Origin: Parapedobacter pyrenivorans
GTDB taxonomy: Bacteria; Bacteroidota; Bacteroidia; Sphingobacteriales; Sphingobacteriaceae
Length of the DNA stretch: 64,000 bases
Direction of reading: 5' to 3'
NCBI RefSeq assembly: GCF_014636865.1
Contig: NZ_BMER01000001.1
Location: forward strand, 2,468,718-2,532,717
Shown: one piece after another, positions 1 through 64,000 of the stretch
Position numbering within the stretch: the stretch's first letter is position 1
Layout: each line of letters opens with the position of its first letter
The notes under the pieces: model-generated
Database searches by the model: none
Told to the model about the DNA's origin: nothing
What the model saw: the letters and a program-made list of their open reading frames with translations, nothing else
Position numbers and translations under genes: made by a program

Positions 1-360
1 CACGGGCGGCCGCATCATAATGGTCACCTCATCCAGAAGCCGTGCGTTTTCCAGCAGGTATAGCGTCCCGATAGTTGTGTTTTTAGTCACTTCTACCTGT
101 TCGTCGAGGGTTTCGTATCCGAGATATTGTATACGCAACAGGTAATTACCCGCAGCTACGTCCTCAAAATCAAATGTGCCATCCGAATGAGTAACCGTTT
201 CGCTCAGGATTATGGAGTCTGGTGTATTAATCAGCGAAACCGTTGCGTTGGGAAACGGTGTATTGCCGCTTGCGTGCTGAATACTTCCTTGGATAGTGTA
301 TTGCTGGGCGAATGCCGGAAAGCACAGGAATAGAAGCACTGTATGCAGTAGGTATTTCAT
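1..360 (-). CDS. Outer-membrane beta-barrel protein with carboxypeptidase-like N-terminal domain (partial, N-terminus only)
   Basis: Only the first 120 codons lie in the window; the gene runs off the left edge. The protein starts at the ATG complementary to 358-360 and has a signal peptide (MKYLLHTVLLFLCFPAFAQQ, cleavage after FAQ likely). A CarboxypepD_reg-type beta-sandwich follows (GSIQHASGNTPFPNATVSL, then SDGTFDFEDVAAGNYLLRI, then GYETL), up to the conserved LDEVTI, where a TonB plug or barrel normally begins. This N-terminus is typical of Bacteroidota TonB-dependent receptors and of the related outer-membrane barrel family. The substrate cannot be told. It is divergent from the siderophore receptor to its right. 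A near-consensus promoter box (GATATTTG on the minus strand, 397-404) lies upstream. Confidence 0.75.
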   Translation of the reverse strand, partial: MKYLLHTVLLFLCFPAFAQQYTIQGSIQHASGNTPFPNATVSLINTPDSIILSETVTHSDGTFDFEDVAAGNYLLRIQYLGYETLDEQVEVTKNTTIGTLYLLENARLLDEVTIMMRPPV

Positions 361-531
361 TAAAGCGTGTTAGTTTTAGTATCTGTCCTAGCCGCACAAA
401 TATCAGACCGTCATCAAACAGGAGGCCCGTTAAATCTGTCATGTCACATGTTCGTTATGTAAAAAGGCTGTTAACTTTTCCGTCTTTGTTTTGCCGTTTA
501 TGGCGGGAAGAACTCAATACCGGGTTATTTA

Positions 532-573
532 TTTAGATTATTTTAAAATAAATGGTTTAGAATCGATTTAAAT
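532..573 (+). promoter_or_regulatory. Two tandem 18-bp operator-like motifs before the siderophore receptor
   Basis: Two similar 18-mers, TTTAGATTATTTTAAAAT (532-549) and TTTAGAATCGATTTAAAT (556-573), start 24 bp apart. Both begin TTTAGA, end in AAAT and are imperfectly palindromic. They lie in the -33/-7 spacer just upstream of the promoter box at 576-583, where a bound repressor would block RNA polymerase. Since the gene is a siderophore receptor, an iron-responsive Fur- or DtxR-type repressor is the natural guess; the regulator itself is not in the window. Confidence 0.4.
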
Positions 574-575
574 AA

Positions 576-583
576 TATTTTTG
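576..583 (+). promoter_or_regulatory. Promoter -7 box of the siderophore receptor
   Basis: TATTTTTG matches the Bacteroidota consensus TAnnTTTG. Transcription would start near 588-590. That lies after the out-of-frame ATG at 586, so the in-frame ATG at 602 is the better start. Confidence 0.5.
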
Positions 584-601
584 CCATGAAATCAATTCTT
601 C

Positions 602-3019
602 ATGAGCGCTACATATTACTATACCGTTTTCTTTATCTTGTACTCCGTGGTTGCATTCGCCCAAACGGGTAATATCAACGGATCAGTTACCACTGATGAC
701 GGCCGTCCGGCTGAGTCCGTAAATATATCGGTAAAAGGTGCCGGTAAGGGAACGGTAGTAGACCGTAACGGTAATTATGAAATCCATAACGTACCTGTAG
801 GTGTACATACCATGACGGCGTCTTTTGTTGGACTGGGAACGCAGGTAAAAACGGTAACCGTAACATCCGGTGGAACGGCGGTGATCGATTTTGTACTCCC
901 CGAAAATTCGGCGAGGTTGAGGGAAGTCATCGTTTCTTCACAATTATCAGCCAACAAGCCGACCGTTATAGCGAAGATTCCACTCACCAACCTGGAAAAC
1001 CCGCAGGTGTACAATGCTGTTTCTGTTGAACTATTAAAGCAGCAGGTAATCACCAGCTACGATGACGCGCTACGCAATGTGCCCGGTATCACACGAACTT
1101 GGGAGGCAACCGGACGAGCTGGCGATGGCGCAGCTTATTTTGCTCTTCGGGGGTTTGACGCCCAGCCGGCACTGACCAACGGATTGCCCGGGTTGACCAG
1201 TGGGAACCTTGACCCGGCCAACGTGGAGGAAATCCAGGTGATGAAGGGGCCTTCAGCGACCTTATTTGGTGGCAGCTTTTACAGTTACGGCGGTTTAATC
1301 AATACCGTCACCAAAAAGCCTTACCTTGGTTTTGGTGGCGAGGTAACCTACAATTTGGGTAGTTTCGGTCTGAATCGCATTTCGACAGATATCAACACGC
1401 CGCTGAGCAAAACAGAAAAGATTGCGTTGCGGATTAATACCGCGTACCATACGGAGAACAGTTTTCAGGACGCAGGCTTTAAGAAATCGTTTTTTATAGC
1501 CCCGGCGTTAGCCTATGAGGTCAATGATCGACTGTCTTTCCAAGTGCTGGCAGAAATCCTGGAGGAAGAGCGATCTGTTGCACCTGTGTTTTTTCATTCG
1601 GATCGGCTTAGTCCACTTGATTTCACAAGTATTGAAGAACTTAACCTCAACAATTCCCTGTCATTTACAAGTAACGACATTACCATCAAAAACCCCAAGT
1701 ATAATCTTCAAGGGCAAATGGTGTACAAGTTAGCTGACCAATGGACCTCTCACACGGTGATTTCACGGGGAACCGTGAAATCAAACGGCTATTATACGTA
1801 TATTTGGGATGACGTAGCCGGCGACAATGATTTCAGCCAGTACTTCCACAAGGAACAGCAAACGACGAATACGACGGTTATTCAGCAGAATTTTAATGGC
1901 GACTTTAAAATTGGCACATTGCGAAACCGCCTGTTGATCGGCCTCGATTACTACGACCGGAATGTCATCGATCATGGCTCGGGGTGGGGATGGGCCCGTA
2001 ACGTAACCCCCCAAGGCGATGTCAATTACATTGATCCGTTTACCGGAGAGGATATGCCACCAGTTTATCTCACACAGGCTTCCATTGAAAATCTACTCGG
2101 TGGACTGGAGGGCGTAAATAGCAATATATCAAACAGCTCATACGGTGCTTATTTCTCCAACGTACTGAATGTGACGCCGGGTATCATGGCCATGGTGAGC
2201 CTACGAGCTGATTATTTCGATTCCAAAGGCGAGATGAACACGCCGGATGATAACTACGACCAGTTTGCGCTGTCGCCCAAATTCGGTTTGGTATACCAAC
2301 CGGTGCTGGATAAGGTTTCGCTGTTTGCCAACTATATGAATGCTTTTATCAACGTTTCGCCCCAACAGGTGTTTGATCAGGACGGGAATTACCTCCGTGT
2401 ACAGTCGTTCAAACCCGAGCAGGCCAATCAATTGGAATATGGCGTAAAAACCAACCTGTTCGCTGATAAGCTGTATGCCACGGTGTCGGTATATGATATC
2501 AAGGTATCAGACCGGGTATATCCCGATCCCCAAAATCCGAATAACTCGGTGCAGGGCGGTAAAGTAGGGAGTAAAGGAATTGAATTTGACTTCAGTGCCC
2601 ACCCGCTTGCAGGGTTGAGCGTGATAGCGGGCTATAGTTATAACGAAACCCAAGTGATCGAAGGCAATGACAACGATTTTTATTCGGAGCCCGGCCGTAG
2701 CCCGGGAGGCCAAGGACCACAAAACCTCGTCAATATGTGGGCTACCTATAAATTCCTAGGCGGCAAACTTAAAAATTATGGATTGGGGATAGGGGGGAAC
2801 TATGCCAGCCGTTATAAGGTCATCGACAATAGCCAGACCGGGGTCTTCTATCTGCCGGCATATACATTGGTTAATGCGAGCTTGTTTTACAATGGGGAGC
2901 ACGTACGGATCGCTTTCAACATGAATAACATGGCAGACGAAACCTACTATATTGGCTATTGGTCGGTAAACCCACAGAAGGGGCGCAATTTTGCGGCCAG
3001 TGTGGCTTATAAATTTTAA
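602..3019 (+). CDS. TonB-dependent siderophore receptor
   Basis: Outer-membrane receptor that imports a ferric siderophore using TonB energy. Residues 1-20 are a signal peptide ending AFA. A CarboxypepD_reg domain (about 24-105) follows, then the plug (about 130-235, with VPGITRTWEATG, FALRGFD, VMKGPSATLFG and GGLINTVTKKP). The rest is a 22-strand-type barrel ending in the C-terminal aromatic residue of VAYKF. The plug wording is that of the FhuA/FoxA-like siderophore class rather than SusC. Length (805 aa) is normal. The downstream gene for a PepSY membrane protein starts 31 nt later, the usual partner of iron-siderophore receptors. Two tandem operator-like motifs overlap the promoter, suggesting iron control. 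Ligand unknown. Confidence 0.92.
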   Translation: MSATYYYTVFFILYSVVAFAQTGNINGSVTTDDGRPAESVNISVKGAGKGTVVDRNGNYEIHNVPVGVHTMTASFVGLGTQVKTVTVTSGGTAVIDFVLPENSARLREVIVSSQLSANKPTVIAKIPLTNLENPQVYNAVSVELLKQQVITSYDDALRNVPGITRTWEATGRAGDGAAYFALRGFDAQPALTNGLPGLTSGNLDPANVEEIQVMKGPSATLFGGSFYSYGGLINTVTKKPYLGFGGEVTYNLGSFGLNRISTDINTPLSKTEKIALRINTAYHTENSFQDAGFKKSFFIAPALAYEVNDRLSFQVLAEILEEERSVAPVFFHSDRLSPLDFTSIEELNLNNSLSFTSNDITIKNPKYNLQGQMVYKLADQWTSHTVISRGTVKSNGYYTYIWDDVAGDNDFSQYFHKEQQTTNTTVIQQNFNGDFKIGTLRNRLLIGLDYYDRNVIDHGSGWGWARNVTPQGDVNYIDPFTGEDMPPVYLTQASIENLLGGLEGVNSNISNSSYGAYFSNVLNVTPGIMAMVSLRADYFDSKGEMNTPDDNYDQFALSPKFGLVYQPVLDKVSLFANYMNAFINVSPQQVFDQDGNYLRVQSFKPEQANQLEYGVKTNLFADKLYATVSVYDIKVSDRVYPDPQNPNNSVQGGKVGSKGIEFDFSAHPLAGLSVIAGYSYNETQVIEGNDNDFYSEPGRSPGGQGPQNLVNMWATYKFLGGKLKNYGLGIGGNYASRYKVIDNSQTGVFYLPAYTLVNASLFYNGEHVRIAFNMNNMADETYYIGYWSVNPQKGRNFAASVAYKF

Positions 3020-3049
3020 CCATTTTCGAGAATTGTTTATCTTCCACAC

Positions 3050-4225
3050 GTGAAAGCACAGACAATAAAAAATTGGTTCAACATCCACAAGTGGACAAGC
3101 TTGGTCAGTACGGTCTTTCTACTGATGTTGTGCATCACCGGCTTACCCCTGATTTTCTATGAGGAAATAGACCACCTCATACATGAAGAACTTGAGGCAA
3201 CCATCCCGCTGCCGGAGGCCGCCCCGCTTTCTAAAGACGTTGTACTGCAGCAGGCGATGAATGAAATACCTGGAAAGGAAGTGAAGTACATTTTTTGGGA
3301 CGGAGACCATCATCCGGGACAAATGTTTGTTACGTTGGCCGATTCGTCTGAAGCACCTATCGAGGCCGACCATTACCTGACCATGGACGAACACACCGCG
3401 AAGGTATTGGACGCACCACCAAATGAAATGGATTTTATGTTGGTGATGTACTATCTGCACGTCGAAATGCTTGCCGGGATACCCGGTAAACTCTTCCTTG
3501 GTCTGATGGGCCTTCTTTTTATGTTGGCGATCATATCGGGCGTAATGCTGTATGGACCGATCATGAAACGCTATGATTTTGGTATGATCCGTACGGAGAA
3601 GTCTGTAAGGCTTCGGTGGCTTGATCTTCACAACTTACTTGGGATTGTCACATTGGCATGGGCGTCTGTAGTTGGACTCTCCGGGGTGATCAACACGTTA
3701 GCAGATCCGGCGCTGGAAATGTGGCGTGCAGGGCAGCTGGCTGACATGGTTGCCGAATACGAAGACCAACCGAAAGTAGCGCCACCATTTAGCTCACTGC
3801 AAGCTGCCCTGAATACGGCGCGGGCCGCGGCACCCGGTATGGAAGTGTCTTTTGTGGCTTATCCGGGTACGTTATACTCGAGCAGGCACCATTACGCTGT
3901 GTATATGATTGGCACGACGCCGCTTACTTCGCGGATTATCAAACCTGCATTGATCGATGCCAAAAATGGAGGACTCACAGCCATTAAGGATCTTCCTTGG
4001 TACCTGAAAACTATTTTTATCTCCCAACCCTTCCACTTCGGTGATTACGGGGGGATGCCGATGAAGGTAATCTGGGCGATTCTGGATATCCTGACGATCA
4101 TCGTGCTGGTGTCGGGAATTTATCTTTGGTTTGCCCGGCGCAAAGCGAAGCAGGTGCAACTGAAAAGGCTAATGAAAAATGCCGGGTCACTTACGCTACT
4201 AACCGTTGATGAAGATGGCGACTAA
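3050..4225 (+). CDS. PepSY-domain membrane protein, putative ferric-siderophore reductase
   Basis: Inner-membrane protein of the PepSY-associated TM helix family, 391 aa. Four hydrophobic segments are visible: about 20-38 (STVFLLMLCITGLPLIFYE), 145-168 (LFLGLMGLLFMLAIISGVML), 192-212 and 345-366. Between them are periplasmic PepSY-like parts. The N-terminal pattern NIHKWTSLVSTVFLL and the histidines in YYLHVEML are typical of the family, which is thought to reduce or release iron from imported siderophores; this role is inferred from context. It starts with GTG at 3050, 30 nt after the receptor, so the two are probably co-transcribed. Its end overlaps the next small gene. Confidence 0.85.
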   Translation: MKAQTIKNWFNIHKWTSLVSTVFLLMLCITGLPLIFYEEIDHLIHEELEATIPLPEAAPLSKDVVLQQAMNEIPGKEVKYIFWDGDHHPGQMFVTLADSSEAPIEADHYLTMDEHTAKVLDAPPNEMDFMLVMYYLHVEMLAGIPGKLFLGLMGLLFMLAIISGVMLYGPIMKRYDFGMIRTEKSVRLRWLDLHNLLGIVTLAWASVVGLSGVINTLADPALEMWRAGQLADMVAEYEDQPKVAPPFSSLQAALNTARAAAPGMEVSFVAYPGTLYSSRHHYAVYMIGTTPLTSRIIKPALIDAKNGGLTAIKDLPWYLKTIFISQPFHFGDYGGMPMKVIWAILDILTIIVLVSGIYLWFARRKAKQVQLKRLMKNAGSLTLLTVDEDGD

Positions 4226-4397
4226 AAGCAATGATTTTGTCAAAATCTGGAGCAAGCCTATCCTACTGTTTGTTGTTACAATAATCGGATTGCTACTGGC
4301 TATTATAGGTACAGGAATCTGGCATGTGCTGTCCTGGATAGCGCTGATTATCCCTATTTATGTAATGGTTAGCTACGGAGCTCGGTTTTTTAAGTAG
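4209..4397 (+). CDS. Small two-helix membrane protein of the iron-uptake cluster
   Basis: A 62-residue protein with two hydrophobic helices (about 12-33 and 37-56) separated by a short turn and ending in RFFK. It overlaps the PepSY gene by 17 nt in another frame, which points to translational coupling. ATG 4209 is chosen; ATG 4215 is an equally possible start, and the frame also opens at a TTG three bases earlier. No family is recognised. By position it may assist the PepSY protein in iron handling. Confidence 0.6.
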   Translation: MKMATKSNDFVKIWSKPILLFVVTIIGLLLAIIGTGIWHVLSWIALIIPIYVMVSYGARFFK

Positions 4398-4399
4398 GG

Positions 4400-4426
4400 T
4401 TGCTTAACAAAATACTTGTACCTTTG
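4400..4426 (+). promoter_or_regulatory. sufS promoter, nearly leaderless
   Basis: TACCTTTG (4419-4426) is a perfect -7 box and TTG (4400-4402) a possible -33 element with a short 16-nt spacer. The sufS ATG is at 4433, only six bases after the box, so the transcript would have almost no 5' leader. Confidence 0.55.
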
Positions 4427-4432
4427 TATCCT

Positions 4433-5674
4433 ATGGAACGGACAGCAGTATTGGAGCGGTTCGACGTCAACAATGTAAGGAAAGACTTCCCTATCCTGAC
4501 CCGAACGGTAAATGGCAAGCCGCTGGTGTATTTGGATAATGGGGCAACCACGCAAAAGCCCCGACAGGTCATCGACGCGATCGCTCACTATTATACCCAA
4601 TTGAATAGTAATGTACACCGCGGCGTACACCATCTTAGCCAATTGGCTACAGATGCTTTCGAGGTGACGAGGCGTAAGCTCAAGCCCTTTATCAACGCGG
4701 CCCACGAGCATGAAATTGTTCTTACCAAGGGAACCACGGAAAGCATCAATTTGGTAGCAACATGCTATGGAAAAGCATTTCTCCACGCTGGTGACGAAAT
4801 CATTATCTCGACAATGGAGCACCATTCCAACATTGTGCCCTGGCAAATCGTTTGTGAAGAACGCGGTGCGGTATTGAAGGTAGTGCCCATCAATGAAGCC
4901 GGAGAATTGGATATGGCAGCTTATCGATCGATGCTTAGTGACCGAACGAAGATGGTAGCCATTACGTACGTATCCAATGCCTTGGGTACCGTAAATCCGG
5001 TAAAGGAAATCATTGACTTGGCCCATGCAAGCGGAGCGGCCGTTTTGGTAGATGCTGCACAGGCCATACAGCATTTACCCATAGACGTCCAAGCACTTGA
5101 CGTGGATTTTTTGGTGTTTTCCGGACATAAGATGTACGGCCCGACAGGGATAGGCATATTGTATGGAAAGGAAAAGTGGCTGAATGCGATGCCACCATAT
5201 CAGGGCGGTGGAGAGATGATCAAGGAAGTGACATTTGCTAAGACCACATACAATGAACTCCCCTTCAAGTATGAGGCGGGGACGCCCAATATCGAAGCGG
5301 GTATTTGCCTCGCACACGCCATCGACTATATCCAGGAAATCGGACTGGACCAAATTGCACGGCATGAACACGAATTGCTGGAATATGCGACAAGACGATT
5401 GCTAGAAATACCGGGTTTGCGAATTATTGGCACCGCGAAGGAAAAATCGAGCGTCGTCTCCTTTTTGCTGGATGGCGTGCATCCCTACGACGTGGGTGTA
5501 ATTTTAGATAAACTAGGTGTAGCGGTACGGACAGGCCATCATTGTACACAGCCGCTTATGGATCGCTATGGCATTCCCGGTACGGTACGCGCTTCCATCG
5601 CCGTCTACAATACCACGGAGGATATCGATGCATTGATAGCCGGTGTAGAACGGGCAGCCGCGATGCTACGGTAA
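4433..5674 (+). CDS. sufS: Cysteine desulfurase SufS
   Basis: PLP enzyme that takes sulfur from cysteine and hands it as a persulfide to SufE for iron-sulfur cluster assembly. 413 aa, type II (SufS/CsdA) class. PLP-binding lysine is K233 in SGHKMYGPTG. The persulfide cysteine is C371 in RTGHHCTQPL, the SufS signature. EHHSN and DAAQ motifs of aminotransferase class V are present. ATG 4433 is chosen because the reading frame before it lies inside the promoter box (4419-4426) and the family N-terminus begins near VRKDFPIL. sufE follows 44 nt downstream, so the two form a mini-suf operon; the sufBCD genes are not in the window. Confidence 0.95.
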   Translation: MERTAVLERFDVNNVRKDFPILTRTVNGKPLVYLDNGATTQKPRQVIDAIAHYYTQLNSNVHRGVHHLSQLATDAFEVTRRKLKPFINAAHEHEIVLTKGTTESINLVATCYGKAFLHAGDEIIISTMEHHSNIVPWQIVCEERGAVLKVVPINEAGELDMAAYRSMLSDRTKMVAITYVSNALGTVNPVKEIIDLAHASGAAVLVDAAQAIQHLPIDVQALDVDFLVFSGHKMYGPTGIGILYGKEKWLNAMPPYQGGGEMIKEVTFAKTTYNELPFKYEAGTPNIEAGICLAHAIDYIQEIGLDQIARHEHELLEYATRRLLEIPGLRIIGTAKEKSSVVSFLLDGVHPYDVGVILDKLGVAVRTGHHCTQPLMDRYGIPGTVRASIAVYNTTEDIDALIAGVERAAAMLR

Positions 5675-5718
5675 GTTGAAAGAAGGGGAAGGCCGCTTAC
5701 TAAGTACTGAAACAAACA

Positions 5719-6138
5719 ATGACTATCAACGAAATACAGGACGAACTTATTGACGACTTCTCCTTTTTTGACGATTGGATGGCGAAATACGAATACATCA
5801 TCCAATTGGGCAAGGAGTTGCCGCTCATCGATGATCGATACAAGACAGACCATTATTTAATCAAGGGGTGTCAATCGAAAGTGTGGTTGCATGCCGACCA
5901 CCAGGATGGTAGGGTCATATTTACGGCGGATAGCGATGCCATCATCACGAAGGGGCTGGTCGGGTTGATGGTAAAGGTGTTATCCGGGCACGCTCCCGAC
6001 CAAATCGCTAACAGCAACCTGTATTTTATCGATGAGATCGGATTGAAAGAACACCTTTCGCCCACACGAGCGAATGGCCTCCTCTCCATGGTGAAGCAAA
6101 TGAAGCTGTATGCGGTGGCACTGAATGCCAAAGCTTAG
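5719..6138 (+). CDS. sufE: SufE family sulfur acceptor
   Basis: Accepts persulfide sulfur from SufS and passes it to the SufBCD scaffold. 139 aa, the usual length. The acceptor is C51 in IKGCQSKVW, the invariant SufE loop; the YEYIIQLGKELP segment near the N-terminus is also conserved. It follows sufS by 44 nt. Its stop codon overlaps the stop of the convergent lysS gene by three bases (6136-6138 against 6135-6137), leaving no space for a terminator between the two. Confidence 0.95.
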   Translation: MTINEIQDELIDDFSFFDDWMAKYEYIIQLGKELPLIDDRYKTDHYLIKGCQSKVWLHADHQDGRVIFTADSDAIITKGLVGLMVKVLSGHAPDQIANSNLYFIDEIGLKEHLSPTRANGLLSMVKQMKLYAVALNAKA

Positions 6139-7853
6139 TCAAACCATTTCATCACCTCATCCTTGGTTGGCATGGGGATTTCCAGTTTCATTTTCTTGCG
6201 CATGCCACCAAGGTCATTGAAAACTTTGTTGGGATTTGCCGACTTTAACGCTTCGATAGTGGTGAGTCCCATTTTCTGCAATACCGATACCCATTCTTCA
6301 GGTATCCCCTGTGCAAGATAATCGGCTACGCTTGCTTGCTTTGCCGTTTTCTCCGGGCGCATTTGCGGGAAGAAGAGCACATCTTGTATACTTTGTTGAT
6401 TGGTCATGAGCATGGCTAACCGGTCAATACCAATCCCGATGCCTGCCGTGGGCGGCATCCCATACTCCAATGCTCGTAGGAAATCGTAGTCGATAAACAT
6501 AGCCTCGTCATCGCCACGTTCCATCAATTTGAGTTGCTCCTCAAATCGTGCTCGTTGGTCGATGGGGTCGTTGAGCTCGGTATAGGCATTGGCCAACTCC
6601 TTGCCATTGATCATCAGTTCAAAGCGCTCCACCAAGTCCGCTTTGCTACGGTGTTTCTTGGTGAGTGGGCTCATTTCGACAGGATAGTCGATGATGAAGG
6701 TAGGCTGGATGTAGTGGTGTTCACATTTCTCGCCGAAGATTTCATCAATGAGCTTGCCTTTCCCCATACTTTCGTCGGTAGCGATACCCAGTTGCTTGCA
6801 CACATCACGGAGCCCGCCTTCGTCCAATTGATCCACTTCGAAACCCGTATGCTCCTTGATGGCATCGTAGATGCTTACGCGGGGATATGGGGCTGCGAAA
6901 TTGATTTGCTTGTTGCCTACCTGCAAGTTGGCAGTGCCATTGGTGGCGATGGCTACGTGCTCAAAAAGTTTTTCGGTGATTTCCATCATCCACAGGTAAT
7001 CTTTGTAGGCCACGTAGAATTCCAGCACAGTAAATTCAGGATTATGTGTACGGTCCATCCCTTCGTTGCGGAAATTGCGACTAAATTCATACACCCAGTC
7101 GTAGCCTCCTACAATGAGCCTTTTGAGGTAAAGCTCGTTTGCGATGCGAAGATAAAGCGGCATATCCAACGCATTGTGATGTGTAATAAATGGCCGGGCG
7201 GCAGCTCCACCGGGAATGCTTTGCAATACGGGGGTGTCTACCTCTAGCGCGCCACGTTCGTTTAGGAAATCCCGGATAGCAGTTTTTACCTTTGACACCT
7301 TCACGAAGGTATCCCGTACCTGCGGATTGACCACAAGATCGACGTACCGCTGGCGGTAGCGGAATTCGGGGTCAGTGACGGCATCGAAGGTTTTACCATC
7401 CGCGGACTTTACTACCGGCAGCGGCTTGAGTGATTTTGCTAGCAATGTCAATTCCTGCACGTGGATGGAAATCTCTCCGGTATTGGTGGTAAACACGAAC
7501 CCATTTATCCCGATGTAGTCGCCGATATCTAGCAATTTCTTGAAGACGGTATTATACAAGGTCTTGTCTTCGCCGGGACAAAGGTCATCGCGTTTTAGGT
7601 AAGCCTGAATCCGCCCGGTAGCGTCCTGTAACTCGACAAAGGAAGCGTTACCCATGATGCGGCGACCCATCATCCTGCCCGCAATGCTGATATTTTTATA
7701 GTTCAGCTTATCGCGCTCATAATTTTCCAAGATATCCTTGGCGGTGGCATTGATTTCGAAGGCCTGGGCAGGATAGGCATTGATCCCCAAAGATTCCAAC
7801 TTAGTTAGCGCTTCCCTGCGCTGTATTTCTTGTTCAGATAGTACGCTACTCAT
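6135..7853 (-). CDS. lysS: Lysyl-tRNA synthetase, class II
   Basis: Charges tRNA-Lys with lysine. 572 aa. The anticodon-binding OB-fold is at about 55-160 (GRRIMGNASFVELQDATGRI) and the class II catalytic core at about 180-500, with motif 2 (EFSRNFRNEGMDRTHNPEF) and motif 3 (GIGIGIDRLAMLMTN). The C-terminus carries about 70 residues beyond motif 3 (QASVADYLAQGIPEEWV through MPTKDEVMKWFD) that E. coli LysS lacks; such a tail is common in Bacteroidota. It has its own promoter at 7872-7902 and faces sufE. Confidence 0.97.
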   Translation of the reverse strand: MSSVLSEQEIQRREALTKLESLGINAYPAQAFEINATAKDILENYERDKLNYKNISIAGRMMGRRIMGNASFVELQDATGRIQAYLKRDDLCPGEDKTLYNTVFKKLLDIGDYIGINGFVFTTNTGEISIHVQELTLLAKSLKPLPVVKSADGKTFDAVTDPEFRYRQRYVDLVVNPQVRDTFVKVSKVKTAIRDFLNERGALEVDTPVLQSIPGGAAARPFITHHNALDMPLYLRIANELYLKRLIVGGYDWVYEFSRNFRNEGMDRTHNPEFTVLEFYVAYKDYLWMMEITEKLFEHVAIATNGTANLQVGNKQINFAAPYPRVSIYDAIKEHTGFEVDQLDEGGLRDVCKQLGIATDESMGKGKLIDEIFGEKCEHHYIQPTFIIDYPVEMSPLTKKHRSKADLVERFELMINGKELANAYTELNDPIDQRARFEEQLKLMERGDDEAMFIDYDFLRALEYGMPPTAGIGIGIDRLAMLMTNQQSIQDVLFFPQMRPEKTAKQASVADYLAQGIPEEWVSVLQKMGLTTIEALKSANPNKVFNDLGGMRKKMKLEIPMPTKDEVMKWFD

Positions 7854-7871
7854 CCGCTATAAATTAAGCGG

Positions 7872-7902
7872 CAAACTTAGTTAAAAAGCGCTTTAATTGC
7901 AA
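7872..7902 (-). promoter_or_regulatory. lysS promoter
   Basis: On the minus strand TTG (7902-7900), a 20-nt spacer and TAAGTTTG (7879-7872) match the Bacteroidota housekeeping promoter. The ATG of lysS is 19 nt downstream of the box. Confidence 0.6.
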
Positions 7903-8031
7903 TGGTCGAGAAGTTCTGAAAGTGGTGTAGCGTTTTTGTTTTTATTTACGTTCCCTTAATAACATAAAGTGATATTAGGCTTATATGATTAATTTTTCGT
8001 AGAACTGGCTACATACCGGGGGAATTGGGCG

Positions 8032-8039
8032 TATATTTG
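8032..8039 (+). promoter_or_regulatory. Promoter box of the ECF sigma gene at 8084
   Basis: TATATTTG is a full match to TAnnTTTG. It lies 45 nt upstream of the GTG start in the gap shared with lysS. No clear -33 TTG is seen. Confidence 0.5.
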
Positions 8040-8083
8040 TGATGTAAATTCAAAGAGCTGATTAATAGTAGTGTAGCCGCGTA

Positions 8084-8689
8084 GTGAGTTTCAATATCCG
8101 ATACTTGAAGGGGAAGCAAGCGTTGTCATTGGAGAGCGCGGTGCGGAGTTGTGCCCAGAATGGGGATGAACGTAGCAAGGAATTCATTTACAAAAATTGC
8201 TACGGATATGTTCGTGCGATTACCATGCGATACGTCAAAAATGAATACGATGCCGAGGAGCTCACCAACGAAAGTTTTATACGGGCATTTGGTAAAGTCG
8301 GAACATTCAGCAGCGGGGATGCCGGAGAGCGCTTTGAAAAGTCCTTCCGTGCTTGGCTGGCTCGTATAGCGGTAAACATCTCCATTGACTTTCTACGGGC
8401 TCAAAAGCAATTTGTACCATTGGACGAGATCAATGAAGGTGAAATACAACAGCAAAGTGTGGCGGTATCGGGGGATTTGCACGTTGAAGATATTATGAAG
8501 CTGCTTGCGCAACTGCCGGAGATCCAACGGGCCATTTTTAACTTATACGAGGTGGAAGGATATTCGCACGAGGAAGTTTCGGTGCTGTTAGCGATACCTG
8601 AAAGTACCTCCAGGACGTACCTCACACGAGCGAAAAAGAAATTGAGACAGCTTTACTTGGCATCGACAAATATCACGGCCGGATTTTAA
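8084..8689 (+). CDS. ECF-type RNA polymerase sigma factor
   Basis: Sigma-70 family protein, 201 aa. Region 2 is at about 30-105 (KNCYGYVRAITMRYVKNEYDAEELTNESFIRAF, then ARIAVNISIDFLR) and region 4 at about 130-190 (LLAQLPEIQRAIFNLYEVEGYSHEEVSVLLAIPESTSRTYLTRAKKKLRQ, helix-turn-helix). The start is GTG 8084: an in-frame stop at 8069 excludes anything longer, and no suitable ATG lies before the conserved part. The next gene follows after 11 nt and codes for a one-helix protein with an outer-membrane barrel, which probably serves as its membrane-bound regulator. Confidence 0.92.
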   Translation: MSFNIRYLKGKQALSLESAVRSCAQNGDERSKEFIYKNCYGYVRAITMRYVKNEYDAEELTNESFIRAFGKVGTFSSGDAGERFEKSFRAWLARIAVNISIDFLRAQKQFVPLDEINEGEIQQQSVAVSGDLHVEDIMKLLAQLPEIQRAIFNLYEVEGYSHEEVSVLLAIPESTSRTYLTRAKKKLRQLYLASTNITAGF

Positions 8690-8700
8690 TAATTGCTGAG

Positions 8701-10011
8701 ATGAACGAGCGTGAAGAAAATAAGGAATTGATTCGACGGATAGCGGAAACCCTGCGTGATCACGTCGAGCCCTACAAGGAGGGAGCGTGGGAGCGGTTTG
8801 ACGGGGCCCATACCAAGCCCGCTAGGCGGGTATTGTGGTTGCCTTATTGGAGTGCGGCTGCCGTGCTGTTGTTGGCCGTGGGATTATTTTGGTTTACGCG
8901 CCAGTCGGAAAATCCCGAACATGCGCAGCCCGATCTCGCCCGGCAAGGTGTGGGCTCGCAACAGGTTATTCCGCAAGAACCAGCGACGTCAGTATCGATA
9001 CAGGAAGAACAACCAATCGATGCCACTGTTGGCACGGCTTTGCCTGTGTCAATTGCTGAAAACGAACAGCTATTGGCGGTAGGCCATACAGTGGTCAACA
9101 GGGATGCAGTTGCAGCGACTGATACGGTAGCCGAAGATGCGATAAGGCTTGACGAGGCAATTGGATTAGCCGATACGACAGCGGTTACTGAGGAGAACCC
9201 CATTTCCCAGCGGTTAGCTGCTACCGTAGAGCGGGACACACCGGGCCAATCGGTAAACCCATTCTCGGCAGAAGGGCTGGTTGACCAGGAAACCTCGAGT
9301 CCGGCCTATGCGATTGCAGCAAATAAATCCCGAGGTTCGCTGGGAAAATGGGACTTGGGTTTGGTGGTGTCGCCGTCCCTCACCAGCGAGCAGGTCAATA
9401 TGGGCGGGGGAATTGCCGTTGCGTACCGATTGTCGGACAAGTTTTCTCTAGGATCCGGTGTATCGATTGGTCAACTGGGTGTAGGGCAGAATCCAAATTA
9501 TGAACCAGGTATGGAGTATTCCGCTACTCCAAATGCTCCTAACCCCAGTACCGGCAGTGCTGGATTTGTAGCTGACGCGAAGGCATATCGCGAAGAAACG
9601 TCGGTAACGAGCAGCGTGGTTGCACTGGATATACCCTTTGACCTGCGCTATGAGGTAGCCAAAGGTTTCTATACGTCGGTAGGAGTGTCTTATGTTGCCG
9701 TCCTGAACGAGCAGCGTACGTCCCATTATGTAGCTCGGCTCAATGAACGGACGTTGGAGAACAATTATGCTGCAGATAAGAATTTGGCAGCAGCTGTAGC
9801 GGCTGTTTTTTCGGAAGAAAAAATTGCTGATCAACCAATGAAAGGAAAAGGATATACTGGCTTCGTGAATTTTTCCATAGGCCGTAAGATTCCGCTTTCG
9901 AGTAAGCTGTCGCTCGCGGTGGAACCTTATTTCAAACTCCCCATAGGAAGACTTTCTCGGGCAGATATGGACTTTACCAATGGCGGAATCCGTATTGTAA
10001 CCGGGTTTTAA
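8701..10011 (+). CDS. Single-pass membrane protein with C-terminal outer-membrane beta-barrel (putative sigma regulator)
   Basis: 436 aa in four parts. A charged cytoplasmic N-terminus (1-44) is followed by one transmembrane helix (about 46-65, LPYWSAAAVLLLAVGLFWF). A long acidic, low-complexity stretch rich in A, V, T, E and Q (66-205) comes next. The C-terminal domain (about 215-436) has porin-like beta-strands: KWDLGLVVSPSLTSEQ, GGGIAVAYRLSDKFSLGSGV, VALDIPFDLRYEVAKGFYTSVGV and a final GGIRIVTGF. No signal peptide is seen, so the helix should act as an inner-membrane anchor while the barrel resembles outer-membrane domains. Being co-transcribed with the ECF sigma gene, it may act as its anti-sigma factor; that role is inferred. 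No anti-sigma domain is recognised by name. Confidence 0.7.
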   Translation: MNEREENKELIRRIAETLRDHVEPYKEGAWERFDGAHTKPARRVLWLPYWSAAAVLLLAVGLFWFTRQSENPEHAQPDLARQGVGSQQVIPQEPATSVSIQEEQPIDATVGTALPVSIAENEQLLAVGHTVVNRDAVAATDTVAEDAIRLDEAIGLADTTAVTEENPISQRLAATVERDTPGQSVNPFSAEGLVDQETSSPAYAIAANKSRGSLGKWDLGLVVSPSLTSEQVNMGGGIAVAYRLSDKFSLGSGVSIGQLGVGQNPNYEPGMEYSATPNAPNPSTGSAGFVADAKAYREETSVTSSVVALDIPFDLRYEVAKGFYTSVGVSYVAVLNEQRTSHYVARLNERTLENNYAADKNLAAAVAAVFSEEKIADQPMKGKGYTGFVNFSIGRKIPLSSKLSLAVEPYFKLPIGRLSRADMDFTNGGIRIVTGF

Positions 10012-10071
10012 CTGCCTTCGCCCGGTAATAATTATTTGCGGCCATCGTTTTGATTAGTTCGTGAAATCTGT

Positions 10072-10116
10072 TATATTTGGATTGTCCTTGATTGGATACC
10101 TAATCGTCTACCTTTG
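10072..10116 (+). promoter_or_regulatory. Two tandem promoter boxes before the TPR histidine kinase
   Basis: TATATTTG (10072-10079) and TACCTTTG (10109-10116) both fit TAnnTTTG. The second has TTG at 10088-10090 with an 18-nt spacer. Either leaves a leader of about 100-145 nt before the ATG at 10228. I see no other feature in the 216-nt gap 10012-10227. Confidence 0.5.
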
Positions 10117-10227
10117 TGTTTTTTTGAGTGCTAAAACATGCTCGATGTGGGATGAGCAGCGTATTTGGGTGTGAGATTTTTACGTCTACGTCACGGCGGA
10201 GGCGGTGGTTTTGCAAACGTATAACTG

Positions 10228-12159
10228 ATGGACCGTATTTGCCTGTATTTTTATTTAATGCTCATTTTACTGGTGATCCTTGGTTCTTCTACACGAGCAT
10301 TCCAAGGGCCTTCTCCGTTATCACATACGGATACTGCCATCATCAATGACTGGTATAGGGGAGCTTTTCTTTCGATGAAGGGCAACTTGAAGCGATCGGA
10401 TGATTTCGTCAATAAGGCATGGAAAATGGCCATCGACATCGGCTATGACCAAGGGATAGCCGACGGGTATTATTACACGGGGTGTATTTATGAGCAAAAA
10501 GGAGCGCTGGATATTGCCGGAAGATATTTTGAAAAAGCGATCTCGCTTTACCTGCAGGGGCAATTTATGGATAACTTACCCGATAGCTACCGGCGACTGG
10601 GAGAAATTTACATCCATGACGGAAGGTATTATACGGGATTGCAGAATTTCCTCAATGGCCTGCGTGTAGCTGACGAGCAGGGGAATCGTATTGATCAGGT
10701 AAGATTGAGCATCCAACTTGCCAATTATCACAACACGATTTCGAGAGATTATAAAGAAGCAATCGCGATACTTCGCGATGCCGAACGGTGGACGAATGCT
10801 GTCGGCTATACCCATGCGTTGGGCCCGATCTATTTGCAGTACAGCATCAGCTATGGGAAACAACAGGACTACACCGGTGCATTGCATTATACGGATTTGG
10901 CACGACGGGCATTTGTTGAAGCATCCGACAACAAGAATTTGCTGGAAACGTTGCTCACCGAAGGTGACGTGTATGGCCGCATGCATGATGAAGGTCGATT
11001 GGCTAACATTCTTGAAGAGGCCGAACACTTAATCGATTCCATCGGCGATGATCGATTAACATCCCGCTTTCAACTGTTATATGCCACGGAGTTGTATTTT
11101 CTCGGCGACTACAACACGGCATTAGATACCTGCGAAGCACTTTATGCGCAACTGAAAAGCGCGGCACAGCAATCCGATCGGCTACGGGTTCGGTTGCTGC
11201 ATGCGAAAATCCTGTTTGCTACGGGTGATCTTCGTAGAGCGGACAGTTTGATTGGCGATTATGCACATGTTAAGGATAGCCTTTATGCCGCGCAATACGT
11301 TGGACAGGGCATGGAAATGAGTGAGAATTACAAGCTGGAAAAGTTTGAGCGACAAATTAAAGAACAGGAATTATTATTATCCAATACCCGTTATCAACGT
11401 TACGGCCTGATTACGGGTATTGTGGTATTGTTAACGATTTTAGGCATCCTATACTTCCATTTCCGGGAAAAGGATAAACTGGCACACCGCGTGGCGTTGC
11501 AGAACGCAGAGATATCGGTCCAAAACGAAATTTTGAAACAAGCTAACAAACAGAATGAACTATTGCTACGGGAAATACATCATCGTGTAAAAAACAATCT
11601 CCAGATCATCAACAGTTTGCTTAGCCTACAGTCGAGGAAGACCACGAATCGGGAAGTTATTACCATGATGCAGGAAAGCAGTAGCCGGATAAATTCCATT
11701 GCGCTTATCCATAATAAGTTATATCAGCAACAAAGCATCAACCGGTTAAATATCCAGGACTATATTGAGCAGTTGGGGGCGCATTTGTTGAGTATTTACA
11801 ATGTCGGAAATAAGCGTGTGCAATTCCATGTGGAGGCCAATGATGTCTCATTGGATATCGATACGGCGATATCCGTTGGATTGATACTGACGGAATTGAC
11901 GACCAACTCGTTGAAATATGCTTTTGTAGGTCGCGAAGCGGGCGAAATCCATGTTGATGTGAGCTATAAAGGGGATCGGGATTATGAATTGGTTTTCAAG
12001 GATAATGGGGTGGGCATACCGGAAACTAAACGTAAGCAGACGAATGAAACATTGGGGTTCAGGTTGATCCACTCCTTAACTCGACAATTGGCCGGGATGG
12101 TCCACTATACATTTGATGAATTTTCGATGTATAATATCCGTTTCAAGGGACAGGCTTGA
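10228..12159 (+). CDS. Sensor histidine kinase with TPR sensor (HisKA_2 type)
   Basis: 643 aa. An N-terminal signal segment (CLYFYLMLILLVILGSSTRA) precedes about 330 residues of helical TPR-like repeats facing the periplasm (for example ADGYYYTGCIYEQKGALDIA and DSYRRLGEIYIHDGRYYTGL). One transmembrane helix lies at about 392-410 (LITGIVVLLTILGILYFHF), then a short coiled coil. The dimerisation domain has LLREIHHRVKNNLQIINSLL with phosphoacceptor H452. The HATPase_c domain has ELTTNSLKYAF (N box) and DNGVGIPE. This is the HWE/HisKA_2-like class. No response regulator gene is adjacent, so the partner is elsewhere. The signal sensed is unknown. Confidence 0.88.
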   Translation: MDRICLYFYLMLILLVILGSSTRAFQGPSPLSHTDTAIINDWYRGAFLSMKGNLKRSDDFVNKAWKMAIDIGYDQGIADGYYYTGCIYEQKGALDIAGRYFEKAISLYLQGQFMDNLPDSYRRLGEIYIHDGRYYTGLQNFLNGLRVADEQGNRIDQVRLSIQLANYHNTISRDYKEAIAILRDAERWTNAVGYTHALGPIYLQYSISYGKQQDYTGALHYTDLARRAFVEASDNKNLLETLLTEGDVYGRMHDEGRLANILEEAEHLIDSIGDDRLTSRFQLLYATELYFLGDYNTALDTCEALYAQLKSAAQQSDRLRVRLLHAKILFATGDLRRADSLIGDYAHVKDSLYAAQYVGQGMEMSENYKLEKFERQIKEQELLLSNTRYQRYGLITGIVVLLTILGILYFHFREKDKLAHRVALQNAEISVQNEILKQANKQNELLLREIHHRVKNNLQIINSLLSLQSRKTTNREVITMMQESSSRINSIALIHNKLYQQQSINRLNIQDYIEQLGAHLLSIYNVGNKRVQFHVEANDVSLDIDTAISVGLILTELTTNSLKYAFVGREAGEIHVDVSYKGDRDYELVFKDNGVGIPETKRKQTNETLGFRLIHSLTRQLAGMVHYTFDEFSMYNIRFKGQA

Positions 12160-12258
12160 TTGCCTGAACGTACTATTAAATCATGGTGGCTTCACATGTT
12201 GTTTATATAAATTGCGTATTTTTAGGAAATTTTAACAACCCACTCAAAATTCTATTTG

Positions 12259-13674
12259 ATGAAGCGCAGAGATTTTTTTAGAAAGACAGCCATTGCTGCT
12301 GCGGGCGCAACGGTGCTCTCCCCCCTTAGTTCGATGGCCGGGAGCGACCGTCCGGCAGCATTCGAATCTCCACTACGGAGTAAAGCGAAAAACATTATCT
12401 TCATGGTTAGTGACGGTATGAGTGTTGGGACGTTAAGCATGGCAAACATGCTTAGTGAGCGTCGCGACGGTACATTATGCGAATGGATGTCGCTGTATCA
12501 TCGGGGTGTAGTGAGCCGCGGATTGATGGATACCGCTTCGGCAAACAGCCTGGTTACCGATTCATCCGCGGCGAGCTCTTCATGGGGTGGTGGGGTCCGT
12601 GTAAATAATGGGGTGCTTAATGTGGCTCCCGATGGAAGCCGGCCGGTTCCGATTCTGCAGAAGTTCAAGGCTGCCGGAAAAGCTGTTGGCTGCGTGACGA
12701 CCGTGCCGATTACCCATGCCACACCAGCTGGATTTTGTGTGAATAGCGATAGCCGCTCTGACCAGCCCGGAATCGCACTGCAATACCACGATTTGCGTTT
12801 TGACGTGATGATGGGGGGCGGTGCCGAGTTTTTCAGCACAGATAAACGGAAAGATAAGCAGGACGTGTTTGGTAAGTTTGCGGGGAGCGGTTTCCAGGTG
12901 GCGAAAACAAGGGCGGAAATGCAGGCCATTGACGCAGCCGGGGAAGACGCACCTATCTTGGGTGTATTTAGTCAAAATGGTTTGCCATATGCCTTGGACA
13001 GGGAAAATGACGACGCGTTGAAAACGACTACGCCTTCGCTGGCCGAGATGGTAGGGACAGCGATCCGTCACCTGCAGAAAAACCGTAACGGATTCGTGCT
13101 GCAGGTGGAAGGAGGAAAGGTGGATTGGGCGGCGCATGCGAATGATGTTGGCGGGTTATTATATGACCAGTTGGCCTTCGACGAAGCGTTGGCTACAGCC
13201 GTCGCTTTTGCCGAAGCCGATGGAAATACGCTGGTCATTGTGACGACCGATCATGGCAACGCCAATCCGGGCCTTTTTGGTGCGACCGAGGATTTTGAAA
13301 AGATCATCGGTTTTAAACACACCAATGACTGGGTATTGCAGGGGATAGACCGAGATTTTACGGCAAATCAGGTACGGGAGCGCATTGAGCATGCACAAGG
13401 GTATGCTATCAATGCGAACGAAGCCATCCAGCTACTTTCCCATTATGTAACCGACCGGGACGAAGATGGCTTGTACAACCCCTATAAGCTGCCATTTGCT
13501 GATTTTGCCGATATCCAGCGTAAGTACACATCCGTCGGTTGGGCAAGTACGGGCCATTCGGGCGATCATGTGGAAATTGCCGCCTATGGAGCATGTCGAG
13601 AATTGCTTAAGCCGTTTGTACGGAATACCGACCTGCACTACCTCATGCTTGAGGTAGCCGGTGTGCAACGGTAG
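12259..13674 (+). CDS. Alkaline phosphatase, Tat-exported
   Basis: Metal-dependent phosphomonoesterase of the PhoA superfamily, 471 aa. The N-terminus carries a twin-arginine signal (KRRDFFRK followed by AAGATVLSP), so folded export is expected. Metal ligands and nucleophile are visible by comparison with E. coli PhoA: VSDGMS, VTDSSAAS (nucleophilic serine after TD), VEGGKVDWAAHANDVGG (E, D, H ligands), VTTDHGN (D, H ligands) and TGHSGDHVEIAAYG. ATG 12259 is used rather than the TTG three bases before. It is a single gene, convergent with the HAD phosphatase only six bases away. It likely scavenges phosphate. Confidence 0.92.
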   Translation: MKRRDFFRKTAIAAAGATVLSPLSSMAGSDRPAAFESPLRSKAKNIIFMVSDGMSVGTLSMANMLSERRDGTLCEWMSLYHRGVVSRGLMDTASANSLVTDSSAASSSWGGGVRVNNGVLNVAPDGSRPVPILQKFKAAGKAVGCVTTVPITHATPAGFCVNSDSRSDQPGIALQYHDLRFDVMMGGGAEFFSTDKRKDKQDVFGKFAGSGFQVAKTRAEMQAIDAAGEDAPILGVFSQNGLPYALDRENDDALKTTTPSLAEMVGTAIRHLQKNRNGFVLQVEGGKVDWAAHANDVGGLLYDQLAFDEALATAVAFAEADGNTLVIVTTDHGNANPGLFGATEDFEKIIGFKHTNDWVLQGIDRDFTANQVRERIEHAQGYAINANEAIQLLSHYVTDRDEDGLYNPYKLPFADFADIQRKYTSVGWASTGHSGDHVEIAAYGACRELLKPFVRNTDLHYLMLEVAGVQR

Positions 13675-13680
13675 AAGCAG

Positions 13681-14307
13681 TTATACGATTTCGTCAATCC
13701 GTACCCAATCCATGCCTGCGGAAATTGCCCCTTGTACGCCAGGATTGCCGTCTTCAAAGACCAAGCAATCCTGGGGTGCAACCCTGAGCTGTTGGGCTGC
13801 CCGCAAAAAAGGGTCGGGATAGGGCTTGCCCCGTTCCGTATCGTCTGCACAGACCAGCGTTTCGATGTCGTCAATCAATCCGATGACCGTGAGTGTTCTC
13901 GTAACCGTTTTACGGCTTCCACCGGAGACGACACCAATACGGACCTTGCCGATGTGGCTTTTCAAATGCCGGACTACAAAGTCAATAGGCGGCGTCTGCG
14001 CAATGAAATCCTCGAAAAAAATGGTTGATTTCAACGTGGCAAAATCACTGGGGGGCACGTTGGTTTGATAACGCTTATTGATTTCCTGTGCAATTAATAC
14101 CGTTGGCCATCCGGCCAACTCGTCGATAATCGCGGTATCTAATGCGATGCCATATTGCGCTGCTGCCTTACCATACGCTGCCCTATGCGCATGCATATTG
14201 TCTGCAAGCGTACCATCGCAATCGTATAGGAAGGCCCCGTAATCCTTTTTACTGCTTATTTTGGTAAGCTTCTCGAGTTTTTCGTTTATGATTGTCTCTG
14301 TTGTCAT
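13681..14307 (-). CDS. HAD-superfamily phosphatase, beta-phosphoglucomutase-like
   Basis: 208 aa haloacid-dehalogenase family hydrolase with a small helical cap. The nucleophile motif is LYDCDGTLAD (DxD), motif II is GVVSGGSRKT and the acidic motif is FEDGNPGV; KPYPDPFL is the typical lysine loop. The substrate is uncertain: a sugar phosphate, as in the beta-phosphoglucomutase/YcjU group, is likely. Its ATG overlaps the stop of the proline dehydrogenase gene (ATGA), so the two are translationally coupled, although no common pathway is evident. Confidence 0.88.
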   Translation of the reverse strand: MTTETIINEKLEKLTKISSKKDYGAFLYDCDGTLADNMHAHRAAYGKAAAQYGIALDTAIIDELAGWPTVLIAQEINKRYQTNVPPSDFATLKSTIFFEDFIAQTPPIDFVVRHLKSHIGKVRIGVVSGGSRKTVTRTLTVIGLIDDIETLVCADDTERGKPYPDPFLRAAQQLRVAPQDCLVFEDGNPGVQGAISAGMDWVRIDEIV

Positions 14308-15500
14308 CTATTGGATTTCCTCCTCTTTTTCTCTTTCGCGATAAGCGAAAGCTCCCGGCCCGTTTGCCCGGCCACGGAAGTGTTTTCTTGAGCCCTCCTG
14401 AACAGGTAGGGCATTACCGCTTTTACCGGACCGTAAGGCATATACTTGGCTACCTGATACCCCGCTGCTGCAAGGTTAAAGCTCAGGTTGTCGCTCATAC
14501 CCAATAATTGGGCAAAATGAATGTGGGGGTGATTGTGGGGTAGTTGCCGACGATCCATCTCTTCAGCCAATAACCTACTACTTGCTTCGTTGTGCGTGCC
14601 TGCCACGAATCCGATACGGTCAACGTGGTCAAGGCAGAATTGTATAGCCAAGTTAAAATCACGGTCGGTTTCTTCCTTGTTGAGCTGGATAGGCGAGCTG
14701 TATCCATATTCGGCAGCACGTTCCCGTTCGATTTCCATATAAGCACCCCGCACCAGCTTAGCGCCCAGGAAAAAGCCATCCGCTTCTGCCAAATAATAGT
14801 CGGCCTGAAGGGAAGCAAGCTTGTCATGACGATAAAGCTGATACGTGTTGTACACAATAGGCGCCCGGCGATTATAACGTCGCATCATTTCTCGTGCAAG
14901 ATCGTCGATGACATCCTGTATCCACGAATGTTCCGCATCAATCAACACCTTTACATCACCATCATAGCAGGCTTGACAGATGCGTTCCACACGCTTCTGG
15001 ATGCGACCATATTCCGACTCTTCCTCTGCGGTGAGTTGTTGCTTATCGTTGATTTTTTCGAATAGCTCAAACCTGCCGAGCCCGGTAGGTTTGAAGACTG
15101 AAAAGGATATATTCGGATTGGTCTTTGCGTAGGTTACCGTGCGCAAAATCTCGCTGCATGTCTCATCGAAAACCGCTTCGGCATCTTCGCCCTCAACAGA
15201 ATAATCGAGGATAGTTTCCACCTGTTGATTGGCTATGCGCTCAATGGTCGGCACGCAGCCCTCGATGGTTTCCCCGCCACAGAAATGGTTGAAAATAGTG
15301 GTGCGGATGAAACCTTTTACGGGCAGTCCGACGTTTAGTGCAAAATTGGCAAGGGGTGGCCCTATTCGTGTCAGAAAATTACTGCCGATAATTTTGAACA
15401 ACCAATACGCCCTGTTGAGGTCACCGTCGCTTTTACCTCGGAATGCGATTTCGGTATTTTCAAACGAAAGCTCAGGCTGTCGCTGTATTTTTTGGGACAT
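14304..15500 (-). CDS. Proline dehydrogenase (monofunctional)
   Basis: FAD enzyme that oxidises proline to pyrroline-5-carboxylate, the first step of proline breakdown. 398 aa, a TIM-barrel PRODH domain without the P5C dehydrogenase part of PutA. Signature segments are VLIDAEHSWIQD, YNTYQLYRHD, LGAKLVRGAYMEIERERA, GTHNEASSRL and the late YGPVKAVMPYLFRRAQENTS. Length agrees with other Bacteroidota enzymes. It is the first gene of a two-gene unit with the HAD phosphatase and is divergent from purF. Confidence 0.93.
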   Translation of the reverse strand: MSQKIQRQPELSFENTEIAFRGKSDGDLNRAYWLFKIIGSNFLTRIGPPLANFALNVGLPVKGFIRTTIFNHFCGGETIEGCVPTIERIANQQVETILDYSVEGEDAEAVFDETCSEILRTVTYAKTNPNISFSVFKPTGLGRFELFEKINDKQQLTAEEESEYGRIQKRVERICQACYDGDVKVLIDAEHSWIQDVIDDLAREMMRRYNRRAPIVYNTYQLYRHDKLASLQADYYLAEADGFFLGAKLVRGAYMEIERERAAEYGYSSPIQLNKEETDRDFNLAIQFCLDHVDRIGFVAGTHNEASSRLLAEEMDRRQLPHNHPHIHFAQLLGMSDNLSFNLAAAGYQVAKYMPYGPVKAVMPYLFRRAQENTSVAGQTGRELSLIAKEKKRRKSNR

Positions 15501-15591
15501 GCTGTGTGCAATTATGGCGCGAAATTAAGGATACTTGTTGTGCTTTACAACTTTGTTTTGGATTATGATGTTACATCTGCTTGCATTTTTA

Positions 15592-15625
15592 TTTGCATAC
15601 CAAATAAATAATTTGCGTACCTTTG
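15592..15625 (+). promoter_or_regulatory. purF promoter
   Basis: TTTG (15592-15595), a 22-nt spacer and TACCTTTG (15618-15625) form a consensus Bacteroidota promoter. The ATG at 15643 lies 17 nt after the box, which rules out longer in-frame starts. Confidence 0.65.
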
Positions 15626-15642
15626 CATGCTCAAAGCATAAC

Positions 15643-17553
15643 ATGAGTGACGCTATTAAACATGAGTGCGGTATCGCACTAGTTCGCCTGTTAAAACCCC
15701 TTTCATATTATCAGGAAAAGTACGGTACGGCCTTATATGGCATCAATAAGCTGTATCTATTGATGGAAAAGCAGCACAACCGCGGGCAGGACGGTGCCGG
15801 AATTGCCACCATCAAGTTCGACGTGAAGCCCGGTAACCGCTACATCAGCCGTTATCGATCTATGGCGCCTAATGCGGTTGCTGATATTTTCGAGTACGTA
15901 CAGAAAAAGTTCGCCACGGTGCAGCGTGCCTACCCCGACCGATTTGCCGATAGCCAATGGCTTAAGGATAATGTCAGTTTTACGGGAGAAGTGCTGATGG
16001 GACATCTGCGATATGGTACGCATGGAAAAAACAGTATCGAGAGCTGTCACCCTTTTTTACGTCAGAACAATTGGATGACACGTAATCTGGTGCTGGCAGG
16101 TAACTTCAATATGACCAATGTTGACGAGTTGCTCGAACAGTTATATGAGTTGGGGCAACATCCAAAGGAAAAGGCAGACACCGTTACCGTATTGGAAAAA
16201 ATTGGCCATTTTCTCGACGCTGAAAACCAAGAACAATTCGATAAATTCAAACAGCAAGGCCATAGCAATGTCGAGATCAGCGGTTTAATCGCGGAGCACC
16301 TTGACATTGCCCGGATTCTGCGTAAATCAGCCAAGACCTGGGATGGCGGATACACCATTGCCGGTATCGTTGGCCATGGGGATGCCTTCGTGATGCGTGA
16401 CCCCGCGGGCATCAGGCCAGCTTATTATTATGTCAACGACGAGGTATTGGTAGTTGCCTCGGAGCGCCCCGCCATCCAGACGGCTTTCAACGTTAAGATC
16501 GGGGAAATCAGTGAGGTGAAGCCGGGGTATGCACTGATTGTGAAAAAGGATGGTTCCATCACCGAGGAAATGTTCCGTGATCCGGTGGAAAAGAAATCGT
16601 GCTCGTTTGAACGGATTTATTTTTCGCGGGGTAGTGACGCAGCCATTTACCAGGAACGCAAGCATTTGGGTAGATTGCTGTGCCCGCAAATTCTGAATGC
16701 CATCGACTCGGATATCAAGAATACGGTTTTTTCCTACATACCGAATACCGCTGAAGTGGCATTTTATGGAATCGAAGAGGGAATCAACGAGTACGTGCGT
16801 AAGCTACAGAAAGACACACTACTCAATCGGGTTGATAAAATTTCGGATGAGGAGCTAAATGAAATGCTAAGTATTTCACCGCGTTTTGAAAAACTCAATA
16901 TCAAAGATGCCAAGCTCCGCACATTCATTACACAAGATGCCGACCGGCAGGATATGGTACAACACGTGTATGACACCACCTATGGTATTGTGAAAGACCA
17001 CGAGGATACCGTCGTAGCGGTAGACGATTCGATTGTGAGGGGGACCACCCTCAAACAAAGTATCTTGACTATCCTCGATCGCCTCAATCCTAAGAAAATC
17101 ATCATCGTCTCCTCAGCGCCTCAGATCCGTTATCCCGACTGCTATGGTATCGACATGTCGCGCTTGGGTGAATTCATAGCATTCGAAGCCGCCGTTTCGC
17201 TGCTGTATAAGAGCGGACTAGGGCATGTCGTGGAAGAAGTGTACCGCCAGTGTCTGAAATCGCTGGAGTTGCCCAAGGATCAGGTGGAAAATTATGTGAA
17301 GGCAATTTATGCGCCATTTACAGACGAGGAGATTTCCACGGAAATTGCGGCGATCATCCGCGGTACGCGCATCAATGCTGAAGTGGAAGTGATTTACCAA
17401 CGATTGGAAAATCTACACATCGCATGTCCTGATCACAAAGGTGATTGGTATTTTTCTGGCGATTACCCGACTCCTGGGGGCAATCGTGTGGTCAATAGGG
17501 CTTATATGAATTGGGTGGAAGGCAAAAACGTACGCGCGTATTTTAGTGCATAA
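15643..17553 (+). CDS. purF: Amidophosphoribosyltransferase-like class II glutamine amidotransferase (long form)
   Basis: Expected to make phosphoribosylamine from PRPP and glutamine, the first step of purine synthesis. 636 aa, clearly longer than the roughly 500-residue classical PurF; a long form of this kind is found in Bacteroidota. The N-terminal nucleophile is C9 in KHECGIAL, which needs removal of eight residues. NRGQDGAGIA and GHLRYGTHGK belong to the glutaminase domain. The phosphoribosyltransferase domain has the PRPP loop VAVDDSIVRGTTL. Insertions lie between and inside the two domains. ATG 15643 is chosen because the promoter overlaps the longer frame. Whether this is the only PurF of the cell, or a paralogue, cannot be told here. 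Confidence 0.88.
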   Translation: MSDAIKHECGIALVRLLKPLSYYQEKYGTALYGINKLYLLMEKQHNRGQDGAGIATIKFDVKPGNRYISRYRSMAPNAVADIFEYVQKKFATVQRAYPDRFADSQWLKDNVSFTGEVLMGHLRYGTHGKNSIESCHPFLRQNNWMTRNLVLAGNFNMTNVDELLEQLYELGQHPKEKADTVTVLEKIGHFLDAENQEQFDKFKQQGHSNVEISGLIAEHLDIARILRKSAKTWDGGYTIAGIVGHGDAFVMRDPAGIRPAYYYVNDEVLVVASERPAIQTAFNVKIGEISEVKPGYALIVKKDGSITEEMFRDPVEKKSCSFERIYFSRGSDAAIYQERKHLGRLLCPQILNAIDSDIKNTVFSYIPNTAEVAFYGIEEGINEYVRKLQKDTLLNRVDKISDEELNEMLSISPRFEKLNIKDAKLRTFITQDADRQDMVQHVYDTTYGIVKDHEDTVVAVDDSIVRGTTLKQSILTILDRLNPKKIIIVSSAPQIRYPDCYGIDMSRLGEFIAFEAAVSLLYKSGLGHVVEEVYRQCLKSLELPKDQVENYVKAIYAPFTDEEISTEIAAIIRGTRINAEVEVIYQRLENLHIACPDHKGDWYFSGDYPTPGGNRVVNRAYMNWVEGKNVRAYFSA

Positions 17554-17579
17554 ATTGCTCCGGTGTACCCCGATAGGGG

Positions 17580-18560
17580 TTACGACTTACGATTAAATAA
17601 CTCCTTAATCTGCTGTTCGTCTACTGCCATTTGGTCAATCATTTCCTGCATGGTATCGAACCATTGGTCGTGCCGGACAAAATGGAGGAACTTGACACGA
17701 AGCGTCTGCCCATAGATATCTCCGCTAAAATCGAACAAATGCACTTCAATGCTTCGACTTATCCCATCGACCGTTGGTCTTGTACCTATGTATCCCATCC
17801 CTTTGACAATGGATGCTGGTGGATTGGGTACATACGGGCCGGTTTTGATGTCGGCCGGTTCGACGATAAGCGCTTCAACCGCATAGATGCCATATGCTGG
17901 AATAAGTTTATGACTTTCCTGTACCTGCAAGTTGGCAGTGGGATAGCCGATGTTTCGGCCCAACTGGTTACCTCTGATGACCTTCCCAGTCAATTGAAAC
18001 GGATATCCCAAACAGGCATTTGCCGTGTCGATATCCCCTTTAATAAGGGCTTCGCGGATCTTGGTCGATGATACGGCCACATCGTTGATGTCTTGTTCGG
18101 GAATTTGTTCGACGGAATAACCATAGATTTCGGCGTGTTCAAGTAGGTCTTTCAGTGACCCCTTGCGGTCTTTACCGAATCGATGGTCGTATCCGATGAC
18201 GATTTTTTTGGTGCCGATTTTCCCAACAAGTACCTCCCGGATGTATGCTTCCGGCGAAAGATTAGAGAAATCGCGGGTAAATGGAGTGATAATCAAATGG
18301 TCTATTCCCGCTTCGGCCAAGCGCTGTACCTTTTCCTCGATATCGCTGATAATTCGCAGGCTATCGTCCTCGGGGTGGAGGATCATGCGTGGATGCGGAA
18401 AAAACGTAAGCAACACTGTTTCGCCGTTGGTTGATCTAGCCGATTCCCTCAGGGTACTCAATATCTTTTGATGGCCCACATGTACGCCATCAAACGTACC
18501 GATGGTTACCACGGCATTATCCAGCGGGATGAAATCCTCAAGGTTTCTGTATATTTTCAT
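17580..18560 (-). CDS. ribF: Bifunctional riboflavin kinase / FAD synthetase
   Basis: Makes FMN from riboflavin and then FAD. 326 aa. The N-terminal FAD synthetase domain (about 15-175) has TIGTFDGVHVGHQKIL (nucleotidyltransferase HxGH) and SSTKIREAL. The C-terminal riboflavin kinase domain (about 180-320) has GYPTANLQV, the kinase signature, and IEVHLFDFSGDIYG. It overlaps truB by 23 nt and is the last gene of the ftsX-DUF3098-uppP-truB-ribF unit; truB-ribF linkage is common in bacteria. No FMN riboswitch is visible upstream. Confidence 0.96.
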   Translation of the reverse strand: MKIYRNLEDFIPLDNAVVTIGTFDGVHVGHQKILSTLRESARSTNGETVLLTFFPHPRMILHPEDDSLRIISDIEEKVQRLAEAGIDHLIITPFTRDFSNLSPEAYIREVLVGKIGTKKIVIGYDHRFGKDRKGSLKDLLEHAEIYGYSVEQIPEQDINDVAVSSTKIREALIKGDIDTANACLGYPFQLTGKVIRGNQLGRNIGYPTANLQVQESHKLIPAYGIYAVEALIVEPADIKTGPYVPNPPASIVKGMGYIGTRPTVDGISRSIEVHLFDFSGDIYGQTLRVKFLHFVRHDQWFDTMQEMIDQMAVDEQQIKELFNRKS

Positions 18561-19269
18561 CTGATGCTACAAAAGTAACGTCCTTTATACGTTTCACCAA
18601 ATCGGGTAGTTGCCAAGCCTTATCCACTCCATAATCACCGTTCTTTGTTCGTCGTAAGCGGCTCAGGTGCGCACCGTTGCTTAGCGCCTTTCCGAAATCA
18701 TGTGCCAATGACCGGATATAGGTACCTTTGCTACACACTACTCTAAAATCGATATGGGGCATGGCGATGTTTGTCACCTCGAATTCACGGATATGTACCC
18801 TTCGGGATTTGACGACGACCGTTTCTCCGCGTCGCGCTTTTTCGTACACACGTTCCCCATCTATTTTTATTGCGGAATGAGCTGGAGGCACCTGATCGAT
18901 CTCGCCAATGAAAGACGCAGCGGTTTCCAAAAGCTGTTCACGCGTGATACCCGAGAGATCAAATCGCTGATCGATTTCCTGCTCGAGGTCGTAAGAAGGT
19001 GTCGTGGCACCCAATGTAATGGTACCTATATACTCTTTTTCCTGTGCTTGCAATTCATCGATCCTTTTTGTGAATTTTCCTGTACAAATAACAAGAAGGC
19101 CGGTCGCCAAGGGATCGAGTGTGCCGGCGTGACCTACTTTCACTTTTAGTGGCTTGATGGCATTACGTATTTTATGCACCACGTCGAAGCTGGTCCAACG
19201 CAAAGGTTTATCCACTAGCAATACTTCGCCTTCGGCAAAACGGAATGCATGATGAGTGCTTTGTGCCAT
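18538..19269 (-). CDS. truB: tRNA pseudouridine-55 synthase
   Basis: Converts U55 of the tRNA T-arm to pseudouridine. 243 aa. The active-site motif is GHAGTLDPLATGLL with the catalytic aspartate in TLDP; PLRWTSFDVVHKIR, VPPAHSAIKIDGERVYEKAR and CSKGTYIRSLAHDFG are further TruB signatures. Its ATG overlaps the stop of uppP (TAATG), and its 3' end overlaps ribF by 23 nt. The C-terminal PUA extension of E. coli TruB is largely absent, as is usual for shorter TruB proteins. Confidence 0.97.
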   Translation of the reverse strand: MAQSTHHAFRFAEGEVLLVDKPLRWTSFDVVHKIRNAIKPLKVKVGHAGTLDPLATGLLVICTGKFTKRIDELQAQEKEYIGTITLGATTPSYDLEQEIDQRFDLSGITREQLLETAASFIGEIDQVPPAHSAIKIDGERVYEKARRGETVVVKSRRVHIREFEVTNIAMPHIDFRVVCSKGTYIRSLAHDFGKALSNGAHLSRLRRTKNGDYGVDKAWQLPDLVKRIKDVTFVASDENIQKP

Positions 19270-20063
19270 TATAGAATCTGCAAGCTGTGGCCACTAAGTA
19301 GCATGGCGATGATGATCCCACCAACCACGATTCGGTACCAACCGAACGCCTTGAAGCCATATTTGGAAACGATTCCGATAAACGATTTGATGGCAACAAT
19401 AGCGACAATGAATCCGATGACATTGCCAATGATCAGCTGGTTGATTTCCTGGTCACTAAGTCCATTGCCGTTATCAAAATGATCTTTCAACTTGAGTACA
19501 GTAGCACCAAACATCATGGGAATGGCTAGAAAGAACGAAAATTCGGCCGCCGCTTTGCGGGTCAGGTTCTGCGTCATGCCTCCTACAATGGTACTGGCTG
19601 ACCGAGAAGTACCCGGTATAAGTGCCAAGCACTGGAAAAATCCGATTTTCAACGCCTGCCCATAACTGATTTCGTCTGAATTGTCTATAGTTGGTTTGTT
19701 GAACCACCTATCCACAAACAATAAAATAATGCCGCCGATGACCAGTGTAATACCCACCACCAACGGGCTTTCAAGCAACCCATCGATTTCATCACTGAAT
19801 AAAAAACCGAATATGGAAGCGGGAATCGCAGCCACAACCAGTTTGTAATAAAAAGCAAGCGAGCGGAAAAAGCGGCGGTAATACAATGCCAATACGGACA
19901 GGATAGTGCCCAATTGGACGGCGATAGTGAATAGTTTAACAAATGGGGTAGGGGAAATTCCCATTAAGGCGGTCGCAATAATCATGTGACCGGTTGACGA
20001 CACCGGTAAAAATTCTGTGAGGCCCTCAATGATGGCCAGCACAATCACTTCAAATAAAGTCAT
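19269..20063 (-). CDS. uppP: Undecaprenyl-diphosphate phosphatase
   Basis: Integral membrane enzyme (BacA/UppP family) that recycles undecaprenyl diphosphate, the lipid carrier for peptidoglycan and surface glycans; it also gives bacitracin tolerance. 264 aa with about eight hydrophobic segments. Catalytic motifs are EGLTEFLPVSSTGHMI near the N-terminus and PGTSRSASTIVGGM in the second half. It overlaps DUF3098 and truB by the TAATG arrangement on both sides. Confidence 0.97.
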   Translation of the reverse strand: MTLFEVIVLAIIEGLTEFLPVSSTGHMIIATALMGISPTPFVKLFTIAVQLGTILSVLALYYRRFFRSLAFYYKLVVAAIPASIFGFLFSDEIDGLLESPLVVGITLVIGGIILLFVDRWFNKPTIDNSDEISYGQALKIGFFQCLALIPGTSRSASTIVGGMTQNLTRKAAAEFSFFLAIPMMFGATVLKLKDHFDNGNGLSDQEINQLIIGNVIGFIVAIVAIKSFIGIVSKYGFKAFGWYRIVVGGIIIAMLLSGHSLQIL

Positions 20064-20302
20064 TAATTGTCTCGCTGGTTTTTAGGTTTTATCAAAATCG
20101 ACACAATGCCCAGCGCGAAGCCGATAACAACGACCAGCGGGGCTAGCGTGATTTTGGTAAAACTATAGATGTCCTCTGTTCCCGCCATCAGTATAAAACC
20201 AAGGATGACTACGGCTATACTCAGCAAAAAGAGCTGATAATTCCGTTTGCCGAATACAAACGAAGCCTTTTGTGGCTGTTGGGTTTTTTTGTGCGATGAC
20301 AT
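20063..20302 (-). CDS. DUF3098 small membrane protein
   Basis: 79 aa with two transmembrane helices (about 26-44 LFLLSIAVVILGFILMAG and 52-70 LAPLVVVIGFALGIVSILI) and short polar ends. A small protein of this type between ftsX and uppP is a constant feature of Bacteroidota genomes. Function unknown; the position suggests a link to cell-wall or division processes. It starts nine bases after the ftsX stop and its stop overlaps the uppP start. Confidence 0.85.
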   Translation of the reverse strand: MSSHKKTQQPQKASFVFGKRNYQLFLLSIAVVILGFILMAGTEDIYSFTKITLAPLVVVIGFALGIVSILIKPKNQRDN

Positions 20303-20311
20303 AAGCTATGA

Positions 20312-21190
20312 TTATCTGTAAAGTTCGGCGGATTTCAACCGCAGGTACTTGCTTACGGCGAAATAAGTGCTCAATCCCGAAATCAGGATGCCGAGCCCAG
20401 CCACAATGATAAATATAATGACAAATTCATACCAATTGCGCAAAAACACCAATTCGGGAATCTCCCGTTGGCCTAGATGCAGCGTAAGCAAGAGCAACAG
20501 AATCGCAATGAGCGCGCCCAGTAAACCATGTAGGATACCATAGCCCAGAAAAGGCTTTCTGATAAAGCCCCTGGTGGCGCCAACCATCTGCATGCTTTTG
20601 ATGAGAAAACGCTGCGAATAAATGGCCAGGCGGATGGTGTTGTTAATCAGCGCAACGGCAATGACCAACAGGAGGGCGGTGAACGCCAGGATGACAATAC
20701 CGATGGAACGGATGTTTTTATTGACCATATCGATCAGTGACTCCTGGTACACCACTTCCTTGACCATATCGTTAGCGGATACTTTTTTGATAAACGTCTG
20801 GATACTATCGGTATTTGCGTATTCGGCTTTCAGGTAAATGTCGATGGAAGAAAGCAATGGGTTATGGCCGAGAAACTCGACGAAATCCTCTCCCAATTCC
20901 TCAGAAAGGTTCTTTGCAGCCAGTTCCTTACTGATGTACTGTGAACGCAGGACGTAGTTGTCCGATTCAAGCTTTTTCTGGTATGCGAGCACATTGCCTT
21001 CGCTCACCCCATCATTCATGATGATGTTGAGCACAATGTTTTCCTTCACGTAATTGGACAGATTTTTTGCATGAACGAGCAATAAACCCAAAAGACCTGT
21101 CATCAGTAATACCAAGGCAATGCTGATAACCGTGGAGATATATACGGATTTGGTCTTTTTTGAGGATGTACTTACTTCAAATGCTTCCAT
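20312..21190 (-). CDS. ftsX: Cell division protein FtsX (ABC-type permease)
   Basis: Membrane part of the FtsEX complex that activates peptidoglycan hydrolases during division. 292 aa: one N-terminal helix (about 20-42), an extracytoplasmic domain (about 45-165), then three helices (about 170-190, 222-243, 258-280), the canonical FtsX layout. MQMVGATRGFIRKPFLGYG is the conserved coupling region. ATG 21190 is preferred to the TTG three bases earlier. It is the first gene of the leftward operon. The FtsE ATPase gene is not next to it. Confidence 0.93.
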   Translation of the reverse strand: MEAFEVSTSSKKTKSVYISTVISIALVLLMTGLLGLLLVHAKNLSNYVKENIVLNIIMNDGVSEGNVLAYQKKLESDNYVLRSQYISKELAAKNLSEELGEDFVEFLGHNPLLSSIDIYLKAEYANTDSIQTFIKKVSANDMVKEVVYQESLIDMVNKNIRSIGIVILAFTALLLVIAVALINNTIRLAIYSQRFLIKSMQMVGATRGFIRKPFLGYGILHGLLGALIAILLLLLTLHLGQREIPELVFLRNWYEFVIIFIIVAGLGILISGLSTYFAVSKYLRLKSAELYR

Positions 21191-21293
21191 CAACGCATCA
21201 ATTTGGAGGCGAAATTACTGATAAGATATGAGATATCGGCCATTGATTGAGATTTTTTGTATTTTCGCCGTTCTTATATAATTTCCGAGATAC

Positions 21294-24083
21294 ATGGATT
21301 ATCATCATCGTGCGATTGAGAAAAAGTGGCAAAAATATTGGGCGGAGCATCATACATTCCGTGTAGATAATACGTCTGAAAAGCCAAAATATTATGTTTT
21401 GGATATGTTTCCCTACCCATCGGGTGCTGGATTGCATGTGGGCCATCCATTGGGTTATATTGCTTCTGATATCTTTGCGCGCTATAAGCGACTGAAGGGA
21501 TTCAACGTGCTCCATCCGATGGGTTATGACTCATTCGGCCTCCCGGCCGAGCAGTATGCCATCCAGACCGGACAGCATCCGGCTGTGACTACGGAAGCCA
21601 ATATCAAGCGTTACCGCGAGCAGCTGGATAATATCGGTTTTTCTTTTGACTGGAGTAGGGAGGTGCGTACCAGTGATCCTTCTTATTATAAATGGACTCA
21701 ATGGATATTCATGCGGCTTTTCGACGCGTGGTACAATCGCTTGTCAGACCGAGCCGAGCCTATTAGCAGCCTGATCGCTCATTTTGAAAGCCACGGTTCC
21801 AAAGATGTGCGTGCGGTTTGCGACGACGATGTGCGTTCATTCACGGCCCACGAGTGGGGCGTTTTCAGTGCAGCTGAAAAGCAGTTGGAATTGTTGAAAT
21901 ACCGGTTGGCCTATCTGCGCGAAAGTACCGTCAACTGGTGTCCGGCATTGGGCACGGTACTGGCTAATGATGAAGTGGTCAATGGTGTATCCGAACGAGG
22001 TGGCTATCCCGTTGAACAAAAGAAGATGATGCAATGGAGCATGCGCATCACCGCATATGCTGAGCGTCTGCTTAATGGCTTGGCGACCATCGATTGGCCG
22101 GAACCGCTTGTGGAAATGCAGCGTAATTGGATCGGTAAGAGTATAGGTGCCAGTGTGCGTTTTGACGTGCCTACGCTCGGTGATGGTGAATATATCGAGG
22201 TGTTTACCACGCGCGTAGATACGATCTACGGTGTAAATGCATTGGTGCTAGCACCCGAGCATGAATGGGTGTCCCGTTTGACCACTCCGGGTCAGCAAGC
22301 AGAAATAGCAGCCTATATCGCACAAACCCAAAAGAAATCCGAGCTCGATCGCATGGCTGATGTCAGGGCGGTTTCGGGCGCATTTACCGGCAGTCATGCC
22401 GTACATCCGCTTACCGGAAAAGACGTGCCCATTTGGATTGCCGACTATGTATTGGCTGGCTACGGTACAGGTGCCGTGATGGCGGTGCCATCGGGCGACC
22501 AGCGCGATTATCTGTTTTCTACGCATTTCGGTTTACCCATCGTAGCGATATCGGACGCGCAGCAATTGGATGGACAGGCAGATTCCACTAAGGAAGGCCG
22601 ATACATCAATTCAGATATCATCAATGGCTTGGCGTACCAGGAAGCCGTCGACGTGTTGATCGCCAAACTAGAAGAAATTGGTGCGGGCAAAGCCACGATT
22701 AACTACCGGATGCGCGATGCCATCTTTGGCCGTCAACGCTATTGGGGCGAACCGGTGCCTGTTTATTTCGATGGCGGATTACCAAAATTGATTGAAGAAG
22801 CCGAATTGCCCCTATTGCTCCCCGATGTGGATAAATACCTACCCACGGAAACCGGGGAACCACCGCTTGGTCGCTCCAAAGGCTGGAAATATCGAGGCGA
22901 ATTCGAGTATGAACTAAGTACGATGCCCGGCTGGGCAGGCTCCAGTTGGTATTGGTATCGGTATATGGATACACAAAACTCACGGGAATTCGCATCAGCA
23001 GAAGCGATCAACTATTGGCGCGATGTTGATTTGTACATCGGTGGATCAGAACATGCGACGGGGCATCTGCTTTACAGTCGTTTTTGGAATAAATTCCTCA
23101 AGGATATGGGATATGTGCCTGAGGAGGAACCGTTCAAGAAGCTCATCAATCAAGGGATGATCCAGGGGCGGAGCAATTTCGTGTATCGGGTGCTTGATGC
23201 ACAAGGAAAGGGTACGAATACCTTTGTTTCCTATGGGCTGAAAGATGAATACCGAACAATACCATTGCATGTAGATGTCAATATCGTGAGCAATGATGTG
23301 CTTAATTTGGAGAAATTTCGCCAATTCAGGCCTGACTTTGCCGATGCCGAATTTGTTCTAGAAAACGGGAAGTACGTTTGTGGTCATGAAGTGGAGAAGA
23401 TGTCGAAATCCAAGTATAATGTCGTGAATCCGGATGATATTATCGATCAGTATGGTGCCGATACCTTGCGGATGTACGAAATGTTCCTGGGCCCGTTGGA
23501 GCAAAGCAAACCATGGAATACCAATGGCATTGAAGGCGTTTATAAGTTTCTACGCAAGCTGTGGAAACTTTTCCATGATGCTTCGGGTAACTTTGCGGTT
23601 AGTGATACGGCGCCTACCAAAGCCGAGTGGAAAGCTTTACACAAAATCATCAAGAAGGTCGAAGAAGATATCGAACGTTTTTCTTTCAATACCTCGGTAT
23701 CGTCTTTTATGATCTGTGTGAATGAACTGACCGACCTGAAATGCAACAAGCGGGCCATTTTGCAGGACCTAACCGTAGTATTGCATTCTTATGCGCCGCA
23801 CATCACCGAGGAGCTGTGGGGATTGTTGGGGAATGAGCCGGGTACACTTTCGTATGCGGCGTATCCCGCTTTCAACCCGGACTACCTCGTGGAAAGTGAA
23901 TTCTCGTATCCCGTTTCGGTGAATGGTAAAACCCGGACAAATCTAATCCTGCCACTTGATATGGATCAACCCGAAGTCGAAAGGGCGGTATTAGCCAACG
24001 AGGATGTACAGCGCTATTTGGACGGTAAGCCCGTAAGGAAAGTGATTTTTGTGAAGGGTAGGATTGTGAATGTGGTGGTGTAA
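21294..24083 (+). CDS. leuS: Leucyl-tRNA synthetase
   Basis: Charges tRNA-Leu. 929 aa, class I synthetase. The HIGH-like motif is [17 protein letters not shown] at about 39-55 and the KMSKS motif is EKMSKSKYN at about 700. The editing (CP1) domain lies between, with [20 protein letters not shown]. The anticodon-binding domain is at about 760-860, with [11 protein letters not shown]. The length is slightly above E. coli LeuS because of an insertion near 145-185 ([20 protein letters not shown]). It is divergent from ftsX. Near-consensus promoter TATTTTCG lies at 21260-21267. Confidence 0.97.
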
Positions 24084-24111
24084 TCGACACAAGTAAGCAA
24101 ACAATACACAT

Positions 24112-26232
24112 ATGAATAGTAAACTTTACGGGGTAATAGGGATATTCCTGTTTTTTGTGTCCCAGACAGCTGCTCAAACCAAACGGTTGGAACTGGAGCA
24201 GATTTTTGGTCAGAAGCCGTCGCTCACCAAATCAATCTATACGATTCAGAGCTGGGCAGACGATCAGCATTACATTGAAGTCGATGCGACGACACGGCAG
24301 CAGTACCGCGTACACATCAAAACCGGAGACCGAACGGCCTATATACCTCCCCCTAACAGCGATGTGGAGGTGTATGTAAAAGAAAATGATGTTTATATCC
24401 GTCGAGGTGATCATGCCGAGAAGCGCCTGACCCAGTCGCCCGATATAGAAGAGAAAAATCCAACATTGTCGCCAGATAATCAATATGTTGCCTTCACGCG
24501 CGACAACGACCTCTATGCCATACAGGTGACCGACGGTCGCGAAATCCGCTATACCAAGGATGCGACAGACGTGATCTACAACGGATGGGCCTCCTGGGTG
24601 TATTTCGAAGAAATCCTGGGTCGCAGCTCCCGTTACAAAGCCTTTTGGTGGGCCCCCGATAGTAAGACACTCGCCTTTATGCGATTCGATGATACCCAGG
24701 TCCCCATGTTCCCGATCTATGGCGCTACCGGGCAACATGGATATGTGGAGCAGACACGGTACCCCAAGGCAGGTGATCCCAATCCGGAAGTAAAAGTGGG
24801 GTTTGTGCCCGTAGAAGGTGGGCAAGTGACCTGGGCTGATTTCAATGAAAAAGACGACCAGTATTTCGGTCAACCGTATTGGAGCTTCGATAGCAGTAAT
24901 CTGATGGTACAATGGATGAATCGTGACCAGACCAACCTCAAGTTTTATGAGGTGGACCCGCATACCGGAGCCAAGAAAGAAATCTACGATGAAAAGCAGG
25001 ATGCCTGGATCGACCTTAGTCACGAAGAGCGGATTACCTACCTGAAAGATAACCGCCACTATATCCTAAAAAGCGATAAAACCGGCTGGGCCCATTATTA
25101 CTTGTACACCTTGGATGGCACGTTGATTAACCCCATCACCGCAGGCCAATGGCAAGTTTCTTCTCTCGAACTGGTCGATGAGAAAAATAAAGTGATTTAT
25201 TTCACAGCCCGTAAAGAACACTCGGCCACGGTGGACCTTTACCGTGTAGACTACAGCGGCAAAAACGCTAAACGCTTGACCTTCGGTAATTATACGCATC
25301 AAGTTGCCGTATCGCCAGACGGCAAGCATTTCGTTACCACCTATTCGAACGTAAGCACTCCGCCCAAGGTGGCCTTGTTGGACAACAAAGGAAAGCTTGT
25401 AAAGGAATTAGCAGATAGCAAGGCTGATGATTTTGATGATTATAACTATGCCAAAACCGAACTGATCAGCATTCCCACACCGGATGGTTATCAATTGCCT
25501 GCCACCATCACCTGGCCTACGGATTTTGACGAGACCAAACCATACCCAGTGATTTTCAGCATCTATGGTGGGCCTGATGCCGGCAGTGTACGCAACACAT
25601 GGAAAGGTATATCCAATCAGCACTGGGCTAATGAGGGGATTATCCAAATCAGTGTAGACCACCGTGCATCCGGCCATTTTGGCAAGGAAGGGGTGGCGCT
25701 GATGCACCGCAACCTGGGTCATTGGGAAATGGTGGATTACATCACGGCTGCCAAATGGCTCAAAAGCAAGCCGTGGGTAGCCAAAGACAAGTTGCTCATC
25801 ACGGGGCATAGTTATGGGGGCTATATCACTTGTCTGGCGTTGACCAAAGGCGCAGCTTATTTTGATTTTGGCATCGCAGGGGCCCCTGTTACCAGCTGGG
25901 ATTTATATGACACTCATTACACCGAACGTTTTATGGACACGCCGCAGGACAATCCCGATGGATATAAAAGGGGGTCGGTACTTACCTATGTAGACCAATA
26001 CAAAGGCGTATTACGGATCTTGCACGGCGATATGGACGATAATGTGCACATGCAGAATACCATTCAGTTGGTGGACGCATTGACCAACGGCGATAAACCG
26101 TTTGAATTGATGATATATCCGGGCAGCCGACATGGATTTAGTCAGGAAAAATCCAACTATGATCGTAAAGAACGCTTTCGGTTTTATTACCAATACTTGT
26201 TGGAAAAACCCGTCCCGCCAGAATTGAAATAA
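24112..26232 (+). CDS. S9 family dipeptidyl peptidase IV-like protease
   Basis: Exported serine exopeptidase that removes dipeptides from peptides with proline at position 2. 706 aa. The signal peptide (about 1-21) ends in QTAAQ. The N-terminal DPPIV beta-propeller covers about 60-480, and the alpha/beta hydrolase covers about 490-700. The nucleophile is in GHSYGGY, the Asp in HGDMDDNV and the His in GSRHGFSQ. Glutamates for the substrate amino group lie in WVYFEEILGRS, as in DPP-IV. It follows leuS by 28 nt. Its stop is directly adjacent to the stop of the convergent response-regulator gene. Confidence 0.93.
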   Translation: MNSKLYGVIGIFLFFVSQTAAQTKRLELEQIFGQKPSLTKSIYTIQSWADDQHYIEVDATTRQQYRVHIKTGDRTAYIPPPNSDVEVYVKENDVYIRRGDHAEKRLTQSPDIEEKNPTLSPDNQYVAFTRDNDLYAIQVTDGREIRYTKDATDVIYNGWASWVYFEEILGRSSRYKAFWWAPDSKTLAFMRFDDTQVPMFPIYGATGQHGYVEQTRYPKAGDPNPEVKVGFVPVEGGQVTWADFNEKDDQYFGQPYWSFDSSNLMVQWMNRDQTNLKFYEVDPHTGAKKEIYDEKQDAWIDLSHEERITYLKDNRHYILKSDKTGWAHYYLYTLDGTLINPITAGQWQVSSLELVDEKNKVIYFTARKEHSATVDLYRVDYSGKNAKRLTFGNYTHQVAVSPDGKHFVTTYSNVSTPPKVALLDNKGKLVKELADSKADDFDDYNYAKTELISIPTPDGYQLPATITWPTDFDETKPYPVIFSIYGGPDAGSVRNTWKGISNQHWANEGIIQISVDHRASGHFGKEGVALMHRNLGHWEMVDYITAAKWLKSKPWVAKDKLLITGHSYGGYITCLALTKGAAYFDFGIAGAPVTSWDLYDTHYTERFMDTPQDNPDGYKRGSVLTYVDQYKGVLRILHGDMDDNVHMQNTIQLVDALTNGDKPFELMIYPGSRHGFSQEKSNYDRKERFRFYYQYLLEKPVPPELK

Positions 26233-26838
26233 TTAAATCCACGCTCTTTCCACGGCCAGCGATATCAGCTCGATCAGGCTCCGAGCCTCGGTTTTCCGAA
26301 GGATGTTCCTGCGGTGTGTAGCAACGGTAAACGGACTGATGAACAACCTCGCGGAGATTTCGTCAGTTGTTTTGCCTTGAGCTAACAGCTTCAATATTTC
26401 CAATTCTCGACCCGTCAATTCGATTTTATCAGGAATAGGCGTATTCCGTTGGATGGTGGCATGGAGGAATTTCTTCCGTGCGTGCACGAGGGAAAGGTTA
26501 ATGGTAACCAATAACTGGTCTTTATTGAAGGGTTTGATCAAGTAAGCAAACGGACATGTTACCTCTGCTCTTTTGAGGGTATCGAGATCATTGTACGCGG
26601 TCAGAAAGACGACAGGTACGGAGTCCTGTATGATATTTTCGACAAAGTTGATTCCGTCGATTTCGTGGTTCAGGTTGATGTCACACAATACGATATCGAA
26701 GGTTGATTCCCCGAATAGGGTTTCTGCATCGATGGGGTCGGTGGCGATTTCCACGTGGTATCCATTAGCCTCCAGGTGGAGTTGAATGCTGTTGGCGATG
26801 ATGATTTCGTCTTCAAGAATCAGGACTTTCTTTCTCAT
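26233..26838 (-). CDS. Response regulator with LuxR/NarL-type DNA-binding domain
   Basis: 201 aa. The receiver domain is at 1-120 with phosphoacceptor D53 in VLCDINL, acidic pocket E9/D10, T in VVFLTAYND and lysine in LIKPF. The C-terminal helix-turn-helix is of the LuxR type (about 140-195, LTGRELEILKLLAQGKTTDE, SPFTVATHRRNILRK). ATG 26838 overlaps the stop of the kinase gene (ATGA), so the two form a two-component pair. Target genes are unknown. The gene ends base-to-base against the convergent peptidase gene. Confidence 0.93.
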   Translation of the reverse strand: MRKKVLILEDEIIIANSIQLHLEANGYHVEIATDPIDAETLFGESTFDIVLCDINLNHEIDGINFVENIIQDSVPVVFLTAYNDLDTLKRAEVTCPFAYLIKPFNKDQLLVTINLSLVHARKKFLHATIQRNTPIPDKIELTGRELEILKLLAQGKTTDEISARLFISPFTVATHRRNILRKTEARSLIELISLAVERAWI

Positions 26839-29800
26839 ATAGTGTTCGTTTTTGGGAAGCAACAGGTAAATACGGCTCCGGAGTCGTTTGTAAGCGTAAT
26901 GGTCCCTTTTAACTCGCGAGCTAGGTTTTTGACGAGATTAACTCCTTTCTTCCCATCTATGGTTGTCTCGATATTCTTGAAACCACTGCCATTATCGCGA
27001 TAAACGAACTTCCACTGATTACTTTCGTCGGCGAAGAGAATTCCGATCCGCTTGGTTTCTTGCTGGTCGACAAATGCGTGTTTGATGGAATTGGTGATGA
27101 GCTCGTTCATGATCAACCCCAGGTGCGTCAGCTTGTTGACCGGGAAATAAATTGGGTCGACTTTGATATCAAGATCGATAGCCAAGCCCGAGAATACAAT
27201 CAAGTCATTCGCTAGATTGGTGATGAATCGGTCACTACGAATGCTGTCTTCAGTATTTTTATTGTTAAAGATGTCGTGTATTTTCGATACCGTAAACACC
27301 CTTGATTGCAAAATCCGTAACTTCTCCTGAATTGCCATATCTTCTATTTCAAAGCTTTGGATGTCGATTAGGCTGGTAATCAGCTGCAAGTTGTTTTTTA
27401 CACGGTGATTGAGTTCCTGCATTAAGAAGCTGATATTTTCCTTTTGTTTCTGGGTTGTTTCGAGAGACAAGTTGAGTGCTTGGTTAGCCTGGTGAAGCTC
27501 TTCGGTACGTGTGTTGACCATAGCAAATAGCTTCAGGTTCATTTTTTTTTGTTTATAGCTCTTATAGGCGAACGTGCCTACCACTGCCAATACCAGCAGA
27601 ATGCCAGCCGCCAAACGGAACCAGATAGATGCGTACCACGGTGACCGAATGATAATGGTCATCGTATCGGATTCACCCCACAGAAGTTCGTTGTTACTTC
27701 CCTTCACTTTGAATGTATATGTGCCAGGATCTAGGTTGGTGTAAGTGGTGGACCGGTCTGCCGTGATTGGCCGCCATGTTTTGTCGAATCCCTCTAGGAT
27801 AAATTGATAGCGATTTTTCTTTGCCCAAAGATAATTGAGACTGGCGAAATCGAACGTGATAACATTTTGGTTATGAGAGAATGTTAAGGTATCCGTATAA
27901 GGTATGTTCTTATAGATAGGTCTGCCGAATAGGTAAACATTTTCGATTAATGTTTTTCCCACTTTTCGGTTCACGTATACGCTGTCCGGATGAAAACTAT
28001 TGAAGCCATTCATGCCGCCAAAGTAAAGGTAACCTATGGAGTCTTTGTAGCCTGCCTTTCCGTTGAACTCATTGTTCTGGAGGCCATCATTTTCGGTGTA
28101 GTTTTTGAATGTCCGGTGTCGATGATCCAGTACGGAAACGCCATAGTTAGTCGAAACCCAGATATTGCCCTTCTGGTCGGATTCTACGCTGTAGATGAAG
28201 TCGTTGGGTAGTCCGGGTTGCTGGATATATTTCGTGATCTGACCTGTTTTGGGGTTAATGCAGTTTAGTCCCTTGGCTGTACCCACCCAGATGTTATTTT
28301 CGGGATCTTCGGTGATTGCGAATACCCGGCTGTTTGATAGCGAGTCGTAGTGTACAGACTGATCGCCTTTTATACGGTATAATCCTTCGTCACTCCCGAT
28401 CCAGATAGCGCCCGATGCATCGATGAAGCTGGTTCGTGATCGAACAAGCTGTTGACCGTGGATTTGACGGGGGTTGACTCCATAGTTGCGAACATTGAGC
28501 GCATAGATGCCACTCGACCAAGTGTGCACCCAAACCGTATCTGGCGAAACAGGGGTTATCTGGATGATGTCTTTGTCGGCGAACGGCAATGGAACAGGGT
28601 CGAAGCGATCTTTCTGCCTGTTGTATCTTACTAGGCCTTGTCCAAAGCCGCCTGCCCAGATGGTTTGGTTTGCATCTTTCGTTAGGGCATATTCGAGAAA
28701 ATCGGTCCGATATAGTTTGTATTCGCCACGATGCAAATCATGCCGTACAAACCCGAGGTCGGTAGCCATCCACAGGTTGTCGCCGTCCCGGATGAAATGG
28801 AAAATGCTGATAAAATCTTTTTTTGGTGAATTACTGGCTGTTATGCGGGAAGGGACAAATTTGTGCTGGTGGGGGTGGTAATAAAAAACACCTCTACCGG
28901 CGGTGCCGATCCATATTCCACCTAGCTGATCTCTTTTTACATGAAGGATATCAGCCTGCAATTCCCTTTCTGCCTGATCCAGAAAAATAACTTTCTGCCA
29001 TGATGTGTCGTTCTGGATAAAGTAGGCTTCGTTGAAACCGCCCGCCAACAAGGTATGATCATCCCATCGATGCAAGCTTTTTATCGTGATATCCCTGATT
29101 TTTCGAAGCGCTCGATGTTTTTCATGATATTCATATAGCCCGCCTTCTATTCCGATCAATATTCGTTCTGGAGACAACTTGAAGAAGGTATTTATTGATT
29201 TGCTCTTCAGCGGAGCCAATTCGGATATCGGACGGATCGATCGGTTAACGACATCAAGCAAATACACGCCGCTGGCATATGTTCCGACGAGGTATCTCCG
29301 GGGGCTTAATTCCATAATCGACGTCACGTAATCGTTATCGGTCGCATCTGGAATTGATAGCACCTCGAATGTCAGCTTGTTTCGATCGATCAATACGCAG
29401 TGGCCAATAGTCCCCGCAATCAAAAGACTCCCAGAGGCCGGATACAGTGTATAGCCGAATTTGACGAACGGGTATTGCTCAATATTAAGTTGAGATTGGA
29501 AATCGACGAACCGGTCTTCAGCCATCAAGTAAGCACATATCGAATGTGTGTTGGTAGCTAGCCAAAGTGTATCGTTAGCATAATACATGGAGCGGATATG
29601 GTCATCAGGTAGGTTGCCCCCCGCGTCGCTGGCCTTATACACTTTCATTTGATATCCGTTGAAGCGATTCAAGCCGTTTTCGGTACCGATCCATAGATAG
29701 CCTTTGTCATCGAAATCCATCGCAAGCGCGCCAAGCTGTGACAACCCTTCCTCCTGTGCGATATGGGTAACCGTAATCGAATCTGTATGGCGAGCGATGC

Positions 29801-29870
29801 TCGCTACGCTCGATAAGCTGAAGGCAATCAGCACGAACGTCAACGAAAGGGTTATTTGAAATTGGCGCAT
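26835..29870 (-). CDS. Propeller-type sensor histidine kinase (reg_prop, Y_Y_Y, HisKA_2)
   Basis: 1011 aa. After the signal peptide (about 1-26), residues 30-690 form two-component-regulator propeller repeats (for example GYLWIGTENGLNRFNGY, GGIWIGTAGRGVFYY, GAIWIGSDEGLYRI, NNIWVGTAKGLNCI). A Y_Y_Y domain (about 695-760, GFDKTWRPITADRSTTYTNL) and one transmembrane helix (about 768-787) follow. The kinase has ELNHRVKNNLQ with phosphoacceptor H822, and a HATPase domain (MNELITNSIKHAF, DNGSGF). Unlike the hybrid HTCS regulators with the same sensor, it lacks receiver and AraC domains; the separate response regulator follows with a 4-bp overlap. Ligand unknown; relatives bind oligosaccharides. A promoter box TATCTTTG is at 29904-29911 (minus strand). 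Confidence 0.93.
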   Translation of the reverse strand: MRQFQITLSLTFVLIAFSLSSVASIARHTDSITVTHIAQEEGLSQLGALAMDFDDKGYLWIGTENGLNRFNGYQMKVYKASDAGGNLPDDHIRSMYYANDTLWLATNTHSICAYLMAEDRFVDFQSQLNIEQYPFVKFGYTLYPASGSLLIAGTIGHCVLIDRNKLTFEVLSIPDATDNDYVTSIMELSPRRYLVGTYASGVYLLDVVNRSIRPISELAPLKSKSINTFFKLSPERILIGIEGGLYEYHEKHRALRKIRDITIKSLHRWDDHTLLAGGFNEAYFIQNDTSWQKVIFLDQAERELQADILHVKRDQLGGIWIGTAGRGVFYYHPHQHKFVPSRITASNSPKKDFISIFHFIRDGDNLWMATDLGFVRHDLHRGEYKLYRTDFLEYALTKDANQTIWAGGFGQGLVRYNRQKDRFDPVPLPFADKDIIQITPVSPDTVWVHTWSSGIYALNVRNYGVNPRQIHGQQLVRSRTSFIDASGAIWIGSDEGLYRIKGDQSVHYDSLSNSRVFAITEDPENNIWVGTAKGLNCINPKTGQITKYIQQPGLPNDFIYSVESDQKGNIWVSTNYGVSVLDHRHRTFKNYTENDGLQNNEFNGKAGYKDSIGYLYFGGMNGFNSFHPDSVYVNRKVGKTLIENVYLFGRPIYKNIPYTDTLTFSHNQNVITFDFASLNYLWAKKNRYQFILEGFDKTWRPITADRSTTYTNLDPGTYTFKVKGSNNELLWGESDTMTIIIRSPWYASIWFRLAAGILLVLAVVGTFAYKSYKQKKMNLKLFAMVNTRTEELHQANQALNLSLETTQKQKENISFLMQELNHRVKNNLQLITSLIDIQSFEIEDMAIQEKLRILQSRVFTVSKIHDIFNNKNTEDSIRSDRFITNLANDLIVFSGLAIDLDIKVDPIYFPVNKLTHLGLIMNELITNSIKHAFVDQQETKRIGILFADESNQWKFVYRDNGSGFKNIETTIDGKKGVNLVKNLARELKGTITLTNDSGAVFTCCFPKTNTI

Positions 29871-30005
29871 TTAAATGTTGAATGATACGTGGTTAATGGC
29901 TAGCAAAGATATCAAATTGCATTTTGCAGAAAAATACCCTGTATTGAGTATATGATATTCTTGTACATGGCCAAGCAACAGGCCGATTTAATTTTTTACA
30001 GCCCC

Positions 30006-30036
30006 TTGCAAGTGAAATCTATTTTTTCTATGTTTG
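30006..30036 (+). promoter_or_regulatory. Promoter of tRNA-Ala
   Basis: TTG (30006-30008), a 20-nt spacer and TATGTTTG (30029-30036) match the Bacteroidota consensus. The box ends 13 nt before the tRNA. Confidence 0.6.
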
Positions 30037-30049
30037 CAGTCCGCAAAAT

Positions 30050-30123
30050 GGGGGTTTAGCTCAGCTGGCTAGAGCGCTTGCCTGGCAGGCAAGAGGTCAC
30101 CGGTTCGAATCCGGTATCCTCCA
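30050..30123 (+). tRNA. tRNA-Ala (anticodon GGC)
   Basis: A 74-nt cloverleaf: acceptor GGGGGTT pairs with ATCCTCC, discriminator A. The D arm is GCTC/GAGC. The anticodon stem is CTTGC/GCAAG with loop CTGGCAG, so the anticodon is GGC. The T arm is ACCGG/CCGGT with TTCGAAT. The G3-U70 wobble, the identity mark of tRNA-Ala, is present. The sixth acceptor pair is a T-T mismatch. CCA is not encoded. A consensus promoter lies upstream and an intrinsic terminator starts five bases after the gene, so it is a single-gene transcript. Confidence 0.95.
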
Positions 30124-30128
30124 CGTGG

Positions 30129-30160
30129 GAATCCTGGCTTATGCCGGGATTCTTGTTATA
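30129..30160 (+). terminator. Intrinsic terminator of tRNA-Ala
   Basis: Ten-base-pair stem GAATCCTGGC (30129-30138) with GCCGGGATTC (30143-30152), one G-U pair, loop TTAT, followed by TTGTTATAT. Confidence 0.75.
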
Positions 30161-30228
30161 TAGCGCAGTCGCTTATTTTTAAATACTAAAACTTTATCCC
30201 ACCTTTGCACTGGTAATTAGCCAATCCG

Positions 30229-31014
30229 ATGATTCAATTTTTGCGAGACAGTACATTTGCCGTAAATGAGGTGATCAACAAGTCTTGGGACTTGCTTAAA
30301 AACCATTATTTTTCCGTTGCTGGTCTCTGTTTTCTGCTTTTCCTGACGTCCAATACCTCAGGTATTCTGGCATTTTATTTTAGTGAGGTCAATACGTTTC
30401 TAAGTGTCTTCATGGCGTTTCTCTTTGTTATCCTTTATTTCGGCACGCAGCTTACCTTGTTTAAGTATATTTTTACGCTGATCGATAAAAAAGAACGAAT
30501 CCACCTGATAGACACGATACCCAGCACTAAGGAACTGCTCTATTTTTTTACGGGTATGCTTAGCATCGCACTGCTTGCTTTGGTATTTTACCTCCTAATT
30601 TCTGTTCTTGCGTTCCCATTGGTGTACGCCGGTATCGATGTTTCGGCGATGGTCAAGATTGCCCGAATTATATCGGCTGTTTTGATCTTTTTATTTTTGT
30701 TGCGTGTTGCATTCTATCCGTTTTTTATCATTGATCGGCACGCCGAACCCTTCCGCGCCTTGCGTCTCAGTTTTGCACTCACCAAGGGAAATGTTACCAA
30801 ACTATTGCTCATCTTAGCATTTTTTGCCATTTTGCACCTTTTATATTTATATTTCAATTATGCAGGATATCCCATGGTGTCAACGGCATTAAGCATCGTC
30901 AATTCTTTTCTGGTAGGCCCGCTGTCTAGCGTGGTTGTTGCAATGGCTTACCGTCGGATGATGGCTGACTATGATGGTGGGGAAAATCCGGAGGTGATGA
31001 AGAATATTATTTAG
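30229..31014 (+). CDS. Multi-pass membrane protein of unknown function
   Basis: 261 aa with about six hydrophobic helices (roughly 28-50, 56-80, 102-128, 145-165, 187-208, 215-240). No catalytic motif is seen. FRALRLSFALTKGNVTKLLL resembles the repeat-like segments of the glycerophosphodiester-phosphodiesterase-type membrane domain found in many integral proteins, but I cannot assign it. It precedes dxr by 35 nt and may share its transcript. A near-consensus box CACCTTTG lies about 25 nt upstream of the ATG. Confidence 0.7.
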   Translation: MIQFLRDSTFAVNEVINKSWDLLKNHYFSVAGLCFLLFLTSNTSGILAFYFSEVNTFLSVFMAFLFVILYFGTQLTLFKYIFTLIDKKERIHLIDTIPSTKELLYFFTGMLSIALLALVFYLLISVLAFPLVYAGIDVSAMVKIARIISAVLIFLFLLRVAFYPFFIIDRHAEPFRALRLSFALTKGNVTKLLLILAFFAILHLLYLYFNYAGYPMVSTALSIVNSFLVGPLSSVVVAMAYRRMMADYDGGENPEVMKNII

Positions 31015-31049
31015 TTGGAAACCGGAAATGGTAAAATTGTAGCATCACG

Positions 31050-32225
31050 TTGATAAAAAGGAAGATTGTTCTATTAGGTGCCACGGGTAGCATTGGCACA
31101 CAGGCATTGGAGGTTGTGCGGGCCCATCCCAATCGATTTGAAATGCAGGTGCTTACCGCAGCCACAAACGCAGAACTGTTAATTCAACAGGCGCTTGAAT
31201 TTCGTCCGCAGGCGGTGGTGATTACCGATGAAGGGAAATACGCTGAAGTGAAGGCTGCCCTTACGGGTACTTCCATCGAGGTGCTAGCCGGTTCAGCCGC
31301 CCTGGAGGAGGTTGTGCAGTACGATGGGGTAGGCTTGGTTATCAGTGCCCTGGTCGGATCGGCGGGGCTCCGCCCCACAATTGCAGCCATCAAAGCGGGA
31401 AAAGACATTGCATTAGCTAATAAGGAAACGTTGGTGGTGGGCGGACAACTGGTGATGGAGCTGGTAAGTAAGCACGGCGTAAATTTGTTACCGGTGGATT
31501 CCGAACATTCTGCGATCTTCCAATGTCTGGTAGGTGAAAGTAACAACCCCATCGAGCGTGTATATCTCACCGCATCCGGAGGGCCATTCAGGGGGAAAGA
31601 CCGAGCGTATTTGGCCTCGGTGAGCCACGAGCAAGCATTATGCCATCCGAATTGGGTGATGGGCGCCAAAATCACGATCGACTCAGCTACGTTGATGAAT
31701 AAGGGCCTGGAAGTCATTGAGGCAAAATGGCTGTTCGGGTTGGAAGCACGACAAATTGACGTGGTCGTGCATCCGCAGTCCGCAGTCCATTCCTTGGTGC
31801 AATTTGAAGACGGAAGTATCAAGGCACAGCTTGGCCCCGCTGATATGAGACTCCCGATACAATATGCCCTTACTTATCCCAACAGGGTAGGGAATAACTT
31901 CAAACGATTCAATTTTGCGGATTTTCCGTCACTGACTTTCGAGCAGCCCGATACCGATACCTTCCGTAATTTGGCATTGGCCTATCGTGCATTGGAGTTG
32001 GGGGGCAACGTGCCCTGTATACTTAATGCTGCTAACGAGGAGGTCGTGGCAGCATTTTTGAAAGGCGGAGTTGGGTTTCTGCAGATGAGTGACATTATCG
32101 AGGAGACGATGGCTACGGTTGGCCATATCGCGAAGCCCTCTTTGGATGATTACCTGAGGACGGACCGAGAGAGCCGGGCAATCGCGAAAGCGTTGGTAAT
32201 AAAGAATAAAACGTATATTATATAG
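31050..32225 (+). CDS. dxr: 1-deoxy-D-xylulose 5-phosphate reductoisomerase
   Basis: NADPH enzyme that converts DXP to MEP, the committed step of the non-mevalonate isoprenoid pathway. 391 aa. The NADPH loop is LLGATGSIGTQAL at the N-terminus. Metal and substrate residues are in VDSEHSAIFQCL, LTASGGPFRG, HPNWVMGAKITIDSATLMNK and EVIEAKWLF. The gene starts with TTG at 31050: an in-frame stop (31032-31034) lies just upstream and no ATG or GTG comes before the nucleotide-binding motif. rseP follows 12 nt later. Confidence 0.96.
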   Translation: MIKRKIVLLGATGSIGTQALEVVRAHPNRFEMQVLTAATNAELLIQQALEFRPQAVVITDEGKYAEVKAALTGTSIEVLAGSAALEEVVQYDGVGLVISALVGSAGLRPTIAAIKAGKDIALANKETLVVGGQLVMELVSKHGVNLLPVDSEHSAIFQCLVGESNNPIERVYLTASGGPFRGKDRAYLASVSHEQALCHPNWVMGAKITIDSATLMNKGLEVIEAKWLFGLEARQIDVVVHPQSAVHSLVQFEDGSIKAQLGPADMRLPIQYALTYPNRVGNNFKRFNFADFPSLTFEQPDTDTFRNLALAYRALELGGNVPCILNAANEEVVAAFLKGGVGFLQMSDIIEETMATVGHIAKPSLDDYLRTDRESRAIAKALVIKNKTYII

Positions 32226-32237
32226 TAAATAAAGTAA

Positions 32238-33566
32238 ATGGGTGTATTGGTAATGATCGGACAAGTACTGTTAGGTTTGTCCATATTGATTGTTGTGCAC
32301 GAGTTCGGTCACTTTTTGGCCGCACGTGCATTTGGAATTAAAGTTGAAAAGTTCTATCTGTTCTTTGACGCCTGGGGTGTAAAGCTATTTAAATTCAAAT
32401 ATAAAGAATGTGAGTATGGTATCGGTTGGTTGCCCCTCGGTGGTTATGTAAAGATTGCCGGTATGATCGACGAATCGATGGATACCGAGCAGCTTAAGGG
32501 TGAGCCGCAACCGTGGGAATTCCGTTCGAAGCCTGCCTGGCAGCGCCTCATCGTCATGATGGGCGGGATTATTGTCAATATCATCTTGGGAATGTTTATC
32601 TTTTGGATGCTGACGTTCAAATACGGCGAAACCTATGTGGATAATACCCAATTGGTAAACGGTATAACTCCCGGTATCATCGGTGAAAAGATCGGGCTGC
32701 AGGCCGGCGACCGCATTACTGAAATAGACGGGCAACCTGTACTGAGGTTTAATGACCTGATTGGCTCAAAAGTACTCATGGGAAATACGGTGTTGACGGT
32801 GGAACGCAACGGTGAGACGCTGTCGATTCCCGTACCGGGAGACATTCTGAACACCGTAGCGGATTACGATCGCAATGAATTTGTGCGTTTGCGCAGCCGC
32901 ACGATGGCTGTTGATTCGGTCGTAGCAGAAAGTGCTGCGGAGAAGGCAGGTATTGTACCAGGCGATAGCATTCTGAGGATAAACAATAGCCCGGTACCCT
33001 TTTGGGACCAAGTACGGGCAGCTATCGGCGGAAATGCAGGCAAGCCCGTGGCATTGCTGTTGCTGCGTGGCGGCGATACCACCACGGTACAGACGACAGT
33101 ACCGGAAAGCGGCGAGTTGGGCTTTAGCATCAAACACGATATGGACTTCCCGTACGTGACCACCCATTATGGCTTTTTTGAGTCGGCGCCCATAGGCGCT
33201 TCGAAAGCCTGGGGTACGCTGATAGACAATGCAAAGGGGCTTGGGAAAATTGCAACGGGTGAGTTGCGGGCTGACAAAGCTATATCGGGGCCGGTGCGCA
33301 TAGCAACGATGTTTGGTTCGGAGGTCGACTGGGTTAAATTCTGGACGTTGGTCGGCCTACTCTCCATGGCGTTGGCATTGATGAATTTCCTACCAATCCC
33401 GGCGCTGGACGGAGGGCATGTGGTGTTTTTGCTCGTAGAAATGATTCAGGGCAAGCCGTTGAGCGATAAGTTCCTCGAAAAGGCACAGATGGCCGGATTT
33501 TTCATCCTCTTAGCCTTAATGGTGTTTGTCTTTGGCAACGACATTCTGAAAATCATGAATAAATAA
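32238..33566 (+). CDS. rseP: RIP zinc metalloprotease RseP
   Basis: Site-2 intramembrane protease that cuts anti-sigma factors within the membrane. 442 aa. The zinc site is VVHEFGHFLAARAFG in the first helix and the third ligand is in NFLPIPALDGGHVVFLL. Two PDZ-type domains lie between (GLQAGDRITEIDGQPV and GIVPGDSILRINNSPVPF). The dxr-rseP pair is common in bacteria. It could process one of the ECF sigma regulators in this window, but that is inference. Confidence 0.95.
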   Translation: MGVLVMIGQVLLGLSILIVVHEFGHFLAARAFGIKVEKFYLFFDAWGVKLFKFKYKECEYGIGWLPLGGYVKIAGMIDESMDTEQLKGEPQPWEFRSKPAWQRLIVMMGGIIVNIILGMFIFWMLTFKYGETYVDNTQLVNGITPGIIGEKIGLQAGDRITEIDGQPVLRFNDLIGSKVLMGNTVLTVERNGETLSIPVPGDILNTVADYDRNEFVRLRSRTMAVDSVVAESAAEKAGIVPGDSILRINNSPVPFWDQVRAAIGGNAGKPVALLLLRGGDTTTVQTTVPESGELGFSIKHDMDFPYVTTHYGFFESAPIGASKAWGTLIDNAKGLGKIATGELRADKAISGPVRIATMFGSEVDWVKFWTLVGLLSMALALMNFLPIPALDGGHVVFLLVEMIQGKPLSDKFLEKAQMAGFFILLALMVFVFGNDILKIMNK

Positions 33567-33576
33567 ATCAACTCAT

Positions 33577-34041
33577 ATGGAAAGACGTCATTTTATCAAA
33601 CAGGCTGGCGCCGCCGTAGCATTGGCTGGCGTAGGCGCCGGTGTATTGGCCGCGTGTGCCCCCAAAACTTCAAACGAGGAAAACAATCAAACAGCATCAA
33701 ACAACGAAACGAACGCAACAATGGAAAACAAAGAAGTGATTGCACATTATGTGCTTTTTTGGTTAAAGGATGGACTTTCAGAGCAGGAAATCAGTGATTT
33801 TGCCAATTTTTTTGAGGAACTGAAACCGATCCCCAGCATTAAGTCACTCCATTACGGACGTGCCGCAAATACGAACGCGCGTGACGTGGTAGATAATAGT
33901 TTTACGTACAATTTATTGGTGTACTGTGATACCATGGAAGACATCAATACGTACGAAACCCATCCGATTCATCTTGCAGCCATCGAAAAATACTCCAAGT
34001 TTTGGAGCAAGGTCGTTGTTCACGATTCGGTGCTGAAGTAG
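33577..34041 (+). CDS. Dabb (stress-responsive alpha/beta barrel) lipoprotein
   Basis: 154 aa. The N-terminus RRHFIKQAGAAVALAG resembles a Tat signal, and VLAAC is a lipobox, so a lipid-anchored, exported protein is likely. After a linker rich in N, E and T (about 30-52) comes a Dabb domain (about 53-154) with VIAHYVLFWLKDGLSEQE, PSIKSLHYGR, YNLLVYCDTMEDINTYETHP and WSKVVVHDSV. Dabb proteins form small dimeric barrels of poorly known function. It begins 10 nt after rseP. Confidence 0.85.
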   Translation: MERRHFIKQAGAAVALAGVGAGVLAACAPKTSNEENNQTASNNETNATMENKEVIAHYVLFWLKDGLSEQEISDFANFFEELKPIPSIKSLHYGRAANTNARDVVDNSFTYNLLVYCDTMEDINTYETHPIHLAAIEKYSKFWSKVVVHDSVLK

Positions 34042-34065
34042 ATTTGATTAAAGACGGAATAAGAT

Positions 34066-34105
34066 GGCTTTCAGCCTATCCGCGAGTTGCGGTAGGCTGA
34101 AAGCC
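34066..34105. terminator. Long hairpin between the Dabb and ywbE genes
   Basis: GGCTTTCAGCCTA (34066-34078) pairs perfectly with TAGGCTGAAAGCC (34093-34105); an inner CCGC/GCGG adds four pairs around a GAGTT loop, with one bulged T. About 17 pairs in all. No T-run follows, so it may be a processing or stability element rather than a simple intrinsic terminator. Confidence 0.5.
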
Positions 34106-34117
34106 AATAATTAACCA

Positions 34118-34312
34118 ATGGACGGAAAATACCGTAAGGACATCTATCCTGGCTTGGAAGTGGCCATTATCCTTAAGAAAGACCAACGTACAGGTAAACA
34201 CACGGAAGGTGTCGTGAAGGACATTCTTACGTCGGCCTCGTTTCATTCCCGGGGCATCAAGGTACGTTTGGAAGACGGACAGGTTGGCCGTGTTGCAGCG
34301 CTGTTGGGATAG
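34118..34312 (+). CDS. YwbE family protein
   Basis: 64 aa, matching the short YwbE/DUF2196 family throughout: RKDIYPGLEVAIILKKDQRT, GVVKDILTSA, HSRGIKVRLEDGQVGRV. The family is a small beta-barrel-like protein of unknown function, found as a single gene in many bacteria. A strong hairpin lies just upstream. Confidence 0.85.
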   Translation: MDGKYRKDIYPGLEVAIILKKDQRTGKHTEGVVKDILTSASFHSRGIKVRLEDGQVGRVAALLG

Positions 34313-34403
34313 CTGTTGAGAAACAGGGAAGTCCATCGATATTTTGAGGTTTCTGATACAATCTTTCCCAACAACCAGCGTTATACTATATATATATATC
34401 CGG

Positions 34404-34511
34404 GGTCGTTAAGCCCATTTATGGGAGTACAATTCGATGGAGTCCGTGATTAACGGCCAGTTTTGCCAAAACCAATAAACGCACCTGAATTTAAAAGCGG
34501 TTATCGCTTTT
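34404..34511. other. Structured intergenic stretch before the E1 gene
   Basis: Three inverted repeats are visible in the 34313-34556 gap. GGTCGTTAA (34404-34412) pairs with TTAACGGCC (34450-34458) and encloses a CCCA-TTTA-TGGG hairpin (34414-34425). GTTTTG/AAAAC follows near 34460. AAAAGCG/CGCTTTT (34493-34511) is a small terminator-like hairpin. Nothing else is recognised here apart from the promoter of the E1 gene (TATTTTTG at 34530-34537, TTTG at 34509-34512). Confidence 0.35.
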
Positions 34512-34556
34512 GTGCAAATATTTTTTTCCTATTTTTGGAGCAAACGCAATTTAATT

Positions 34557-36977
34557 ATGTCTGATACCCATATTAAACAAAGCGAACACCCCACTCACAC
34601 CAAACTCAGTTTTGACGATTTCAAAGCCATCGTTATAGCGGATTATCATATTGCTGTGGAGAGCAGGTTCGTGAGTTTGTTGGGCCGAAAGGAAGTGCTT
34701 ACGGGTAAAGCGAAGTTCGGGGTTTTCGGTGATGGCAAGGAGTTGGCACAAATCGCGATGGCCAAGGTATTCCAACTGGGCGACTGGCGCTCGGGTTATT
34801 ATCGCGACCAGACGTTTATGTTTGCTGCCGGTATTGTTTCGGTTTATCAGTTTTTTTCGCAGTTATACGCTCATCCGGATGTGGAAGCCGATCCATCTTC
34901 TGCTGGGAGGCAAATGAATAGTCACTTTGCGACTCGGATGCTTACGCCAGATGGCAATTGGGTGGACCAGACACTGATGAAAAACGCCGCTTCCGATATT
35001 TCCACGACGGGAGGTCAAATGCCTCGCCTACTCGGTTTTGGACTGGCGTCGAAAATGTATCGGAATAACCCGGAGTTGGTCGATATGGGCAACTTTTCCA
35101 ATAACGGTAATGAAGTGGCGTTCGGCACGGTAGGCAATGCATCAACGTCGGAAGGCGTATTCTTTGAGGCGGTGAACGCTGCTGGTGTACGGCAAATTCC
35201 AGTGGTAATATCGATATGGGACGATGGCTACGGCATTTCGGTATCCAATGAGGTGCAAACCACCAAGGCGGACATCTCGGAAGTCTTGAAGGGTTTCCAA
35301 CGCGATGAGCACGGAGAAGGGTTTGAAATTTTTAAGGTAAAAGGTTGGGACTATCCGGGTCTTTGCGAGACGTATGAAACAGCAGCTCGTATCAGCCGTG
35401 AACAGCATATCCCCGTATTAATCCATGTGACGGAAATGACCCAACCTCAGGGGCATTCATCATCCGGTTCGCATGAGCGATATAAATCAAAGGAACGTTT
35501 GGCGTGGGAAGAAGAGTATGACTGCAACGCTAAGATGCGGGCTTGGATGATTGAATCAAGCATCGCAGATGAAGATGAATTGGTAGCCATCGAACGTGCC
35601 ATAAAAGATCGTGTGCGCACTGAGCAACGACGGGCTTGGGCTGATTACAATAGAACTCTCAAAAAGGAAGTTGATGAGGCTATCGGCCTATTGGCGAAAA
35701 TCCGAAATGAAACCGCCCAACTGCTGCTTAATGAACTGAAGTCGCTCACCGAGCCTTCGCTCAAAGAGGTGTATAGTACGGTTAGACGGGTCTTTCGGCT
35801 ATTGCGCGATGTGCAAACCGAAGAAAAGTCGATGTTATTGTCGTGGTATAAACAGCAACAGGAAATCAACCGTGATCGGTATAATTCACGCCTATTCACG
35901 GATACGGCAGAATCACCGCGATACGTGCCTGCAATACCGGCTGAATACCGGACAGATGGTAAGCCGGTGGATGGCCGGGAAGTACTGAACGCATGCTTCG
36001 ATGCGAATTTCGCACGGGATGCACGCGTGGTCGCTTTCGGAGAAGATGTAGGGAAAATCGGTGATGTGAATCAAGGATTTGCAGGGCTACAGGCGAAGTA
36101 TGGTGACCACCGTATTTTCGATACGGGCATCCGAGAAGCGGCCATCATCGGTCAGGGTATGGGGTTGGCCATGCGTGGACTGCGGCCCATTGCGGAAATC
36201 CAGTACCTGGATTACCTCGTGTACGGCCTGACCGTGCTGACCGACGACCTTGCAAGCCTGAGCTACCGAACAAAAGGTGGGCAAAAAGCACCATTGATTA
36301 TCCGGACACGTGGCCATCGGTTGGAAGGCATCTGGCATTCCGGATCCCCCATGAGTATGATTTTGGGTTCCATGCGTGGGATACATGTATGTGTGCCGCG
36401 AAACATGACCCAAGCCGCAGGTATGTATAACACCTTGCTGCGGTCTGATGAGCCTGCATTGATCATCGAGTGCCTAAACGGATATCGGCTCAAAGAGCGC
36501 ATGCCGCTTAATGTCGGTGAATTTACTGTCCCACTGGGTCATGCAGAAGTGGTGAGAGCGGGTAGGGACGTCACGGTGGTATCGTATGGATCTACACTGC
36601 GCGTAGTACAGGAAGCATCTGCCGAATTGGAAAACTTGGGTATTTCCATTGAAATCGTAGATCCACAGACCTTACAGCCGTTCGATGAAAAGCATCTATG
36701 TGCACAATCATTAAGCAAAACCAATAAATTGCTTGTGGTGGATGAAGATGTACCCGGAGGCGCGTCTGCCTTCATTCTGCAACAGATTCTGGAAACTCAG
36801 AACGGATATTATCATCTTGATGGGCAACCCCGCACGTTGACGGCAGCGGCACATCGCCCGCCCTATGGCTCTGACGGCGACTATTTTTCCAAGCCTTCGG
36901 CAGATGACGTCATCGAAGCGGTATATGCCATTATGCACGAGGCAAATCCGAGCAAGTTTCCTGCGTTATTCTCCTGA
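34557..36977 (+). CDS. 2-oxoacid dehydrogenase E1, fused alpha and beta subunits
   Basis: Thiamine-diphosphate enzyme that decarboxylates a 2-oxo acid and loads the lipoyl group of E2; a branched-chain or related 2-oxoacid is the likely substrate. 806 aa with the alpha part at about 1-430 (NEVAFGTVGNASTSEG, SIWDDGYGISV, HSSSGSHERY) and the beta part at about 455-800 (FGEDVGKIGDVNQGF, RGLRPIAEIQYLDYL, VDPQTLQPFDEK, DEDVPGGASAFI). Subunits fused in one chain are usual for this Bacteroidota enzyme. The canonical GDG of the cofactor loop reads GNA here. ATG 34557 is chosen because the longer frame contains the promoter. No E2 or E3 gene is nearby. Confidence 0.9.
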   Translation: MSDTHIKQSEHPTHTKLSFDDFKAIVIADYHIAVESRFVSLLGRKEVLTGKAKFGVFGDGKELAQIAMAKVFQLGDWRSGYYRDQTFMFAAGIVSVYQFFSQLYAHPDVEADPSSAGRQMNSHFATRMLTPDGNWVDQTLMKNAASDISTTGGQMPRLLGFGLASKMYRNNPELVDMGNFSNNGNEVAFGTVGNASTSEGVFFEAVNAAGVRQIPVVISIWDDGYGISVSNEVQTTKADISEVLKGFQRDEHGEGFEIFKVKGWDYPGLCETYETAARISREQHIPVLIHVTEMTQPQGHSSSGSHERYKSKERLAWEEEYDCNAKMRAWMIESSIADEDELVAIERAIKDRVRTEQRRAWADYNRTLKKEVDEAIGLLAKIRNETAQLLLNELKSLTEPSLKEVYSTVRRVFRLLRDVQTEEKSMLLSWYKQQQEINRDRYNSRLFTDTAESPRYVPAIPAEYRTDGKPVDGREVLNACFDANFARDARVVAFGEDVGKIGDVNQGFAGLQAKYGDHRIFDTGIREAAIIGQGMGLAMRGLRPIAEIQYLDYLVYGLTVLTDDLASLSYRTKGGQKAPLIIRTRGHRLEGIWHSGSPMSMILGSMRGIHVCVPRNMTQAAGMYNTLLRSDEPALIIECLNGYRLKERMPLNVGEFTVPLGHAEVVRAGRDVTVVSYGSTLRVVQEASAELENLGISIEIVDPQTLQPFDEKHLCAQSLSKTNKLLVVDEDVPGGASAFILQQILETQNGYYHLDGQPRTLTAAAHRPPYGSDGDYFSKPSADDVIEAVYAIMHEANPSKFPALFS

Positions 36978-37003
36978 ATTAAAGCTTCGTTTTCGGCCAG
37001 TTA

Positions 37004-37867
37004 TTATACGAACAATGCTGCTGCGCCGATTAGCGCCGCCTGTTCACCCAATTGACTGATTCGGATGTCGAAACGATCAAAAGCGTTGGTGTTAAAACTG
37101 CGGAATATATCCCATGCCTTGGAAATGTTGCCACCAATGATAAATTTTTCGGTGCCTTCATGGTCACTGAAGAATTGGATGAACTGAAGCAAGTGATGGC
37201 TGTACTCCGCCAATAAATCATCAACTAAAGCATGTTTATCGCGTAATTGGAGAAGCTCTCGGAGGCCGGTGACTTTTACATTGTGTTGCGCGGCCTTGCG
37301 GACGAACCATCGAGTCACCAAATGCTCTTCCATATTGCTGTCCAGGTAGGGTGTTTTCCACAGATCGGCATCTACGGCATTGTTCCCCCGTTCCCAAATG
37401 GCGCTTCCCAGTCCCGTACCCAATGTGATGCCTAAGATTTTGGTATGGCCATTATGTTTTCCGGCAAAGACCTCGCCCTGCAGAAACGCTGCCGCATCGT
37501 TGATGAAACGGATGTTATCCCCGGCTACTCCCGTCCTTTCAGCAAGCTCCCGGCGGATGTCCATGCCATACAGGTTGTCGTACTTATCTTGGTCGCGCAT
37601 GCGCGAAATGCCGTTTTCGTAGTCGAATGGACCGGGCATCGCGATGCCGATGACCGAGTTATCAGTGCGGGTCCGGTTTTGGATAACTTCTTGGAAAGGA
37701 GCGGCCCATGCCGATAAAATCGATTTAGCATCGGTATGTGAATCAACATGATGCCTGGTGGTAGATTCGGTAATCACCTGCCAGTGGTTGGTATCAACCA
37801 AGGCGGCGGTGACGTGTGTGCCTCCAATATCGGAAGCGATTACAAAGGGGCTATTTTGTTGTTTCAT
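37004..37867 (-). CDS. ROK family sugar kinase-like protein
   Basis: 287 aa. The ATP-binding loop is [15 protein letters not shown] near the N-terminus, the catalytic region is [12 protein letters not shown] and the adenosine loop is [12 protein letters not shown]. The cysteine-rich zinc motif (CxCGxxGCxE) that defines most ROK kinases is absent; the equivalent stretch reads [15 protein letters not shown]. It may be a glucose or N-acetylhexosamine kinase. ATG 37867 overlaps the end of aroC by 17 nt, so it is the last gene of the aromatic operon by position, without an obvious pathway link. Confidence 0.85.
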
Positions 37868-38954
37868 AAATTCGGTTTTTGAGTAAATGATCGGCGAGGA
37901 CCAATGCTGCCATTGCTTCGACGATGATGACAGCACGTGGTACCACGCAGGGATCATGCCGGCCTTTGCCGGTGATTTCGCTAGCTTCTCCCGCTTGGTT
38001 TACGGTCTGCTGCGGGCGCATGATGGTTGCAACAGGTTTAAACGCCACGCGGAATGTGATATCCATGCCATTCGAAATGCCACCTTGGATACCCCCCGAA
38101 AAATTGGTCAGTGTCTTGAGGTGCTCAGCATCATTTGCGGGGTTGACAAAGATATCGTTGTGTTCCGATCCCCGCATCTGTGATCCGGCAAAGCCCGAGC
38201 CATACTCAAAACCGTGTACCGCATTGATTCCCATCATGGCTTTAGCCAAATCGGCATGAAGCTTATCGAATACGGGTTCACCCAATCCCACCGGTGTATT
38301 TTGTATAATGACGCTGATGCGACCACCAACGGTATCACCTGCTTTACGGACGCTATCTATGAAATCAATCATTTCATTGGCCGTCGCGGGGTCGGCGCAA
38401 CGCGCGATATTACCTTCTCGGATGTTGATAAGCTCATCGATATCGTGGGATACCAGGTTGGGGGCTTCAATTTTACCTACACCGGATACATGGGCGAAAA
38501 TGCGGATATCAGATTGTGCGAGCAGTGTTTTTGCCACAGCACCTGCTGCCACCCTTGCTGCCGTCTCACGGGCCGAAGACCGGCCGCCCCCGCGGTAGTC
38601 GCGGATGCCGTATTTCATTTGGTAAGTGTAGTCGGCATGAGAGGGGCGGTACCTATCTTTGATATGCGAATAATCTTTCGACCGTTGATCTTCATTGGGG
38701 ATGACCATGGCCAGTGGTGTACCCGTGGTTTTACCTTCAAACACGCCGGACAGTATTTTGGCCGTGTCGCTCTCCTTGCGCTGAGTCGTTATTCTCGATT
38801 GCCCCGGACGACGTTTATCCAATTCAGACTGGATGAATGATTCATCGAGGGTAATATTCGCCGGACAACCATCAATAATCACGCCGATTGCTTCACCATG
38901 CGATTCGCCAAAGGTGGTAATACGGAATACATCTCCAAATGAGTTTCCTGCCAT
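37851..38954 (-). CDS. aroC: Chorismate synthase
   Basis: Converts EPSP to chorismate using reduced FMN, the last step of the shikimate pathway. 367 aa. Signatures are [17 protein letters not shown] at the N-terminus, [40 protein letters not shown] and [19 protein letters not shown] at the end. It lies 48 nt downstream of aroA and overlaps the ROK gene. Confidence 0.97.
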
Positions 38955-39002
38955 TCCAGATTTTAGATAATAGACATGAGTTGTTAGACTTTTTTCGACC
39001 GG

Positions 39003-40259
39003 CTAAGATAGAATAAATCCGTGTTGTTTCAAATGTTTCCAGAAATCGGGATAAGATTTCTCCACCACATCGGGTTCATTGATTTGTACGCCGTCGAATA
39101 GCAGTGCCAAGGGAGCAAAGGCCATGGCCATGCGGTGATCCTCATACGTTTCGATGGTGAGGTGTTGCGGGCGGAATAATCCCTCGGTAACCAGATGGTA
39201 CACCTTTCCAACTTCCACCAGCTTCACGCCAAATTTACCCAATTCGTTTTGCAGCGCGGCAATGCGGTCGGTTTCTTTGATTTTGAGTGTATGCAATCCG
39301 GTGAACGACAGATTTCGTCGTTGCACCGCGGCACATACAATCACTGTTTGTGCCAGGTCCGGGCATTCGGTGAAGTCAAATAAAGTTTCTTCTGCCTGAT
39401 GAACGCTGGTCGTTTTCTGAATACGCAGTCCACCATCCTCAAAGGTGGATGCCACACCGAAGTGTACCATGATATCCTTAATGGCCGCATCTCCCTGGAG
39501 GCTGTTTTTTTTTAAGTTTGGCAGAAAGAGGTTGGCATCCTCAGCCAACGCCACCATGGCATACCAATAAGATGCCGCGCTCCAGTCCGGCTCGACAGTC
39601 AATCGGCAGGGCTTGGTTGCCTGCGGTGCGATGGTTATCCTATCACCGTTCCATTGGTGTTGGATACCTGCCTCCGCCAGCATATCAAGCGTCATGGTAA
39701 GGTAGGGGCGTGAGGTAAGTTCACCTTCGATCTGCAATTCCAGGCCTTGGGGCAGTGCGGAAGCGATGAGTAGCAATGCAGATAGGTATTGGCTGCTTAC
39801 GTTGCCTTTTATCCGCACGTGGGCCGTTTCTTGCTTAAAGGCACCATCGATAGCGAGTGGCGGATAGCCGGTTGCCCCTGCGTATTGGATATGGGCGCCC
39901 AAGGTGTTAAGGGCGTCTACCAAGATGCCGATGGGTCGTTGTTTCATCCGTTCACTTCCGGTAAGGGTTGCTTGACCCCCGTTGATGGATAGATAGGCAG
40001 TCAAGAAACGCATGGCCGTTCCGGCGGGTCCGATATCAATTACCGTTTCAATTTTCCCGTCGGCAGCTGTCGAGGCAGCGAGCGCGCGCTGAAGCGTTAC
40101 CGTATCAGCGGCCGCAGAAAGGTTTTCGATCGTGACGTTCCCTCCGCTGAGGGCCTGGATGATCAATGCCCGGTTACTTTCGCTTTTCGAACCCGTAAGT
40201 GGTACGTTGCCGCTGAGCGATTTCACCGGATGGGAAAGTTTTATTGTAGGGCCCGCCAT
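39003..40259 (-). CDS. aroA: 3-phosphoshikimate 1-carboxyvinyltransferase (EPSP synthase)
   Basis: Transfers enolpyruvate from PEP to shikimate 3-phosphate. 418 aa, the usual two-domain fold. LTGSKSESNRALIIQAL holds the shikimate-phosphate binding lysine and serine. GPAGTAMRFLTAYLS, QYLSALLLIASALPQG and YEDHRMAMAFAPLAL are further signatures; the glycine after the first AG of the PEP loop (GPAGTAMR) is present. Its ATG overlaps the DAHP synthase stop (TAATG). Confidence 0.95.
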   Translation of the reverse strand: MAGPTIKLSHPVKSLSGNVPLTGSKSESNRALIIQALSGGNVTIENLSAAADTVTLQRALAASTAADGKIETVIDIGPAGTAMRFLTAYLSINGGQATLTGSERMKQRPIGILVDALNTLGAHIQYAGATGYPPLAIDGAFKQETAHVRIKGNVSSQYLSALLLIASALPQGLELQIEGELTSRPYLTMTLDMLAEAGIQHQWNGDRITIAPQATKPCRLTVEPDWSAASYWYAMVALAEDANLFLPNLKKNSLQGDAAIKDIMVHFGVASTFEDGGLRIQKTTSVHQAEETLFDFTECPDLAQTVIVCAAVQRRNLSFTGLHTLKIKETDRIAALQNELGKFGVKLVEVGKVYHLVTEGLFRPQHLTIETYEDHRMAMAFAPLALLFDGVQINEPDVVEKSYPDFWKHLKQHGFILS

Positions 40260-41365
40260 TACGCCTCTGCTACCGGTTTGGTATTCATAATTTCGTTTTG
40301 CTTGCGGATAGATTCATTATGAATCAACTCCAGCATCTTTACGGTGAATTCCTTGTCCAGTTTAAGGGCTTGAGCTACGTTACTACGCTTTTGGATGATC
40401 TCATCCCAACGGCTTACCTGCAGGATGGTTACATTATTGTCGCGCTTATATTCGCCGATTTTTTCGACGATTTTCATTCGGTCGCTCAGTATCTTGATGA
40501 TTTGATCATCCAGCTTATCGATGTCTTTTCGAAACCCAGCCAGCTTGTCTTCGAATACAGGGTCGTTGGACTCCGCATGCCTAGCCACGAGGTTGGTGAT
40601 GATTTCGGCAAGTGCTTGTGGGGTTACCTGTTGCTTCGCATCGGTCCATGCTACGGAAGGATCGATATGCGATTCGATGATCAGCCCCTGCATATCCATA
40701 TCCAGTGCTTTTTGTGCAATGTAAGGGATCAGTTCGCGGTTGCCACAGATATGACTGGGGTCATTGATGACCGGCAGGTCGGGCACCATGGTCTTCAGCT
40801 GGATGGCGAGGTCCCACATGGGTTCATTGCGGAAAGCTGTTTTTTCGTAAGAAGAGAAGCCACGGTGAATAGCGCCCAATTTCTTGATGCCGGCGCGGTT
40901 TACCCGTTCCAAAGCGCCGAGCCAGAGGGAAAGGTCGGGGTTTACCGGGTTTTTGATCAATACGGGTACATCCACGCCTTTAAGCGCATCGGCGATTTCC
41001 TGGACTGTGAAGGGGTTTGCTGTGGAGCGGGCACCTATCCATAGGATATCCACACCGGCCGCCAAGGCCTCTTCCACGTGTTTGGCTGTAGCGACTTCCG
41101 TGGTGATGGGTAGCCCGGTTTCTTCCTTGGCCTTGCGAAGCCATTGGAGACCAACGCTGCCAATTCCTTCGAATTCACCCGGACGTGTGCGCGGTTTCCA
41201 AATGCCTGCACGAAGTACGTTTACTTTGCCGGTATTGGCAAGCAGGTGTGCCGTGGCTAATACTTGCTCTTCCGTTTCGGCACTGCATGGCCCAGCAATT
41301 ACCAATGGTAAGTCGCCGGTATCGATCCATGATTTCAAGGGTACGATGTCTAATGTCTGTTTCAT
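40259..41365 (-). CDS. Bifunctional DAHP synthase / chorismate mutase
   Basis: 368 aa fusion. The N-terminal part (about 1-265) is a type I-beta DAHP synthase that condenses PEP and erythrose 4-phosphate: VIAGPCSAETEEQV, RAGIWKPRTRPGEFEG, RGFSSYEKTAFRNEP, VINDPSHICGNRELI. The C-terminal part (about 275-360) is an AroQ-type chorismate mutase: FRKDIDKLDDQIIKILSDRM, VEKIGEYKR and the final helix with HNESIRKQNEI. It therefore joins the first shikimate step to the first step towards phenylalanine and tyrosine, and allows feedback control through the mutase domain. It follows pheA by 68 nt in the leftward operon. Confidence 0.95.
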   Translation of the reverse strand: MKQTLDIVPLKSWIDTGDLPLVIAGPCSAETEEQVLATAHLLANTGKVNVLRAGIWKPRTRPGEFEGIGSVGLQWLRKAKEETGLPITTEVATAKHVEEALAAGVDILWIGARSTANPFTVQEIADALKGVDVPVLIKNPVNPDLSLWLGALERVNRAGIKKLGAIHRGFSSYEKTAFRNEPMWDLAIQLKTMVPDLPVINDPSHICGNRELIPYIAQKALDMDMQGLIIESHIDPSVAWTDAKQQVTPQALAEIITNLVARHAESNDPVFEDKLAGFRKDIDKLDDQIIKILSDRMKIVEKIGEYKRDNNVTILQVSRWDEIIQKRSNVAQALKLDKEFTVKMLELIHNESIRKQNEIMNTKPVAEA

Positions 41366-41433
41366 TGTTTTTACCGTTTATTTGTTTTTTGTTATTTGCT
41401 TATCTGTAAAAAGTGGAGCATAGATGACTATTC

Positions 41434-42258
41434 TCAAACTTTATCATTCTTCACATATTCGCCCATGATGTTAAAGTTGTTAGTAAGTTTCAACACCCGG
41501 CGTATCGCGGCTTCGTAGTCTGCTTGGTCGTTCCATTCCACATCGACATAAAAGTCGTATTCGTTGCGTTTTCCAAGTACCGGCATGGACTGTATCCGGC
41601 TAAGATTGATGTTTTGCTCGGCAAAGCACAGTAGCACTTTAGACAATGCACCCACACCATTGCCCGTTTGGAAAGAGAGCGAGGCTTTATTGACGTTGCT
41701 TTTTTCGTCTGTTTTAGCTGCGAGGATGAGAAAGCGGGTATAGTTTTTCTTATTGGTTTCGATCCGCCGTTCGAGGATTTCCAATCCATATAGTTTTGCA
41801 GAGAGCTGGTTAGCGACGGCTGCGGTGTCTTTCAGTTGCAACTCACTTACTTTTTTTGCACTGCCGGCCGTATCTTCACCCTCCGTAATTTTGAACTGTG
41901 GGTTTTCCTCCAGGTAATCGCTGCATTGCTGTAAGGCAATGGGATGCGACTCTACGAACTTGATGTCTTGGATGGTTACACCCGGTGAAACCAGCAAGTG
42001 CAGTTTAATGTGTAGGTATACTTCACCGACTATGGGGAAACGGTAGTCGCGGAGCAGGCTGTGGTTGGGTAATAATCCGCCTGCAATGGAGTTCTCGATG
42101 GCCATCACTACGTAGTCGACCCTTCCCTGTTTTAGCAGCTCGCAGGTTTTCTTGAACGACTCACACTCCACCGTTTCGATATCTTCCCCGAAATATTTGT
42201 AGGCAGCTTCTTCATGGAAGCATCCCTTGATCCCTTGTATGGCTACTTTTATGCTCAT
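41434..42258 (-). CDS. pheA: Prephenate dehydratase
   Basis: Turns prephenate into phenylpyruvate for phenylalanine synthesis. 274 aa. The catalytic domain (about 1-182) has GIKGCFHEEAAYKYFG, MAIENSIAGGLLPNHSLL and KNYTRFLIL with the conserved TRF. The C-terminal ACT domain (about 195-270, GVGALSKVLLCFAEQNINLS, RIQSMPVLG) binds phenylalanine for feedback. It is the first structural gene after an aromatic leader peptide and terminator, so transcription should respond to aminoacyl-tRNA supply. Mutase activity comes from the neighbouring fusion protein. Confidence 0.96.
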   Translation of the reverse strand: MSIKVAIQGIKGCFHEEAAYKYFGEDIETVECESFKKTCELLKQGRVDYVVMAIENSIAGGLLPNHSLLRDYRFPIVGEVYLHIKLHLLVSPGVTIQDIKFVESHPIALQQCSDYLEENPQFKITEGEDTAGSAKKVSELQLKDTAAVANQLSAKLYGLEILERRIETNKKNYTRFLILAAKTDEKSNVNKASLSFQTGNGVGALSKVLLCFAEQNINLSRIQSMPVLGKRNEYDFYVDVEWNDQADYEAAIRRVLKLTNNFNIMGEYVKNDKV

Positions 42259-42279
42259 ATGTTGTGCTAAATGGACAAT

Positions 42280-42312
42280 AAAAAAAGTCCCGGCTTTCTT
42301 GCCGGGACTTTT
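42280..42312 (-). terminator. Attenuator terminator before pheA
   Basis: On the minus strand AAAAGTCCCGGC (42312-42301) pairs perfectly with GCCGGGACTTTT (42294-42283), loop AAGAAA, followed by a run of seven U (42286-42280). It lies 33 nt after the leader-peptide stop and 21 nt before the pheA ATG, so it works as an attenuator. The 5' arm can instead pair with GCCGGGAT at 42356-42349. Confidence 0.85.
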
Positions 42313-42345
42313 CTACATTTATATCTTCTACGTTATGAATGCATA

Positions 42346-42414
42346 TCAATCCCGGCTTTTATCGCTAAAATAAAAGAAGCCAAAAAACCAGTATGCATTG
42401 TTCCGTGTTAACAT
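42346..42414 (-). CDS. Aromatic leader peptide of the pheA operon
   Basis: A 22-codon open frame reading MLTRNNAYWFFGFFYFSDKS and then RD, stop TGA. Residues 8-16 (YWFFGFFYF) contain eight aromatic residues out of nine: five Phe, two Tyr, one Trp. It starts a few bases after a consensus promoter, with GAAGAG just before the ATG, and is followed by an intrinsic terminator. Its last three codons contain GCCGGGAT, able to pair with the terminator's 5' arm. A ribosome stalled on the aromatic codons would free this segment and let the antiterminator form; a ribosome reaching the stop would cover it and let the terminator form. This is the logic known for the E. coli pheA and trp leaders. Too short for automatic gene calling. 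Confidence 0.85.
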   Translation of the reverse strand: MLTRNNAYWFFGFFYFSDKSRD

Positions 42415-42432
42415 CTCTTCTGTTTGACGAGC

Positions 42433-42462
42433 CAAATGTACATCATTTTTCTTTATTATCAA
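42433..42462 (-). promoter_or_regulatory. Promoter of the pheA-aro operon
   Basis: On the minus strand TTG (42462-42460), a 19-nt spacer and TACATTTG (42440-42433) match the Bacteroidota consensus exactly. The leader-peptide ATG is 19 nt after the box. Confidence 0.7.
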
Positions 42463-42562
42463 GAGAAAAATAAAAAAAACCATATGGAAATAGCTGTAGT
42501 AGGTCGACAATCCCTTTCAATGTCCGCTGTGTGTTATACTTTAGTGCCTAACTATCCGCATG

Positions 42563-42596
42563 TCAGCCACGTATTTCCCACCTATCAGCCACGTAT
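42563..42596. repeat. Direct repeat TCAGCCACGTAT in a non-coding gap
   Basis: The 12-mer occurs at 42563-42574 and 42585-42596 (22-bp period) in the 42463-42785 gap between the pheA promoter and the patatin gene. No convincing gene lies in this gap. Closely spaced terminal repeats of this sort are found at the ends of IS21-like elements; a degraded insertion-sequence end is one possibility, but no transposase remnant was found. Confidence 0.35.
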
Positions 42597-42785
42597 AGTT
42601 CACCTTTTATCATTGAGGCAAACGCGACGCATAGGTGGAGCGCGCATGAGGTATGTTTTGACAATCCGTGGATTTTCGGTTTTGCTACGCCAATTATGAA
42701 AAAGGGTCGGAATGTGCTTGAGGTGGTGGGAGTAGACGTTCCTAGGGTGACGCTGGGTATGCTGCCGGATTGCTTTGAGCGCTCG

Positions 42786-43568
42786 TTAGCGCTGGCTGAG
42801 AAATTGAGATGCATAGGTGTAAACATATTCATAAATATGCATTAGTTCTTTCTTGCCAAACATGCTGAATTGAAGCATATCCGGCGGTTCCAAAAACAAA
42901 TCACACTCCCGGGCATTTAAGCCCACGGACTGCCCGATTGCAAGATGAGTGATCCGGTCGAGCATCTTTGCCGGCGTGAGTTTTTCGGGTTCAATATGAT
43001 CGGGTGCATTTACATGTACCCCGATTAAGTACTTACATTGCCCCAGCAGTGGCTTAACGGGGAGGTTGTCGAGTATCCCTCCATCATAATAAACAGATTC
43101 GCCACGTTTTATGGGAGGAAACATTAATGGCACACTGGATGATGCCAACAGTGCATCATCTAGCGTACCCGAGTGGAAGTATTCGACCTTGCCCGCCCTA
43201 AAGTTTGTGGCCGATACGTGAAGCGGTATCTTCAAGGCCTCAAACGTATTTTCAGGAATGTGTTTATGGATCAATCGAGCGAGAAAGCGATTATCTACAA
43301 AACCGGAGGTACGCAAGCGAAAGCTTGTAGTAGGGAAAAGGTCGTTTTCTCCTATGATGCGCAGCATCCCTTCTACCGTATATCCGGCAGCATAAAAAGC
43401 ACCGATAATGGCACCCATGCTGCATCCAGAAATAATTGAAGGCCGGTAGCCATGCTCCTCCAGGGCCTTGATGGCACCCAAATGGCCTATGCCACGTAAT
43501 CCGCCACCGGAGAGTACAAGGCCTACTTTGTGGGGACGCCGCTGTCGTTTTTTCAGACTGAAAACCAT
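42786..43568 (-). CDS. Patatin-like phospholipase
   Basis: Serine lipid acyl hydrolase, 260 aa. The oxyanion loop is LVLSGGGLRGIGHLGAIKAL, the nucleophile serine is in SGCSMGAIIG (GxSxG) and the catalytic aspartate is in YYDGGILDNLP, the patatin Ser-Asp dyad. It has no signal peptide and resembles the short cytoplasmic or peripheral NTE/RssA-type bacterial enzymes. It is transcribed alone, divergent from the binding lipoprotein at 43660. Confidence 0.93.
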   Translation of the reverse strand: MVFSLKKRQRRPHKVGLVLSGGGLRGIGHLGAIKALEEHGYRPSIISGCSMGAIIGAFYAAGYTVEGMLRIIGENDLFPTTSFRLRTSGFVDNRFLARLIHKHIPENTFEALKIPLHVSATNFRAGKVEYFHSGTLDDALLASSSVPLMFPPIKRGESVYYDGGILDNLPVKPLLGQCKYLIGVHVNAPDHIEPEKLTPAKMLDRITHLAIGQSVGLNARECDLFLEPPDMLQFSMFGKKELMHIYEYVYTYASQFLSQR

Positions 43569-43659
43569 ATGGCAACGTTACGAATTTTGGGGCAACAGTG
43601 AGGATATAATTTTAAAATGTGTTCGCGAATACCATACATTTTTCGTTAAGTTTGCTATT

Positions 43660-44643
43660 ATGATCAAAAGATGCTGCGCCCTGATGGCGGTATGTTTAAG
43701 TGCATATTTATGGGGCTGTGAACAACAGAAAGAGCAGGGGGGAGTTCCCGTGGTTGGGTTTGTGGAGGCGTTTGAGGATGCAACTATCGCCCAAGCATAT
43801 GAAGGTTTTGTCAAGGCGCTGCGCGACAGTGGGTATAGCGAATCGGATACCACAATGGAAATCATCCGCCGGAATGCCCAGGGAGATGCGGCTACGCTCA
43901 ACCAGATCATCAGCTACTTCAACAGCAGAAAGGTAGCGCTAATCGGCACCAGTACCACTTTGGCTACTATTGCGGCTGTGCAGCGTAGTGAGGACATTCC
44001 CGTATTCCAAACCGTTACGGCCATGCCTGATATCCTAGGGTTATTGGCAGCCGATGGCGAAGCACCACAAAACTTGTTTGGTGTGGGAGAGAACCTGGCT
44101 TACATTGATACCTCTTTCACGTTGATCGCCGAAATGGTAAAGCCCAAGAGCGCCCAGTTGACCGTTGGTATGATCTACAATCAGTCAGAACCCCAGTCGG
44201 TTGAAGCCTACGAGCGGATTGCTGGAATCGCCGATAGCATGAATACCCATTTGGTAGCGCTGCCGCTCAACTCTTCCGCCGAAGCACAATTGGTCGTTCG
44301 TTCGCTACTTACAAAAAATATCGATGCGTTCTTTGCCAATCCAGATAATACCGTATTTGCTGCATTTGAAACCATCTTGAAAAATTGCAATGATAAAGGG
44401 GTTCCTGTTTTCACAAGCGAGTCCGGTCTTGTCATGCGCGGCGCAGTAGCAGCTTTCGGTGCAGACATCTACCATTGGGGATACCAAAGCGGCCTGCAGG
44501 CCGCAGGGTATCTGAAAAGCGGCTCGACCGATAGCCTGGAGGTGGAGATGCTCCACGTGAGGAAGCGGGTGTATAATCCCGAGGCAGCCGAACGCTTTGG
44601 CTACGTATTCCCGGATACGTTTGATGCGATCACATCGAAATAG
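43660..44643 (+). CDS. ABC-type substrate-binding lipoprotein (PF04392-like), orphan
   Basis: 327 aa. A lipoprotein signal (CCALMAVCLSAYLWGC, lipidated cysteine about residue 20) is followed by a two-lobed periplasmic binding fold: VPVVGFVEAFEDATIAQAYE, NAQGDAATLNQII, LIGTSTTLATIAAVQ, TVGMIYNQSEPQSVEAYERI and VPVFTSESGLVMRGAVAAFG. This is the TrpX/YtmK-like 'ABC transporter substrate-binding' family, whose members bind aromatic or other amino acids. The usual permease and ATPase genes are not next to it. ATG 43660 is used because the longer frame runs back over the patatin gene. Confidence 0.82.
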   Translation: MIKRCCALMAVCLSAYLWGCEQQKEQGGVPVVGFVEAFEDATIAQAYEGFVKALRDSGYSESDTTMEIIRRNAQGDAATLNQIISYFNSRKVALIGTSTTLATIAAVQRSEDIPVFQTVTAMPDILGLLAADGEAPQNLFGVGENLAYIDTSFTLIAEMVKPKSAQLTVGMIYNQSEPQSVEAYERIAGIADSMNTHLVALPLNSSAEAQLVVRSLLTKNIDAFFANPDNTVFAAFETILKNCNDKGVPVFTSESGLVMRGAVAAFGADIYHWGYQSGLQAAGYLKSGSTDSLEVEMLHVRKRVYNPEAAERFGYVFPDTFDAITSK

Positions 44644-44653
44644 TGCACATCAT

Positions 44654-44989
44654 ATGGTGACCAATCAACAATTCCGTAACCTCGCGTTGTCATTCCCCGA
44701 AACAATAGAACGACCGCATTTTGAAAAGGCATCCTTTCGAGCGGTAAAAAAGATATTCGCGACACTGGACGAAAAGAACAACAGGGCCTGTTTAAAATTC
44801 AACGAAGTTGATCAGGATGTTTTTTCGTCTTATGATCATCGCATCATTTACCCTGTCCCTAATAAGTGGGGAAAACAAGGCTGGACATTCGTCGAACTCT
44901 CGCTCGTGGAAGCCGCGTTGCTAATTGATGCGTTGACTGTTGCATTTTGTACTGTTGCACCTAAAAGACTTGCTGAGCAATATCAATGA
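44654..44989 (+). CDS. MmcQ/YjbR family protein
   Basis: 111 aa. The CyaY-like fold of the family is recognisable from FRNLALSFPETIERPHFEKA, FRAVKKIFATLDEK, RACLKFNEVDQD and WGKQGWTFVELSLVE. It is described as DNA-binding in the family, but the cellular role is unknown. ATG 44654 is chosen as the start of the family homology, ten bases after the stop of the preceding gene. Confidence 0.85.
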   Translation: MVTNQQFRNLALSFPETIERPHFEKASFRAVKKIFATLDEKNNRACLKFNEVDQDVFSSYDHRIIYPVPNKWGKQGWTFVELSLVEAALLIDALTVAFCTVAPKRLAEQYQ

Positions 44990-45144
44990 TGGCAAACAGC
45001 CAATCCAATTTCTATCGACGAATGGTGCATCATCAAGCCGGTAGCATGTGTTTGAAGAATAAACGATGGAAGGTGTCCGTTAACGCCTATTGAGGTAAGT
45101 CAATAAATTCAGGTAACTATTTTTTTATATAACTGGAATTTACC

Positions 45145-45152
45145 TAAGTTTG
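45145..45152 (+). promoter_or_regulatory. Promoter box of the ECF sigma gene at 45193
   Basis: TAAGTTTG matches TAnnTTTG and lies 40 nt upstream of the ATG. No clear -33 TTG is present. Confidence 0.45.
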
Positions 45153-45192
45153 GTGAAGTTGGCCGAATTGGCTAATAGACACATCACGATTG

Positions 45193-45783
45193 ATGAAAAC
45201 CAAATGTAACCGGAAATATCATATCCCGCGTGTCAGTGCCGAAAGGGAAACTTCTTTTTCGATGCTATACGATGCGCATTGGGAGCGACTGTTCCGGTAT
45301 GTCGTTCGTATTCTTCCTGACGAAGACGACGTTGCCGATGTGGTACAAGAGACGTTTATCCTATTCTGGGAGTCGGACTTCGATGCGAGGGAATTCAACT
45401 CGGTGGAGGCTTATCTACTTGTGATTGCCCGTAACCTCGCATTCAAACGTTTTCGCGAGCAGCTGAAGCGGACACAGTTTGAACAGCGGCTTATGGATCA
45501 TTTCGGTGGAGGCAATTCCGACATGTTAATGGATATACATACCAAGGAACTGTCCCAACTCATTGACGCAGAAGTTGATAAGTTGCCGGAACGGATGCGT
45601 GAAGTCTTTACGTTGAGTAGGAAGGAACATCTCTCGTACAAAGAAATTGCCGAACGGCTCAACATATCCGATGAAACCGTAAAAAAACAGATCAGTAAAT
45701 CGTTGAGACATCTGCGATTGAAATTGAATGAAGAGTACATCACATACCTCATCATTTTGGCCATTTCCGATAATTTCTGTTAG
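45193..45783 (+). CDS. ECF sigma factor of the sulfatase/SusCD locus
   Basis: 196 aa FecI-like sigma factor. Region 2 is at about 22-90 (FSMLYDAHWERLFRYVVRIL, DVADVVQETFILFWES, YLLVIARNLAFKRFRE) and region 4 at about 125-180 (VDKLPERMREVFTLSRKEHL, SYKEIAERLNISDETVKKQI). A short hydrophobic tail (ITYLIILAISDNF) ends the protein, as in many Bacteroidota SusC-linked sigma factors. It should be released when the SusC receptor signals through FecR. Unusually, 363 nt separate it from its fecR partner. Confidence 0.92.
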   Translation: MKTKCNRKYHIPRVSAERETSFSMLYDAHWERLFRYVVRILPDEDDVADVVQETFILFWESDFDAREFNSVEAYLLVIARNLAFKRFREQLKRTQFEQRLMDHFGGGNSDMLMDIHTKELSQLIDAEVDKLPERMREVFTLSRKEHLSYKEIAERLNISDETVKKQISKSLRHLRLKLNEEYITYLIILAISDNFC

Positions 45784-45868
45784 ACTTCCCCTTTCACCAT
45801 TTAGTTTGCGCAACATTTATACCTAGAATGCGTACAATTTATGGGTTTCAAAGATTATATAGGGCGCA

Positions 45869-45876
45869 TACTTTTG
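45869..45876 (+). promoter_or_regulatory. Promoter box in the sigma-fecR gap
   Basis: TACTTTTG fits TAnnTTTG, with TTTC at 45846-45849 as a weak -33. It would give fecR a 265-nt leader, independent of the sigma gene. Confidence 0.4.
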
Positions 45877-45880
45877 CGAA

Positions 45881-46029
45881 TGACAGTATGTACCTGTACG
45901 TCAACCGTTGCATGTGTACCTGCAGTTGATTCGGCACCAACCTTTCACATTTATCGGTTTACGGGACGGTAGGGCAGCCGAATATGGTAAATTGGAGTGT
46001 TAAATGTAAGCGAAACCGACTTTGGTTGG
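45881..46029 (+). other. Structured leader of fecR
   Basis: Inverted repeats in the 363-nt gap include TGAC-a-GTA/TACGTCA near 45881-45903, ATTCGGC (45929-45935) with GCCGAAT (45977-45983), and CCAACC (45937-45942) with GGTTGG (46024-46029). The last two can nest or compete. No known riboswitch class is recognised. Confidence 0.3.
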
Positions 46030-46146
46030 ATGATCATGTAAGATTTTCTTTTTGACTACCAGCTGTTTAGTGGGTTTTTTAACTAAAGGATACCCCATCG
46101 GGTTGGTTTTTATACTCTCTTAGTAAAGCACCCAATATAAATCCGT

Positions 46147-47286
46147 ATGAAACAAGAGGCATTCAGAAAGCTATTGCGTCGTTACGCCAACGGTGATTGT
46201 ACCGAAAAAGAGCGTAAGTTTCTAGAGGATTTGGTGCTTCATAACCCCGTTGTGGGCAATTGGGAGTGGAACAGTGAGGAAGAAAAGGTGTTGATGGGAA
46301 TCCGGATCAAACAAGCCATCGACGAGCGGCGGTTCGGATCGGGAAGGTCAATAAGGAACATGCGTTGGTACTGGCCGGTCGCCGCATCCCTCTTGGTTGC
46401 CCTTGGTGGTTGGTGGTTTTTCCGTGTCGGAACTATGGAATCGGCCGATAAACCGCTCCGGATTACAGAAACATCAGCCTTCCCTTCCGACGGTGTCCGC
46501 TTAACATTGGCCGATGGTTCGGTGATTAGTTTGGATAGCCTAGATAAGGGAGTCGTCGATGTGGCAAGTGGTTCGGAAATCATTAAACTTGATGCGGGGA
46601 AACTGGTATATGCACACCTTGAATCGGGAGATCTGGTGCCAAAGCATGGAAAGCAGCCAATGAATACCATCCATATCCCCAACGGCAAGCAATTCCAGCT
46701 CACATTGCCCGATGGTACAGACGTGTGGGTAAATACGGCTACGACCCTAACATATCCTGTAAGCTTTACCGGAGGCAAAAGGAGTGTGGAACTCGACGGC
46801 GAAGCTTATTTTGAGGTCGCCAAAGATGAATCACGCCCATTCGAGGTGGTAGCCAATGGAACGTCGATTGTCGTAACAGGAACCCGCTTTAACGTTTCGG
46901 CTTACGCTTCCGATAATGGGGTGACCACCACGTTGGTGGAAGGAGGTGTGACCGTCCGCGCGGGCGCGAGGGAAGCGGAGCTGTCGCCCGGTGACCAAGC
47001 CATTGTAGGAAAAAGTGGGAAAATCGAGAGACGACGTGGCGGCGTTGAGCAGGCGTTGGCATGGAAGAACGGTTATTTCATTTTTGACGATATGGATATC
47101 CAGGCGGTGATGCGGAGTGTCGCACGTTGGTATGACGTACGGGTCACGATCGGCGTAGGTGTGTCGGCTAAGCGGTTCGGGGGAAGTTTTCCCATTACGG
47201 CGGGTGTAGACGAGCTACTGACCGATCTAGAGACCGTGGGTAATATAAAATTCGAACGAGAGGGAAAGGAGGTAGAGCTCAAATGA
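46147..47286 (+). CDS. FecR-type anti-sigma factor
   Basis: 379 aa. A short cytoplasmic sigma-binding region (about 1-75, AFRKLLRRYANGDCTEKER) is followed by one transmembrane helix (about 79-97, YWPVAASLLVALGGWWFFRV). The periplasmic FecR domain (about 115-290) has IPNGKQFQLTLPDGTDVW, VNTATTLTYPVSF, LDGEAYFEVAKDE, ARPFEVV-type segments and VTGTRFNVSAY. A DUF4974 domain (about 305-379) has WKNGYFIFDDMDIQAVMRSV and WYDV. It receives the signal from the STN domain of SusC and holds the ECF sigma factor. Confidence 0.93.
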   Translation: MKQEAFRKLLRRYANGDCTEKERKFLEDLVLHNPVVGNWEWNSEEEKVLMGIRIKQAIDERRFGSGRSIRNMRWYWPVAASLLVALGGWWFFRVGTMESADKPLRITETSAFPSDGVRLTLADGSVISLDSLDKGVVDVASGSEIIKLDAGKLVYAHLESGDLVPKHGKQPMNTIHIPNGKQFQLTLPDGTDVWVNTATTLTYPVSFTGGKRSVELDGEAYFEVAKDESRPFEVVANGTSIVVTGTRFNVSAYASDNGVTTTLVEGGVTVRAGAREAELSPGDQAIVGKSGKIERRRGGVEQALAWKNGYFIFDDMDIQAVMRSVARWYDVRVTIGVGVSAKRFGGSFPITAGVDELLTDLETVGNIKFEREGKEVELK

Positions 47287-47311
47287 TCGCGTGACGTTTA
47301 TCCTTTACGTC

Positions 47312-47347
47312 AAAAAAAAGCCGGACGTGCGGCTAACACATCCGGCT
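47312..47347 (-). terminator. Minus-strand intrinsic terminator in the first fecR-susC gap
   Basis: On the minus strand AGCCGGA (47347-47341) and TCCGGCT (47325-47319) form a 7-bp stem around a 15-nt loop, followed by a run of eight U (47319-47312). There is no minus-strand protein gene for it to end. On the plus strand no T-run follows the stem. It fits the end of an antisense RNA. Confidence 0.6.
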
Positions 47348-47418
47348 GGTTTGGCAAAATCGCCTACACAGGCTAACTACGAATGGATCTGTTAATTCAC
47401 TAACGCAATTAAAACTGT
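47312..47418 (-). ncRNA. Predicted antisense RNA over the first susC leader (DonS-like)
   Basis: A minus-strand promoter box TACATTTG (47430-47423) sits on the susC ATG (47426). A weak -33 TTTG lies at 47458-47455, with a long 24-nt spacer. The strong minus-strand terminator ends at 47312. The predicted RNA is about 107 nt and fully complementary to the susC leader. In Bacteroides, cis-antisense RNAs of the DonS family occupy this same place between anti-sigma and susC genes and repress the operon. The second SusC locus here has the same layout. Confidence 0.5.
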
Positions 47419-47425
47419 ATTGCAA

Positions 47426-50400
47426 ATGTACGCATTTTGTATTGCACGAGGGTGCAAAATATTCGCTAATCATCAGCTTATTAAGCTTTTGATCATGTTT
47501 AAAATGACTATTATTTTGACGATGACCGCCGTTTTGCAGGCGGGGGCCGTGGTCTACGCGCAAAAGGCGACGATCGAGGTCAGCAATGCGCCGCTTCGCG
47601 AAGTCTTTACCCAATTACGTAAGCAGACGGGCTATCACTTCCTGTTTTTGACCGATGACCTGAAGGCCGCGAAGCCCGTCAGTTTGGATGTCCGCAATGC
47701 TTCGCTTAATGAAGTGCTCGACCTTTGTTTTGATGGCCAACCGCTGGACTACCAAATCCGTGGAAGACGGGTGTTGATCTCACGGAAAGGACCACAGGTT
47801 ATGCTGGGGAAACCGTTGGTCCAAGAACGGGAGGTTACCGGGACAGTGACGGATGAAAATGGCGTGCCCCTTCCGGGAGTCACCATATCGCTGAAAGGCT
47901 CCACTTTGGCCGTAGCTACGGACGAATCGGGCAATTATCGGATTAAGGTGCCGAATCAATCGGCCGTACTGGAGTTTTCGCTGATGGGATTCGATGCCCA
48001 GGAAGTGGCGGTCAGTGATCGGTTGGTCGTTAAGGTAGCTTTAAAAACTTCGGTTAGCGATTTGGACGAAGTGGTGGTTATTGGATACGGGACGGTTAAA
48101 CGGAGTGACCTGACGGGATCCGTATCTACCATTAAAAGTGAAGATTTCAACCCCGGGCAAAGCGGTGGGGTACAGGGATTGATTCAGGGGAAGTTGCCCG
48201 GTGTGCGCGTAGTCGAAAGTTCAGGCGAACCGGGCGGTAGCTATTCGATCAGTATTCGGGGGGCTGGCTCCATCAGTGCTGGTACGGGACCACTGTGGGT
48301 AGTGGACGGATCGCCGATGGCAGGCGGCTTACGCACGTTCAATCCGGATGACATCGAATCGATCGAAGTGCTGAAAGACGCTTCCGCTACTGCCATCTAC
48401 GGATCGAGGGCGGCAGGCGGCGTCATTATGGTGACCACCAAAAAAGGTGGCAATGTGCCTTTGCAGGTAAATTACCATGGCAGCGCGAGTTTTAATCAGC
48501 CGGTCAATAACATCACCCTGCTCACTCCGGAACAATATATGACGGTGAGTAATGCGATTATCGACGATGGTGGAGGCAATCCGGAAGACCGGATAGAAAG
48601 TACCGGTGCCGGAACCGACTGGATGGCTGAGATCTTCAATCCCGGTGCGCTGGAACACAACCACTCCCTGTCATTCAGCGGGCGCCTGAGCGACCTTAAC
48701 TACTACGTTTCGTTGAATGCCACCGATGAGGCGGGGGTGATCCGCAATTCGGGTTTTCAACGCTATGGAGGACGTATAAACCTGAACTACGGTGGTTCAA
48801 ACAAATTCAAGTTCGGCACGAATCTCCGGTTTGCACATATCGAAGATCAATTGATCAATAAGGCCGGGGTCAATGAAAATGCGGGCGCGGTCTATTCGGC
48901 CTTATTTTTCGACCCTACATTACCGGTGCGGAATGAAGACGGTGGTTTTACGACCGCCGAGTTACTTACGATCAACAACCCGGTGGCCATACTGGAAGGG
49001 GAAGACCGCGGCCGACGGATCAACCAGTTTGCGGGCAACGTATACAGCGAGTATAGTATCCTGCCGAGTTTAAGCGTTCGTTTGAACGTGGGCTTCGATA
49101 TCGGCGATAACCGGAACGATAGCTACCTGACCCGGCAAACCCTGGTGGGAGCCGCCCGGGGTGGTGTTGCCAATATCGATCAGACGCAAAACTTCGACCA
49201 TGTGGTGGAGGGGACCATCCGTTACGCGGAGACATTCAACGATCATCAATTGGGCTTGCTGGCCGGGGTTGAAATGCAGAAATTTAAGAGTTCGGGGTTG
49301 TCTATGCATGCAGAGGGTTTCGCCGCCGATGGTACCGGTACCGATAACATGGCACTGGGTAATCCGGAGACGTTTACCATGGGCAGCAGTAGGGCAGGTA
49401 ATCGTTTGGCATCGGCCTTTGGACGTGCCAACTATACCTTTAAGGATCGTTATTTACTTACAGCCACTATGCGTGCCGATGGATCTACACGATTCGGCAC
49501 GAACAACAAGTTTGGGTATTTCCCGTCCTTTGCATTTGCTTGGCATCTCGGCAAGGAGCCTTTTATGGAACACGTTTCCTTTATTGACGAGTTGAAGCCG
49601 AGGATCAGCTGGGGGCGTACCGGAAACCAATCGATCGGTGATTTTCTGTCGATCACTACCTTTGCCCGTGGTGCCACGGCGATATGGAATGAAGCGCAGC
49701 AAGTCGGGTTGACACCTGCCCGTTTACCCAATGAGGACATCCGGTGGGAGACGTCCCAGCAGTTGGATGTCGGCCTTGATTTTGCCTTGTTCAACAGCCG
49801 TGTAGTAGGCCATTTTGATTACTTTCGGCAAAAGACCTTTGATATGCTGATGGCTGTTCCCCTTGCTGTGGAAACGGGCTTTGCAACGCAGATCCGCAAT
49901 ATTGGCAGTATCGCAAACCGGGGTTTTGAATTTGATATCTCGACCAGAAATATCGTTCGCCAGGGCTTTAGTTGGACAACCAATCTGAATATGGCAACGG
50001 TGCATAACGAAGTCACCGACATCGGTAACACGTTGCAGGTCATTTCCGGTGCTTCGGGCTTCACCAATAGTTTCCTGGTCACCCGGGTGGGGCAACCCCT
50101 CCGGTCATATTTTGGATATGAGGTGGAGGGCGTATGGCAAACCGATGATGATTTTTCGCAGACCACGCAAAATGTGAAGCCGGGCGATCTCAAATATGTT
50201 GATCAGGACGCAAATGGCGAGATCAATGCCAATGACCGGGTGGTTTTGGGTAACGCGTTCCCCGACCTCACGTTGTCGTTTGGCAATACGATTTCCTATA
50301 AAAATTTCGGGCTGGTGGTATTTATCGAAGGGGTCCAAGGAGTCAATATGCTTAACAATAACCTTGTTGATACGTACTTCCCACTTCAAAATAGACGGAA

Positions 50401-50758
50401 TAAATATGCCGAACCTTACCTGAATCGGTGGACACCGGAGAACCCATCCAATAAATACCCTTCTTTTGTCAGCCCGGGAAGCCAGGGACAAAACGTAGTC
50501 AATTCATTGACCGTCGAAGATGCTTCCTACATCCGGCTTAAAAGTGTGCAATTGAGCTACGATTTTCCATCGCAATTGCTCGGCAGCGCTTTGCGGGGCG
50601 TGCAACTATATGTTGCAGCTACAAACTTGAAAACGTGGAGCAATTATTCCGGGTTTGATCCGGCGCTGAATTCCGGTGGCGACCCGAATGCAATGATTGA
50701 TTACAATGCCTATCCGTTGGCACGGAGATTCCAAATCGGCGTGAAAGTTGATTTTTAG
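47426..50758 (+). CDS. SusC/RagA-type TonB-linked outer-membrane transporter with STN domain
   Basis: Outer-membrane importer of oligosaccharides, 1110 aa. An extended N-terminus with signal (MTIILTMTAVLQAGAVVYAQ) is followed by an STN domain (about 48-118, LREVFTQLRKQTGYHFLFL), which contacts FecR. A CarboxypepD_reg domain comes next (about 132-210, VTGTVTDENGVPLPGVTISL), then the plug with DEVVVIGYGTVKRSDLTGSV and DASATAIYGSRAAGGVIMVT, then the barrel. ATG 47426 is preferred over the TTG at 47420. With the following SusD and two sulfatases it should import a sulfated glycan. The STN domain together with FecR and the ECF sigma makes a trans-envelope switch. Confidence 0.95.
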   Translation: MYAFCIARGCKIFANHQLIKLLIMFKMTIILTMTAVLQAGAVVYAQKATIEVSNAPLREVFTQLRKQTGYHFLFLTDDLKAAKPVSLDVRNASLNEVLDLCFDGQPLDYQIRGRRVLISRKGPQVMLGKPLVQEREVTGTVTDENGVPLPGVTISLKGSTLAVATDESGNYRIKVPNQSAVLEFSLMGFDAQEVAVSDRLVVKVALKTSVSDLDEVVVIGYGTVKRSDLTGSVSTIKSEDFNPGQSGGVQGLIQGKLPGVRVVESSGEPGGSYSISIRGAGSISAGTGPLWVVDGSPMAGGLRTFNPDDIESIEVLKDASATAIYGSRAAGGVIMVTTKKGGNVPLQVNYHGSASFNQPVNNITLLTPEQYMTVSNAIIDDGGGNPEDRIESTGAGTDWMAEIFNPGALEHNHSLSFSGRLSDLNYYVSLNATDEAGVIRNSGFQRYGGRINLNYGGSNKFKFGTNLRFAHIEDQLINKAGVNENAGAVYSALFFDPTLPVRNEDGGFTTAELLTINNPVAILEGEDRGRRINQFAGNVYSEYSILPSLSVRLNVGFDIGDNRNDSYLTRQTLVGAARGGVANIDQTQNFDHVVEGTIRYAETFNDHQLGLLAGVEMQKFKSSGLSMHAEGFAADGTGTDNMALGNPETFTMGSSRAGNRLASAFGRANYTFKDRYLLTATMRADGSTRFGTNNKFGYFPSFAFAWHLGKEPFMEHVSFIDELKPRISWGRTGNQSIGDFLSITTFARGATAIWNEAQQVGLTPARLPNEDIRWETSQQLDVGLDFALFNSRVVGHFDYFRQKTFDMLMAVPLAVETGFATQIRNIGSIANRGFEFDISTRNIVRQGFSWTTNLNMATVHNEVTDIGNTLQVISGASGFTNSFLVTRVGQPLRSYFGYEVEGVWQTDDDFSQTTQNVKPGDLKYVDQDANGEINANDRVVLGNAFPDLTLSFGNTISYKNFGLVVFIEGVQGVNMLNNNLVDTYFPLQNRRNKYAEPYLNRWTPENPSNKYPSFVSPGSQGQNVVNSLTVEDASYIRLKSVQLSYDFPSQLLGSALRGVQLYVAATNLKTWSNYSGFDPALNSGGDPNAMIDYNAYPLARRFQIGVKVDF

Positions 50759-50830
50759 TTAAAAAATAATAACGATAGAATTCACTCCGGCAATAAAGAT
50801 TCTGGGGCGATTGAAAATAATTTAACGACC

Positions 50831-52288
50831 ATGAACACAAGACATTTTATCCCGTTTATGCTATTGTTGTGCTCCATATTTACAAGTTGTGAAGACATGC
50901 TTGAAGAGCAACCGTATTCGGAACTGGATCCCAGCGATGTACTAACCACCGTGAATGGTATCGAGAAGGTGCTGGTTTCCGCCTATGGGAATATGGTATG
51001 GAACAATGTCAAATTCAGGCTAACCCGCTTTGAGGGGTGGCCGGCGGATCTTTCTTGGCAAACCGGCGGCGTAGAGAACAGGACCGCCTTAACAATTATG
51101 AATTGGACATGGGATGCCTCCCAGGACCAGTTTATCGGTGCTTATCGTCGACATTATGATGCCATTCGGGATGCTAACATTATCTTGGGTAATCTGGATT
51201 TGGTAACCGGAATTGCCGATAATAAAAAGGCGAGCCTTACTGCTGAAGCCAGGTTTATAAGGGCTTGGGCCTATTACCGGCTTTACATTTATTTTGGTGC
51301 CACGCCACTCCGGACCAGTATTGATGATCCGGCGGAAATGGCCAAAGCTAGCCGGGAGGAGATGCTTCAATTTATCGAGACGGAGCTTCTGGCGGTAATT
51401 CCGGACTTGCCGGAACCAGGCGCGGAGGCCCAATATGGTCGAGTCACGAGTGGCGGAGCCAAGGCGCTGCTGGCCAAATTCTATCTCAACAACAAACAAT
51501 GGGAGAAGGCCGCCGCAGCTTGCCAAGACGTAATCGACATGGACAAATATCGGCTTTTCCCGTCCTTCGAGGATTTGTTAAAGGGCGAAAACGACGGCAA
51601 CAGCGAGATGATTTTAGTCACGCCGCTGAGCCCGGACGGTCCTGCGCTCAATTACATGGAAGGAGCGTTCCCCCCCGGCTTCGCAGCATGGCCCGAAAAG
51701 AACGTCGTCAATACTTCTTGGGAAAACCACGGTACCCAGCATCGACTCCGCGAAAGTTTTTACCATTCTTTTGACCCGGAGGACAAGCGCCGGGAACCCA
51801 TTCTGACGACGTATGTAAATGACCGGGGAGTAACTGTCGACCTGTTGAACGATGCGGAAGATAACATTCGTTCGTTCCGGTTCTGGCCCGACATAAATGC
51901 ACAAGGCAATCGGCACGGAAATGACTTACCGGAAATCCGGTATGCGGATATCTTACTGGCTAGGGCAGAGGCATTAAATGAGCTGAACGGCCCGAGCGAG
52001 GATGCAATCAATCTCATCAACCAAGTGCGGGCACGTGCAGATGTGCACGATTTATCCGTGACGGACTTTGCTACGAAGGAAGCGTTAAGGGACCACATCG
52101 TGCAAGAACGTGCATGGGAGTTCTATGAGGAGGGGCACCGGAGAACCGACCTCATCCGGATGGGTAAATTTGTTGAATTTGCCCGAAAGCGGGGGGTAGA
52201 AAATGCAGAGGAATACCGCACACTGTATCCCATTCCGCAATCGGCACTTGACGCGAACCCACTGTTGGAACAAAATCCGGGATACTGA
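50831..52288 (+). CDS. SusD/RagB-type glycan-binding lipoprotein
   Basis: Surface lipoprotein that forms the lid of the SusC transporter. 485 aa. The lipoprotein signal is FIPFMLLLCSIFTSC with the lipidated cysteine at residue 20. The TPR-like SusD fold is shown by AEARFIRAWAYYRLYIYFGA, GAKALLAKFYLNNKQWEKAA and the C-terminal ILLARAEALNELNGPSEDAI, then RAWEFYEEGHRRTDLIRMGK. It starts 72 nt after susC. Confidence 0.95.
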   Translation: MNTRHFIPFMLLLCSIFTSCEDMLEEQPYSELDPSDVLTTVNGIEKVLVSAYGNMVWNNVKFRLTRFEGWPADLSWQTGGVENRTALTIMNWTWDASQDQFIGAYRRHYDAIRDANIILGNLDLVTGIADNKKASLTAEARFIRAWAYYRLYIYFGATPLRTSIDDPAEMAKASREEMLQFIETELLAVIPDLPEPGAEAQYGRVTSGGAKALLAKFYLNNKQWEKAAAACQDVIDMDKYRLFPSFEDLLKGENDGNSEMILVTPLSPDGPALNYMEGAFPPGFAAWPEKNVVNTSWENHGTQHRLRESFYHSFDPEDKRREPILTTYVNDRGVTVDLLNDAEDNIRSFRFWPDINAQGNRHGNDLPEIRYADILLARAEALNELNGPSEDAINLINQVRARADVHDLSVTDFATKEALRDHIVQERAWEFYEEGHRRTDLIRMGKFVEFARKRGVENAEEYRTLYPIPQSALDANPLLEQNPGY

Positions 52289-52386
52289 GTGTTCCGAACC
52301 ACCGGAAGACCGGCCCATTTGTGCTGGTGCTAACGTTTGATAGTTAAATTTGATGTGTTAAACTTACGTAAACTAATATACGAACT

Positions 52387-54516
52387 ATGGATTTTTCTGG
52401 GCGGGTTCTTTTTTTTGTGATCTTGGTAGGACAAGTCTGGTGCTTACCTGTACAATCGCAGCAAGCGAGTGGAAGTAAACGTCCCCATATTGTATTGGTT
52501 ATGGCCGACGATTTGGGGTACTCGGATATCGGTTGTTACGGAGGCGAAGTACAGACGCCCAATCTTGATCGCCTCGCGGCCGACGGAATACGGTACAAAC
52601 AGTTTTATAATGCCGCCCGATGCTGCCCCACGCGTGCGTCCTTAATTAGCGGACTTTATCCCCACCAAGCCGGCATGGGTTGGATGGCTGCTGCAGATCT
52701 GGGTACGCCGCCTTATCAGGGTAATCTGAATGACAAGGCGGTTACGATTGCCGAAGTATTGCGAATGGCCGGCTACCGCACGTATATGACCGGGAAATGG
52801 CATTTAACCAACGAACGGAAAATTGACGGGATGGTCACAGATAATTGGCCTTTGCAACGTGGGTTTGACCGCTATTTCGGGATTGTACCCGGCGGAGCCA
52901 ATTATTTTACGCCCGTCGTGTACAGTGGGAACCAGCGGTATAAAGCACCTGAGGATTTTTACCTCACTGATGCCATCAGCGATACAAGTGTCCAATACAT
53001 CGGTGATCACTTCACAAAGCATCCGGATAAACCCCTGTTTATGTACGTAGCCTATACCGCCCCGCATTGGCCGTTGCACGCCTTGCAGCAGGACATTGAC
53101 AAGTATAAACATGTTTATCAAGCAGGCTGGGATAAGCTGCGCGTGCAGCGTTTCGAGAAACAGCAACAAATCGGCTTGTTTCCGGCCACTGCAACACTTT
53201 CCGCGCGGGACGCCACCGTACCCGCGTGGGATGGATTATCTGCAGACCAAAAGGAAGATATGGCAATGCGCATGGCAACCTATGCCGCTCAGATCGATAA
53301 TATGGATCAGGGTATTGGCCGAATCATCCAGACGTTGGAGTCGGAAGGCCAGTTGGACAACACGTTGTTCATTTTCCTGAGTGACAATGGCGCCTGCGCA
53401 GAATTTATAAGCAGCGGTAAACGTAAAGCGGCAGACGGAAAAGAAGATACGTTTGAAAGCTATCGGATAAATTGGGCGAATTTGAGCAGTACACCCTTCA
53501 AGGAGTATAAACACTATACGTACGAGGGAGGTATTGCTACACCGCTGATTGTACACTGGCCGAAGGGGGTGGATATGGAACTCCACAATACGTTGGTCAG
53601 CCGGTATGGCCACTTGACAGACATCATGCCGACCTGTGTCGATGTCTCGGGAGCAACCTATCCGTCGGAAATGAACGGTAAGACCATTCAACCGATGGAA
53701 GGCAAGAGTCTCGCGCCGCATTTTGCGGGCCTCGATAACCATCGGGGTAAAATCTTCTGGGAGCATGAAGCAAACATCGCGATGCGCGATGGAAAATGGA
53801 AGCTGGTCGCCAAGACCCCCGAAGGGGAGTCCTTTGACCCGCAGGATCTCCATTTATACAACTTGGAGGATGACCCGATTGAATTGACGGATCTAGCTAT
53901 TAGCGAACCCAAACGGGTAAAGCGCATGTATGCGGAATGGCAGGTCTGGGCGATGCAGATTGGCGCATTCCCGTTAGATACCCGCAATTATGGACTCCGG
54001 GCGCAGACATACCGAAGAGTTATCAACGGCGGGTTCGATGACAACCTCGGCGGCTGGAAAACCCCCGCAGGTGCCGGTGCAACCGTTTCCATCGATACAA
54101 CCGGGAAGCTTACAGGTTCCAAATCAGCGTATGTGGCGATAACGAACGCTGACACGGAATCAGCCGACATGATATTGTCCTGGCCTTTCCCCGGTAAAAA
54201 GGGAGAACGTTTTGAGGTCGGAATGACCGCTGTCGCCACCAAGCAATCGGGCTGCTACTTGCGACTGGAACAGGTCGGTCCAGGCGGGGCACCACTGACG
54301 GATGAAGAAATCGCGGTAGAGACGAATCCGAAACAAACACAGTTTGTATCCGGACCGTTGCCCGCGGATGGGCAATACCGGCTGGCCTTCTATTTTGAAG
54401 GACCTAGTGAGGATACCGAGTTTTGGATAGACGATGTCGTCCTTAGGCCCGTGCAAAGCGAGCAGGTAACCATGGTAAAAGAAAGCAAATTAACATTAAC
54501 CGATGATACGTTTTAA
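52387..54516 (+). CDS. Arylsulfatase-type sulfatase with C-terminal carbohydrate-binding-like domain
   Basis: Hydrolyses sulfate esters, probably on the glycan imported by the neighbouring SusCD. 709 aa. The signal peptide is at about 1-25. The S1 sulfatase fold starts at HIVLVMADDLGYSDIGCYGG. C79 in CCPTRASLISG is the residue converted to formylglycine (CxPxR). MTGKWHL, HWPLHAL and FIFLSDNGACAEF are metal and active-site segments. Beyond the sulfatase core, about 150 extra residues (550-700: NGGFDDNLGGW, FWIDDVVLRPV) resemble a CBM4/9-like beta-sandwich, an unusual addition. Maturation needs an anSME-type enzyme, not in the window. It overlaps the next sulfatase gene by 14 nt. Confidence 0.93.
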   Translation: MDFSGRVLFFVILVGQVWCLPVQSQQASGSKRPHIVLVMADDLGYSDIGCYGGEVQTPNLDRLAADGIRYKQFYNAARCCPTRASLISGLYPHQAGMGWMAAADLGTPPYQGNLNDKAVTIAEVLRMAGYRTYMTGKWHLTNERKIDGMVTDNWPLQRGFDRYFGIVPGGANYFTPVVYSGNQRYKAPEDFYLTDAISDTSVQYIGDHFTKHPDKPLFMYVAYTAPHWPLHALQQDIDKYKHVYQAGWDKLRVQRFEKQQQIGLFPATATLSARDATVPAWDGLSADQKEDMAMRMATYAAQIDNMDQGIGRIIQTLESEGQLDNTLFIFLSDNGACAEFISSGKRKAADGKEDTFESYRINWANLSSTPFKEYKHYTYEGGIATPLIVHWPKGVDMELHNTLVSRYGHLTDIMPTCVDVSGATYPSEMNGKTIQPMEGKSLAPHFAGLDNHRGKIFWEHEANIAMRDGKWKLVAKTPEGESFDPQDLHLYNLEDDPIELTDLAISEPKRVKRMYAEWQVWAMQIGAFPLDTRNYGLRAQTYRRVINGGFDDNLGGWKTPAGAGATVSIDTTGKLTGSKSAYVAITNADTESADMILSWPFPGKKGERFEVGMTAVATKQSGCYLRLEQVGPGGAPLTDEEIAVETNPKQTQFVSGPLPADGQYRLAFYFEGPSEDTEFWIDDVVLRPVQSEQVTMVKESKLTLTDDTF

Positions 54517-56146
54517 AGCGCTAATAAGCTATCTACTGACGATATGCACGGCGGTATCCTGTCAGGATCAAACGGAGCCCGGTAAGCCAAATATTATCCT
54601 GATCATGTCGGACGATATGGGCTATTCGGACATTGGTTGTTATGGTGGTGAAATCGAAACACCGGTGTTGGACGGTTTGGCCGAAAGCGGGGTGAGATTC
54701 ACCCAATTTTACAATGGTGCGCGGTGTTGTCCGACAAGAGCGTCGTTGATCAGCGGGTTATATCCGCATCAAACCGGAATCGGGCACATGACCAATCCGT
54801 CCGAAAACTTCGAAGTCCATGATTATGACGTACCCGGATACCGCGGAGAACTCAGCCAACAAACGAACACGTTGGCCGAGGTACTTAAGACAGCGGGCTA
54901 CCGCACGTTGATGACCGGCAAATGGCATTTGGGGATGGAGCACCGTGAACAATGGCCATTGCAGCGGGGATTCGATCGGTTCTATGGTATCTTGGACGGA
55001 GCCAGCAATTACTTTCAACCCGTGTATCCGAGGGGAATTACATTGGACAATGACCCGGTGGATGTGCAGGATTCAACGTATTACACGACAGATGCGTTTA
55101 CCGACTATGCCATCCGTTTCATCAATGAAGGACAGGAGGCAAACGAGCGGTCGCCTTTTTTCCTCTATTTAGCCTATACGGCGCCCCATTGGCCCTTACA
55201 GGCGCCGAAATCGGTTATCGACAAGTACCGCGAGCGGTATCATCAGGGATGGGAAGCCATACGAGGCGAGCGGTACGAGAAAATGATCGAATTGGGCTTG
55301 GTTGATCCATCTTGGCGATTAAGTCCCGCTGATGGGCTGGATTGGGATACATTGAGTTCGGAAAAGCGGGCGGATTTGGCGCTCCGGCGCGCCATTTACG
55401 CTGCACAAGTCGACCAGATGGACCGCAACATCGGCCGTTTGGTCGACTACCTGAAGACGAACGGGCTGTTCGAGAATACGTTGATTGTCTTTATCAATGA
55501 TAACGGGGCCTGTGCGGAAGGGGGGATGCTGGGAGGAGGTAAGTCCGAGCAACTGGAAACAAAAGCGGGGTATTTCCTGACGTATGGCCAAAGTTGGGCT
55601 AATGCATCCAATACACCGTACCGGGAGTACAAGCATTGGGTGCACGAAGGCGGCATTTCGTCGCCGCTCATTGCGCATTGGCCGGCAGGGATCTCCGCTT
55701 CGCTCCGGGGGACACTGATCAACGAATATGGCTTTCTCCCCGATATCATGGCAACTTTCGCTGATATCTCGGGTGCATCCTATCCATCAGCGCGAAAGGG
55801 CAAGCCGGTGCCTTCAATGGTTGGTGAAAGTTTCCTTCCGTTGTTGAAAGGAAGCAACGCGCCTATTCATGACCAACCGATATTCTGGGAGCATGAGGGG
55901 AATAAGGCCGTACGTTTGGGCAACTACAAAGCGGTGATGAAATGGGAGGAAAACAAGCCCGAAAAATGGGAGCTTTATGATTTGTCGAAAGATAGAACCG
56001 AATTAAATGACCTGAGTGGGAAAGAGCCGGACCGCTTGGCCTCATTCGTCGCTGGTTGGGAAGAATGGGCCCGGACACACCAAGTGCGTCCTTGGGAGGA
56101 GATGCTAGCTCGTCTGCGGGCGAACCAGCGCCGCACAAACGAATAA
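54503..56146 (+). CDS. Arylsulfatase-type sulfatase (lipoprotein)
   Basis: 547 aa, second sulfatase of the locus and clearly a paralogue of the first. A lipoprotein signal (LISYLLTICTAVSC) suggests membrane anchoring. Core motifs are NIILIMSDDMGYSDIGCYGG, C75 in CCPTRASLISG (formylglycine site), MTGKWHLG, HWPLQAP and VFINDNGACAEGG. It lacks the C-terminal binding domain of its neighbour. The two genes overlap by 14 nt and are translated from one mRNA, so two different sulfate positions on one glycan are a reasonable guess. A bidirectional terminator follows. Confidence 0.94.
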   Translation: MIRFKALISYLLTICTAVSCQDQTEPGKPNIILIMSDDMGYSDIGCYGGEIETPVLDGLAESGVRFTQFYNGARCCPTRASLISGLYPHQTGIGHMTNPSENFEVHDYDVPGYRGELSQQTNTLAEVLKTAGYRTLMTGKWHLGMEHREQWPLQRGFDRFYGILDGASNYFQPVYPRGITLDNDPVDVQDSTYYTTDAFTDYAIRFINEGQEANERSPFFLYLAYTAPHWPLQAPKSVIDKYRERYHQGWEAIRGERYEKMIELGLVDPSWRLSPADGLDWDTLSSEKRADLALRRAIYAAQVDQMDRNIGRLVDYLKTNGLFENTLIVFINDNGACAEGGMLGGGKSEQLETKAGYFLTYGQSWANASNTPYREYKHWVHEGGISSPLIAHWPAGISASLRGTLINEYGFLPDIMATFADISGASYPSARKGKPVPSMVGESFLPLLKGSNAPIHDQPIFWEHEGNKAVRLGNYKAVMKWEENKPEKWELYDLSKDRTELNDLSGKEPDRLASFVAGWEEWARTHQVRPWEEMLARLRANQRRTNE

Positions 56147-56167
56147 CAGGGGCAACTGCCCCTGTTT
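56145..56167. terminator. Bidirectional terminator after the sulfatase operon
   Basis: AACAGGGGC (56145-56153) and GCCCCTGTT (56158-56166) form a perfect 9-bp stem with loop AACT, lying between convergent genes. T-richness on the plus side is short. Confidence 0.6.
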
Positions 56168-56172
56168 ACCTA

Positions 56173-57210
56173 TTAATTCTCACCGAGCGCAGTCCGTATT
56201 TTGGGAGCGATTTTGGTGCCGTAGATTTCGATGGATTTCATTAGCATTTTATGAGAAGGCGCGCCCATATCCATATGTGCTGCAAACCGGGTGAGCCCAA
56301 ATTGCTCCTGCATATATAGGATTTTTTCGACCATCGCCTCGGGTTCCCCGATGAATAGGGCCCCGTTTTTGGATTTCCCGAAGTCAAATTGCGTGCGTTG
56401 GTAGGGCGGCCAGCCCCGCGACCTGCCCACCCGATCCATCTGAGCTGCATATAATGGATAGTACTCCTTGCTTAGCACCGCATCGTCATCACCGAAAAGG
56501 GCGTGTGAATGGATACCAACTCGGAGTTGTGACGGATCATGGCCATGCTCCAGGTAGGTTTTCTTGTATAATTCGAAGAGGGGTTTGAACTGTGCGGGCG
56601 AGCCGCCGATGATAGCAATCATCAACGGTAGGCCCAGTTTGCCTGCTCTGACAACGGATTGCGGTGTTCCGCCGACGGCTATCCAAATGGAAAGGTCGTT
56701 GTTTACCGCCCTCGGTAGCACCTGTTGGTCGTCAAGCGACGCTCTGAATTTCCCATTCCACGTTACGCGGTCGTTTTTGTTGATAGCGAGTAGTAAATCC
56801 AATTTCTCGGCGAATAGTGCATCATAGTCCTGTAGGTTATAACCGAAAAGTGGAAAAGATTCAATAAAGCTACCCCTTCCGGCCATGAGTTCTGCCCGTC
56901 CGCCCGATAGGAGGTCGATCGTGGCAAAATTCTGGTACAGCTTCACCGGGTCGGCCGAGCTGATCACGGATACAGCGCTCCCCAGCTTGATGCGCTTGGT
57001 AATCGTGGCTGCAGCGGCCAATATGATTTCCGGACTGGAAACAACGTAGTCCGGGCGGTGATGTTCGCCGATGCCAAAATAGTCCAGTCCTACTTCATCC
57101 ATCAGTTTGATTTCTTCGAGAAGTTCGGTCAGCCGCTCGCCGGCAGGCCTGAATTTGCCGGTGGCAAGATCCATCCGATTATCCCCAAACATACTAATTC
57201 CTAATTCCAT
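56173..57210 (-). CDS. LLM-class flavin-dependent oxidoreductase
   Basis: 345 aa protein of the bacterial luciferase-like family, using FMN or F420 for mono-oxygenation or oxidation of an unknown substrate. MELGISMFGDN, EEIKLMDEVGLDYFGIGEHH, PEIILAAAATITKRIKLGSA and GRAELMAGRGSFIESFPLFG are typical of the FMN-type subgroup. The start is ATG 57210, preceded by a perfect AGGAGG at four-base spacing, rare in these genomes. It has no evident connection with the flanking SusCD loci. Confidence 0.9.
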   Translation of the reverse strand: MELGISMFGDNRMDLATGKFRPAGERLTELLEEIKLMDEVGLDYFGIGEHHRPDYVVSSPEIILAAAATITKRIKLGSAVSVISSADPVKLYQNFATIDLLSGGRAELMAGRGSFIESFPLFGYNLQDYDALFAEKLDLLLAINKNDRVTWNGKFRASLDDQQVLPRAVNNDLSIWIAVGGTPQSVVRAGKLGLPLMIAIIGGSPAQFKPLFELYKKTYLEHGHDPSQLRVGIHSHALFGDDDAVLSKEYYPLYAAQMDRVGRSRGWPPYQRTQFDFGKSKNGALFIGEPEAMVEKILYMQEQFGLTRFAAHMDMGAPSHKMLMKSIEIYGTKIAPKIRTALGEN

Positions 57211-57313
57211 GTTTCCTCCTTGTTTGACCACAAAAGTAAGCAAGATGGCCGTGTATGGCATTGACCTAGGTTAAGAAAAGGGACGTGGGGTGAGCGGTGG
57301 TATTTCAGGTTTT

Positions 57314-57343
57314 TTGTTTCTCCCGGGATATGCATTACTTTTG
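57314..57343 (+). promoter_or_regulatory. Promoter of the second ECF sigma gene
   Basis: TTG (57314-57316), a 19-nt spacer and TACTTTTG (57336-57343) give a full consensus promoter; ATG 57367 follows 23 nt later. Confidence 0.65.
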
Positions 57344-57366
57344 CCTCTGAATTATAAAGCCAATGC

Positions 57367-57969
57367 ATGCCAGATATTCTTGCTTCGGTGGATGAAGTGC
57401 AGTTGCTGCTTCGACTGAGAGATGGTGACGATCTGGCTTTCGGACAGATTTATGACCGGTATAAGGCTCGGTTGGGATACAGTCTGCTCCGCCTGTTGAA
57501 GTCGGAAGTACTTGCAGAAGAGTTATTGCAGGATGTATTTATGAAGGTATGGGAGCATCGTGCAGCCATTGATCCTACGCGATCCTTTAAGGCATACCTT
57601 TATCGCATTGCCGAGAACATGGCGTATGATTTCTTTCGGAGAGCGGCGAGGGAGAAGGAGATTCTCCAGGAAATTATCGCGGCAAACACGGAGCTTTATA
57701 CCCACGTGGAGGAATCGCTGTTAAAAAAAGAAAACATCGCTTTTTTAGAGCGATTACTTGCCCAATTGCCGAGCCAGCGCAAGAAAATATTCGTGGCCTG
57801 CAAGCTTGAAGGAAAGAGTTATAAGGAAGTCGCTGAGGAATTCGGAATATCGACCACGACGGTCAACGACCACATACAAAAGGCCATGGAATGCCTAAAA
57901 GCCAATATTCACCGCATACCGGTTATGCAATTAACAGGCCTGCTAGTCAGTTTCTTCCTGGAAAAATAA
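57367..57969 (+). CDS. ECF sigma factor of the second SusCD locus
   Basis: 200 aa FecI-like sigma factor. Region 2 is at about 25-100 (FGQIYDRYKARLGYSLLRLL, LAEELLQDVFMKVWEHR, YLYRIAENMAYDFFRR) and region 4 at about 130-185 (LLAQLPSQRKKIFVACKLEG, SYKEVAEEFGISTTTVNDHI). A hydrophobic C-terminal tail (VMQLTGLLVSFFLEK) matches the habit of this sigma group. An intrinsic terminator lies only nine bases after the stop, before fecR. Confidence 0.93.
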   Translation: MPDILASVDEVQLLLRLRDGDDLAFGQIYDRYKARLGYSLLRLLKSEVLAEELLQDVFMKVWEHRAAIDPTRSFKAYLYRIAENMAYDFFRRAAREKEILQEIIAANTELYTHVEESLLKKENIAFLERLLAQLPSQRKKIFVACKLEGKSYKEVAEEFGISTTTVNDHIQKAMECLKANIHRIPVMQLTGLLVSFFLEK

Positions 57970-57977
57970 AAAAAATG

Positions 57978-58000
57978 AAATCACAGCCGTGATTTTTTTT
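57978..58000 (+). terminator. Intrinsic terminator between sigma and fecR of the second locus
   Basis: AAATCAC (57978-57984) and GTGATTT (57989-57995) pair around AGCC, followed by T to 58000 (eight in total). It separates the sigma gene from its anti-sigma gene. Confidence 0.75.
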
Positions 58001-58042
58001 CTGCCATCCGTAATAGCATAAAATAACCACGTTATAAATGCT

Positions 58043-59269
58043 ATGGGTAATCCAGGAGACAGCGATGTTTTATTTGAAAAATACCTATCTGGCGCATGTA
58101 CGCCGGCAGAAATCGAATCGCTATTTCAGCGATTTGGCGTAGACGCCGATGAAGGAACGTTAAGGCGGTTGATTCAAAATGCATTGTTTGATGAGGAAAA
58201 CGCCAATCCGCTGCTTGGACCGCAAGTGACGGCATTCACGGAGCGGGTGGGCGACCGGCTCTCCAAGGAAATATCACAGCAGCATTCAATAGAAGCCCCC
58301 ATCCTTACCTTGCACCTTAGGAAATGGCGAACTGTTGCAGCTGTCCTGGTCGCGTTTCTGTCTTTAGGTACTCTTGGGTATTTTCTGATGGAGAAAAATA
58401 GGCAGCAAGTCGTACAAGCAACCAGCAAATACGGTGGCGAAGTATTGCCCGGTGGTAACCGGGCCACGCTCACCTTGGCCGATGGACGAACCGTGGAGTT
58501 GAACGCAAATCAGGAAGGTATCGTGGTCGGAGATGAAATTACATATGATAACGGTACATTAGTATTGGAACAAGGTGTCGCGGACAAGGAGCTGGGGCAA
58601 GAAGATGAGCAAACGGCATTGGCGGTCGAAGATTTACAACTTACAACCCCGAAAGGCGGCCAATATCAAATTACACTACCCGATGGATCGAGGGTGTGGC
58701 TTAATTCGGCATCTACATTGAGATATCCATCTCGATTCGATAGTAAGGAGCGTGTCGTAGAATTAGAAGGGGAAGCATATTTTGAGATCAGTGAACAAAA
58801 GATCCCCTTCTTGGTGCGCACTCAAAGGCAGATTGTAGAAGTCCTAGGTACGCGATTCAATATTTCAGCGTATTTGGATGATGAAGAAACGAAAACCACG
58901 TTGGTGGTAGGGAGCGTTCAGGTGGCGTCTGCAGGACAACGGGATTCGAGGCTATTGCGCCCAAATCAACAAGCCACGCTCCGCGGCACTGTGCTGTCCG
59001 TGAAAGAAGTAGATGTCGATACCTATATTGATTGGAAAAACGGTCTATTCAGCTTTCAGGAGACGAGTTTGCAAGATGCGATGACTCAGCTGAGTCGCTG
59101 GTACGACTTGGAGGTGACATATGACGGGAACGTACCTGCAACGTATTTTTTTGGAAGAATTAGACGGGATAACAGCTTAAGCAACGTATTGAAAATACTG
59201 CAAAAAAGTGGACTGAATTTTAGGATTGCAAACGTGGAGGGCAAAAACCGACTGATCGTGCTTCCTTAA
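58043..59269 (+). CDS. FecR-type anti-sigma factor
   Basis: 408 aa. The cytoplasmic N-terminus (about 1-92, LFEKYLSGACTPAEIESLFQ) is followed by one helix (about 96-114, TVAAVLVAFLSLGTLGYFL). The periplasmic FecR domain (about 130-315) has TPKGGQYQITLPDGSRVWLN, LEGEAYFEISEQ and EVLGTRFNISAY. The DUF4974 domain (about 330-405) has DWKNGLFSFQETSLQDAMTQ and LSRWYDLEV. It couples the STN-bearing SusC downstream with the ECF sigma upstream. An intrinsic terminator precedes it and no TAnnTTTG box is seen in the 42-nt remainder, so it relies on read-through or on a sigma-specific promoter. Confidence 0.93.
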   Translation: MGNPGDSDVLFEKYLSGACTPAEIESLFQRFGVDADEGTLRRLIQNALFDEENANPLLGPQVTAFTERVGDRLSKEISQQHSIEAPILTLHLRKWRTVAAVLVAFLSLGTLGYFLMEKNRQQVVQATSKYGGEVLPGGNRATLTLADGRTVELNANQEGIVVGDEITYDNGTLVLEQGVADKELGQEDEQTALAVEDLQLTTPKGGQYQITLPDGSRVWLNSASTLRYPSRFDSKERVVELEGEAYFEISEQKIPFLVRTQRQIVEVLGTRFNISAYLDDEETKTTLVVGSVQVASAGQRDSRLLRPNQQATLRGTVLSVKEVDVDTYIDWKNGLFSFQETSLQDAMTQLSRWYDLEVTYDGNVPATYFFGRIRRDNSLSNVLKILQKSGLNFRIANVEGKNRLIVLP

Positions 59270-59361
59270 TTTAAAACTGTTTATAAATAACCATCATTAA
59301 CCCATTAAATTGAAGAACGTATGAACGAAACACCGACTTAAGTAAGTGAATACGGGTCCGT

Positions 59362-59395
59362 AAAAAAACCGAATAGTGGTCGCGACACTATCCGG
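59362..59395 (-). terminator. Minus-strand intrinsic terminator in the second fecR-susC gap
   Basis: On the minus strand CCGGATAGTG (59395-59386) pairs with CACTATTCGG (59378-59369) around TCGCGAC with one mismatch, followed by seven U (59368-59362). Outer repeats ATACGGGTCC (59350-59359) and GGATCCGTAT (59405-59414) could extend the structure. No minus-strand gene needs it. Confidence 0.65.
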
Positions 59396-59467
59396 TCAAA
59401 TGTTGGATCCGTATACAGAAGCTGGTAGAAACCAGCATCAATATAACCATTTAGAAAACATCCAAAC
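59362..59467 (-). ncRNA. Predicted antisense RNA over the second susC leader (DonS-like)
   Basis: A minus-strand box TATGTTTG (59479-59472) touches the susC ATG at 59479, and the minus-strand terminator ends at 59362. The predicted RNA is about 106 nt, against about 107 nt at the first locus. An internal hairpin GCTGG/CCAGC lies near 59420-59440. No good -33 element is visible, which lowers confidence. Position and size fit the DonS class of susC antisense RNAs known in Bacteroides. Confidence 0.5.
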
Positions 59468-59478
59468 AGTACAAACAT

Positions 59479-62400
59479 ATGAATTTTTATCCATGTGTTA
59501 GAGGTTGGTATAAACCTTTGACTTACCAATTACTGCTAATTATGAAATTGGCAATTTTTCTGACATTCTTGACCGTTTTGCAAGCCGCCGCAACCGGCTA
59601 TGCACAACGCATCACGATGAAAGCGAGTAACATATCCCTAAATGATGCGATGGAGAATGTACAAGCCCAAACAGGCTACTTGTTTTTCTTTAGCGGCAAG
59701 GATGTGGCTTATACACGTGTCGATGCAAATATTGCAGACGCTGAATTGAAAACAGCTATGAATATCCTACTGGACGGACTGCCGTTTACTTGGACGCTGG
59801 AGGACGAAACGATTATCATTTCACGGACGAGAAATGAACAGTCAAAAAAGAAAATAGCGGTAAGCCCTGACACCCAACAATTAACGGTAACCGGCGCGGT
59901 AAAAGATGAGACCGGTAGTCCACTGGCGGGAGCTACTGTGACAGTTAAGGGGGCATCAGCAGCTGTTACTGCTAACGAGCAAGGAGCCTACACGATTGAG
60001 GTGCCCAATAGAGCCGGTACACTGGTATTCACCATGGTTGGCTTCGATGCTGTGGAGCGGCCGATAAATGGGCTTTCTATCATTAATGTAACGATGAGGG
60101 CCGCTGTCAGCGACCTGGAGGAAGTGGTGGTGGTCGGGTATGGCACCATGCGTAAATCGGACTTGACCGGATCTGTGGCGCAAATTAAGTCGGAGGATAT
60201 CCAAGCAGTACCGGTTTACAATATGGAGCAGGCGCTGAAGGGGCGTGCGGCGGGTGTGCAGGTCACGCAGAACTCTGGGCAGCCAGGAGGCAGGATAGAA
60301 GTCCGCGTGCGTGGTGGAAATTCGATGATCGGCAGTAATCAGCCGCTGTATGTCGTAGACGGCTTTCCCGTAACTGGCGGAATTAATTTTCTCAACCCCG
60401 CGGATATCGAATCCATCGATATTCTGAAAGATGCGTCCGCTACGGCTATTTATGGAGCCCGAGGTGCCAATGGTGTGGTGATCATCACCTCCAAAAAAGG
60501 GAAGGCAGGGCAAGCGGGTCGCATAGAACTGAATAGCTTTTACGGCATTCAGCAGGAAACCAAGCGCTACGACTTGCTTAATGCCAAGGAATATGCCATA
60601 ATTGCAAATGAATGGTTGAGAAATGGTGGCCAGGAACCCTACTTCAATGTTGATGAGGTGGAAAATCCAGGTACCGATTGGCAGGATGCGGTGCTACGTA
60701 CTGCGCCGATTCAGGATCATACGCTCACATTCTCAGGGGGCTCGGAAAAGACGCAGTATTCTGTATCCGGCAATTACTACGGACAGGACGGAATCTTAAT
60801 CAATTCGGGCGTGAAGCGCGGATCGGCACGTGTTAATCTCGGGCATGATATCAAAAATTGGTTGCGTTTCAATGTAAATCTCAACCTTTCGCGGCGGGAG
60901 CAGCTTGTAGTACCGGTCAATAACGGCTACCGGGGTGGAGGCTCTGTATTATCGGGTGCTGCCTCGGCGCCCCCAACGCTGCCGGTATACGATGAAAACG
61001 GACTCCCTACGCAGATTGAGCGGTTTTACAGTTTTGGCTCGTCCGATATGCGCAACCCGCTGATTTTTGCGGAAGACAAAACCACGACCTTAGGCAATAT
61101 CGTGATTGGTAATACGGGCTTGGATGTCAAATTGACGGAAAATCTGGTATTCCGTTCAATGGTCGGATTGGAATACGCCAATTCGCTGGCCGATCAGTTT
61201 ACGCCCATCATATTCGAAACAGATCGTGGCTATGCAAGGCAACGCACCGATTACCGGAGCTCTTTCCTGAATGAAAATACACTGACCTATACGAAGGATT
61301 TCGATGACATTCATCGGTTGACCGTATTGGGCGGCTATACCTACCAAACAAACAGGAACCGGTATTTCGAGGCACAGGTGTCCGGTCTGCCGGGCAATAC
61401 CACTGAAAATTATGACCTTTCGGCTGCGGAGACCATTAATCCACCTACATCAGCTATTTCGGAGTGGGTGCTGGCATCCTGGCTAGCCCGTGCCAATTAT
61501 TCTTTTGCGGGTAAGTATTTGTTGACCGCCAGCCTACGGGCAGATGGCTCTTCCCGTTTCGGAAACAATAATAAGTGGGCAGCATTTCCATCGGCAGCAG
61601 TTGCGTGGAGAATTTCAGAAGAAGCATTCATGGAAGATGTGACAGTTGTCAACGACCTGAAGTTGCGGGCAAGCTATGGAGTAACGGGCAATACCGCGTT
61701 AGATCCCTATCAGTCATTGGACCGGATGGAAGCGGTACGCACCATTTATGGCGACAATGAAGAAATAGTCGGTTATGTCCCTAATGGCATTGCCAATGAA
61801 GACTTAAAATGGGAAACAACTGCGCAGACCGACGTTGGTTTGGATATCAGTTTCTGGAATAGCCGCCTGAATGTAACAGCCGACTATTACTGGAAATATA
61901 CGACAGACCTGTTGGCTTCGGTTCCGTTGCCACCTTCCGTAGGGTTTGGATCTATGTTTCAGAACGTCGGGGAAATCCAGAATCAAGGATTTGAGTTGGG
62001 GGTAAATGGAGATGTACTAACTGGTGACTGGAAGTGGAACGTGGCTGCCATGCTGGCGTCCAATAAAAATGAAGTCGTGAAAATTGCGGGCGGAAGTGAT
62101 ATTTACAGTGCTGGCCAAGCTGCAGTATGGTCCAGCACGAACATTGCCCGTGAAGGTGAGCCGCTGGGCGCTCTCTTCGGCTACCGGGAAGACGGGCTTA
62201 CCGAAAATGGACTGATCAAATATAAAGACACCAATGGCGACGGGACGGTCAATGCTCAAGACCGGGTGATTCTCGGGAATCCTACGCCCGACTGGATATA
62301 CAGCTTGAATTCGACACTCTCCTACAAAGGAGTCAACCTGAATATTTTCTTGGAAGGTGTGCAGGGCAATGAGATTTTCAATGCGACCAATGGTACGCAC

Positions 62401-62808
62401 CTGAATTCTTTTCAGCGCGGCAGTAATCAGTTCCGAGACATCATCGGAAATTATTGGACGATTGAAAATCCGGATCCGAATGCCAAATACCCCAAGATCA
62501 GTGCCGCTAGTGGTGTGGATATCTCTGATCGGTTTATTGAAAGCGGCAGCTACCTGCGCGTGAAAAATATCAGCTTGGGTTATGATTTGCCTATGGCAAA
62601 ATGGGGCGCTACATGGTGCAACGCCATTCAGATCTACGTATCGGGAACTAACCTGTTTACCTTTACGGACTACACTGGCCTGGATCCGGAAATCAATACG
62701 CGGGGCGATGATTCACAGGAGGTCGGCAATCGTCTCCGGATGGGACACGATCAAAGTGGCTACCCCAATGCCAAAGTTTATGCAATTGGTTTACGATTAA
62801 CTCTTTAA
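59479..62808 (+). CDS. SusC/RagA-type TonB-linked outer-membrane transporter with STN domain
   Basis: 1109 aa oligosaccharide importer. An extended signal region ends near QAAATGYAQ (about 44). The STN domain (about 48-115) has ISLNDAMENVQAQTGYLFFF. The CarboxypepD_reg domain (about 138-215) has VTGAVKDETGSPLAGATVTV. The plug has EEVVVVGYGTMRKSDLTGSV and DASATAIYGARGANGVVIIT, and the barrel runs to a final RLTL. It pairs with the SusD gene 12 nt downstream and with the FecR/ECF pair upstream. Substrate unknown because the enzymes of this locus lie beyond the window. Confidence 0.95.
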   Translation: MNFYPCVRGWYKPLTYQLLLIMKLAIFLTFLTVLQAAATGYAQRITMKASNISLNDAMENVQAQTGYLFFFSGKDVAYTRVDANIADAELKTAMNILLDGLPFTWTLEDETIIISRTRNEQSKKKIAVSPDTQQLTVTGAVKDETGSPLAGATVTVKGASAAVTANEQGAYTIEVPNRAGTLVFTMVGFDAVERPINGLSIINVTMRAAVSDLEEVVVVGYGTMRKSDLTGSVAQIKSEDIQAVPVYNMEQALKGRAAGVQVTQNSGQPGGRIEVRVRGGNSMIGSNQPLYVVDGFPVTGGINFLNPADIESIDILKDASATAIYGARGANGVVIITSKKGKAGQAGRIELNSFYGIQQETKRYDLLNAKEYAIIANEWLRNGGQEPYFNVDEVENPGTDWQDAVLRTAPIQDHTLTFSGGSEKTQYSVSGNYYGQDGILINSGVKRGSARVNLGHDIKNWLRFNVNLNLSRREQLVVPVNNGYRGGGSVLSGAASAPPTLPVYDENGLPTQIERFYSFGSSDMRNPLIFAEDKTTTLGNIVIGNTGLDVKLTENLVFRSMVGLEYANSLADQFTPIIFETDRGYARQRTDYRSSFLNENTLTYTKDFDDIHRLTVLGGYTYQTNRNRYFEAQVSGLPGNTTENYDLSAAETINPPTSAISEWVLASWLARANYSFAGKYLLTASLRADGSSRFGNNNKWAAFPSAAVAWRISEEAFMEDVTVVNDLKLRASYGVTGNTALDPYQSLDRMEAVRTIYGDNEEIVGYVPNGIANEDLKWETTAQTDVGLDISFWNSRLNVTADYYWKYTTDLLASVPLPPSVGFGSMFQNVGEIQNQGFELGVNGDVLTGDWKWNVAAMLASNKNEVVKIAGGSDIYSAGQAAVWSSTNIAREGEPLGALFGYREDGLTENGLIKYKDTNGDGTVNAQDRVILGNPTPDWIYSLNSTLSYKGVNLNIFLEGVQGNEIFNATNGTHLNSFQRGSNQFRDIIGNYWTIENPDPNAKYPKISAASGVDISDRFIESGSYLRVKNISLGYDLPMAKWGATWCNAIQIYVSGTNLFTFTDYTGLDPEINTRGDDSQEVGNRLRMGHDQSGYPNAKVYAIGLRLTL

Positions 62809-62820
62809 AGCAAAGCAACA

Positions 62821-64000
62821 ATGAAAAGAATAGGAATATCCATACTCGTTATTACGACACTTTTGACGTCTTGCCAAGACATGCTAGACGAGATTCCGAA
62901 GGACTTTGTAGCAAGAAACAATTATTATACAAATGAGGCCGACGCACAGGGCGCGCTGAACGGTGCCTACAATACGCTGGGTCCTGAATTTTTTAACATA
63001 GAGAACTATATATTGAGTGAGCTCCATGGGGACTACCTGAATGGAAGAGGATCGCAAGCATCTATTTCGCTTATGGACCAGCTGCTGGATCAGCAGAACA
63101 TCGGTCGGACGGCCAGTTTATGGTCACGGTTATACCTGGCCGTAAACCGCGCAAACGCAGTATTAAACAACGTACCCGGGATAGCGGACATCAGCGAAAC
63201 GGCGCGCAGCCGCATCGTTGGTGAGGCGCATTTTATCCGTGCATTGGCCTACTTCGAGCTGGTGCGGGGATTTGGACCCGTTCCGATCAAGACCAAGGAA
63301 AGTACCGACCTCTCCGAGTTGGAATCGCCCCGACGGCCTGAAAATGAGGTGTATGAACTCATCATTGCCGATGCATTGGCTGCGGAACAAGGATTGCTCG
63401 AAGCGGTTAGCGGCACAGGTCAGGCATCGAAATCAGCAGCGAAAATGCTCCTTGCTCATGTATACTTAACGATTGGTGATTGGGCGACGGCGGCGGCCAA
63501 AGCGGATGAAGTGATTTCCAGTGGCAAATATCAACTCGTGAGCGTGCAGCAACCTGATGATTTTTATCAAATTTTCGCGGCCAATACCAGTTCAGAGGAT
63601 ATTATGTCGGTTCACCACTCCGAAACTCGGCAGTCTGAGATTACGAACTACCTGCATATGGGTAATAACATTCCATTTAATTACGCGAGTTCAGGCTATT
63701 TTGCATGGGTGCCGAACATGAATTCATTTATTGGTGAAGATTGGGACGAAAACGATTTGCGCAAACCGTTCAATCTTTATACACACACTCAGAATGCTGC
63801 TGGCGAATGGGTACCGTTGCCTTCTACGACTCCCGTTCTTTTCAAGAAATTTATTACGGATAACACCGGATTGCGAACGTACAGCGCGCCGATATACCGC
63901 TATGCAGAGGCGCTGCTATTTTATGCTGAAGCTGCCTGCCGCGCGGAAGGGGCGCCATCGGCTTTGGCGTTGGAGCGGCTGAACATGATCCGACGCAGGG
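62821..64000 (+). CDS. SusD/RagB-type glycan-binding lipoprotein (partial, C-terminus missing)
   Basis: The first 393 codons are in the window; the gene continues past the right edge. The lipoprotein signal is ISILVITTLLTSC with cysteine at residue 19. SusD features are GEAHFIRALAYFELVRGFGP, AKMLLAHVYLTIGDWATAAA and the later YRYAEALLFYAEAACRAEGA. It partners the SusC encoded just upstream. Confidence 0.93.
   Translation, partial: MKRIGISILVITTLLTSCQDMLDEIPKDFVARNNYYTNEADAQGALNGAYNTLGPEFFNIENYILSELHGDYLNGRGSQASISLMDQLLDQQNIGRTASLWSRLYLAVNRANAVLNNVPGIADISETARSRIVGEAHFIRALAYFELVRGFGPVPIKTKESTDLSELESPRRPENEVYELIIADALAAEQGLLEAVSGTGQASKSAAKMLLAHVYLTIGDWATAAAKADEVISSGKYQLVSVQQPDDFYQIFAANTSSEDIMSVHHSETRQSEITNYLHMGNNIPFNYASSGYFAWVPNMNSFIGEDWDENDLRKPFNLYTHTQNAAGEWVPLPSTTPVLFKKFITDNTGLRTYSAPIYRYAEALLFYAEAACRAEGAPSALALERLNMIRRR

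Follow-up and report, generated by a model that had tools for sequence, protein, structure and literature searches.

A candidate phenylalanine- and tyrosine-responsive attenuator before the pheA operon of Parapedobacter pyrenivorans and its relatives

In E. coli the pheA leader contains codons for Phe and none for Tyr, and pheA is the only gene under its control; the thr and ilv leaders of the same organism carry mixed control codons. For sensing by the nascent chain itself, the arrest peptide TnaC provides the comparison. The Bacteroid-trp motif, RF01692, is a Trp attenuator. According to the excerpted text of a paper from 2010, no leader-peptide system was known outside the Proteobacteria and Actinobacteria before the Firmicutes case presented there, ermC aside (PMC2965389). 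In the excerpt of its original description, Bacteroid-trp is a putative cis-regulatory RNA of Bacteroidetes (Weinberg 2010, PMC2864571), and short ORFs reminiscent of leader peptides are mentioned for Bacteroides in part of PMC7366714. The closest precedent comes from Flavobacterium psychrophilum, for which the available portion of PMC9723704 describes a structured 5' element upstream of pheA, without Rfam hits, that is also present in other genera of the Flavobacteriaceae, together with clues for leader-peptide attenuation ahead of amino-acid operons. The term pheA is absent from the main text of PMC4833913 and of PMC7366714. The author of an earlier note on the present DNA knew of no experimentally studied case in this family, and none was found in the open-access literature that we searched.

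We have analysed a window of 64,000 nucleotides from P. pyrenivorans, in which a short frame rich in aromatic codons precedes pheA. On the basis of conservation, covariation and geometry, all assessed in silico, this leader very probably works as a transcription attenuator of the ribosome-mediated trp/phe type and reports the supply of Phe and Tyr. The ribosome stalling proposed in the earlier note is thus well supported by these three lines of evidence.

The leader region and its operon

The features of the locus, all of which lie on the minus strand, are as follows.

42462-42460 and 42440-42433, minus: promoter, TTG, a 19-nt spacer and TACATTTG; read from the sequence
42414 (ATG) to 42346 (TGA), minus: leader ORF of 22 codons, MLTRNNAYWFFGFFYFSDKSRD; from the sequence and similar leaders in relatives
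42367..42393, minus: putative control codons 8-16, YWFFGFFYF; from the sequence and the footprint scan
42376-42370 and 42362-42356, minus: apical stem of protector hairpin 1:2, CTTTTAT with ATAAAAG; from covariation
42348..42356, minus: segment 2, the 5' strand of the predicted antiterminator, GCCGGGATT; from the duplex test
42308-42301, minus: core of segment 3, GTCCCGGC, within the 5' arm of the terminator
42314-42301 and 42294-42281, minus: arms of terminator 3:4, with seven T, the last at 42280; from folding and covariation
41434..42258, minus: pheA, prephenate dehydratase (PF00800), ATG at 42258; domain match
40259..41365, minus: fusion of DAHP synthase I and chorismate mutase II (PF00793, PF01817); domain match
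39003..40259, minus: aroA, EPSP synthase (PF00275); domain match
37851..38954, minus: aroC, chorismate synthase (PF01264); domain match

The coordinates previously assigned to the promoter, the 22-codon frame, the segments and the terminator hold on re-reading. The terminator had been described as 12 bp long; a hairpin followed by seven U does stand before pheA, and its length is 14 pairs when A-U pairs and one G-U pair are included. The portion of segment 2 that reads GCCGGGAT (42356-42349) lies within leader codons 20-22.

The 90 nt that precede the leader ORF contain the promoter pattern TTG-N17-21-TAnnTTTG, which we take to be the Bacteroidota promoter type, in 113 of 128 leaders of the family set defined below (shuffle mean 1.2), and in only 14 of 50 leaders outside that set (shuffle mean 0.4). 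A Shine-Dalgarno core precedes 2 of the 128 family-set leaders and is therefore rarer than in shuffled sequences (mean 8.9); outside the set the count is 1 of 50, with a shuffle mean of 1.2. The gene order pheA-DAHP synthase/chorismate mutase-aroA-aroC is present in 77 of 80 named loci, these being the best 80 of 336 by PheA; all gene orders reported here are from the best match per gene, taken without regard to gaps. As a side observation, aroC in the window overlaps the next ORF on the same strand, of the ROK family, at 37851-37957, and a ROK gene lies downstream of aroC in 54 of the same 80 loci.

The proposed mechanism is as follows. The RNA would begin at about position 42427. When Phe-tRNA and Tyr-tRNA are both plentiful, the ribosome would pass the aromatic run and cover segment 2, whereupon helix 3:4 would form and transcription would stop 21 nt short of pheA. 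When either charged tRNA is scarce, the ribosome would wait within the run and hairpin 1:2 would be opened. Segment 2, now free, would pair with segment 3, and with 2:3 formed, pheA, the DAHP synthase/chorismate mutase gene, aroA and aroC would be transcribed.

Conservation of the leader and the amino acids it reads

We examined 218 pheA loci, comprising the 80 named loci and 138 from other genomes; of the 135 same-family genomes with pheA, 76 were used, and nine genomes of the same class that have a PheA match lie outside the locus set. The start of pheA was located by tblastn in 211 of the 218 loci and read by coordinates in the remaining seven. Removal of 28 identical upstream regions gave 183 unique ones, of which 128 belong to the family set and 55 lie outside it; near-identical regions from one species under two records may persist among them. 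The family set consists of the named loci and the same-family genomes, assigned by locus number, and includes one locus labelled Flavihumibacter (L071) and one from a MAG labelled Legionellaceae (L064). The nearest named relative among the best 80 of 336 is P. lycopersici, whose PheA is 91% identical to that of the window.

An ORF with at least six aromatic residues in ten was found in the last 300 nt of all 128 unique family-set upstream regions, compared with 1 to 6 in each of five shuffled sets. With at least seven aromatic residues in ten the count was 126 of 128, compared with 0 or 1 of 128 in each shuffled set. For loci of the same class outside the family, 47 of 52 have at least seven aromatics in ten within 450 nt; in the other five (L147, L149, L150, L164 and L175) no aromatic leader was found in the 450 nt searched. 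Beyond the class, a leader precedes pheA in 5 of the 10 loci of best PheA score and in none of 40 loci of lower score, a zero that is firmer for 30 of these, as in the other ten an open frame of at least 369 codons suggests that the searched stretch may be coding. Within the sampled loci, then, the aromatic leader as recognised from sequence is frequent in the class, and outside the class it is rare.

A search with a covariance model of the leader (R1) gave a consistent picture. In the genome of P. pyrenivorans there is one strong match, the leader in the window (109.9 bits); a second match, of 40.9 bits, was set aside because it contains at most 4 aromatics in 10. Across 61 family genomes a match was found in 60 at E<=0.01 and in 49 at E<=1e-5. 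Ten of the 12 genomes that have no match at the stricter limit are those in which no pheA was found, and their best matches have E values of 2e-4 to 2e-3; matches in this range are therefore noise. Two genomes remain: G007, with a weak match directly before pheA, and G032, with none. Outside the family, 30 of 62 loci match at E<=0.01, counted without regard to position.

Which amino acids does the leader read? Phe and Tyr codons are both present in 178 of 178 leaders, whereas a Trp codon occurs in only 51. The earlier note took the three aromatic residues of the window's leader as a sign that the whole aromatic pool is sensed, which would mean that Phe, Tyr and Trp count equally. This has some points in its favour: codon 9 is TGG, a ribosome waiting on it would, like one waiting elsewhere in the run, keep the antiterminator intact, and W is found in 40 of 128 family-set leaders and 11 of 50 others. 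However, 127 of the 178 leaders are without W, and of the eight Parapedobacter compared, namely the window and L002-L008, P. soli and P. composti have an Arg codon in its place; a further genome labelled Parapedobacter (L024), with a PheA only 69% identical, also has a leader without Trp. Moreover, trpE of the same genome is preceded by a separate WWW leader. We consider equal sensing of all three amino acids unlikely and the earlier claim probably too wide; Trp input is at most accessory. The pairing of TGG with segment 2 was also considered as a reason for its presence, and outside the window's leader it is mainly the third base of TGG that pairs; the Arg codons found in its place pair with segment 2 likewise.

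The leader before trpE (L221 upstream of position 1459, on contig C5 of the genome) reads MAIKRFHIGLWWWLDSDNVGSVGTSIYS and is followed by a terminator recognised by eye, CCCGACG...CGTCGGGTTTTTT. From its sequence it is likely a Trp attenuator; in Rfam it has no match at E<=1, RF01692 included. Other leaders were noticed elsewhere. Before thrA, the aspartokinase/homoserine dehydrogenase gene of this genome (C1, L263:690), the leader VSKYTTTTTIITTGDKARRK is accompanied by a strong terminator and is likely a further attenuator. In L253 and L254, second matches of the pheA leader model mark a Thr/Ile leader, which in L253 reads MIFNTSIITTIIITTG by eye translation and is alike in L254; it has a terminator and precedes an aspartokinase/homoserine dehydrogenase-like gene. 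On the reverse strand of L265, from position 557, there is a His-rich ORF, MQIAFIHPFIHLHHRHCGDV, about 310 nt upstream of a hisG match, with a weak terminator.

The gene order outside the family bears on the same question. There the gene after pheA encodes an aminotransferase in 18 of 22 loci, 16 of which also show tyrA, and the DAHP synthase/chorismate mutase in the other four. The proximity of an aminotransferase gene and tyrA to pheA fits the sensing of both products, Phe and Tyr. In P. pyrenivorans tyrA lies behind an aminotransferase gene away from the pheA operon (C4, L224/L220), and no aromatic leader was found upstream of this pair. The simplest reading of these sequence comparisons is that the Phe-and-Tyr sensor is older than the present operon, with Trp as an optional extra. 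On balance we incline to the view that a single old attenuator, responding to Phe or Tyr, controls the synthesis of aromatic amino acids in much of the class and was retained while the operon was rebuilt.

A short leader with an aromatic run in all 128 family-set upstream regions might also be expected if the nascent peptide were the sensor, with an aromatic-rich chain arresting the ribosome and free Phe or Tyr acting as co-factor, as in a TnaC-like system. But it is the class of residue and not the sequence that is kept. In the family set each of the nine final positions of the run holds F in some leaders and Y in others, and the run is interrupted by N, G, S, A or H; this interchange of F and Y argues for codon reading over an arrest peptide. 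Further, the C-terminal KSRD of the window's peptide is encoded by segment 2 and is missing from leaders that stop earlier. A peptide sensor therefore appears very improbable, and the reading of codons by the ribosome is much to be preferred. The Gly within the run is unlikely to be an accident, since the GG of its codon pairs with segment 2 with a probability of at least 0.98 in nine of ten folded leaders; in the window's own leader the value is only 0.3.

RNA helices and the position of the ribosome

The 151-nt leader RNA folds with -45.2 kcal/mol (z -5.59), and 0 of 200 shuffled sequences did equally well. The earlier RNA model included helices 2:3 and 3:4, both of which are recovered here, and missed a hairpin, 1:2, that from folding and covariation would sequester segment 2. 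Covariation was evaluated on 126 family-set sequences (two were dropped, one identical and one containing N) by comparing alignment columns with 300 alignments simulated on the sequence tree. In the strongest of 20503 column pairs the partners are the wobble base of the last Tyr codon and, 8 columns further downstream, a purine; the composition is T-A 63 and C-G 59. This pair sits in the apical 1:2 stem, CTTTTAY/RTAAGAG, the last base of which is the first of segment 2, and it alone has E<0.05 over all column pairs; no 2:3 pair passes. Summed over helices, covariation was equalled in 0 of 300 simulations for 3:4 and in 1 of 300 each for 2:3 and the apical 1:2 stem, the sum for the latter coming mostly from one column pair. 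The basal 1:2 stem was not significant (48 of 300). The excess of standard pairs was matched in 0 of 300 simulations for 3:4, 17 for the apical 1:2 stem and 24 for 2:3. The parts of the predicted switch are conserved in relatives, the aromatic run in 128 of 128 family-set upstream regions and the helices 3:4, 2:3 and apical 1:2 by covariation.

A second alignment, A1, consisting of 57 less similar leaders (L058 was excluded), gave 92.7% paired cells for 1:2 plus 3:4, with 0 of 500 shuffles as good, and 95.5% for the apical 1:2 stem. For 2:3 the value was 85.8%, and 1 of 500 shuffles was as good by covariation score. Taken together, the apical stem supports a protector hairpin 1:2 in these sequences, and the basal stem is unsupported.

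The pairing of segment 2 with segment 3 was assessed locus by locus. The terminator finder gave no hit in 10 of 178 loci; five of these were inspected and all have a hairpin, four with an imperfect T tract. Altogether 17 of the 178 leaders, those without a good terminator score, were excluded from the duplex, swap and footprint tests, leaving 114 family-set and 47 other loci. The duplex of segment 2 with the terminator arm of its own locus, proposed for the window as 42356-42349 with 42308-42301, reached p<=0.05 in 106 of 114 and 46 of 47 loci. When arms were swapped outside the family, segment 2 fitted its own segment 3 so well in 33 of 47 loci that at most 5% of the foreign arms did as well or better; inside the family, where the arms are alike, the test is not discriminating (17 of 114 at <=5%). 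A first duplex test for 1:2, in which the N-terminal codons of the leader were paired with segment 2 extended by 22 nt, gave a weak result (p<=0.05 in 19 of 114 and 7 of 47). By these comparisons antiterminator 2:3 and terminator 3:4 are predicted to be mutually exclusive. When the RNA is cut at the terminator loop and folded at equilibrium with no ribosome, 2:3 forms and not 1:2, which implies that termination without translation would rest on the order of events during transcription, with 1:2 forming first.

The position of the control codons was tested with a footprint assumed to extend 13 nt onward from the first base of the A-site codon. In the window, with codons 8-16 in the A site (12 was left out), the antiterminator retains at least 7.97 of 8 pairs; this falls to 4.98 at codon 17 and to zero at codons 19, 20, 22 and 23 (18 and 21 were left out). 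At the last aromatic codon the 114 family-set loci retain a fraction of 0.90 of their antiterminator pairs, and at the three codons that follow 0.55, 0.13 and 0.03; in the 47 others the fraction is 0.86 and then 0.65, 0.24 and 0.07. The first codon at which fewer than half of the pairs are left lies one to three codons beyond the last aromatic one in 111 of 114 family-set loci and in 39 of the 47 others. The search for segment 2 began at the last aromatic codon, so the lower bound of this interval was preset and the upper side alone is a finding. With this footprint, nearly every aromatic codon is placed where a stalled ribosome would leave segment 2 free, and the placement fits a model in which stalling would free segment 2 and finishing the peptide would cover it.

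It might be asked whether the hairpin is simply the terminator of the patatin-family gene upstream of the leader (42786-43568), which is read in the same direction and whose transcript it could also end, the short ORF being unrelated; but this would give no role to the promoter, leader and segment 2 conserved before pheA, nor to the covariation of 1:2 and 2:3, and can be dismissed as highly implausible.

Implications and comparison with known attenuators

An attenuator of the kind proposed needs a ribosome close behind RNA polymerase, and its conservation would therefore mean that transcription and translation are tightly coupled in these bacteria. If this is true, coupling holds on leaders that start without a Shine-Dalgarno core, and ribosome-polymerase coupling in these bacteria becomes a directly testable question. 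The attenuator would account for the way in which aromatic synthesis is adjusted to supply in a large group of Bacteroidota. It would also be a regulator that is widely shared yet goes unrecognised by Rfam 15, both in the window and in the 12 pheA loci tested.

Like the Rfam family built on the E. coli pheA leader (RF01859, Phe_leader), the present leader combines a Phe-rich ORF, a protector hairpin, an antiterminator and a terminator before pheA. In cmscan it aligns with the whole 125-position model; its score is 30.3 bits, below the gathering cut-off of 55. No Rfam leader family was found at gathering in the 14 loci tested, 12 of them pheA loci. It differs from its E. coli counterpart in having both Phe and Tyr codons and in preceding an operon of four genes. 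Bacteroid-trp, by the excerpt of its description (PMC2864571), is likewise a putative cis-regulatory RNA of Bacteroidetes, and RF01692 is not among the 22 Rfam matches of the window's leader at E<=10. Nearer at hand, the pheA element of F. psychrophilum precedes the same gene in related bacteria and likewise has no Rfam hit; in the available portion of that paper it is described without a leader sequence, a switch model or an amino-acid specificity (PMC9723704). In serving more than one amino acid with one leader, the present system would resemble the thr and ilv leaders of E. coli, with different amino acids. The kind of system is thus already known, and what is added here is its wide conservation, the 1:2 hairpin and the reading of Phe plus Tyr.
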